The position numbers and the translations under genes are program-made. From positions 1 through 33,506 of the forward strand of contig VGXI01000011.1 in NCBI GenBank assembly GCA_016873475.1: 33,506 nucleotides of DNA, read 5' to 3'. Position 1 is the stretch's first letter; each line of letters starts with the position of its first letter. The notes beneath the pieces were generated by a model. It was not told the origin of the DNA, ran no database searches, and saw only the letters and a program-made list of their open reading frames with translations. This DNA comes from a bacterium (GTDB lineage: Bacteria > Krumholzibacteriota > Krumholzibacteriia > JACNKJ01). Below are positions 1 to 33,506 of the stretch, piece after piece.

Positions 1-887
1 CCCACGCGGTACCAGCCGGTCTCCGGGCCCAGGCTCTTGATGAAGGGGAACTTCATGTAGGACCAGGGGCGCACCTCTTCGGCGATCACCTTGTGGTAAT
101 CCTGAGGATCGACCTGGTCGAAGATGCGCTTGCCCTCGGCGTCGATCGCGCGCAGGTTGCCGTGGTAGAGATCCAGGCAGCCGTCGGCGCGCACGATGGA
201 GACGTGATTCGAGGGGAAGGCCGCGAAAGCCTTGGCCAGCTCCAGGTGCGCGACCGTGTAGTCCTTGGCGATCTTGAGCGCGCTGCGGCACCAGGCCAGC
301 TGCTGCTCGATGTCCTTGAGGAATACGTCCCGCTCGGCGAGCGTGAGGTTCTTGTTCACGCCGCCGGGGATGGCGCCCGTGCCGTGGATCTTCTTGCCCG
401 CCGTCGCCTTGATGATCTCCTGGCCGTACTTGCGCATCATCACGCCCTGCACGGCGAGGTCCTTGTGGGCAGCGGCGACGGCGATCACGTTGCGCTTGGC
501 CACCGGGGCGTCGAAGCCGAAGAGCAGGTCCGGGCTCGCCAGGTGGAAGAAGTGCAGCGCGTGCGACTGGAAGGTCTGCCCGTAGTGCATCAGGCGGCGG
601 ATCTTCTCGGCCGTCGGCGTCAGCTTCTCGGCGCCGGCGATGCCGTCCATCGCCTTGGCGGCGGCCAGGTGGTGGCTGACCGGACAGATGCCGCAGAGCC
701 GCTGCACCAGCACCGGCACCTCCCAGTAGGGCCGGCCCTGGATGAAGCGCTCGAAGCCGCGGAACTCGACGATGTGCAGGCGCGCCTCGGCGACTTCGCC
801 CTTGGCGTCGAGCTGGATGGTGACCTTGCCGTGGCCTTCGACGCGGGTCACCGGTTCGATGACGATCTTCTGGTTCGCGGTCGCCAC
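1..887 (-). CDS. hoxH: NAD-reducing [NiFe] hydrogenase large subunit HoxH, 3' end cut by window edge
   Basis: Catalytic subunit carrying the Ni-Fe site where H2 is split or made in the cytoplasm; electrons pass through HoxY and HoxU to the FMN/NAD site on HoxF. The start is GTG at 887, with TAGGAGG (893-899) nine bases upstream. About 295 residues are visible. The N-terminal L1 motif RVEGHG is at residues 15-20 and the first nickel-binding pair is RLCGICPVSHH (Cys65, Cys68). The C-terminal DPCxxCxxH nickel motif would lie beyond base 1 and cannot be checked. It is the last gene seen of hoxFUYH, nine bases after the hoxY stop. Gene order and the HoxF/HoxU sequences fit group 3d (Cupriavidus-type soluble hydrogenase) better than methyl-viologen or F420 types. 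Confidence 0.95.
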   Translation of the reverse strand, partial: MATANQKIVIEPVTRVEGHGKVTIQLDAKGEVAEARLHIVEFRGFERFIQGRPYWEVPVLVQRLCGICPVSHHLAAAKAMDGIAGAEKLTPTAEKIRRLMHYGQTFQSHALHFFHLASPDLLFGFDAPVAKRNVIAVAAAHKDLAVQGVMMRKYGQEIIKATAGKKIHGTGAIPGGVNKNLTLAERDVFLKDIEQQLAWCRSALKIAKDYTVAHLELAKAFAAFPSNHVSIVRADGCLDLYHGNLRAIDAEGKRIFDQVDPQDYHKVIAEEVRPWSYMKFPFIKSLGPETGWYRV

Positions 888-896
888 GTCAGCCTC

Positions 897-1442
897 CTAG
901 TCGTACTTGATGAGTTCGTAGGGGAGCGAGACCGGCTTGTCGGTCAGCAGGGCCACGAGCGCCTGCCAGAGCGTGTCCGCGGGCGGCGGGCAACCGGGCA
1001 GGTGATAGTCGATCTTCACCACTTCGTGGCAGGGATAGACCTTGTTGAGCAGCAGCGGGATGTCCTCGCCGTCGGGCACCTTGCCGCTCGGGTTGTGGAC
1101 CGTCGGGCCGTTCAGGTAGGCCTCGTCCAGGCACTCCTTGAGCGGGATCGTGTTGCGCAGCGCCGGGATGCCGCCGTTGATCGCGCAGTCGCCCACCGAG
1201 ATGAGGATGTCGCAGTGGGCGCGGAAGTCCTGGAGGACCTTCACGTTCTCCTCGTTGCAGCAGCCGCCCTCGATGAGGCCGATCGCGCAGCGCCCGCTGA
1301 ACTCCTTGATGTCGTCGATGGGGGACTTGTCGAAGTCCACCAGCTCGACGAGCTGGAGAATCCGCTCGTCGATGTCGAGGATCGACATGTGGCAGCCGAA
1401 GCAGCCCGCGAGCGAGGTGGTTGCCAGCTTGGGTTTCGCCAT
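897..1442 (-). CDS. hoxY: NAD-reducing [NiFe] hydrogenase small subunit HoxY
   Basis: 181-residue electron-transfer subunit that pairs with HoxH and holds the proximal [4Fe-4S] cluster. Likely ligands are Cys14 and Cys17 (GCFGCHM), Cys86 (GDCAINGG) and Cys151 (LPGCPPP). The protein is short, as expected for the HoxY/NuoB-like class: there is no Tat signal and no extra C-terminal cluster region as in periplasmic uptake hydrogenases, so it should be cytoplasmic. The ATG start at 1442 has AGGAGGG upstream. The stop TAG (897-899) is itself part of the TAGGAGG site of hoxH, so translation is probably coupled. Confidence 0.96.
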   Translation of the reverse strand: MAKPKLATTSLAGCFGCHMSILDIDERILQLVELVDFDKSPIDDIKEFSGRCAIGLIEGGCCNEENVKVLQDFRAHCDILISVGDCAINGGIPALRNTIPLKECLDEAYLNGPTVHNPSGKVPDGEDIPLLLNKVYPCHEVVKIDYHLPGCPPPADTLWQALVALLTDKPVSLPYELIKYD

Positions 1443-1453
1443 GATCGTCCCTC

Positions 1454-2167
1454 CTAGTCGACGGCCTTGCCGGTCTCGATGTCGGTGCCGATGGGCTGGT
1501 GGTCGTAGAGCCGCTCGCCGACCGGCACGGCGTAGCCCACGCGCTTGGGCAGGAGCGCGCCGACCGGGCAAGCGCGCATGGCGCGATCGCCGAGCGCGGC
1601 GTCGGTATCCTTGAGCAGCGCGGGAGCGTTGACGGCGATGCGCTTGTGGCCGCCGCGGCCGAGGAACTCGAAGACCGCCTTGCCGTCCCACTCGCGCGAG
1701 GCGCGCACGCAGCGCGCGCAGAGGATGCAGCGGTTGCGGTCGATGTAGAGGTCCGGGTGGCTCATGTCGACGTCGCGGTCGGGGAACAGGAAGGGGAAGC
1801 GCGGCGCCGCGATGCCGAGCCGGTAGGCCATCGCCTGCAGCTCGCAGTTGCCGCTCTTCTCGCAGAACATGCAGAAGTGGTTCCCCTCGACGAACAGCAT
1901 GTCGATCATGTCGCGCCGGATGGCGTTGACCGCCTCCGTGTCGTTCTCCACGAGCATGCCGTCCGCGACGGGCTGCGTGCAGGCGGCCGCCGGGCGGCCG
2001 TTGACGAAGACCGTGCAGACCCGGCAGCTGCCGAAGGGCGACAGGTCCTTGAAGGCGCACAGGCGCGGGATGTAGACCCCGCTACGCGCCGCGGCCTGGA
2101 GGATGGTCTCGCCCGGGCGGGCCGTGATCGCCTTGCCGTCGATGGTCAGGGTGATCGTCTCGCTCAT
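1454..2167 (-). CDS. hoxU: NAD-reducing hydrogenase diaphorase subunit HoxU
   Basis: 237-residue iron-sulfur subunit related to the N-terminus of NuoG that wires the HoxYH hydrogenase module to the HoxF diaphorase. The N-terminal ferredoxin-like [2Fe-2S] domain has Cys37, Cys48, Cys51 and Cys63. A central NuoG-type cluster region has His97, Cys99, Cys102 and Cys108 (NHFCMFCEKSGNC). A [4Fe-4S] motif has Cys147, Cys150, Cys153 and Cys200. Length and motifs match the Cupriavidus-type HoxU. The start is ATG 2167 after TAGGAGGG, which overlaps the hoxF stop; the stop lies 11 bases before hoxY. Four genes in this order and spacing make one operon. Confidence 0.96.
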   Translation of the reverse strand: MSETITLTIDGKAITARPGETILQAAARSGVYIPRLCAFKDLSPFGSCRVCTVFVNGRPAAACTQPVADGMLVENDTEAVNAIRRDMIDMLFVEGNHFCMFCEKSGNCELQAMAYRLGIAAPRFPFLFPDRDVDMSHPDLYIDRNRCILCARCVRASREWDGKAVFEFLGRGGHKRIAVNAPALLKDTDAALGDRAMRACPVGALLPKRVGYAVPVGERLYDHQPIGTDIETGKAVD

Positions 2168-2179
2168 CGTCGCACCCTC

Positions 2180-4003
2180 CTAGCGCTTGAAGTGCACCGA
2201 CGCGCGACCGGTCAGGGCCACGGCCTGCGTGAGTTCGCGGTGGATGTCGAAGCCCGGCTGGCGGCCCCGGTCGGGCTCGCGCAGGCGGGCCAGGTAGACC
2301 GCCCGGAAATTCTTCAGGCTCGTCAGGATCGGGTTCGCCGAGGTCTGGCCGAGACCGCAGCGGCTGGCGGTCTTGATCGTCCGGCCGAGGCTCTCCAGGT
2401 ACTCGAGATCCGCAGCTTCGCCGCGGCCCTCGGCGATGCGGTCGAGCCGTTCCTTGAGCAGGCGGTTGCCCACCCGGCAGGGCGTGCAGAAGCCGCAGCT
2501 CTCCTCGATGAAGAACTCCATGAACTTGGCGACGATGTGGAGCACGTCGCGCTCGCTGTTGAAGACCATCAGCGAGCCGCCGGTTGCGAGGTCGTCGAAG
2601 CAGAGCTCGCGATCGAAGTCCGCGGGGCCGACGAGTTGCCCGCTGGGCCCGCCGACCTGGGCGGCCATGACGTCCTTCGCCCCGCAGAGCGCGAAGAAGG
2701 CGCGCAGCGTGGTGCCGAAGGGGATCTCGTAGACGCCCGGCCGGTTGCAGTCGCCCGAGACGCTGATCAGCTTCGTGCCCGTGCTGCCGCTGGTGCCGTA
2801 CTGGCTGAACCAGCCCGGTCCCATCTCCAGGATCCGCGTCACGCAGCAGAGGGTCTCCACGTTGTTCACGGAGGTGGGCCGGCCGAGGTAGCCCTTCTGG
2901 GCCGGGAAGGGCGGGCGTGTCTTGGGATCGCCGCGCCGGCCCTCGCAGGAACTGAGCAGGGCCGTTTCCTCGCCGCAGATGTAGGCGCCGGCGCCCATCT
3001 GGATGCGGACATCGAACTTGAAGCCCTGCTTGCGCATCACGTTCTCGCCCAGCCAGCCGCGGTTGCGCCGGGCCGTGAGGAGGTGCTCGAGGAAGGGCTG
3101 CAGGTAGGCGTACTCGCCGCGGAGGTAGAGGATGCCGAGCTGGGCGCCGATCGCGTAGCCGGCGATGGTCATGCCCTCGAAGAGCAGGTCGGCGCGCTCG
3201 GTGAGCAGGACGCGATCCTTGAAAGTGCCCGGCTCGCCTTCGTCCGCATTGCAGACGAGGACCTTCTCCTTGCCCTCGGCGGCGCGCGTGAACTCCCACT
3301 TCATGCCCGTGGGGAAGCCGGCGCCGCCGCGGCCGCGCAGGCGGGAGGTCTTGACGTGCCGGATCACCTCGACGGGGCTCATGGCGAGCGCGGCGAGCAG
3401 GCCCGCACCGGGCTGGCTCTCCGCGAGGAGCACGGGGCCCGCCTGCCGGATGTGGTTGCTCACGGTCGCGTGGACGAGGTCGTGCGAGTTGTTGCCATCC
3501 CCGTAGCGGCGGACCAGGCGCTGCGGATCCAGGTGCTCCTTCAGCTTCTGCGTGCCGACGCGGGCGATGTCCGCGCTGAGATCGGTGACCGGCACGTCGT
3601 TGACGAGCGCCGCGGGCGCCTGGTCGCACATGCCGATGCAGGGCGTCCACTCGAGGGAGATGCGGCCGTCCGGCGTCGTCTGGCCGAAGTCGATGCCGAG
3701 CTCCTCGCGCAGCGCCTGCGCCACGCGCGCGCTGCCCTTCATCTCGTCGATGATGTCGTTGCAGAGGCGGATGACCACTTGGCCCTTGGGCTCCGCGGCG
3801 AAGAAGCCGTAGAAGCTGACCAGGCTCGCCACTTCCGCCCGACTGCGGGCGACTGTTTGGGCGATCAGGGCCTGGGCCTCCGCATCGACGCAGCCCAGGC
3901 GGTCCTGGACGCTGCGCACGATGTCCATCAGGCGCGTGGGGTCGTTGCCGAAGCTCTGGCAGCTCTCCTTCACCACCGTCTTGAGCGGCGCGCTCTTGCT
4001 CAT
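2180..4003 (-). CDS. hoxF: NAD-reducing hydrogenase diaphorase subunit HoxF (NuoE-like/NuoF-like fusion)
   Basis: 607-residue flavoprotein that exchanges electrons between the FeS chain and NAD(H). Residues 1-160 are a NuoE-like thioredoxin-fold domain, so no separate hoxE is needed. Residues 175-560 are NuoF-like: the FMN/NADH-binding LRGRGGAGFPTGMKW (222-236) and NADEGEPGTFKDR (252-264), then a [4Fe-4S] set ESCGFCTPCR (Cys503, Cys506, Cys509) with Cys549. In the NuoE-like domain three of the four usual [2Fe-2S] cysteines are present (Cys81, Cys122, Cys126); the second position is Asp86. The ATG at 4003 has GAGGTGAT upstream. It is the first gene of the operon and strongly resembles Cupriavidus HoxF from memory, C-terminal extension included. 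Confidence 0.96.
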   Translation of the reverse strand: MSKSAPLKTVVKESCQSFGNDPTRLMDIVRSVQDRLGCVDAEAQALIAQTVARSRAEVASLVSFYGFFAAEPKGQVVIRLCNDIIDEMKGSARVAQALREELGIDFGQTTPDGRISLEWTPCIGMCDQAPAALVNDVPVTDLSADIARVGTQKLKEHLDPQRLVRRYGDGNNSHDLVHATVSNHIRQAGPVLLAESQPGAGLLAALAMSPVEVIRHVKTSRLRGRGGAGFPTGMKWEFTRAAEGKEKVLVCNADEGEPGTFKDRVLLTERADLLFEGMTIAGYAIGAQLGILYLRGEYAYLQPFLEHLLTARRNRGWLGENVMRKQGFKFDVRIQMGAGAYICGEETALLSSCEGRRGDPKTRPPFPAQKGYLGRPTSVNNVETLCCVTRILEMGPGWFSQYGTSGSTGTKLISVSGDCNRPGVYEIPFGTTLRAFFALCGAKDVMAAQVGGPSGQLVGPADFDRELCFDDLATGGSLMVFNSERDVLHIVAKFMEFFIEESCGFCTPCRVGNRLLKERLDRIAEGRGEAADLEYLESLGRTIKTASRCGLGQTSANPILTSLKNFRAVYLARLREPDRGRQPGFDIHRELTQAVALTGRASVHFKR

Positions 4004-4091
4004 CGATCACCTCTCCCAGGTCCGCGGTCCGGATGGCCAACAGGTTCGCGCTGGGCGCCCGGGCAGAGCGCGCGAACCCGACTCCTCGCAC

Positions 4092-4119
4092 AAGCTACAC
4101 GGTCTAGGGCAGTAATCAA
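4092..4119 (-). promoter_or_regulatory. Candidate sigma70-type promoter of hoxFUYH
   Basis: Read on the minus strand, TTGATT (4119-4114) is followed by 16 bases and TAGCTT (4097-4092). The same -10 hexamer occurs before ispH and the Omp85 gene. It would start an mRNA near 4085 with a leader of about 80 bases before hoxF. The 200-base gap 4004-4203 holds nothing else clear. Confidence 0.4.
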
Positions 4120-4152
4120 GACAATGCCGCCCGATTAACGGCAATCCTCGGG

Positions 4153-4181
4153 AAAAAAGTCACAAGACGGCGAGATCTCGC
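4153..4181 (-). terminator. Possible terminator of eno-ftsB
   Basis: Minus strand after the ftsB-like stop: the 12-base palindrome GCGAGATCTCGC (4181-4170) and, 11 bases later, six T residues (4158-4153). The distance from stem to T-tract is longer than ideal, so this is tentative. Confidence 0.3.
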
Positions 4182-4203
4182 AGCAGTTCCGTTATCTCTT
4201 GGG

Positions 4204-5997
<1,794 letters not shown>

Positions 5998-5998
5998 G

Positions 5999-6023
5999 CA
6001 AAATGCCCCTCAGCGCCAGGGGC
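5999..6023 (-). terminator. Short intrinsic terminator of the 6010-6777 gene
   Basis: Minus strand: stem GCCCCT / AGGGGC (6023-6018 with 6010-6005), seven-base loop, followed by ATTTTG. The TGA stop of the membrane-protein gene lies at the loop and 3' arm. The T-tract is short, so strength is uncertain. Confidence 0.4.
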
Positions 6024-6777
6024 GCCAGAGCTGAGCGAAGCTCGGTAAGTCCAAGGGACGATTGGTTTCCGGCGTCCCAGCCGGGACGAGATCGAGGCCG
6101 TGGTGGCGCAGTCGCTCGCGGACGGCGAGGGCGGCCTGGAGGGGCAGCCAGCCACCCAAGCCCACGATCAGGCCCAGGCCGCTGAGGGCCAGGAGCAGGA
6201 GGAGCAACTGGCGGCCGGCGAATGCCGCCAGCAGCGCTCCCGGTCGTTCGAGAAGCAGCAGCAGGGCCAGGCGGGCGGTCTCCCGGGGCTCCCGACCGCG
6301 CGCCGCGAGCAGGGGCAGGAAGACGAAGCCCCAGAGCCGGGAGAGGGCCCAGAGCCAGAGGCCGCCGGCGAGGCCGAGCCAGCCGAGCCAGCCGCGCTCC
6401 CCGGGCCCGGAAGCCACCAGCGCCGGCAGGAGCAGCAGGGCGAGCAGTGCCTGCACCAGCGTCCAGCCGAGGAGGGGCAGGTAGTTCAGGCCCGGCGAGC
6501 GCAGCAGCGGGCCCAGGGACGGCGACTCGCCGCGGGCCAGCGCGGCGGCGTAGCAGTGGGCAGCGCCCCCGAGCCAGGGCGCCATGAGCACGACGCAGAG
6601 AACGAGCGCCCCGCTGAGCAGCAGCCAGCCGCCGGGCGCGAGCCGGGCGGCCGGCACGAAGGTGAGGACCAGCGCGAGCAGCAGCCAGGGCAGCGCGCGC
6701 AACAGGGACAGCAGAGCGAGCGGTCCGAGCCGCTCGTAGCCGACCGTGAAAAGGCTTCGCGCGAGTGAAGGCCCCAC
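6010..6777 (-). CDS. Polytopic membrane protein of unknown function
   Basis: About 255 residues, extremely rich in Leu, Ala and Gly, with five or six predicted membrane segments (about 18-42, 50-70, 97-123, 128-157, 167-183 and 187-215) and a polar C-terminal tail of about 35 residues. No catalytic or binding motif is recognisable. The topology resembles generic integral membrane families such as DUF624/YesL, but I cannot assign one. I prefer the GTG at 6777, because GGAG sits nine bases upstream; a TTG at 6792 is in frame but has no site. It is divergent from the ECF sigma factor gene with about 80 bases between them, so the two may share control. Confidence 0.7.
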   Translation of the reverse strand: MGPSLARSLFTVGYERLGPLALLSLLRALPWLLLALVLTFVPAARLAPGGWLLLSGALVLCVVLMAPWLGGAAHCYAAALARGESPSLGPLLRSPGLNYLPLLGWTLVQALLALLLLPALVASGPGERGWLGWLGLAGGLWLWALSRLWGFVFLPLLAARGREPRETARLALLLLLERPGALLAAFAGRQLLLLLLALSGLGLIVGLGGWLPLQAALAVRERLRHHGLDLVPAGTPETNRPLDLPSFAQLWRPWR

Positions 6778-6856
6778 TCTAGACTGCTCCAACGGGCTGC
6801 CACTGGCCGGGACGGGAAACGCCGCGCCGGCTGGACTCGTAAGGAGCGATTCGCCG

Positions 6857-7429
6857 GTGAGCGCCGAGGACCGTGAGCTGATCCGCAGCTGCCTCCGCGG
6901 CGACCGCCGGGCCTACCGAGCCCTCTTGGCCCGCTACCAGGATCCGATCTTCGGCTATTGCCAGCGAATGATCAAGGACCCGGGTCAGGCGGAGGACATC
7001 GCTCAGGAGGCGCTGGTCCGCACGCTGACACGCCTGGAGAGCTACGATGAGCGCTACAGCTTCTCCGCCTGGGTGTTCAAGATCGCGACCAATCTCTGCA
7101 TCGACCACCTCCGCAAGGCCAAGCGGATCGCGTATTCGCTGGACCAGGAGATCGAGGGCAAGGACGGCAGCTTCCGCCGGGAGGTCGCGTCCGACACCGC
7201 GGATCCCGATGAGCAGGCGCTTGCGAACGAGCAGTTGCGCCTGCTGGACGCCGCGGTGGTTGCCTTGCCCGAGCACTATCGGGCGATCTTGCTGCTTCGC
7301 CACCGGGAGGACCTGAGCTACGAGGAGATTGCGCGCATCCTGGGGCTGCCGATCGGCACCGTGAAGATTCGGATCCATCGCGCGCGCGAGCAGATCAAAC
7401 GGAGGTTGGATCGTGATGAGCTTCTCTAG
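6857..7429 (+). CDS. ECF-family RNA polymerase sigma factor
   Basis: 190-residue group 4 (ECF) sigma factor. Region 2 (about 15-85) includes the core-binding and -10-recognition segment around QAEDIAQEALVRTLTRL and FSAWVFKIATNLCIDHLRK. Region 4 (about 125-182) has the helix-turn-helix LSYEEIARILGLPIGTVKIR. There is no C-terminal extension. The GTG at 6857 has AAGGAG (6841-6846) ten bases upstream, while upstream in-frame sequence is not sigma-like. The next gene starts inside its last codons (GTG 7413/ATG 7416, with GGAGG at 7401-7405), so it heads a coupled operon containing its probable anti-sigma factor two genes down. Confidence 0.93.
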   Translation: MSAEDRELIRSCLRGDRRAYRALLARYQDPIFGYCQRMIKDPGQAEDIAQEALVRTLTRLESYDERYSFSAWVFKIATNLCIDHLRKAKRIAYSLDQEIEGKDGSFRREVASDTADPDEQALANEQLRLLDAAVVALPEHYRAILLLRHREDLSYEEIARILGLPIGTVKIRIHRAREQIKRRLDRDELL

Positions 7430-8525
7430 CGCGGCATGCCGCGGGTTCTGGCCGGCGCTGGGGCTGCTGTTCGCGGTGGCGGGCGTTGCCGGCGCCAGCG
7501 AGGCCCGGCGCAGCGAAGAGCGCTTACTGTCGGCGCGGCAGCTCGCCCAGGTCATCGTCGAGAACCCGGCCGGGAGCATCGAGCTGATCGGCGAGGCCCG
7601 CGACGATCTAGCGCTCGCTGTCGACTACCGCGTTTCCGGTCGGGGCGCGGAAACCGTGCGCGGGGGGGCGGCCGCACTGCGCCTGGAGGCCTCCGAACAG
7701 GACGGCCGCCTCCGCCTGCGGCCGGTACATGCCGAGCGCGACATCGACGGGCCGCGGCCTGCTTCCCTCGCCGGCGCCGAGCTGAGCATCGCCATCCGGC
7801 TGCGGCTGCCGGCGCGCCTGCCCGTCGCCGCGAGCGTCACCCGGGACAAGCTGGTTGCGAGTGGCCTGGCGGGCGATCTCGTCGTCGCCGCAACGAGCGG
7901 CGACATCGAGCTTCGGCGCCTGGCCGGCCGGCTGGAGGCCGGTCTCACGAGCGGCTTCCTGCGCGCCAGCGACGTCGCCCGTGATGTGGCGGTCACGACG
8001 ACCAGCGGCAGTATCGACCTGCGGCGGATCGGCGGTGATGCCGAGCTCCGCTCCATCAGCGGCGAGATCCGGGTGGAGGCGCTGGCGGGCGACCTGACGG
8101 TCGAGACATCCACCGGCGACCTGATGCTGATCGCGCCGCGCGGGCGGGTGGAGGTGCTCAGCGCCAGCGGTGCGGTCGCGATCCGCGAGCCCGGGGGCGA
8201 TCTCAAGGTGAACTGCGCCAGCGGCGCGCTCAGCGTCGTCGATCTCGGACCGCGGCCGGACGGGGCGCCCCGGGACGTCTTCCTGGCCAACTCGAGCGGG
8301 GATGTGGAACTGCTGCTCCTGCCGGGTGCCGACTACGCCTTCGAGGCGGTCACCGACCTCGGCGCCATGCAGTTGCGGATTCCGCTACAAGTCGAGGCGC
8401 TCGGCCGGCGCCGGGTCGCGGGACTGCTGGGGGCCGGCCAGGGTCAACTCAAGGTCGTAACCGCCACGGGAGACATTCGTATCGCGCTGGCATCCGAAGC
8501 CACGAGGACCGCCCCCCAGAGATGA
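7416..8525 (+). CDS. Secreted DUF4097-type beta-strand repeat protein
   Basis: 369 residues. A signal peptide (hydrophobic core about 10-25, Ala-Gly-Ala before the cleavage region) is followed by many short repeats of the form [T/S]-[S/T]-G-[D/E/S]-[I/L/V] about 18-20 residues apart (for example ATSGDIELRR, TTSGSIDLRR, SISGEIRVEA, TSTGDLMLIA, NSSGDVELLL). This is the DUF4097/head-GIN beta-solenoid pattern. Such proteins are often encoded with ECF sigma/anti-sigma pairs; their molecular role is unknown. It sits between the sigma and anti-sigma genes, overlapping both, so it probably takes part in envelope sensing or response. A GTG one codon earlier (7413) is an alternative start. Confidence 0.85.
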   Translation: MSFSSAACRGFWPALGLLFAVAGVAGASEARRSEERLLSARQLAQVIVENPAGSIELIGEARDDLALAVDYRVSGRGAETVRGGAAALRLEASEQDGRLRLRPVHAERDIDGPRPASLAGAELSIAIRLRLPARLPVAASVTRDKLVASGLAGDLVVAATSGDIELRRLAGRLEAGLTSGFLRASDVARDVAVTTTSGSIDLRRIGGDAELRSISGEIRVEALAGDLTVETSTGDLMLIAPRGRVEVLSASGAVAIREPGGDLKVNCASGALSVVDLGPRPDGAPRDVFLANSSGDVELLLLPGADYAFEAVTDLGAMQLRIPLQVEALGRRRVAGLLGAGQGQLKVVTATGDIRIALASEATRTAPQR

Positions 8526-9205
8526 ACAAGCCACTGCACACGGGCCGCTCCGAGGGAAGAAGCCGCTGCGATTCGGTGCGGAGTTCCCTTGCCGACTATC
8601 TCGAGGGACGTCTCTCCGCCGCGCTGCGCGGTCCGCTGCGTGCCCATCTCCAGCGCTGCCCGACCTGTCGCCGTGAGCTCCAGCGGGAGCTCCGGCTGCG
8701 GGAGCTGCTCGCCGGGCTCGAGCGTCCGGCAGCGCCGGTCGGATTCGCCGAGGCCGTGCTAGGGGCGGTTTTCGCCCAGGTACCGCTGCGCGAGCAGGTG
8801 GCGCCCACCCCTGCCCGGCGCGTTTCCCGGAGGGAGTGGGCGCTTCTGCCCATCGCCCTCCTGCTGCTGGCCCTGGCGATGGGCCAGTGGCTGGGCACCC
8901 CGGACTCCGCCGGGCTGCGCGACAGCGCCACCGAGGTGATCGTCGAGGGGGGCCGGGAACTGTCCGGGGCGCTGACCCTCATCGAGAGCGCTCGCGAGAC
9001 CGGCGATCTCCTCACGCGGCCGGCGCGTGACAAGGCGGCCTCTCTGCTGCGAGTCGAGCGCACCCTGCGCAGCGTCGTGCCGCCGCAGCTGGCCACCCTG
9101 ATTCTCCTTGTTGCCTTCGGGCCCCTCGTGCTTGTCTTCGTCGTCTACCGCATCCGGCTCCGGGGAGTACTATCCCATGTGCTCAGCCATCCATCGTATC
9201 GCTAG
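8522..9205 (+). CDS. Zinc-finger anti-sigma factor, membrane-anchored
   Basis: 227 residues. The N-terminal cytoplasmic domain has the ZAS/zf-HC2 signature HLQRCPTC (His42, Cys46, Cys49), expected to bind and silence the ECF sigma factor. A first membrane helix lies at about 102-124. The next 65 residues (125-189) would be periplasmic and a second helix at about 190-212 returns the chain. The sequence after TM1 is polar and helical with no known ligand-binding domain. It starts with ATGA overlap on the preceding stop (8522-8525). Most anti-sigma genes directly follow their sigma gene; here the beta-repeat gene lies between them. The ZAS motif and context make the call strong, though direct pairing is inferred. 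Confidence 0.85.
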   Translation: MNKPLHTGRSEGRSRCDSVRSSLADYLEGRLSAALRGPLRAHLQRCPTCRRELQRELRLRELLAGLERPAAPVGFAEAVLGAVFAQVPLREQVAPTPARRVSRREWALLPIALLLLALAMGQWLGTPDSAGLRDSATEVIVEGGRELSGALTLIESARETGDLLTRPARDKAASLLRVERTLRSVVPPQLATLILLVAFGPLVLVFVVYRIRLRGVLSHVLSHPSYR

Positions 9206-10265
9206 TGGCGCGATCTGCCTCGCTGTTCTGAGCCTGTCCTTCGGCACGGCCGGGGCGGCGCCGGCCGACAGCAGCGCGAAGGCGAAGCCGGGACAGGTGC
9301 AGGAGATCATCGTCGACGACTCGGGCATCATCGTCAGGGAAGGAGAGAGCGAGTACAGCATCCCGGCCGAGGCGGGCGAGGAGCGGTTGCGCGTGCGGGT
9401 GGACACGCAGGACCACCGCGACAAGCATAGCTACGCGGACGACGACGAGCAGGTCAGCTTCGGGCGCGATGTCAGCGTCGAGAGCGACGAGATCGTTCAC
9501 AACGACCTGGTCATCCTCTTCGGGGATCTCGAAGTCTACGGCGAGGTCGTGGGCAACGTCGTCGTCATCATGGGCGACGTCTACGTCCGGGAGGATGCGC
9601 TCATCACCGGCGACGTCCTCGTCGTCGGCGGAGAAGTCGAGCGGGACGAGGGCGCGCGCATCGTCGGCGAGGTGACCCGCACGAGCAGCCACCTCGGCGG
9701 TCTGTTCCAGAATGGCTGGGAGGCCGCGGACTTCCGCTTCGTCGACCGGGACCGCTTCACCGCCGGCGACGCCGTGCTCAAGCTGCTCGAGTTCCTGGTC
9801 CTTGCCCTGGCGGGCAGCCTCCTCCTGGCCACGCGCCTGCCCCGCTTCACGGCCGGTGTGCGCTACCGGCCCTGGCGCAGCCTGCTCATCGGCTTCCTCA
9901 GCTCGCTCGCCATCCTGCTGCTGGCGATTCCGGCCGTGCTCGTGCTCATCCTGCTGCTGCTGACGATCGTCGCCATTCCGGTCGTGGTGCTCGCCATCCT
10001 GGCCCTGGTGGGGCTCGGCTTCGCCGCCTGGCTAATCCCACTCTACGCGTTCTCTCGCTACACCTTCGAAATCCGCGGCATGAACCGGTATCTGGCGGTG
10101 GCGATCTGGGCTGGCATCTTCTGGCTCTTCCACATGTTCGGCCATCTCGGCGGCCCTGTGAAGGGGCTCGTGCTGTTCGTCGAGATCGTCGCCTGGTGCC
10201 TCGGGCTCGGGGCCCTGGTGATCACGCGCCTGGGCTCGCGGCACTTGCTCGCCGATCCCTCCTGA
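9177..10265 (+). CDS. Secreted, membrane-anchored bactofilin-like (polymer-forming) protein
   Basis: 362 residues. An N-terminal signal peptide (1-28) and an acidic linker are followed by a bactofilin-like beta-helical stretch (about 93-166) with six-residue rungs such as VHNDLVILFGDLEVYGEVVGN and GDVLVVGGEV. Four to five hydrophobic helices follow (about 202-218, 235-290 and 305-350). Classical bactofilins are cytoplasmic scaffolds without membrane helices; here the signal peptide suggests the beta-helix faces the periplasm. ATG 9177 has GGGGAG nine bases upstream and overlaps the anti-sigma gene by 29 bases, so it belongs to the same operon. The exact role is unknown; a structural or sensing partner of the envelope module is an inference. 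Confidence 0.75.
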   Translation: MCSAIHRIASGAICLAVLSLSFGTAGAAPADSSAKAKPGQVQEIIVDDSGIIVREGESEYSIPAEAGEERLRVRVDTQDHRDKHSYADDDEQVSFGRDVSVESDEIVHNDLVILFGDLEVYGEVVGNVVVIMGDVYVREDALITGDVLVVGGEVERDEGARIVGEVTRTSSHLGGLFQNGWEAADFRFVDRDRFTAGDAVLKLLEFLVLALAGSLLLATRLPRFTAGVRYRPWRSLLIGFLSSLAILLLAIPAVLVLILLLLTIVAIPVVVLAILALVGLGFAAWLIPLYAFSRYTFEIRGMNRYLAVAIWAGIFWLFHMFGHLGGPVKGLVLFVEIVAWCLGLGALVITRLGSRHLLADPS

Positions 10266-10271
10266 TTCCGC

Positions 10272-10301
10272 TGGTCACGACGCAGGGATCCTCGCTAGCT
10301 T
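10272..10301 (+). promoter_or_regulatory. Candidate promoter giving a leaderless Omp85 transcript
   Basis: TGGTCA (10272-10277), 18 bases, TAGCTT (10296-10301). The usual start point seven bases on falls at 10308, exactly the first base of the GTG start codon. No ribosome binding site precedes that codon. Confidence 0.45.
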
Positions 10302-10307
10302 CCCCGA

Positions 10308-11738
10308 GTGCACCCTCGTTCCCGCACTCGCCGTCGGCCGCCTCGGTCGGCGCCCAGCCTGGGCGCCCTGCGTCCCACGCTGCTCCTGGTCGTGGCACTG
10401 TTCGCCGCCCTGCTGCCCACGCCGGTGGCGGCTCGCGATCACAAGCTCAAGCTCCCGGGCGCGGACTTCCGCCCGGCCGATGTGGCGCACCTGCGTGGCT
10501 GGCCCCTGAGCGAGATCGTGCTCGAGGGCAACCGGCGCACCCGCGACGAGGCGGTCTTGCGAGAGCTCTTCCTCCAGCCCGGCGACGCCTTCGACCCTGA
10601 GCTCCTCTACCGCGACCTCCACTTCCTCGAGGGTCTGAGCATCTTCGCCGCGGTCGGCGTCGCCGTGGCGCCGGACGGGGGCGCCGTCCGCGTGACCTAC
10701 TTCCTCATGGAGCGCGGCGACACCCGCTGGGGGCTCGTCTATCCGGTGGCGGACTACCGAGCCGGCGACCTTCGGCTCGGCGCCGTCTACCGGCATCGCA
10801 GCCTGTTCGGGGGGCGCGAGAACCTCTGGCTGGAGTACTCGGCGGGCTGGGAAGAACGGGCCCGCGTCAGCCTGGGCCGGCCCTGGCTGCGCAGCTACCC
10901 CATCGACCACCGCCTGGAGTACCGGCTCGTCGACCGGGACGATGGCGACGAACTGCACACGGAGCGCGTGGGGGTCAGCTTCGGGCTCTCCCTCAGCCGC
11001 CGTCGACCGCTCGAGCATCGCTTCCTGCTCAGCTTCGCCTGGGGCGAGCGTTCCTTTCTCGCGACGCCAGCCGGCGCGGCGGCTCGCGAGCGCGGGCGGC
11101 AGTACGAGCAATTCAGTTCGATCGGCTGCGGATACTCCCGTGACACCCGCGACAGCTTCCTGCGCCCGCAGCGGGGGGCGCAGTTCGAGCTGAGCGGCAT
11201 CCTCTACGATCCCACGCTCGGCAGCTCGGTCTACCTGCGCCAGGTCCAGCTCTTTGCGACGCGCTACCGGAGCCTGCCGCGCGGTTGGGTCGCTGTGCTC
11301 GCGGTGGAGAGCCTGAGCCGCTGGGGCGGACTCTTCTACAAGGGAGTCTCCTCGCTCGGCGGCCTCGACTCGGTCCGCGGGTACGGCGGCGGCAGCATCG
11401 ACGGTTGGGTCGGCGCCGGGACGGCGCTGGGCCCGCGCGGGCGCAACCACCTGCTGCTCCAGGGCGAGCTCCGCCACGACCTGCTACCGCGCTTCGCCGT
11501 CGACCTGCCGATCCTGGGGGTCGTGGACATCCAGCTCGAGTCGGCGCTCTTCGCAGATGCCGGCTTCCTCTGGAGCCGAGACCGCTTTCTCCTGCCCCAG
11601 GCCACCCGGGCGCGCGTGCACGGCGTGGGAACCGGCCTGCGGGCCTACACGCCCGTCGGGGACGTCCTGCGCCTGGAGTTCGCCGTCGGGGAATCGGGAC
11701 ACTACGAGCTCCACCTGGGCAGCGGCATTCGCTTCTAG
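10308..11738 (+). CDS. Omp85-family outer membrane protein with one POTRA domain
   Basis: 476 residues. A basic N-terminus and hydrophobic signal segment (about 22-42) lead to a single POTRA-like domain (about 66-135: LSEIVLEGNRRTRDEAVLREL to the FAAVGVAV strand). The rest (140-476) is alternating beta strands of a D15/BamA-type barrel, ending in an aromatic residue (GSGIRF), as outer membrane barrels do. The Omp85 barrel loop motif VRGY is present (LDSVRGYGGGS). With one POTRA domain it is not BamA itself; TamA-like, patatin-associated or other surface-antigen subfamilies are possible. It follows the envelope-stress operon by 42 bases but may have its own promoter. The GTG start lacks a Shine-Dalgarno sequence. 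Confidence 0.85.
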   Translation: MHPRSRTRRRPPRSAPSLGALRPTLLLVVALFAALLPTPVAARDHKLKLPGADFRPADVAHLRGWPLSEIVLEGNRRTRDEAVLRELFLQPGDAFDPELLYRDLHFLEGLSIFAAVGVAVAPDGGAVRVTYFLMERGDTRWGLVYPVADYRAGDLRLGAVYRHRSLFGGRENLWLEYSAGWEERARVSLGRPWLRSYPIDHRLEYRLVDRDDGDELHTERVGVSFGLSLSRRRPLEHRFLLSFAWGERSFLATPAGAAARERGRQYEQFSSIGCGYSRDTRDSFLRPQRGAQFELSGILYDPTLGSSVYLRQVQLFATRYRSLPRGWVAVLAVESLSRWGGLFYKGVSSLGGLDSVRGYGGGSIDGWVGAGTALGPRGRNHLLLQGELRHDLLPRFAVDLPILGVVDIQLESALFADAGFLWSRDRFLLPQATRARVHGVGTGLRAYTPVGDVLRLEFAVGESGHYELHLGSGIRF

Positions 11739-12083
11739 TGATGCTGGGAGGTGGGGGAGATCCCCCAATCGGCCTGGCTGGCGGTTCGGCGGCGCAAGAT
11801 GTTCTCTCGTATAATCTTACCTGCTCCGCCCCCACCGCGAAGGGGGCCAGATGACCCAGCCCGGCCCGGCCGGGGGGGCCGGAAGCTGCACCCGGCCCGC
11901 GAATCCGACCCTCCCCCCGCCGCCCAGCCGCGGCCGCCGGGCTTCCGGCCGCCTGTGCAGGCTCGGCTTGCGGGGGAGGGGGCCGCGCGAGGGATCCCCG
12001 GCCGGCGACCGGTGCCCAGCCCTCGCCCGGGCGGGGAACGCCGGTTGCGGAACCCAGTGTGGACGCCTGAGCAGGAGCCGCAG
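11739..12083 (+). promoter_or_regulatory. Gene-free 345 bases: TATAAT box and a long G+C-rich leader
   Basis: The stretch starts with a small hairpin after the Omp85 gene (TGGGGG-AGAT-CCCCCA, 11752-11767; no T-tract). A perfect -10 TATAAT lies at 11810-11815 with a weak -35 (TTCGGC, 11785-11790, 19-base spacer). Transcription from about 11822 would give a leader of roughly 260 bases, very rich in runs of G and C, before the metallopeptidase gene at 12084. Open frames through it have no recognisable protein signature. I see no known riboswitch consensus. Confidence 0.4.
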
Positions 12084-13160
12084 ATGCGCCAATTGACCCC
12101 CCAGATCCAGAGCCAGCCTGCCAGCAGCCGGACCTCCCGCCGGCTCCGCGCCTCGGCGCTCCTGCTCCTGGCGTCCAGCCTCGTCGCGCTGGCCGCGCCG
12201 CTCGCCGCCCAGGAGACCGTCTCGCTGAGCCTGGCCGGTGGCAGCGTCGTCCGCATCTACTCGGCGGACTACGTGCTGGCCAGGTGGGTGCGTTCTCTCG
12301 GCGAGCGCCTCTGGCTCGAGATCCCCGGCTATGGCAGCGCCGAGCTGCTGGTCCCGGGCAGCGCCACCGGCGCCGCCGCCTACTATCCGCACTCGGTCCC
12401 GGATGTCCGGGCGGCCCTGGCGGCCGTCGCGCATCCGGCGCTTCCGGAGAGCCTGAGCGTCTACTGCCTGCCCTACCCCCGCGCGGGCCTGACGAGCAGC
12501 TCCACGGCCGGCCGGCGCATCTTCCTCAGCCCGGGCATCCTGCCCTTCGCGCCGGAAGTCACGCACATGGTGGCGACCCACGAACTCGGGCACGTCGTGC
12601 ACAACTGCCACCTGCCCGACAGCGACCTCGCCGGCTGGGCGGCCTACCGGGGCCTCCGGAGCATCACCGATCTCAGCGTCTACTGCGAGGATGCCCAGCA
12701 CCGCAATCGACCGCACGAGATCTTCGCCGAGGACTTTCGCTTCCTCTTCGGCGGCGTCCTGGCCAACTACAGCGGCACCATCGAGAATGGCGCCCTGCCC
12801 CTGCCGGATGCGGTTCCCGGTCTCTTCAGCTTCTTGCTCGCGCTCGGCCAAGGCCAGGCCCTGGCGCCCGCGGCCGGCGAACTGGTGGCGAGCAACTACC
12901 CGAATCCTTTCAATCCGCAGACCCGGCTGACGGTCGAAGCCGCGCGCGGGTTCCTCGGCGCGCCGCTCAGCGTCGAGGTCTTCGATGCCGCCGGCCGCCT
13001 CGTGCGCCGGCTTCACGCTGGTGCCCTCGAACGCACGCGCCTGGAGCTGCAGTGGGACGGCTGCAACGAGCGCGGGGTCGCCCTCCCTACGGGCGTCTAC
13101 TTCGCGCGCGTCCGCCTGGGTGCGCAGCAACTGAGTCACAAGATGCTCCTGATCGGCTGA
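12084..13160 (+). CDS. Secreted zinc metallopeptidase-like protein with C-terminal FlgD/Ig-like sorting domain
   Basis: 358 residues. A signal peptide (hydrophobic core about 23-40, AAPLAAQ) precedes a domain with the zinc motif HELGH (His166, Glu167, His170). A third ligand could be Glu216 in HEIFAEDF, as in lethal-factor-like (ATLF) peptidases, or His176, which is at metzincin spacing although the usual Gly is His173. The C-terminus (about 268-358) begins NYPNPFNPQT and has the FlgD-like fold seen on exported proteins of the FCB group (ending in TGVYFARVRLG). ATG 12084 has AGGAG six bases upstream. The substrate is unknown. The gene is monocistronic, followed by a strong terminator. Confidence 0.8.
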   Translation: MRQLTPQIQSQPASSRTSRRLRASALLLLASSLVALAAPLAAQETVSLSLAGGSVVRIYSADYVLARWVRSLGERLWLEIPGYGSAELLVPGSATGAAAYYPHSVPDVRAALAAVAHPALPESLSVYCLPYPRAGLTSSSTAGRRIFLSPGILPFAPEVTHMVATHELGHVVHNCHLPDSDLAGWAAYRGLRSITDLSVYCEDAQHRNRPHEIFAEDFRFLFGGVLANYSGTIENGALPLPDAVPGLFSFLLALGQGQALAPAAGELVASNYPNPFNPQTRLTVEAARGFLGAPLSVEVFDAAGRLVRRLHAGALERTRLELQWDGCNERGVALPTGVYFARVRLGAQQLSHKMLLIG

Positions 13161-13183
13161 TTCCTCCTCACCTGGTCCCCCCG

Positions 13184-13222
13184 CCGCGGCGCCGTTCCCC
13201 CCGACGGCGCCGCGGTCCTTTT
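13184..13222 (+). terminator. Intrinsic terminator after the metallopeptidase gene
   Basis: A perfect 12-base stem (CCGCGGCGCCGT at 13184-13195 with ACGGCGCCGCGG at 13204-13215), eight-base loop, followed by TCCTTTT (13216-13222). It separates the metallopeptidase gene from ispH. Confidence 0.8.
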
Positions 13223-13252
13223 CGGAGCGCACGCTCTCTTGGCGCCCCTGCG

Positions 13253-13281
13253 TTGACAGGGGCCCGGGGCGCGTCTAGCTT
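13253..13281 (+). promoter_or_regulatory. Promoter of ispH
   Basis: A perfect -35 TTGACA (13253-13258), a 17-base spacer and TAGCTT (13276-13281). The predicted start at about 13288 leaves a short leader containing the GGAGG site of ispH (13294-13298). It is the clearest housekeeping promoter in the window. Confidence 0.7.
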
Positions 13282-13304
13282 CAGGCCAGCCCCGGAGGTC
13301 GCCC

Positions 13305-14156
13305 GTGCCCCGCCAGATCATCGTCGCTCGCAGCGCGGGCCAGTGCTTCGGCGTCAAGCGCGCCTTCAACGTCGCGATGGAGGCGGCCCGGAGCGAGGAC
13401 GCGGTGGTGATGCTGGGCGACATCGTGCACAACGAGCACGTCGTCAAGCGGATCGACGAGGCAGGCGTCAAGGTGGTCCGCGCGATCGAGCAGGCCGGCG
13501 CGAGCGGCACGCTGCTCGTGCGCGCCCATGGCGCCGCGCCCGAGGTCTACGCGCAGGCGCAGGCGCAGGGGCTCAAGATCCTCGACGCCACCTGCCCGCT
13601 GGTCCACGAGATCCACCAGGTGGCGCGCGAGATGGAGGGCGAGGGCTACCAGCTCATCGTCATCGGCGACCACGGGCACGACGAAGTGGTGGGCATCACG
13701 GGGCAGGTCAAGGACGCCATCGTCCTCGCCGGTCCCGACGAGGTCGCCCGGCGTGTTCCGGACCGCCTGCGCAAGGTCGGCGTCGTCGTGCAGTCCACGC
13801 AGAACATCGAGAACGTGCAGCGGATCCTCGTCGAGCTGCTGCCCCGTGTGCGCGAGCTGCGCTACGTGGACACCATCTGCGGCCCGACCAAGACCCACCA
13901 GCGCGACATCCGCGACCTGCCGGGCCGCTGTGACGTGATGGTCATCGTCGGCTCGTTCACGAGCGCCAACACCTGCCGCCTGACCGAGATCTCCCGCAGC
14001 ACGAACCCCCGCAGCCATCAGGTGGAGGACGCTTCCGGCCTCGATCCGGTCTGGTTCGTGGGCGCCGAGACGGTCGGCGTCAGTGCCGGCGCCTCGACGC
14101 CCGACTGGATCATCGACGAGGTCGTCAGGGCGCTCGAGGCGATGCCGGAGGGCTAG
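13305..14156 (+). CDS. ispH: 4-hydroxy-3-methylbut-2-enyl diphosphate reductase (IspH/LytB)
   Basis: 283 residues. It performs the last step of the MEP isoprenoid pathway, reducing HMBPP to IPP and DMAPP with a [4Fe-4S] cluster. Cluster ligands are Cys14 (GQCFGVKRA), Cys97 (DATCP) and Cys192 (TICGPT). Substrate residues His42, His75 and His125 and the proton-relay Glu127 (HGHDEVVG) are present, and Ser264 is kept (AGASTPDW). The usual Ser-Ser-Asn diphosphate clamp reads Ser220-Ala221-Asn222. The GTG at 13305 has GGAGG six bases upstream. It is monocistronic, with its own promoter, and unrelated in function to its neighbours. Confidence 0.96.
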   Translation: MPRQIIVARSAGQCFGVKRAFNVAMEAARSEDAVVMLGDIVHNEHVVKRIDEAGVKVVRAIEQAGASGTLLVRAHGAAPEVYAQAQAQGLKILDATCPLVHEIHQVAREMEGEGYQLIVIGDHGHDEVVGITGQVKDAIVLAGPDEVARRVPDRLRKVGVVVQSTQNIENVQRILVELLPRVRELRYVDTICGPTKTHQRDIRDLPGRCDVMVIVGSFTSANTCRLTEISRSTNPRSHQVEDASGLDPVWFVGAETVGVSAGASTPDWIIDEVVRALEAMPEG

Positions 14157-14173
14157 GGCCGGACAGCCGGCGC

Positions 14174-14203
14174 TTGGCCGTATCTTCGCGTTCATGCTAT
14201 ACT
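14174..14203 (+). promoter_or_regulatory. Promoter of the M14-S8 peptidase operon
   Basis: TTGGCC (14174-14179), 18 bases, TATACT (14198-14203). The start near 14210 gives a leader of about 55 bases. Confidence 0.5.
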
Positions 14204-14264
14204 TCAGTCCGTCGCCGGTGGGCGCCGGCGCCCGCGGATTCCGCATGCCCTCAGCAGAGGATGG

Positions 14265-16079
14265 ATGACGATGGGTCCGAGCCTCCTGCGCCGCGCCGCG
14301 GCGAACGGCCTCTCTCTCTGCCTGCTCCTCGCGGCGGGGGCCAGCCTGGCCGCGCCGCCGATCCCCACGGACGAACAGGGGCTGCCGGCCTGGGTGCCGG
14401 CCGTCTGGGTCGACTTCCCGGTCGAACTCACCCTGGCGGACGCCGACGCCGTCTCCGCCCTGCTCGACGCGGCGCCGATCGCGGCCTTCCAGCGCGAGGA
14501 CCTGCGTCCGGCGGCGCGCACCCCGTTCACGCGCGCCCTGCGCCTGCGCACGCGTGTCACCGAGACCGAGTTCGCTGCCCTCGAGGCCGCCGGTTACCAG
14601 CCCTTGCGCGTACCCGATCTGGAGCGCGCCCTGCAGACGGCGATCGAGGCTCGCTGGGCGGAACAGGCAGCCCGCGGCGGCGAGGCGCTCCGCGTCGGCG
14701 AGCGCGGCGTCTACCATACCTACGCCCAGCTCGGGCAGATCCTGCTCGACACCCAGACCGCGTATCCCGCGATCGCCAAGCGGGGCAGCCTCGGCACCTC
14801 GGTGCAGGGCCGCGAGCTGTGGACGCTCACGATCAGCGACAACGTGAACGGCGCCGAGGAAGCCGAGCCCGAGGTGCGCATCTCGGCGAACATCCACGGC
14901 AACGAGAAGATCGGCATGGAGCTGAGCCTCTACCTCATCGGCTACTTGACGGCGAACTACGGCCTCCCCGGCCACGAGGACGTCACCAACCTCGTCGACA
15001 ACTACCATCTGCTCTTCCTGCCTCTCCACAACCCGGACGGGCACGTCGCCAACACGCGCTCGAACGCGAACGGCGTCGATCTCAACCGCAACTACCCCGT
15101 GCCGGACGGCACGATCGGCGGCGACGGCACCTGGACAGAGCAGATCGAGACGCAGCGCATGAAGGCCTGGGGCTTCGCCACCCACTGCGTGATCAGCCAG
15201 GACGGCCACAGCGGAGCGCTGGTGGTGAACTACCCCTGGGACTACACCTACACGCTGGCACCGGACAACGACGCCCTCATCGCGCTGGCCGAGGAGTACA
15301 GCTACTACAACCAGCCGATGTGGAACGGCGACTTCTACCACGGCATCACCAACGGCGCGCAGTGGTACGTCACCAAGGGCAGTCTCCAAGATTGGGCCTA
15401 CCACGAGACCGGCAGCCTGCACCAGATCGTCGAGTTCAGCGACAGCTATGCGCCGCCGGCCGCCCAGCTCGACGCCTACTGGAACGACAACCGCGAGAGC
15501 TTCATGCACTGGATCAAGGCCGCGCGCTACGGCGTCGGCGGCCGTGTCACCGACGCCGGCACGGGCGCGCCGCTGGCGGCGACGGTCACGGTGATCGGCA
15601 TCGACAAGTCCGTCGCGACCGATCCGGACCTGGGCGACTACTACAAGCTGCTCGACACCGGCACCTACACGCTACGCTTCGAGGCGCCCGGCTACGTGAC
15701 GCAGACGATCGCCGGGGTCGGCACGACCTGGGGTACGCCCACCGTACTCGACGTCGCGCTCCTCGACGCGACGACTGACGCGCCGGTGCTTCCGCTGGCG
15801 GGGCTGCGCTTCGAGGGCAGCTTCCCCAATCCCTTCAATCCGACGACCACGCTGCGCTACCGGCTCCCGACCGACGCCGCAGTGAGCTTGGAGATCCTCG
15901 ACGCGCGCGGCCGCCGGGTGCGCAGCCTGCTCGAGAGCACGAGCCAGACGGCCGGCGCCCACGAGCTGCTCTGGAATGGACGGGACGAAGCGGGCCAGCC
16001 GCTGCCCAGCGGGCTCTATCAGGCCCGCTTGCGCGCGGGGGGGGAGGAGGCCGGGCTCAAGTTGCTGCTGCTGAAATAG
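14265..16079 (+). CDS. Secreted M14-family zinc carboxypeptidase with C-terminal FlgD-like domain
   Basis: 604 residues. Signal peptide (about 1-30), a propeptide-like region (30-145), the M14 catalytic domain (about 148-415), a carboxypeptidase regulatory-like beta domain (about 424-510) and a FlgD/Ig-like sorting domain (about 515-604, FPNPFNPTTT). Zinc ligands are His211 and Glu214 (NIHGNEKIG) and His315 (GHSGALVVN). Arg275 in LNRNYP would hold the substrate carboxylate and Glu390 (QIVEFSD) is the catalytic base, so the enzyme looks active. It should remove C-terminal residues from peptides outside the cell. AGAGG (14256-14260) suits ATG 14265 (spacing 4) or ATG 14271 (spacing 10). The S8 gene follows by 22 bases, so they are probably one operon. 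Confidence 0.92.
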   Translation: MTMGPSLLRRAAANGLSLCLLLAAGASLAAPPIPTDEQGLPAWVPAVWVDFPVELTLADADAVSALLDAAPIAAFQREDLRPAARTPFTRALRLRTRVTETEFAALEAAGYQPLRVPDLERALQTAIEARWAEQAARGGEALRVGERGVYHTYAQLGQILLDTQTAYPAIAKRGSLGTSVQGRELWTLTISDNVNGAEEAEPEVRISANIHGNEKIGMELSLYLIGYLTANYGLPGHEDVTNLVDNYHLLFLPLHNPDGHVANTRSNANGVDLNRNYPVPDGTIGGDGTWTEQIETQRMKAWGFATHCVISQDGHSGALVVNYPWDYTYTLAPDNDALIALAEEYSYYNQPMWNGDFYHGITNGAQWYVTKGSLQDWAYHETGSLHQIVEFSDSYAPPAAQLDAYWNDNRESFMHWIKAARYGVGGRVTDAGTGAPLAATVTVIGIDKSVATDPDLGDYYKLLDTGTYTLRFEAPGYVTQTIAGVGTTWGTPTVLDVALLDATTDAPVLPLAGLRFEGSFPNPFNPTTTLRYRLPTDAAVSLEILDARGRRVRSLLESTSQTAGAHELLWNGRDEAGQPLPSGLYQARLRAGGEEAGLKLLLLK

Positions 16080-16101
16080 ACCGCCACCGAAAGGACGGAG
16101 G

Positions 16102-17826
16102 ATGCCGCGCTCCCTCACCGCGCTGCTCGCTCTCGCTGTTCTCGGTTTGGCCGGCGGGGCGACGCCTGCCGGCGCCGCGCTCGTCGCCCCCGAGTTGCCC
16201 GCCCTGCTTGCCGCCGGCCCGCAGCCGGTCTGGGTCTTCTTCGCCGACAAGGGTGTGCCGGCGAACGATCTCGCCGTCCTGCGCGCCGCCGAGGCGCGCC
16301 TGAGCGACCGCTGTCTCGCGCGCCGCGCGCGCGCCGGCGTCCCGGGCGCCGCCTGGATCGATCTCCCCAATGCGCCCGCCTACCTCGAGGCTCTGCACGC
16401 GGAGGGCCTGACGATCCGCGCCGAGAGCCGCTGGCTGGCCGCGGTCTCCGTGGCCGTGGATCAGTCCAGCCTCATCCGCCTCGCCGCCCTCCCCTGGGTG
16501 GTGCGCCTGGAGCCCGTGCGCGCCTCGGCGCCGCGCGCGCCCTGGCTCGATCCCGCGCCGTCGGCGCGTTCGCACGCGACCGCGATCGGGCGCGAGGATC
16601 CCCTCGACTACGGCGGCAGCTTGACCGAGCTCGCGCAGCTCCAGGTGCCGCCCGTACACCTGCGCGGATTCCACGGCGAGGGCGTGGTCGTCGGCATGCT
16701 GGACTCGGGCTTCAACACCACGCACGAAGCCCTGGCCGGCCTCACGGTGCTCGGCGCCTGGGACTTCATCAACGACGATCCCATCGTCGCCAACGAGCCG
16801 GGCGATCCGGAGGGTCAGCAGAACCACGGCACGATGACCCTCTCCACGCTCGCCGGCTACAAGCCGGGCGCCCTGATCGGCCCGGCCTTCGGGGCCAGCT
16901 TCTATCTGGCCAAGACCGAGGACGCGAGCCAGGAAGTCCCCGTCGAAGAGGACTACTGGGTCGAAGGCATCGAGTGGCTCGAGGCCCAGGGCTGCGACAT
17001 CGTCAGCTCGAGCCTCGCCTACGACGACTGGTACAGCTTCGCGGACTTCGACGGGAACACCTGCGTGACGACGATCGCCGCCGACCAGGCCGTCGCCCTC
17101 GGCGTCGCCGTCTTCAACAGCGCGGGCAACTACCGGCTGACGACGGGCACGATCGCCGCGCCCGCCGACGGCGACAGCGTCATCGCGGCCGGGGCGGTCG
17201 ACGCCGCCGGCCTGATCGCGAGCTTCAGCTCGCCGGGACCCACGGCCGATGGGCGCATCAAGCCCGACCTCTGCGCGATGGGCGTTGCGAACCACGTCGT
17301 GAAGCCGGGCACCCTGAACGAGTACCGGAGCGCCTCCGGGACCAGCTTCTCCTGCCCGCTCGCGGCGGGCGTGGGCGCGCTGCTGCTCGGCGCGCATCCG
17401 GGCACCAGCCCGATGCGGCTGCGCCAGGCCCTGCGCAGTACGGCGAGCCAGGCCGACAGCCCCGACAACGATTACGGCTGGGGGATCATCGACGCCCTGG
17501 CCGCGCTGGATTACCTCGACGCCCTGACCCCGGCGTCCGCGGCGACGCCGGCCTTCACGCTGGCCGGGGCCTGGCCCAATCCCTTCAACCCCGCGACGCG
17601 CATCGGCTTCACGCTCGATCGCGAGCTGGATCTGCGCCTGGACATCCACGACCTCCAGGGGCGCCGCGTGCGCACGCTCGTCGCCGCGGTTCTCCCTGCC
17701 GGCGCGCACACGGCGAACTGGGACGGCCGCGATGGCGCCGGCCGACCCCTGGCGAGCGGCGTCTACCTCGCGCGCCTCGCGGCCGGCGGCGAGCAGCGAA
17801 CGCTCAAGCTGCTGCTCCTCGAGTAG
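16102..17826 (+). CDS. Secreted S8-family subtilisin-like serine peptidase with C-terminal FlgD-like domain
   Basis: 574 residues. A signal peptide (1-26) is followed by a propeptide region (about 30-150, including an inhibitor-like segment) and the subtilase domain (about 185-470). The catalytic triad is complete: Asp201 (GMLDSGF), His242 (QNHGTMTLSTLAG) and Ser415 (SGTSFSCP), with the oxyanion Asn343 (NSAGN). The last 90 residues start WPNPFNPATR and form the FlgD/Ig-like domain that probably directs export or surface attachment. The start is ATG 16102 with GGACGGAGG just upstream. It is probably co-transcribed with the M14 gene. Confidence 0.93.
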   Translation: MPRSLTALLALAVLGLAGGATPAGAALVAPELPALLAAGPQPVWVFFADKGVPANDLAVLRAAEARLSDRCLARRARAGVPGAAWIDLPNAPAYLEALHAEGLTIRAESRWLAAVSVAVDQSSLIRLAALPWVVRLEPVRASAPRAPWLDPAPSARSHATAIGREDPLDYGGSLTELAQLQVPPVHLRGFHGEGVVVGMLDSGFNTTHEALAGLTVLGAWDFINDDPIVANEPGDPEGQQNHGTMTLSTLAGYKPGALIGPAFGASFYLAKTEDASQEVPVEEDYWVEGIEWLEAQGCDIVSSSLAYDDWYSFADFDGNTCVTTIAADQAVALGVAVFNSAGNYRLTTGTIAAPADGDSVIAAGAVDAAGLIASFSSPGPTADGRIKPDLCAMGVANHVVKPGTLNEYRSASGTSFSCPLAAGVGALLLGAHPGTSPMRLRQALRSTASQADSPDNDYGWGIIDALAALDYLDALTPASAATPAFTLAGAWPNPFNPATRIGFTLDRELDLRLDIHDLQGRRVRTLVAAVLPAGAHTANWDGRDGAGRPLASGVYLARLAAGGEQRTLKLLLLE

Positions 17827-17837
17827 GGCGCCCGGCC

Positions 17838-17866
17838 TGGACTTGCCCAGATCCGGGTGCTAGATT
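17838..17866 (+). promoter_or_regulatory. Candidate promoter of the C25 peptidase-flippase operon
   Basis: TGGACT (17838-17843), 17 bases, TAGATT (17861-17866) in the 125-base gap after the S8 gene. The -10 resembles the TAGCTT boxes elsewhere in the window; the -35 is weak. Confidence 0.35.
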
Positions 17867-17951
17867 GCGGCCAGCCCTGCCGGACCCGCCTCTGCAGATC
17901 CCTGCGCCGACTCACTCTGGGAGCCGACACTCGATGCCCGCGGAGGGCCAC

Positions 17952-20900
17952 GTGAAGCGACGCCTGCCTCTGCTTCCCGCCCTGCTCCTTGTGGTCTGCC
18001 TGGCCGCGACCACCCGCGCCGCCGAATCGGCGCGCCGCCTGGAGGCGGGCCTGCCGCCAGCCGAGACCGAAATCCTGCGCAGCGACGAGGCTGGGCTCAG
18101 CCTGGTGCTCCGCTTCGTGCCGGATGCCTTCCAAGTCCTCGAGTCCGGGCTCTCTGCCGAGCTGGCGGGCTGCGCGCTCGCGAGCGGGGACCCGCAGGCG
18201 CCGCGCGCGCCCGGGGCTCCGATGCTGCCCATCTGGCGCGGTCTCGTCGCCCTGCCGCCCGGCATGGAGGCGAGCCTGAGTTGGCGCGCGGTGGCCAGCG
18301 AGCCCATCGCCGGCGAGCCGCTACCCTTCCCGACGCCGCGCGCCGTGCCGGCCGGCGAGGACTTCCTCTACGACGAGAGCTTCGTCCGCGATCCGGTCGC
18401 CTTCGCCAAGCCCTATCCGATCGCCGCGCGCCTGGGCGAGCCGCACTGGCTGCGCGATCAGCGCGTCGTCGAACTCAGCGTGACGCCCCTGGGCTGGAGC
18501 GCCGAGCGCGGGCTCACCCTCGCGCGCGAGCTGCGCGTGGAGATCGGCTTCCGCGCGGCGGCTGCCGAGCGCGCGGCCGCGGCGGCGCGCGAACCGCTCC
18601 GGCGCTCGGATCGCCACTGGGAGCGCCTCTACGCGAGCGCCCTGCTCAACCCGGAGCCGGCCGCGGCCTGGCGGCAGCGCGTCCCCGCGCGCTACGGCCT
18701 CGGCGGCGCGCGCGGCGCGCGCGCCGAGGCGGCGCTCAAGCTGCTCACGCCGGAGGACGGCCTCTACGCCGTCGTCGGCGACAGCCTCATCGCCCGCGGC
18801 ATTCCCGCCGGCACCGAGCTCGCGCAGATCGCGCTCTTCCGCCGGCGCCTGAGCTGGGACGGCACCGGTCAGCCCGACTTCCGCGAGACCGCTGAGCCGC
18901 GCTACTTCCTGGACGGTGACGGGGACGGTCGGCTCGACCCCGCCGATCGCCTCGTCTTCCTCGGCTGGCGTCTGCGCCACGCGCCGGGCAGCCTGGATCC
19001 GATCGAGTGGTACGGGCGCGCGGAGGCCTACTTCGTCGGCGTCGCGCCCGCGCTGGCGCTGGAGATGCTCACGGAGTCCGCCTGGTCGGAAGCGGGCGCC
19101 TGGCCCCTGCGCGCGGACTTCAAGCGCCAGCTCTGGCAGCAGGGCGAGCAGGCCTTCCACCAGGCGCCGCCCAACTGGTACTACAACGGCCCGTCGATCG
19201 AGACCTGGGACGACAACCTCTATTTCTATGCGCAGCCCCTGGCGCCTGAGGGCTACGTCCTGCGGGTTCCGCTCGCGACGCCGGCCGCCGTCCCCGACAG
19301 CAGCGCGCTGCTCAAGCTGCAGTTCCAGGGGGCCTCGCGCTCGACCCTCGATGGCCTGCGCACCTTCAGCGTCGCTCTCGAGAGCGGCACCGGCGGCTGC
19401 GTGCTCGATCCCGTCGAGGTGGCCTTCCACTACACGATCGACTACGTCGACACGGTCCCGGCCGGCTGCCTGGAAGCGGCCAGCAGCACGCTCGTCGTCG
19501 ACCGCACGGACGGCACGCAATTCCGCACCTTCGTCAAGTGGGTCGATCTCACCTACAGCTCGGGCTACGCGGTGCGCCAGGATAGTCTCTACTTCCATGC
19601 CGACGGCGCCGGCGGTCCGGCCGAGATCCGCATCTCCGGTCTCACCGGCGACCGCAGCGGTTGGCAGCTCCTGCGCCTGGGTGCCGCCGGCCAGCCGACG
19701 CGCGTCCAGCTCGCAGCCGCGAACCAGGCGGGCGGCCCCGGCGCCTACGAACTGCGGCTGCGCCGGGATCTCGCCGGCGACGAGGCCTGGTGGCTCGCCG
19801 ACGCCGCGCGCCTGCGGGCCCCGACCATCGCTCCCGCGGCCGCCGTCGACGTTCTCGACGAGACCGCCCCCTGCGACATCCTCGTCATCGCGAACGACGG
19901 CTTCGCCGCGGGCATGCAGCCCTGGCTCGACCGCCGCACGGACGAGGGATACCGCGTGCGCCTGCTCACGACCGCCACGGTCTGGGACGCCTTCTTCGGC
20001 GGCGTGCGCGGGGCGATCGGCCTGCGCAACGCCGCGCGCTTCGCCTATCAGCAGTGGGGCGCCGAAGCGCTGCTCCTCGTCGGCGACGCCAACAAGGACG
20101 CCCGCGGCCTTGGCCCCGACGCGATGCCCGACTTCGTGCCCGTGCACTCCAAGCACGAGTACGTCGGCGTGGACGCCCTGGTCGCCCTGGAGGAGTGGGT
20201 GGTCAAGTGGAATTGGAACGACTGGCCGGCGCTGCTGATGGGCCGCCTGCCGGTCGGCAGCCCGGAGGAGCTGGCGATCATCCTCGAGAAGATCGCCTGC
20301 TACGAGGGCGGCTGCGAACCCGACGGCGCCTGGCGCCGCCGCTTTCTGCTCGGCGCCGACGACTGTTGGATCTGGGACGATCCCGCCGAGATCGTCTATT
20401 GCCGCGACAACGAGCGGCAGTTCGAGATCGCCGTCGAGGCGATGCGGCCCCTCGTTGCGGACAGCTGGGTGGGCGACCTCCGGGGCGTGCCCTACTACCT
20501 CAGCGCGCAGACGGACGCCTGGTACGCCGAGCACAGCCCGGTCTATCCGACCGAGCTCGAGACCTTGCTGCGGCCGATCGTCGCGCCCGTCTTCATCGAC
20601 TCGCTGAGCCAGGGCTACCTCTGGGCCTCGATCCAGAGCCACGCCAACCGCGGCCAGCTCTGCCACGAACTGATCTTCAAGACCGCCGCCGGCGGCCACG
20701 ACCAGGACTTCCTCACGAATGCGAACCGCCCCTTCTTCTGGGCCCTCTTCGGCTGCCACGGCAACGAGTTCGCCACCCACAACGAGGAGCGCAGCAACGT
20801 CGGCGACTGCCTGGGCGAACACCTCCTCTTCGCCGACGCCAACCGCGGCGCGGTGGCGAGCTACGCCAGCGACGGTTTCGAGTACCTCTTCCCCAACCTG

Positions 20901-22040
20901 CGCTGGCAGCGGGACTGGCACGAGATCATGGTCAGCGCGACGGATCCCGAGCAGTCCCTCGCGGTGCTGCCCGCCTGGCGCGCCGGCGATCTGCAGCTCA
21001 TCGCCGAGCTGCGCCTCGGCGACAAGGATGCCGCCTACCGCACCAACCTGCTCGGCGATCCCCTGCTGCGCCTGAGCGCCGGCGCCCCGCGCCTGCGCCT
21101 GTTCGTCAACGAGCAGGAGATGGCGCCCGGCGACTTCGTTCCGCCCCAGGTCACCGGCGATACGCTGCGCATCGAGGCGCTGGTCTGGGACGAGAACTAC
21201 CTGACGGGCTTCTCCCTCAGCGACTCGGCTCGGGCGGCGATCCCCTTCCAGGCGACGCCGGCCTTCACGGCGGAGGCGAGCTTCCCGCTGGACAGCCTGG
21301 CCCCCTTCGACACGACGGCGGTCGAAGCGACCGGGCGCGGCCGCGCCTGGCATCTTGCGGCGCGGCAGCCCTACGACTTCGGCATGGACGCCCTTGTGCT
21401 GAGCGCGGAGGACCTCGCGGGCACGAGCGCGGAGTTCGTGTTGCCGGTGCCGAAGTCGATCAAGGTCTACCTGGCGGAGAGCCAGCTGCGCGAGGGCCAG
21501 TGGGTGCGGCCGCGCGGCACCCTGCGGATCGACATCCTCGTCCCGTCGCCGGAGCTCCTGCCCGACCGCTTCGGCCTGCTCGTCGATGGCGCCGCGAGCG
21601 GGATCAGCGCCGTGCCCACCGACTCCAGCACGCTGCACCGCATGGAGCTGCCCTACGCCTGGTCGCCCGGCGCGCACTCGCTCGTCGTGCTGCTGGACGG
21701 CGAGGAGTACGGCGGGCTCACCCTGCGCGTCGACGCGGCCACGCGACTCCTCGCCGGACGGATCTTCCCCAACCCCTTCCGCAATGTCGTCACCTTCCAC
21801 TTCGAGTTGACGAACGGCGTCCGGGAGGGCACGCTCAGCATCTACACGCTGAGCGGACGGCGCGTCTTCCGCCGCGAGCTGGGCGCCCTCGCCGAGGGCC
21901 AGACCCAGGTGATCAGCTGGGACGGCCGCGACGGGCAAGGGGACAAGATCGCCAACGGCACCTACATCGCGCGCCTGGCGCTGACGGACCTGCGGGGCGA
22001 GGCGGTGTTCTGGGAGGACAAGGTCGTCCGCATGCGCTAG
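17952..22040 (+). CDS. Secreted C25-family (gingipain/PorU-like) cysteine peptidase with FlgD-like C-terminus
   Basis: 1362 residues from GTG 17952, chosen for GGAGG five bases upstream and a classical signal peptide (MKRRLPLLPALLLVVCLA); ATG 17934 is an in-frame alternative. The N-terminal 600 residues contain a propeptide-like region and beta-rich segments. The gingipain fold follows (about 640-990): LLLVGDANKD, then GRLPVGSPEELAIILEKI, and the catalytic dyad His897 (IQSHANRGQ) and Cys935 (LFGCHGNEF). The last 95 residues (GRIFPNPFRNVVTF onward) are a FlgD/Ig-like domain. Known C25 enzymes are secreted proteases or PorU, the type IX secretion sortase. The length, beta domains and retained dyad allow either role. 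The flippase gene follows after 13 bases. Confidence 0.88.
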   Translation: MKRRLPLLPALLLVVCLAATTRAAESARRLEAGLPPAETEILRSDEAGLSLVLRFVPDAFQVLESGLSAELAGCALASGDPQAPRAPGAPMLPIWRGLVALPPGMEASLSWRAVASEPIAGEPLPFPTPRAVPAGEDFLYDESFVRDPVAFAKPYPIAARLGEPHWLRDQRVVELSVTPLGWSAERGLTLARELRVEIGFRAAAAERAAAAAREPLRRSDRHWERLYASALLNPEPAAAWRQRVPARYGLGGARGARAEAALKLLTPEDGLYAVVGDSLIARGIPAGTELAQIALFRRRLSWDGTGQPDFRETAEPRYFLDGDGDGRLDPADRLVFLGWRLRHAPGSLDPIEWYGRAEAYFVGVAPALALEMLTESAWSEAGAWPLRADFKRQLWQQGEQAFHQAPPNWYYNGPSIETWDDNLYFYAQPLAPEGYVLRVPLATPAAVPDSSALLKLQFQGASRSTLDGLRTFSVALESGTGGCVLDPVEVAFHYTIDYVDTVPAGCLEAASSTLVVDRTDGTQFRTFVKWVDLTYSSGYAVRQDSLYFHADGAGGPAEIRISGLTGDRSGWQLLRLGAAGQPTRVQLAAANQAGGPGAYELRLRRDLAGDEAWWLADAARLRAPTIAPAAAVDVLDETAPCDILVIANDGFAAGMQPWLDRRTDEGYRVRLLTTATVWDAFFGGVRGAIGLRNAARFAYQQWGAEALLLVGDANKDARGLGPDAMPDFVPVHSKHEYVGVDALVALEEWVVKWNWNDWPALLMGRLPVGSPEELAIILEKIACYEGGCEPDGAWRRRFLLGADDCWIWDDPAEIVYCRDNERQFEIAVEAMRPLVADSWVGDLRGVPYYLSAQTDAWYAEHSPVYPTELETLLRPIVAPVFIDSLSQGYLWASIQSHANRGQLCHELIFKTAAGGHDQDFLTNANRPFFWALFGCHGNEFATHNEERSNVGDCLGEHLLFADANRGAVASYASDGFEYLFPNLRWQRDWHEIMVSATDPEQSLAVLPAWRAGDLQLIAELRLGDKDAAYRTNLLGDPLLRLSAGAPRLRLFVNEQEMAPGDFVPPQVTGDTLRIEALVWDENYLTGFSLSDSARAAIPFQATPAFTAEASFPLDSLAPFDTTAVEATGRGRAWHLAARQPYDFGMDALVLSAEDLAGTSAEFVLPVPKSIKVYLAESQLREGQWVRPRGTLRIDILVPSPELLPDRFGLLVDGAASGISAVPTDSSTLHRMELPYAWSPGAHSLVVLLDGEEYGGLTLRVDAATRLLAGRIFPNPFRNVVTFHFELTNGVREGTLSIYTLSGRRVFRRELGALAEGQTQVISWDGRDGQGDKIANGTYIARLALTDLRGEAVFWEDKVVRMR

Positions 22041-22053
22041 GGGAGCGGCCGCA

Positions 22054-23457
22054 TTGAATCCGATCTTGAGGAACTTCCTCTCGCTCGCCCTGGGGCGCTA
22101 CGTCTCCATCGCGATCGGCGCCGTCGTCATCGTGCTGATGGGCCGCGCGCTGCCGGTCGCGGACTACGGGCGCTTCTTCGCGGCGCTCGCGGCGGCCGAG
22201 CTCTTCTCGGCCCTGCTCGATCTCGGGCTCAACCGCATCCTGCTCAAGGAGGGCTCGGCGGATCGCACCCGGGCGGGCGCGCACCTCTTCAACATCCTCG
22301 TCATCAAGACGGCGCTCGCGGCACTGATGCTGGCCGGCATGCAGGTCTACGCGCTGCACCAGGGCCCGCTCTATGCGCTGGTCATGCTGCTCGCGCTGAC
22401 GAAGGTGGCCGACAACTTCGCCATCACCTACGATGCCGTCTTCCAGATCCACCAGCGGATGGAGTTCTCGGCGGCGATCCTCGTCTTCTCGCGCCTCGTG
22501 CTGCTCGCCGTCGTCCTCCACGGCTGGCGCGGCGAGGCGGGCCTGCTCTACTTCGCCTGGGTCTACCTGGGCGTCAGCCTGGCGAGCGCGCTGCTCACGG
22601 CGGGGATCAGCGGCCGTTTCGCGACGCCGCGCCGCGGCGCTCTCGGCTGGCGCGAGACCGTGGGGCGCGAGGGCGTCTTCTTCGCGCTCTCGAGCCTGCT
22701 CGCGATGGCGGCGACGCGCATGGACATGCTCGTCCTCAAGGAGACGGTCGACGCGCACAGCCTCGGTCTCTACGCGCCGCCGGCGCGCATCCTCGTCGTC
22801 TTCCAGATCCTGCCCCTGGTGCTGCAGACCGCCGTGCTGCCCGACCTCTTCCGGCTGGGCCGCCAGGACCGGGCCGCCCTGACGCCCTTCTACCGCGCCT
22901 ACTTCCAGCGCTCGCTGCTGCTCGCGCTCTTTCCCCTGCTCTGGACCCTGCTCTTCGCGGAGGTGATCCTGGGCCGCCTCTGGGGCGCCGCCTATCTGCC
23001 CGGCGCGCCCTGGCTGCGCCTGCTCGTCTGGCTGCTGCCCCTGCGCTTCATCGGCTTTGCGGCCGGCAACGTGCTCACGGCGCTGAACCGGCAGTGGGTG
23101 CGCACGCTGCAGCAGGCGGGCGGCGTCGCCGTGAGCCTGGGCCTGATGCTCTGGCTCGCCCCGACGCGCGGCGTGGAGGGGGCGGTCCTCGGCCTCCTCG
23201 TCGGCGAGGCGCTGGCCGCCCTGCTCAGCTTGGTCGCGGCCGCGCGCCACGGCTACCGGCCGGCCCTGCTGCCCAGCCTGCGGGCAATCGCCGGCGCCGC
23301 CCTGGCCGCGGCGGCCCTGCTCCTGCTCAAGCGGGCGCTGCCGCTGGGCTTCATCGGCGGCCTCGCGGCAACCGGCGCGCTGGTGGGCGCCTCGATCCTG
23401 GCGACCCGTGCGAGCTCCTGGTCCGAGCTCCGCGCCCTCCTGCCCCGGCGTTCCTAG
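22054..23457 (+). CDS. Wzx/MurJ-superfamily oligosaccharide flippase (polysaccharide biosynthesis protein)
   Basis: 467 residues with 12-14 hydrophobic segments along its length. The N-terminal motif (LALGRYVSIAIG to RALPVADYGRFFAA) is typical of the PST/Wzx branch of the MOP superfamily: proteins that flip lipid-linked glycans across the inner membrane. The start is TTG 22054, supported by GGGAG (22041-22045) eight bases upstream, directly after the C25 stop, so it is in an operon with that peptidase. No glycosyltransferase genes are nearby. The substrate is unknown; a role in glycan or anionic-LPS export linked to protein attachment would fit the C25 neighbour but is inference. Confidence 0.85.
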   Translation: MNPILRNFLSLALGRYVSIAIGAVVIVLMGRALPVADYGRFFAALAAAELFSALLDLGLNRILLKEGSADRTRAGAHLFNILVIKTALAALMLAGMQVYALHQGPLYALVMLLALTKVADNFAITYDAVFQIHQRMEFSAAILVFSRLVLLAVVLHGWRGEAGLLYFAWVYLGVSLASALLTAGISGRFATPRRGALGWRETVGREGVFFALSSLLAMAATRMDMLVLKETVDAHSLGLYAPPARILVVFQILPLVLQTAVLPDLFRLGRQDRAALTPFYRAYFQRSLLLALFPLLWTLLFAEVILGRLWGAAYLPGAPWLRLLVWLLPLRFIGFAAGNVLTALNRQWVRTLQQAGGVAVSLGLMLWLAPTRGVEGAVLGLLVGEALAALLSLVAAARHGYRPALLPSLRAIAGAALAAAALLLLKRALPLGFIGGLAATGALVGASILATRASSWSELRALLPRRS

Positions 23458-23520
23458 ACGCGCTGCGCCCCGCCCTCCAGCGCCGCTTCGCAGGCGCTGT
23501 CGGACGGGGCGCAGCGCGTC
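23457..23520. terminator. Large hairpin between convergent genes, probable bidirectional terminator
   Basis: A perfect 16-base inverted repeat (23457-23472 with 23505-23520) encloses a second seven-base stem (CAGCGCC at 23478-23484, GGCGCTG at 23493-23499) around an eight-base loop. It starts at the last base of the flippase stop codon and lies 41 bases from the end of the convergent DUF4139 gene. There is no T-tract on either side. Confidence 0.6.
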
Positions 23521-23561
23521 AACCTGCCCGGCGCCTGGGGGCGCGGGCTCGGATCAGGAGC

Positions 23562-24923
23562 TCAATTCGTCACCAGGGTATACGTGAGGACCGCCTCGCC
23601 CTTCGCGGGCACGGGCACCGTGAAGACGAGCTGCCGCGTCGAGCGCTTGTCGTACTCGTGGCTCGCGCCCCGCACGCTCCATTCCTGCCAGGCCGGCGTG
23701 TCCTCGAGGACTTCGACGCGGATCGCGCTGTCCTTGTGGTTGCGCAGGGTGATCTGAAAGCTGCGCGAGACGATCCGGTTGCCGCGCTGGTCGATGGCCG
23801 TCTGCAGGCGCTCGCCGCGGATGTCGAAGGCGTCGCCGAGCTTGAGGCGCACGCGCTCGCCCTCGGGTGTGTGGGGGATCTCGTCCTCGCCGGCGAACTG
23901 CAGCTGGCCGCCCGCATCCGCCTGGTAGACGCGGACAGTGCCTTTGGGCAGGGGCAGGCCGGCGCCCGCCTCCTCGCTGTTGGCGAACTCGAGCGTGACG
24001 GCGACGGCGCGCGGCTCGCTGTCTTCCTGCCAGCTGTCCGAGCGGAAGACGTACTTGCGCTGGGCGGGCAGGCCGGCGATGCGCAGCAGCTCGACCTGCT
24101 TCTGCTCCTTGTCGAGGACGGTGGTGGGCCGGCCGAGCGTGTAGAGGTGATACTCGAAGAACTGCTCCTGGGCGAAGCCGCCGCGGTCGGCGGCGAAGGC
24201 CATCGCCTCCATGCCCTTGGCCATCCGCGGCGTGGGCCGCGGCACGCGGTTGACATCGCCGGCCACCAGCTTCAGGCGCGCCTCCGGGTAGGCCTTGCCG
24301 CTGCGATTGTCCAGGGTCACCCAGCCGGTGAGATCGAGGACATCCTTCTCGCCGGCCACCGCCACGTAGTCCGCGCGCCAGCCGATGCCCTCGCTCAGGT
24401 AGGACAGCTCGACCTCGTGGCGGCCGGCCTGCGCCGCCTCGATCAGCCAGACCAGGCTCGGCTCGAGCAGCAGGCCCGCAGGCAGCGCGGGCAGCACGAA
24501 GCCCTCGATGTGCAGTTCGCCATCGATCTCGAGGATGCGGCCGAGCGGCTGGCTCTCGGTGGGGTTGCCGGCCGCGAGCAGGCGCGCGCGGCGCCACTCG
24601 CCGTCGACCAGCGCGCGCACCTCCTGGCCGCGATAGCGCTCGAGCAGCGAGTTGCGGTCCAGCAGGTCGTAGCGGTAGTTCTGCTCGAGAACGAGCGTGC
24701 CTTCGGGATCGCGCAGGCTGCGGAAGTGGACGGTCTCGGGCAGCAGGCGCTCCGGCACGCCGGTGAAGGTGTACTCCTGAACGCCCCGGCTGAGATCGAT
24801 GGCGCGCAGCTCCTTCACGAGCGCGAGATCGTTGTTGTAGACGGTGAGCTCGATCGCCGATTCCGCGCGGGCGGCCGGCGCCGCCAGGCAGAGGAGAAGG
24901 GCGATGGCGATGGGCCGTGGCAT
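23562..24923 (-). CDS. Secreted DUF4139-domain protein
   Basis: 453 residues. The N-terminal signal peptide (MPRPIAIALLLCLAAPAARA) is followed by a beta-rich protein with the DUF4139 features: an N-terminal ELTVYNNDLALVKE strand, central DLTGWVTLDNRSGKAYPEARLKLVAG, and C-terminal LRNHKDSAIRVEVLEDTP near the end. DUF4139 proteins are widespread, exported and of unknown function. The start is ATG 24923 with GGGAGG upstream. It is monocistronic, with its own promoter divergent from the antiporter gene. Nothing suggests an enzyme active site. Confidence 0.88.
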   Translation of the reverse strand: MPRPIAIALLLCLAAPAARAESAIELTVYNNDLALVKELRAIDLSRGVQEYTFTGVPERLLPETVHFRSLRDPEGTLVLEQNYRYDLLDRNSLLERYRGQEVRALVDGEWRRARLLAAGNPTESQPLGRILEIDGELHIEGFVLPALPAGLLLEPSLVWLIEAAQAGRHEVELSYLSEGIGWRADYVAVAGEKDVLDLTGWVTLDNRSGKAYPEARLKLVAGDVNRVPRPTPRMAKGMEAMAFAADRGGFAQEQFFEYHLYTLGRPTTVLDKEQKQVELLRIAGLPAQRKYVFRSDSWQEDSEPRAVAVTLEFANSEEAGAGLPLPKGTVRVYQADAGGQLQFAGEDEIPHTPEGERVRLKLGDAFDIRGERLQTAIDQRGNRIVSRSFQITLRNHKDSAIRVEVLEDTPAWQEWSVRGASHEYDKRSTRQLVFTVPVPAKGEAVLTYTLVTN

Positions 24924-24950
24924 CGGATACCTCCCTGTCGATGTGCGGGG

Positions 24951-24979
24951 ATCCTAATCGCCGCCGCCGGTCCTGGCAA
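24951..24979 (-). promoter_or_regulatory. Promoter of the DUF4139 gene
   Basis: Minus strand: TTGCCA (24979-24974), 17 bases, TAGGAT (24956-24951). The predicted start is about 20 bases before the ATG, leaving room only for the GGGAGG site. Confidence 0.45.
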
Positions 24980-25007
24980 GCGCCGGTCGGAGCGCTGATC
25001 TGCGGCC

Positions 25008-25037
25008 TTGACGGTGGCGCGGGTGCCGGTGTTTACC
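25008..25037 (+). promoter_or_regulatory. Weak candidate promoter of the antiporter gene
   Basis: TTGACG (25008-25013), 18 bases, TTTACC (25032-25037). The -35 is close to consensus and the -10 poor. It is the best site in the 150-base divergent gap 24924-25073. Confidence 0.25.
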
Positions 25038-25073
25038 TAGCGGCACGAGTTGCGTTCCCCGGAGGCGCCGCGC

Positions 25074-26765
25074 GTGGGCATCGTCGCCGACATCTCCCTG
25101 ATCGTCGTCTGCGGCCTCGCCCTGGGCGCCCTGGCGCACCGCTTCGGCCAGCCGGTCTTCCTCGGCTACTTCGCCGCCGGCATCCTGCTCGGCCCGCACG
25201 TTGGCGGGCCGGCGATCTCCTCGCCCCACGAGATCGAGCTGCTGGCCGAGATCGGCGTCGCCCTGCTGCTCTTCGCGATCGGCATCGAGTTCTCGCTCTC
25301 GGCGCTGCGCGACGTGCGGCGCATCGCGGTCCTCGGCACCGCGCTCCAGATGGCGCTCACCCTGGCGCTCGGCGCGGGGCTCGGCCGGCTCTTCGGCTGG
25401 CCGGCGCGGGAGGCGATCTGGTTCGGCGCCCTGATCAGCGTCTCCAGCACGATGGTCGCGCTCAAGACCCTCGCCGCCGGCGGCTTCCTCGGCACGCTCT
25501 CGAGCCGCGTAATGCTGGGGATGCTCGTCGCGCAGGACCTCGCCGTCGTCCCGCTGATGCTCGTGCTGCCGCAGATCGGGCGCCCGGATGGCGGCGCGGG
25601 TCTTCTGCTCCTCGCCCTCGGCCGGGCGGCGCTCTTCCTCGCCCTGCTCGTGCTCGTCGCCCTGCGCGTCGTCCCCTGGCTGGTCGCCCGCGCCGCCGCC
25701 GCGCGCTCCCGCGAGCTCTTCGCGCTGACGGTGGTCGCCCTCGGCCTCGGCATCGGCCACCTCAGCCACCTGGCCGGGCTCTCCTACGCGATCGGCGCCT
25801 TCATCGCCGGACTCGTGCTCAGCGAGTCGGAGTACGGCCACCAGGCGCTCAGCGACATCATCCCCCTGCGCGACGTCTTCGGCCTGCTCTTCTTCGCCTC
25901 GCTGGGCATGCTCGTCGACCCCGCCTTCATCGCCGAACATCCGCGCGAACTGGCGTTGATGGTGCTCGTCGTCATCGCGGGCAAGGGCCTGATCTTCGCG
26001 GGTGTTGGGCGGCTGTTCGGCTACCGCAACGTGGTGCCCCTGGCCATGGGTCTCGGCCTGAGCCAGATCGGCGAGTTCTCCTTCCTGCTGGCGCAGCTCG
26101 GTCTGGAGAGCGGCGGCATCGGCGAGGCGCTCTTCTCGCTGACCGCCGCCACGGCGCTCGTCACGATGGTGCTGACACCCTACCTCAGCCGGGCCACCGA
26201 ACCGCTCTACCGGCGGTGGCGCCGCTGGCGGCCGCGCGCGCTGCCCGGGCCGACGGCGCCGACCGCGCCGCCGGCGCGCCCCGTCGTGATCGCGGGCGCC
26301 GGGCGCGTCGGCCGGCGCGTGGCCGCCGTCCTTGCCGAAGAGGGCCTGCCCTTCTGCTTGATCGACTTCGACCCGCACCGCTTCGCCGAGGCGCAAGCGC
26401 GCGGCTGGCCGGTGGTCTTCGGCGACGCCGCGCAGACGCCGGTGCTGGCGGCCGCCGGCCTCGCCGAGGCGCGGCTGGGTGTCGTCACACTGCCCTCGGC
26501 GGTGGGGGCGCAGATCGTGGCCGCGCGGATGCGCGAGCTGGTGCCCGCGCTGCCGCTCGTCGTGCGCTGCGAGGGACAGGCCGAGGCGGGCGCGCTGGCG
26601 CGCCTCGGCCTCGTCCAGATCGTGGAGCCGGAGTTCGAGGCCGCGCTGGAGATCGCCCGCCAGTCGCTCGTGCACCTCGCGGTGGAGCCCGCGCGCATCC
26701 AGCGCTTCCTCGACGCGATGCACCGCCCGCACGTGGCCGCGCGGGGCGACGCGCCGCTCCGCTAG
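25074..26765 (+). CDS. KefB/CPA2-type monovalent cation:proton antiporter with RCK (TrkA-N) domain
   Basis: 563 residues. An N-terminal transport domain of about 12 helices (1-380) has CPA2 motifs: LGYFAAGILLGPHVGG, LLLFAIGIEFS, and AIGAFIAGLVLSESEYGHQ. A cytoplasmic RCK_N Rossmann domain follows with GAGRVG at about residue 408. The chain ends soon after RCK_N, so there is no RCK_C ligand domain. It should exchange K+ or Na+ for protons across the inner membrane, gated through nucleotide binding to RCK. The GTG at 25074 has GGAGG eight bases upstream; the upstream TTG at 25050 lacks a site. Its stop overlaps that of rlmN in the shared CTAG (26762-26765). Confidence 0.9.
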   Translation: MGIVADISLIVVCGLALGALAHRFGQPVFLGYFAAGILLGPHVGGPAISSPHEIELLAEIGVALLLFAIGIEFSLSALRDVRRIAVLGTALQMALTLALGAGLGRLFGWPAREAIWFGALISVSSTMVALKTLAAGGFLGTLSSRVMLGMLVAQDLAVVPLMLVLPQIGRPDGGAGLLLLALGRAALFLALLVLVALRVVPWLVARAAAARSRELFALTVVALGLGIGHLSHLAGLSYAIGAFIAGLVLSESEYGHQALSDIIPLRDVFGLLFFASLGMLVDPAFIAEHPRELALMVLVVIAGKGLIFAGVGRLFGYRNVVPLAMGLGLSQIGEFSFLLAQLGLESGGIGEALFSLTAATALVTMVLTPYLSRATEPLYRRWRRWRPRALPGPTAPTAPPARPVVIAGAGRVGRRVAAVLAEEGLPFCLIDFDPHRFAEAQARGWPVVFGDAAQTPVLAAAGLAEARLGVVTLPSAVGAQIVAARMRELVPALPLVVRCEGQAEAGALARLGLVQIVEPEFEAALEIARQSLVHLAVEPARIQRFLDAMHRPHVAARGDAPLR

Positions 26766-27865
26766 CGACTGCCGCGCGCTCGGCCTCCGGACTGCAGGCC
26801 GCGCAGCTGACCGCAGCCGCCGCCGACGTCCACCCCCTGGCTCCAGCGCACGGTCACGCCCGGGACGCCGGGCACCAGCCGGCCGACGAAGCGCTCGACC
26901 TGCTCTGGGGTCGGCCGCGCGAGCTCGGCTTGGCGGGCGCCGGGCAGGGCGACGCGCACCCGCGTCGCGCCGGGGTTGTAGGGGATGATGTTCAGCTTGA
27001 AGGGCCGCCGCCGGGTGAGAGCGCGCAGATTGGCGGCGTCCTCGTCGCGATCGTTGACGCCGGCGATGAGGACGTACTCGAGGGTCACGCGGCGTTCGGT
27101 GCGGCGCGCGTAGTCCGCGCAGGCTGCGAGCAGGTCGGCGATGCGGTGCTTGTGGAGGGCGGGCATCAGGGCCGCCCGCGTGGCGTCGTCGGCGGCGTTC
27201 AGCGAGAGAGCGAGGCCCACCTTGACCGGCGCCGCGGCGAGCTCCGCGATACGGCCGGGCAGTCCCGCCGTGCTCACCGTGATCCGCCGCCCGCCGTAGC
27301 CGAGCGTCTCCCCGAGCAGGCGCAGCGCGCCGACCAGCGGACCGAAGTTCAGGAGCGGCTCGCCCATGCCCATGAAGACCAGGTTCGGACGCGCGCTGTC
27401 CGGCGGCAGCGCCTGCTGGAGGAAGAGCACTTGGTCGAGGATCTCGTCCTGCTCGAGGTTGCGGCGGAAGCCCATGCGCCCGGTCTCGCAGAAGACGCAG
27501 TCCAGGGGACATCCGACCTGGCTCGAGATGCAGAAGGTGGGGTGCCGCTCGCCCTGCATGTGCACGGCCTCGATGGTCTCGCCGTCGGCCAGGCGCAGGA
27601 GGTGCTTGACCGAGCCGTCCTGAGCGCTCGGTGTGGCGAGCACGGGCGCTAGCGAGACGAGTGAAGCCTCCGCCGCCAGCGCTTCGCGCAGCCCGCGCGG
27701 CAGGTCGCTCATCGCGTCCCAGGCGAAGGCGCCGCGGGCGAAGATCCACTGCTTGACGGCCCGTCGCCGCCAGGCGGGCTCGACCCGCGCGGCGAGCCAG
27801 TCTTCCAGAGCCTCGGGGGCGAGGCGCTTCAGGGGGATCCGGCCAGCAGGGGGAGACGCGTTCAT
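26762..27865 (-). CDS. rlmN: 23S rRNA (adenine2503-C2)-methyltransferase, radical SAM (RlmN)
   Basis: 367 residues. It methylates C2 of A2503 in 23S rRNA (and A37 of some tRNAs) using two SAM molecules. The radical SAM cluster motif is GCPLDCVFC (Cys119, Cys123, Cys126). The catalytic pair Cys112 (TFCISSQVGC) and Cys351 (GGGCGQL) is present, as is Glu99 (ETIEAV), the likely base. GMGEPLLN and SLNAADD are typical SAM-binding elements. The ATG at 27865 is used here; a TTG at 27874 is also in frame, but neither has a Shine-Dalgarno sequence, consistent with a leaderless mRNA from the promoter just upstream. Cfr (C8 methylation) is less likely given the RlmN-like N-terminus. Confidence 0.95.
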   Translation of the reverse strand: MNASPPAGRIPLKRLAPEALEDWLAARVEPAWRRRAVKQWIFARGAFAWDAMSDLPRGLREALAAEASLVSLAPVLATPSAQDGSVKHLLRLADGETIEAVHMQGERHPTFCISSQVGCPLDCVFCETGRMGFRRNLEQDEILDQVLFLQQALPPDSARPNLVFMGMGEPLLNFGPLVGALRLLGETLGYGGRRITVSTAGLPGRIAELAAAPVKVGLALSLNAADDATRAALMPALHKHRIADLLAACADYARRTERRVTLEYVLIAGVNDRDEDAANLRALTRRRPFKLNIIPYNPGATRVRVALPGARQAELARPTPEQVERFVGRLVPGVPGVTVRWSQGVDVGGGCGQLRGLQSGGRARGSR

Positions 27866-27872
27866 GCGCGGC

Positions 27873-27901
27873 AAGTTAGCACGCCAGCTCCCGCTGGACC
27901 A
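27873..27901 (-). promoter_or_regulatory. Candidate promoter giving a leaderless rlmN transcript
   Basis: Minus strand: TGGTCC (27901-27896), 17 bases, TAACTT (27878-27873). The predicted start point falls at 27866, one base before the A of the rlmN ATG at 27865. Confidence 0.4.
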
Positions 27902-27924
27902 GCCGGTGAGCGCGGTGGATCCGC

Positions 27925-27953
27925 TGGCATCTCCGGCGCGCGTCGATTATGCT
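27925..27953 (+). promoter_or_regulatory. Candidate promoter of the NtrC-type regulator gene
   Basis: TGGCAT (27925-27930), 17 bases, TATGCT (27948-27953). The start at about 27960 leaves a short leader with the TGGAGG ribosome site (27968-27973). Confidence 0.4.
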
Positions 27954-27978
27954 CGCTCGGACAGGACTGGAGGCAACG

Positions 27979-29367
27979 ATGAGCGTACGCCTGCTCGTGG
28001 TGGACGACGAGGCCGGGGTCCGCGAATCCCTGGGCAAGATCCTGCGCTACGAGGGCTTCACCGTGGAGATGGCCGCCGACGGCCCGACCGCGCTCGCGCT
28101 CGCCGAGCGGCAGGCCTTCGATCTCGTGTTCCTCGACATCAAGATGCCGGGCATGGACGGTCTCGAGGTGCTCACCCGCCTGGGCGAGGGCGGCCTGGCG
28201 ATGCCGGTCGTCATCATCTCCGGGCACGGCACCGTGGAGACGGCCGTCCAGGCCACGAAGCTGGGGGCATTCGACTTCCTCGAGAAGCCGCTGGACGCCG
28301 ACCGCGTCCTGGTCACCCTGCGCAACGCGCTGGCCTGGCTCGAGCAGCAACGCCAGATCGAGTCGCTGCGCCAGCGCCTGGGCGAGGGCGAGCAGATCGT
28401 GGGGGAGAGCGCGGCCGTGCGCGCCCTGCTCAAGGGAATCGAGCGGGTGGCGCCGACGGACGCCCGCGTGCTGATCACCGGCGAGAACGGTTCGGGCAAG
28501 GAGCTGGTCGCCCGGCGCATCCACCGCCTGAGCGCGCGCGCCGGAGGCCCCTTCGTCGACGTCAACTGCGCTGCCATTCCCAACGAGCTGATCGAGAGCG
28601 AGCTCTTCGGGCACGAGAAGGGCAGCTTCACCGGGGCGCACCAGCAGCGGCGCGGTCGCTTCGAGCAGGCCGACGGCGGCACGCTCTTCCTCGACGAGAT
28701 CGGCGACATGTCCTTGACCGCGCAGGCCAAGGTCCTGCGCGTCCTGCAGGAGGGGAAGTTCGAGCGCGTCGGCGGCACCGTGACCCTGCAGGTCAACGTG
28801 CGGGTCATCGCCGCCACGAACAAGGACCTGCTGGCCGAGGCGGCCGAGAATCGCTTCCGGGAGGACCTCTTCTACCGCCTCAACGTCGTGCCGCTGCAGG
28901 TGCCGCCCCTGCGCGAACGGCCGGAGGACATCCCCTTGCTCGCCAAGCATTTCACCGAGCTCTACCTGCGCGAGCAGGGGATGCGGCCCAAGCTCTTCGC
29001 CCCCGCGGCGCTGGACCGCCTGCGCGCCTACCGCTGGCCCGGCAACATCCGCGAGCTGCGCAATCTCGTCGAGCGCCTGCTCATCATGGCGCCGGGCGAG
29101 CGGATCGAGGCGGAGGATGTCCCGCCGGCCGCCGGCGGCGGCGCCGAGGCGGAGGACTCGCTCTTCGCCGCCCCCAGCTTCCAGCTCTTCAAGGAGCGCA
29201 GCGAGGCGGCCTACCTCGCCCGGAAACTCCGGGAGTATGGGGGTAACGTGAGCCGCACGGCCCGCGCCCTGGAGATGCAGCGCAGCAATCTCTACAAGAA
29301 GATTGAAAAATATGGACTTACGACCGGCCGACCGGAAGCCGAGGAAGGCCCTGAGGAGGACGACTAG
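27979..29367 (+). CDS. NtrC-family sigma54-dependent response regulator
   Basis: 462 residues. The receiver domain (1-120) has the acidic pair Asp9/Asp10, phospho-acceptor Asp53 (FLDIKMPGMDG), Ser81 and Lys103. The AAA+ domain (about 138-370) has Walker A GENGSGKE (168-175), the sigma54-contact loop GSFTGA (215-220, Ala to Ser from GAFTGA) and Walker B GGTLFLDE (233-240). The C-terminal Fis-type helix-turn-helix lies at about 405-445. The acidic tail EEGPEEDD is unusual. The start is ATG 27979 with TGGAGG five bases upstream. No histidine kinase gene is adjacent, so its input is unknown. NtrX- or AtoC-like subfamilies are possible. Confidence 0.93.
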   Translation: MSVRLLVVDDEAGVRESLGKILRYEGFTVEMAADGPTALALAERQAFDLVFLDIKMPGMDGLEVLTRLGEGGLAMPVVIISGHGTVETAVQATKLGAFDFLEKPLDADRVLVTLRNALAWLEQQRQIESLRQRLGEGEQIVGESAAVRALLKGIERVAPTDARVLITGENGSGKELVARRIHRLSARAGGPFVDVNCAAIPNELIESELFGHEKGSFTGAHQQRRGRFEQADGGTLFLDEIGDMSLTAQAKVLRVLQEGKFERVGGTVTLQVNVRVIAATNKDLLAEAAENRFREDLFYRLNVVPLQVPPLRERPEDIPLLAKHFTELYLREQGMRPKLFAPAALDRLRAYRWPGNIRELRNLVERLLIMAPGERIEAEDVPPAAGGGAEAEDSLFAAPSFQLFKERSEAAYLARKLREYGGNVSRTARALEMQRSNLYKKIEKYGLTTGRPEAEEGPEEDD

Positions 29368-29415
29368 GCACCGCTGGCGACCGCCCCCCGCGCTATTCTT
29401 TTGCAGCACTGCGAT

Positions 29416-29444
29416 TTGACTCACCTGCCCTGGCCGCCTATCAT
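29416..29444 (+). promoter_or_regulatory. Promoter of the small secreted protein-TPR regulator operon
   Basis: TTGACT (29416-29421), 17 bases, TATCAT (29439-29444): a strong sigma70-type match. The predicted start is about 29451, 56 bases before the small gene at 29507. Confidence 0.6.
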
Positions 29445-29506
29445 TCCCCATGCCGCCCTGGAATCGCGAGGCGGCGGGTTCTTACCCTTGCCAGGAGCAT
29501 TCGACG

Positions 29507-29854
29507 ATGAGAAGGGGCGCAATCACCTGTCTTTTCATCCTGGCCCTGCTGATTGCCAGCAGTCTCAGCCTGGGCAATGCACCTGATTCAGCCCTGAGCA
29601 CCGGCGAGACGGCGGCGCTCGCCGAGACGCCACCCGCAGGCGAAGTCCCGACGGGCCTCGCTGCCGGCGGGGGGGGCGGCAACGGCGGCAACGGCGGCGA
29701 CGGCGGTCCCGGCAATAGCCTCTCTGGCGACGACGACGACTACTGGGACGGCGTCAACAACGATGAGGAGCCGCCGCGCTCGCAGCACGATCTGAATCTG
29801 ATCCTGCTGATTCTGGAGGCGTGGATGCGCACGGAGTACTGGCTGTTGCCGTAA
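29507..29854 (+). CDS. Small secreted Gly/Asp-rich protein, function unknown
   Basis: 115 residues. A signal peptide (basic MRRG, hydrophobic TCLFILALLIASSLSLG) is followed by an Ala/Glu/Thr linker, a poly-Gly stretch with GGN/GGD triplets (about 65-80), an acidic patch DDDDYWDG, and a hydrophobic amphipathic C-terminus ending EYWLLP. The ATG at 29507 has AGGAG nine bases upstream and a good promoter. A longer in-frame start (29450) would add 19 residues before the signal peptide and is less likely. The TPR-sigma54 regulator starts 56 bases downstream with no promoter visible between, so they are probably co-transcribed. I do not recognise a family. An exported signal or surface microprotein is an inference from context. 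Confidence 0.7.
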   Translation: MRRGAITCLFILALLIASSLSLGNAPDSALSTGETAALAETPPAGEVPTGLAAGGGGGNGGNGGDGGPGNSLSGDDDDYWDGVNNDEEPPRSQHDLNLILLILEAWMRTEYWLLP

Positions 29855-29858
29855 CCGT

Positions 29859-29874
29859 CGCGGCTCACGCCGCG
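29859..29874 (+). other. Short stem-loop between the small gene and the TPR regulator gene
   Basis: A perfect six-base stem CGCGGC / GCCGCG around TCAC, five bases after the small gene's stop. There is no T-tract, so a full terminator is unlikely. It could protect the upstream mRNA end or lower expression of the downstream regulator relative to the small protein. Confidence 0.35.
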
Positions 29875-29910
29875 CCCTCTGAGTACGTCCACCCCACAAA
29901 GGACGAACCG

Positions 29911-32900
29911 ATGAGAGAGCCAGATCGCAGCGGTCCCCAGGAGTTCCAGCAGCAGGCGGGACGCGCCCCCCTGCCCTCGCTGGTCAGCTCCAGCGACACC
30001 GAGGCCATGGGGGATTTCCACTTCTCCTCGGAGAACTACACCCTCGCGCTCGAGTATTTCGAGCAGGCCTACCAGAACCTCCAGAACGAGGGCCCGAGGG
30101 CCGAACTCTGGCGACTGGCCTTCAAGCTCGGCGAGAGCTATCACCGCAAGGGCCTCGACAACGAGGCCCGTGAGTGGTTCTACCTCGCGCAGGCCAGGCT
30201 CAAGGGCCGCGAAACGAGCCTGGAGTTCGGCCTCGTCCTCGATCGCATCGGGATGGTCCACCTGTACACGAGCAGCCCCGAGGAAGCCCTCCAGTTCTGC
30301 TTCCAGGCCTACGAGTTGCTCAAGAACTCCTCGCTCCACAGCGAGGTGGCGGAGAACCTGAACCGCATCGCGATCATCTACTCCCGCCTCGGCTATCCCC
30401 GCGAAGCCGAGGAGTTCTTCACCGATGCCCTCGTCACCTACCGCCGGATCGACGACCACCGCGGGGTCATCGGCGCCACGATGAACCTGGGCCTGCTCAA
30501 GAAGAACGCTTGCGATTTCGAAGGCGCGCTGGTGCTCTTCAACAAGAGCATGGCGCTGGCCAAGCAGCACTCTTTGCACGGCGTTCGCATCAGCCTGCTG
30601 CTCAACATCGGCATCGTCTACTTCAAGCAGGGGCGGCACCGCGACGCCTCCGAGATGTGCATCCGCGCCCGGCGCCTGGCGCGCGAGGCGGGCGACGAGG
30701 GCAAGGCGGCGCGCGCCACCAGTTCCCTCGGCCGGGTGCAGATCCAACTGGGCAACTTCCGGCGCGCGGAGCAGCTCCTGCTCGAGAGCCGCGTGCTCGC
30801 CGAGAAGAACCGGCAGCAGCGCAGCCTGGCGCTCGCCGATGAGTTCCTCGGCGAGCTGGCCGAGGCGAAAGGCGATCTCGAGGCCGCCCTCGCCAACTAC
30901 GAGCTGGCGCTCGGGCTCGCGCGCCAGATCGCGCCCAAGGGCGACGTCGTCGTCGAGCTGCTGCAGCGAATCGCACGCGTGCAACTCAAGCAGGGGCTGC
31001 CCTTGGAGGCGCTGCGCAGCGCCGAACGTGGCCTCAAGCTCACCGAGAGCAACGGCGAGCTGTTCGAGGTGCCGCACCTCTATCGAACCCAGGCCCGCGC
31101 CTGGCTGCGCCTCGAAAGCAGCGAGAAAGCGGAAGCCGCGTTCCGCAATGCACTGCAGGCTTTCCAGCATACCCGAGAGCAGGGCGAGGAGGACCGGACC
31201 AAGCTCGAGTACTGCGGACTGCTCTTTGCGCGCCGTGCGCTCGAGGACGCGCTGCGCGCCCGCAAGCTGCTCGAAGATCTGCTCCAGCACCGCTGTGACG
31301 AGACCTGCGATCGCTTCTGCTTCGAGGCGAGCCTGTTGCTCGCGTGTGTCGAGAGCTGGCTCGGCGACCTCGATCGCGCGCTGCTCGCGGTCTTCGACGC
31401 CGAGGGTTATCTGCCGGCCGACGCCGACGCCGCGGAGCGCGAGGAGCTCGACCGCGTGCGTCTCGAAGTCGAGCAGCGCAAGATCGCCCAGGGCGGGAGC
31501 GGATTCGGCTTCCTGCCGGGTGCGCAGAAGACCTTGCTCGGCGGCCGCGAGGATCTGCCCGAAGACCTGCGGCGCGCCTGGCGCAGTCTGTTCGAGCTCT
31601 GCGACGCCGATGCCGGCTGTCTCTGCATGGATGGCGCCGACGGCGGCCCCTTCGAATTCCTCGAGGGCATGACCCGGGCCGAAGTCGCGGGCCTGCGCGA
31701 GTCGGGGGGCGGCGGCGAAAGCGCGGAGAGCGCCGGGAGCGCTGGGAGCGAGGGTCCCGCCAGCTCGCTGCTCTTCCAGCCCCTGGTTCACTCGGGCAAG
31801 GAGATGGGATTCCTCTGCCTCTGGCGTCGGCGGCCCGGCGAACCCGGCTTCTCCCGCGAGATGGTGCGCTACATCGCGGGCTTCGCTCGCATGGTAACCC
31901 TCATCGCCTGTCAGGAGCGCGAACGCCTGCAGCGGCACTCCGTGCCGCTGAGCGAGCTGCCCGAGGCAACGCAGCACATCATCACCCGCGATCCGGGCAT
32001 GCTCGAGCTGCTGCACCTGACCGGCAAGGTGGCGGAGACCGACGCCTGGGTGCTGCTCAGCGGCGAAACCGGCACAGGCAAGGGGGTGCTCGCCTACGCG
32101 ATCCATCGTTTGAGCAACCGGCGCGACCGGCGCTTCGTGCATGTCAACTGCGCGGCTCTGCCGGAAGAGCTGCTCGAGAGCGAGCTCTTCGGGCACGTGC
32201 GAGGTTCATTCACGGGCGCCATCCACGACAAGCCGGGTCTCATCGAGGAGGCCAACGGCGGCACGCTCTTCCTGGACGAGGTGGGCAAGACCTCGCTCAA
32301 GATGCAGGCAAAGCTGCTGCAATTCCTCGACACGCGGGAGATCCGGCGCGTGGGCGCCAACGACAGCATTCCGGTCAACGTGCGCCTGATCACGGCGACG
32401 AAGACCGACCTCAAGGAATTGTCGCGCCAGGGTCGTTTCCTGGAGGATCTCTACTATCGCCTCAACGACTTCCCGCTGCGGATGCCGCCCCTGCGCGAGC
32501 GCGTGGGCGATGTCGCCCTGCTGGCCGAGTACTTCCTGGATCGCTACGGCGCCGACTTCGGCAAGCACCTGCGCGGCATCTCCCAACGCGCGATGCTCAA
32601 GCTCGAGAGCCATGCCTGGCCGGGCAACGTGCGCGAGCTCGAGAAGGTGATCAAGCGCGCCTTGCTGCTCAGCCCGGACGAGCAGCCGCTAGCCAGCGAA
32701 GCGATCGTGCTCGAGGACACCCTGCAGGGAGCCGCGAAGGGGCAGGTGCCTGGCCTGGACTTGAACCTGAAGCGGCAGGTGGGCGAACTGGAGCGCCAGC
32801 TGCTGGTCGAGGCGCTGGAGCAGGCCGAGTGGAACCGCACGCGCGCTTGCCGGAGCTTGGGGATCAGCTACCCGACCCTCCTGCAGAAGATCCGCAAGTA

Positions 32901-32916
32901 CGACCTCGACGTCTGA
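29911..32916 (+). CDS. TPR-GAF-like-sigma54 activator (bacterial enhancer-binding protein with TPR sensor)
   Basis: 1001 residues. The N-terminal half (about 36-540) is a run of tetratricopeptide repeats (for example FSSENYTLALEYFEQAYQNL and LGYPREAEEFFTDALVTY). A GAF-like segment (about 545-690) is interrupted by a Gly/Ser/Glu-rich linker. The AAA+ sigma54-interaction domain (about 690-930) has Walker A GETGTGKG (718-725; the last position is normally Glu), the loop GSFTGA (765-770) and Walker B GGTLFLDE (783-790) followed by VGK. A Fis-type helix-turn-helix ends the protein (about 955-998). There is no receiver domain, so activity is probably set by a ligand or protein bound to the TPR/GAF part. 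ATG 29911 has AAAGGA seven bases upstream. A sigma54 promoter lies 284 bases past its stop. Confidence 0.9.
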   Translation: MREPDRSGPQEFQQQAGRAPLPSLVSSSDTEAMGDFHFSSENYTLALEYFEQAYQNLQNEGPRAELWRLAFKLGESYHRKGLDNEAREWFYLAQARLKGRETSLEFGLVLDRIGMVHLYTSSPEEALQFCFQAYELLKNSSLHSEVAENLNRIAIIYSRLGYPREAEEFFTDALVTYRRIDDHRGVIGATMNLGLLKKNACDFEGALVLFNKSMALAKQHSLHGVRISLLLNIGIVYFKQGRHRDASEMCIRARRLAREAGDEGKAARATSSLGRVQIQLGNFRRAEQLLLESRVLAEKNRQQRSLALADEFLGELAEAKGDLEAALANYELALGLARQIAPKGDVVVELLQRIARVQLKQGLPLEALRSAERGLKLTESNGELFEVPHLYRTQARAWLRLESSEKAEAAFRNALQAFQHTREQGEEDRTKLEYCGLLFARRALEDALRARKLLEDLLQHRCDETCDRFCFEASLLLACVESWLGDLDRALLAVFDAEGYLPADADAAEREELDRVRLEVEQRKIAQGGSGFGFLPGAQKTLLGGREDLPEDLRRAWRSLFELCDADAGCLCMDGADGGPFEFLEGMTRAEVAGLRESGGGGESAESAGSAGSEGPASSLLFQPLVHSGKEMGFLCLWRRRPGEPGFSREMVRYIAGFARMVTLIACQERERLQRHSVPLSELPEATQHIITRDPGMLELLHLTGKVAETDAWVLLSGETGTGKGVLAYAIHRLSNRRDRRFVHVNCAALPEELLESELFGHVRGSFTGAIHDKPGLIEEANGGTLFLDEVGKTSLKMQAKLLQFLDTREIRRVGANDSIPVNVRLITATKTDLKELSRQGRFLEDLYYRLNDFPLRMPPLRERVGDVALLAEYFLDRYGADFGKHLRGISQRAMLKLESHAWPGNVRELEKVIKRALLLSPDEQPLASEAIVLEDTLQGAAKGQVPGLDLNLKRQVGELERQLLVEALEQAEWNRTRACRSLGISYPTLLQKIRKYDLDV

Positions 32917-32949
32917 GCGGCCCGGCGTCGCACCCGCTCAGGTTGTCAC

Positions 32950-32974
32950 CGGCCCGGAGTCCCCCTCCGGGCCG
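32950..32974 (+). terminator. Terminator-like hairpin after the TPR regulator gene
   Basis: A perfect ten-base stem CGGCCCGGAG / CTCCGGGCCG (32950-32959, 32965-32974) with loop TCCCC, 34 bases after the stop. It lacks a clear T-tract, so it may work with Rho or be only moderately efficient. Confidence 0.5.
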
Positions 32975-33199
32975 CAGCATTCCCGGGCTTCTCGCGCAAG
33001 AGTCCTCCGAAGACGCGGCGGATCACCAGAGGTCCTGCTAGTCGCTAGACTGCGTGCTGAGCGCCGCTTGCGATCGCCGTCCCTCCATCGCTCTCAAGGA
33101 ACTTGCATCCGGGGGTGAGGCCCTGCGGCGAGGGCCGGCGCTCGATCTCGCAAGTGCTTCCATACCAAGGGAGAAGACGGCGGCGCCTCGCACTTCGCC
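32975..33199 (+). promoter_or_regulatory. Gene-free region upstream of the sigma54 promoter, possible enhancer
   Basis: No convincing gene on either strand. The pentamer CTTGC or its complement GCAAG occurs at 32996-33000, 33067-33071, 33102-33106 and 33150-33154. CTTGCGA (33067-33073) and TCGCAAG (33148-33154) form a seven-base inverted repeat. These lie about 70-230 bases before the predicted sigma54 start, the usual range for activator sites. A TAGACT box (33046-33051) has no good -35. Confidence 0.3.
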
Positions 33200-33215
33200 T
33201 GGCACATTCTCTGCT
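33200..33215 (+). promoter_or_regulatory. Sigma54 (RpoN) -24/-12 promoter
   Basis: TGGCACATTCTCTGCT: GG at 33201-33202 and GC at 33213-33214 with exactly ten bases between. Against the family consensus TGGCAC-N5-TTGCW only the first T of the -12 block differs (C). Transcription would start near 33226. It is the best sigma54 site I find in the window and follows the gene of a sigma54 activator. Confidence 0.7.
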
Positions 33216-33225
33216 GAAGCCGCCG

Positions 33226-33498
33226 TGAAGCGCGGAGGGGCCAGGCCTGGCAGGTATGAGGGCCCATTCCAAACTTCCTCGAGGGATTTCGAACGGAAAT
33301 GATAGGGGAAGTCAGCCGGATTCGATGCCTTCCCTCGAGTTGGCCGCCGGTTTCCGGTGAGTCGGTTGATTCAGTCCCGGCGTGAAGTGTGGGGCAACAC
33401 GCCGAGACAACCGGAGAGCGACGGTCGCAGGAGATGAACTCCTCTCCTTGATGCTGAGATGTGCAAGGCGAGAGGGCGCGAGCCCTCTTGCCTTTTTT
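33226..33498 (+). ncRNA. Candidate sigma54-dependent structured RNA (small RNA or leader)
   Basis: About 270 bases from the predicted sigma54 start to a strong terminator, with no convincing gene. Inverted repeats: the palindrome GCCAGGCCTGGC (33240-33251); CTCGAGGGA / TCCCTCGAG (33278-33286, 33331-33339) enclosing ATTTC / GAAAT (33286-33290, 33296-33300); an alternative GGGAAG / CTTCCC (33306-33311, 33329-33334); CGGTTG / CAACCG (33363-33368, 33408-33413) enclosing CGGCGTG / CACGCCG (33378-33384, 33398-33404); AGGAG / CTCCT (33429-33433, 33439-33443). A 34-codon ATG frame (33256-33360) has no ribosome site. It matches no RNA family I know. It could also be the leader of a gene beyond the window. 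Confidence 0.4.
33465..33498 (+). terminator. Strong intrinsic terminator
   Basis: A 13-base stem (33465-33477 with 33482-33494, one G-U pair), GCGA tetraloop of the GNRA type, and six T residues (33493-33498). It is the best-formed terminator in the window and has no protein gene just before it. Confidence 0.85.
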
Positions 33499-33506
33499 CA
33501 GCTTTT

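Follow-up and report, generated by a model that had tools for sequence, protein, structure and literature searches.

Small RNA genes that are transcribed from sigma54 promoters and lie beside the gene of their own activator are known mainly from Gammaproteobacteria, and most of these RNAs rely on Hfq. CbrB is a two-component response regulator, and CrcZ acts as a sponge for Hfq/Crc through its CA motifs; the Qrr RNAs, about 100 nt long, are Hfq-dependent, and GlrR–GlmY and NtrC–NrsZ are further pairs in which a sigma54-dependent small RNA is controlled by an activator. The gene crcZ lies immediately 3' of cbrB, whose product switches it on through RpoN-dependent promoters (PMC10562864); the Vibrio quorum regulatory RNA is transcribed by sigma54 together with an enhancer-binding protein (PMC10162802), and GlmY belongs to the GlmY/GlmZ/RapZ system (PMC7073468).

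The window analysed here is a stretch of 33,506 nucleotides that makes up the entire contig C11 of a 3.6-Mb MAG (425 contigs) from the class Krumholzibacteriia, phylum Krumholzibacteriota – a phylum for which our literature search found no paper on small RNAs. Its end resembles CbrB–crcZ in that a small RNA gene of a few hundred nt, with a sigma54 promoter of its own, comes right after a sigma54 activator gene, and resembles LuxO–qrr1 in that a predicted sigma54-driven RNA goes with an enhancer-binding protein. We consider it probable that positions 33200-33498 hold the complete gene of a regulatory small RNA, about 270 nt long, partner of the TPR–sigma54 activator upstream. The features on which the following discussion draws are these:

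27949-29367, forward strand: NtrC/NtrX-type sigma54 response regulator, the next gene upstream (Pfam, NCBIfam)
29450-29854, forward strand: exported Gly/Asp-rich peptide precursor of about 115-134 aa, directly 5' of the activator (found by pattern; translation may begin only at the ATG 29507)
29821-32916, forward strand: TPR–sigma54 activator with TPR repeats, AAA+ sigma54-interaction domain and Fis-type HTH (Pfam; class-wide homologs)
33200-33215, forward strand: -24/-12 (sigma54-type) promoter element TGGCACATTCTCTGCT, GG-N10-GC, score 19.2/20.7 (sequence)
33226-33492, forward strand: structured non-coding RNA (MFE z -4.53; conserved in 4 genera; no Rfam match)
33234-33270, forward strand: 5' hairpin with the conserved internal hairpin GCCU-GGC-AGGU at 33245-33255 (individual folds, alignments)
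33278-33339, forward strand: second hairpin, stem 33278-33286/33331-33339, containing the conserved GAUNGGGGAANUCAGCCG block (folds, alignments)
33354-33414, forward strand: domain of three helices with the AAGUGUGGGGCAA apical loop at its end, GUGGGG lying at 33389-33394 (compensatory changes, covariance model)
33446-33462, forward strand: conserved CCUUGAUGCUGAGAUGU block 5' of the terminator (alignment of 3 genera)
33467-33498, forward strand: intrinsic terminator with an 11-bp stem (33467-33477/33482-33492), a GCGA loop and T6 at 33493-33498 (sequence, fold)

The differences from the described pairs are equally clear. In contrast to CbrB–crcZ, the activator contains TPRs, the RNA has a compact fold with covariation, and Hfq was not found; the CrcZ covariance model from Rfam gave no match. 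Unlike LuxO, the activator is without a receiver domain and scores 227.6 bits where the LuxO equivalog cut-off is 800, and the Qrr covariance model from Rfam gave no match at the gathering threshold. Nor does the locus follow GlrR–GlmY or NtrC–NrsZ: the RNA has no Rfam match, and the activator is neither a GlrR nor an NtrC equivalog and has another type of sensor. Since the LuxO model stays far below its cut-off, Rfam has no match and Hfq was not found in 19 genomes, the locus is like CbrB–crcZ and LuxO–qrr1 in arrangement and is a member of neither. Indeed, Rfam searches at gathering and permissive thresholds returned nothing credible for the RNA, whose family appears to be undescribed. Like the ornate large non-coding RNAs OLE, GOLLD, ROOL and raiA, whose function is, or long was, unknown, the RNA described here is large, highly structured and lineage-restricted; unlike these, it goes with an activator and a promoter dedicated to it, and has no Rfam match.

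A first-pass annotation of this DNA had placed a TPR-type sigma54 activator directly upstream of the RNA, and the Pfam matches bear this out: TPR_12 repeats, Sigma54_activat at 720-886 (PF00158, E 1.7e-64) and a Fis HTH at 988-1027 (HTH_8, 4.6e-12), with the GSFTGA loop present in the translation. The protein thus combines the AAA+ sigma54-interaction domain and C-terminal HTH that define bacterial enhancer-binding proteins, and no receiver domain was found in it by Pfam. Its reading frame starts with GTG, the true start lying perhaps some 60 nt later. Upstream of the peptide gene, both in the window and in the related genome G003, lies an NtrC-type response regulator; going by linkage, we infer that the adjacent activator, rather than this regulator, drives the promoter at 33200-33215. 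Elsewhere in the window (11751-17823), several secreted-type proteins – a Peptidase_S8, a Peptidase_M14 and one without another domain – carry C-terminal FlgD_ig-like domains, perhaps sorting domains.

The small gene between the response regulator and the activator recalls a different group of systems. RRNPP receptors are TPR proteins. In the RRNPP systems of Firmicutes, the gene for an exported propeptide adjoins that for the intracellular receptor (PMC10075063). Similarly, the activator is preceded by a gene encoding an exported, Gly/Asp-rich peptide some 100 aa long at 29/29 loci with upstream sequence (controls: 1/29 on the antisense strand, 0/29 further upstream), and the C-terminus of the precursor is hydrophobic or aromatic in the window and 28 relatives. 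The precursor has no Pfam or NCBIfam match. This adjacency hints at a signalling circuit, in which sensing of the peptide would be putative; unlike in RRNPP systems, the TPRs belong to a sigma54 AAA+ activator, and the phylum is another one.

At the RNA gene itself, the near-perfect -24/-12 element announced for 33200-33215 is present (19.2/20.7), with TGGCACATTCTCTGCT lying 283 bp past the activator stop (32916). A lone match of this kind is weak evidence, as it is not rare in GC-rich DNA – at a low threshold, some site occurs in 78% of shuffles of the same 590-bp stretch – and the real evidence is recurrence across loci. Such an element is found on the sense strand at +180..+500 past the activator at 55/58 orthologous loci, compared with 8 loci for the antisense strand and 6.3 (maximum 12) after dinucleotide shuffling. 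From the usual spacing between -12 and +1, transcription is predicted to start at about 33226. The first-pass annotation had also described about 270 structured, gene-free bases and a terminator at 33465-33498, and both descriptions hold. The MFE of 33226-33492 is -126.2 kcal/mol as against -103.6 +- 5.0 in shuffles (z -4.53), none of 200 shuffles being equally stable; a coding signal is absent, the longest ORF averaging 55 aa in 59 such RNAs and 53 in shuffles; and an intrinsic terminator occupies 33467-33498.

Within the window's own family (f1), the RNA-bearing relatives are JAFGBK01 (Candidatus Krumholzibacteriota) and JAAEPZ01. A DNA search recovered the RNA region in genomes G003 and G001 right behind the activator ortholog (65-67% protein identity), and the -24/-12 element is found in 4/4 f1 genomes, 211-283 bp past the activator stop. 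The fold is best seen in the domain at 33354-33414, in which a closing helix is joined by two hairpins, one short and one of 11 bp with the G-rich loop at its tip: across the 4 genera of f1, 13/21 of its pairs have changed on both sides (5.5 in shuffles), and 96.4% of cells are paired, a figure that drops to at most 48% when partners are slid by one column. A covariance model of this domain (R3) finds one copy per f1 genome, at the RNA locus, and elsewhere non-significant matches only. A gapped pattern scan of a collection of 84,980 genomes returned only these two f1 relatives plus two chance matches, in Cohnella phaseoli and Planctomycetes bacterium Pan216, which were discarded on reading.

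Across the class, activator homologs occur in 80/80 genomes examined, those outside f1 showing 35-40% identity over about 1000 aa wherever the alignment is unbroken, and the region downstream of the activator could be read in about 60 of the 80. The loci fall into eight families (f1 to f8), throughout which the activator, the -24/-12 element and a structured RNA stay linked. GUGGGG is present in 57/57 of the RNAs (antisense 1/57, upstream 3, shuffles 9.7), and the longer GGUGGGGUC in 44/57 (antisense 0, shuffles 0.2). In f4, where the RNAs are roughly 320-380 nt long, 94.9% of cells are paired and 31/69 pairs show double changes (14.7 in shuffles). A covariance model of the f4 central domain detects f5 members at the same locus (E 1.9e-8 to 5e-5), and in a joint alignment of 32 f4 and f5 sequences, 43/46 pairs show double changes, with 226 such cells against 61.6 in shuffles – although this alignment was fitted to the structure, so the f4 MAFFT figure (31/69) is the fairer one. 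For f1, f4 and f4+f5 alike, 0/500 shuffles reach the double-change counts, and sliding the partners destroys the pairing.

When the widened f4+f5 model was run on 387 genomes, mostly from outside the phylum, all 35 matches fell in f4 and f5 of the class; wrong-strand matches, which are due to the symmetry of the structure, were excluded from the alignment. Significant matches sit at the activator locus, one per genome, with none outside the class among the 387 genomes. The f4 and f4+f5 models gave no significant match in f1, f2, f3 or f6, nor did the f1 model in other families; the putative equivalence of the f1, f2, f3/f7 and f6/f8 RNAs to those of f4/f5 therefore rests on position, promoter and GUGGGG, and sequence homology of all eight families is not claimed. 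As regards the first-pass annotation, the covarying base pairs that it had proposed to look for in homologous loci are found in f1 (13/21), f4 (31/69) and f4+f5 (43/46); the promoter element and the stems, whose loss in relatives would have spoken against its reading, are conserved, and there is no conserved reading frame through the region. Its suggestion of a new activator–small RNA pair is likewise supported by class-wide linkage, conserved promoter and covariation.

The RNA has not kept a single form across the class. In f3 and f7, a short sigma54-driven RNA carries GGUGGGGUCUC in a long terminator hairpin and is followed by a second RNA (RNA2) of about 100-110 nt, which has a TTGACA-like (sigma70-like) promoter and contains a three-way junction as well as two hairpins, one with GGAAUGGCGAGAUCC and one that exposes CAUCCCC. 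RNA2 is seen at L022:765-949 (reverse strand), L059:1314-1498 (reverse strand), L072:869-1053 (forward strand) and 13 other loci, with conserved GGACAUCCCCUCCGG and GGCGAGAU motifs; its pattern matches at the activator locus only, and in f3 and f7 only, and RNA2 of L022 has no Rfam match. The single RNA of f4 ends in a terminator domain with a similar GGCGAGA hairpin and a three-way junction. Because the RNA2-like hairpin and junction thus form the 3' domain of the f4 RNA, f3/f7 would seem to be a split version of the f4-type single RNA. By eye, kissing between the first RNA (RNA1) and RNA2 in f3 would involve no more than 4 continuous G-C pairs, or 6 including a U-U mismatch.

Between the activator stop and the promoter, two dyads found post hoc come back with constant spacing at loci of f3, f4 and f7: TRTAAA-N5..7-TTWAYM at about -135/-155 (36/62, against 1.3 in shuffles) and YAACNNRTTG at about -76/-85 (25/62, against 2.1). 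They resemble upstream activator (enhancer) sites, any binding protein being putative. In f1, such enhancer-like boxes were not seen.

What follows the RNA bears on whether it stands alone. The first-pass annotation had allowed for an attenuated leader belonging to some gene beyond the window edge, and the sequence after 33506 can be read from contig C102, whose first bases (1-95) share 92 bases with the window end (33410-33506) and then run into a cytochrome c7 gene. Because the same cytochrome gene follows the RNA in G002 (63% protein identity), C102 is very probably the continuation of the window. On this evidence, the RNA might be an attenuator-bearing 5' leader, driven by sigma54, of a cytochrome c7/alternative complex III-like operon: in both C102 and G002 the cytochrome gene is on the same strand and starts about 80-130 nt past the terminator, and in f2-f8 a gene for an FnIII-like lipoprotein commonly follows the RNA on the same strand. 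However, the cytochrome gene has its own promoter-like site of the TTGAC type, and the next gene differs even within f1 – the cytochrome c7 operon in the window's genome and G002, a ClpB-like ATPase in G003 and an unrelated region in G001 – so that the fixed downstream gene expected of a cis-acting leader or riboswitch is not found. The lipoprotein, too, has its own strong -24/-12 element in 28/28 cases in which the start was located, and in f1 its homologs are encoded on different contigs, with the RNA still beside the activator, which argues that the RNA goes with the activator rather than being a lipoprotein leader. With a variable next gene in f1 and an independent lipoprotein promoter in other families, we regard the leader reading as improbable.

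The lipoprotein gene (L023:5288-6028, forward strand, and equivalents), which follows the RNA with a near-perfect -24/-12 element and is missing from that place in f1, was judged FnIII-like by eye and has no Pfam match. In several families (L036, L040, L037, L043), a TGTCC...GGACA-like element lies soon past the RNA terminator, possibly as an activator site for the lipoprotein promoter.

Returning to a stand-alone small RNA partnered with the TPR–sigma54 activator, a mechanism can be outlined. A cue, possibly the peptide, would trigger the TPR region of the activator, which would switch on sigma54-RNA polymerase at 33200-33215; the RNA would be made, stopped at its terminator and act in trans without Hfq, most likely by showing the invariant G-rich apical loop (GUGGGG), held in place by a rigid scaffold, to a partner that may be RNA or protein. 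The RNA would then be the output arm of a regulon that elsewhere in the class includes the FnIII-like lipoprotein gene. An antisense seed in the motif was considered and dropped: the complement of AGGUGGGGUCU and CCCCAC words in the lipoprotein leader are not enriched. The exact complement AGACCCCACCT of the f3-f8 motif is likewise not enriched genome-wide, nor are words complementary to the motif near the lipoprotein start.

Among possible protein partners, CsrA/RsmA deserves mention, as CsrA genes occur in 13/19 genomes, the window's included, and the RNA has several GGA triplets that might, if placed in loops, make it a sequestering sponge. Nevertheless, the six genomes that lack CsrA (G005, G012, G013, G015, G016 and G018) all have the RNA at the locus, the invariant GUGGGG contains no GGA, and the RNA does not fold into the repeated simple hairpins known from CsrB; given the absence of CsrA from 6/19 genomes, a CsrA sponge is very unlikely. 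The genomes without CsrA are those sampled from f6 and f7, some from f3 and one from f5. An Hfq-dependent base-pairing RNA of the Qrr, CrcZ or GlmY type, suggested by the shared arrangement of activator beside sigma54-driven small RNA as in cbrB–crcZ (PMC10562864), is strongly disfavoured and the least likely reading of all, since Hfq was found in 0/19 Krumholzibacteriia genomes by a search that was positive in control genomes, Rfam has no match and sites complementary to the motif are not enriched.

A bolder and rather doubtful extension would see in the locus a circuit for peptide signalling, found throughout a class of a Gram-negative phylum, in which the exported Gly/Asp-rich peptide would act on the TPRs of the sigma54 activator and this in turn on an ornate, Hfq-independent RNA of a new family, split in f3/f7 so that one part is sigma54-driven (GGUGGGGUC hairpin) and the other has a separate promoter of sigma70 type (GGCGAGA and CCCC-exposing hairpins). 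What the locus offers is a single-copy, deeply conserved activator–RNA pair in a phylum where Hfq has not been detected and molecular genetics hardly exists. With its class-wide motifs, strong covariation and absence from Rfam, the RNA may therefore serve as an entry point to Hfq-free riboregulation, and also to what TPR-type sigma54 activators sense.
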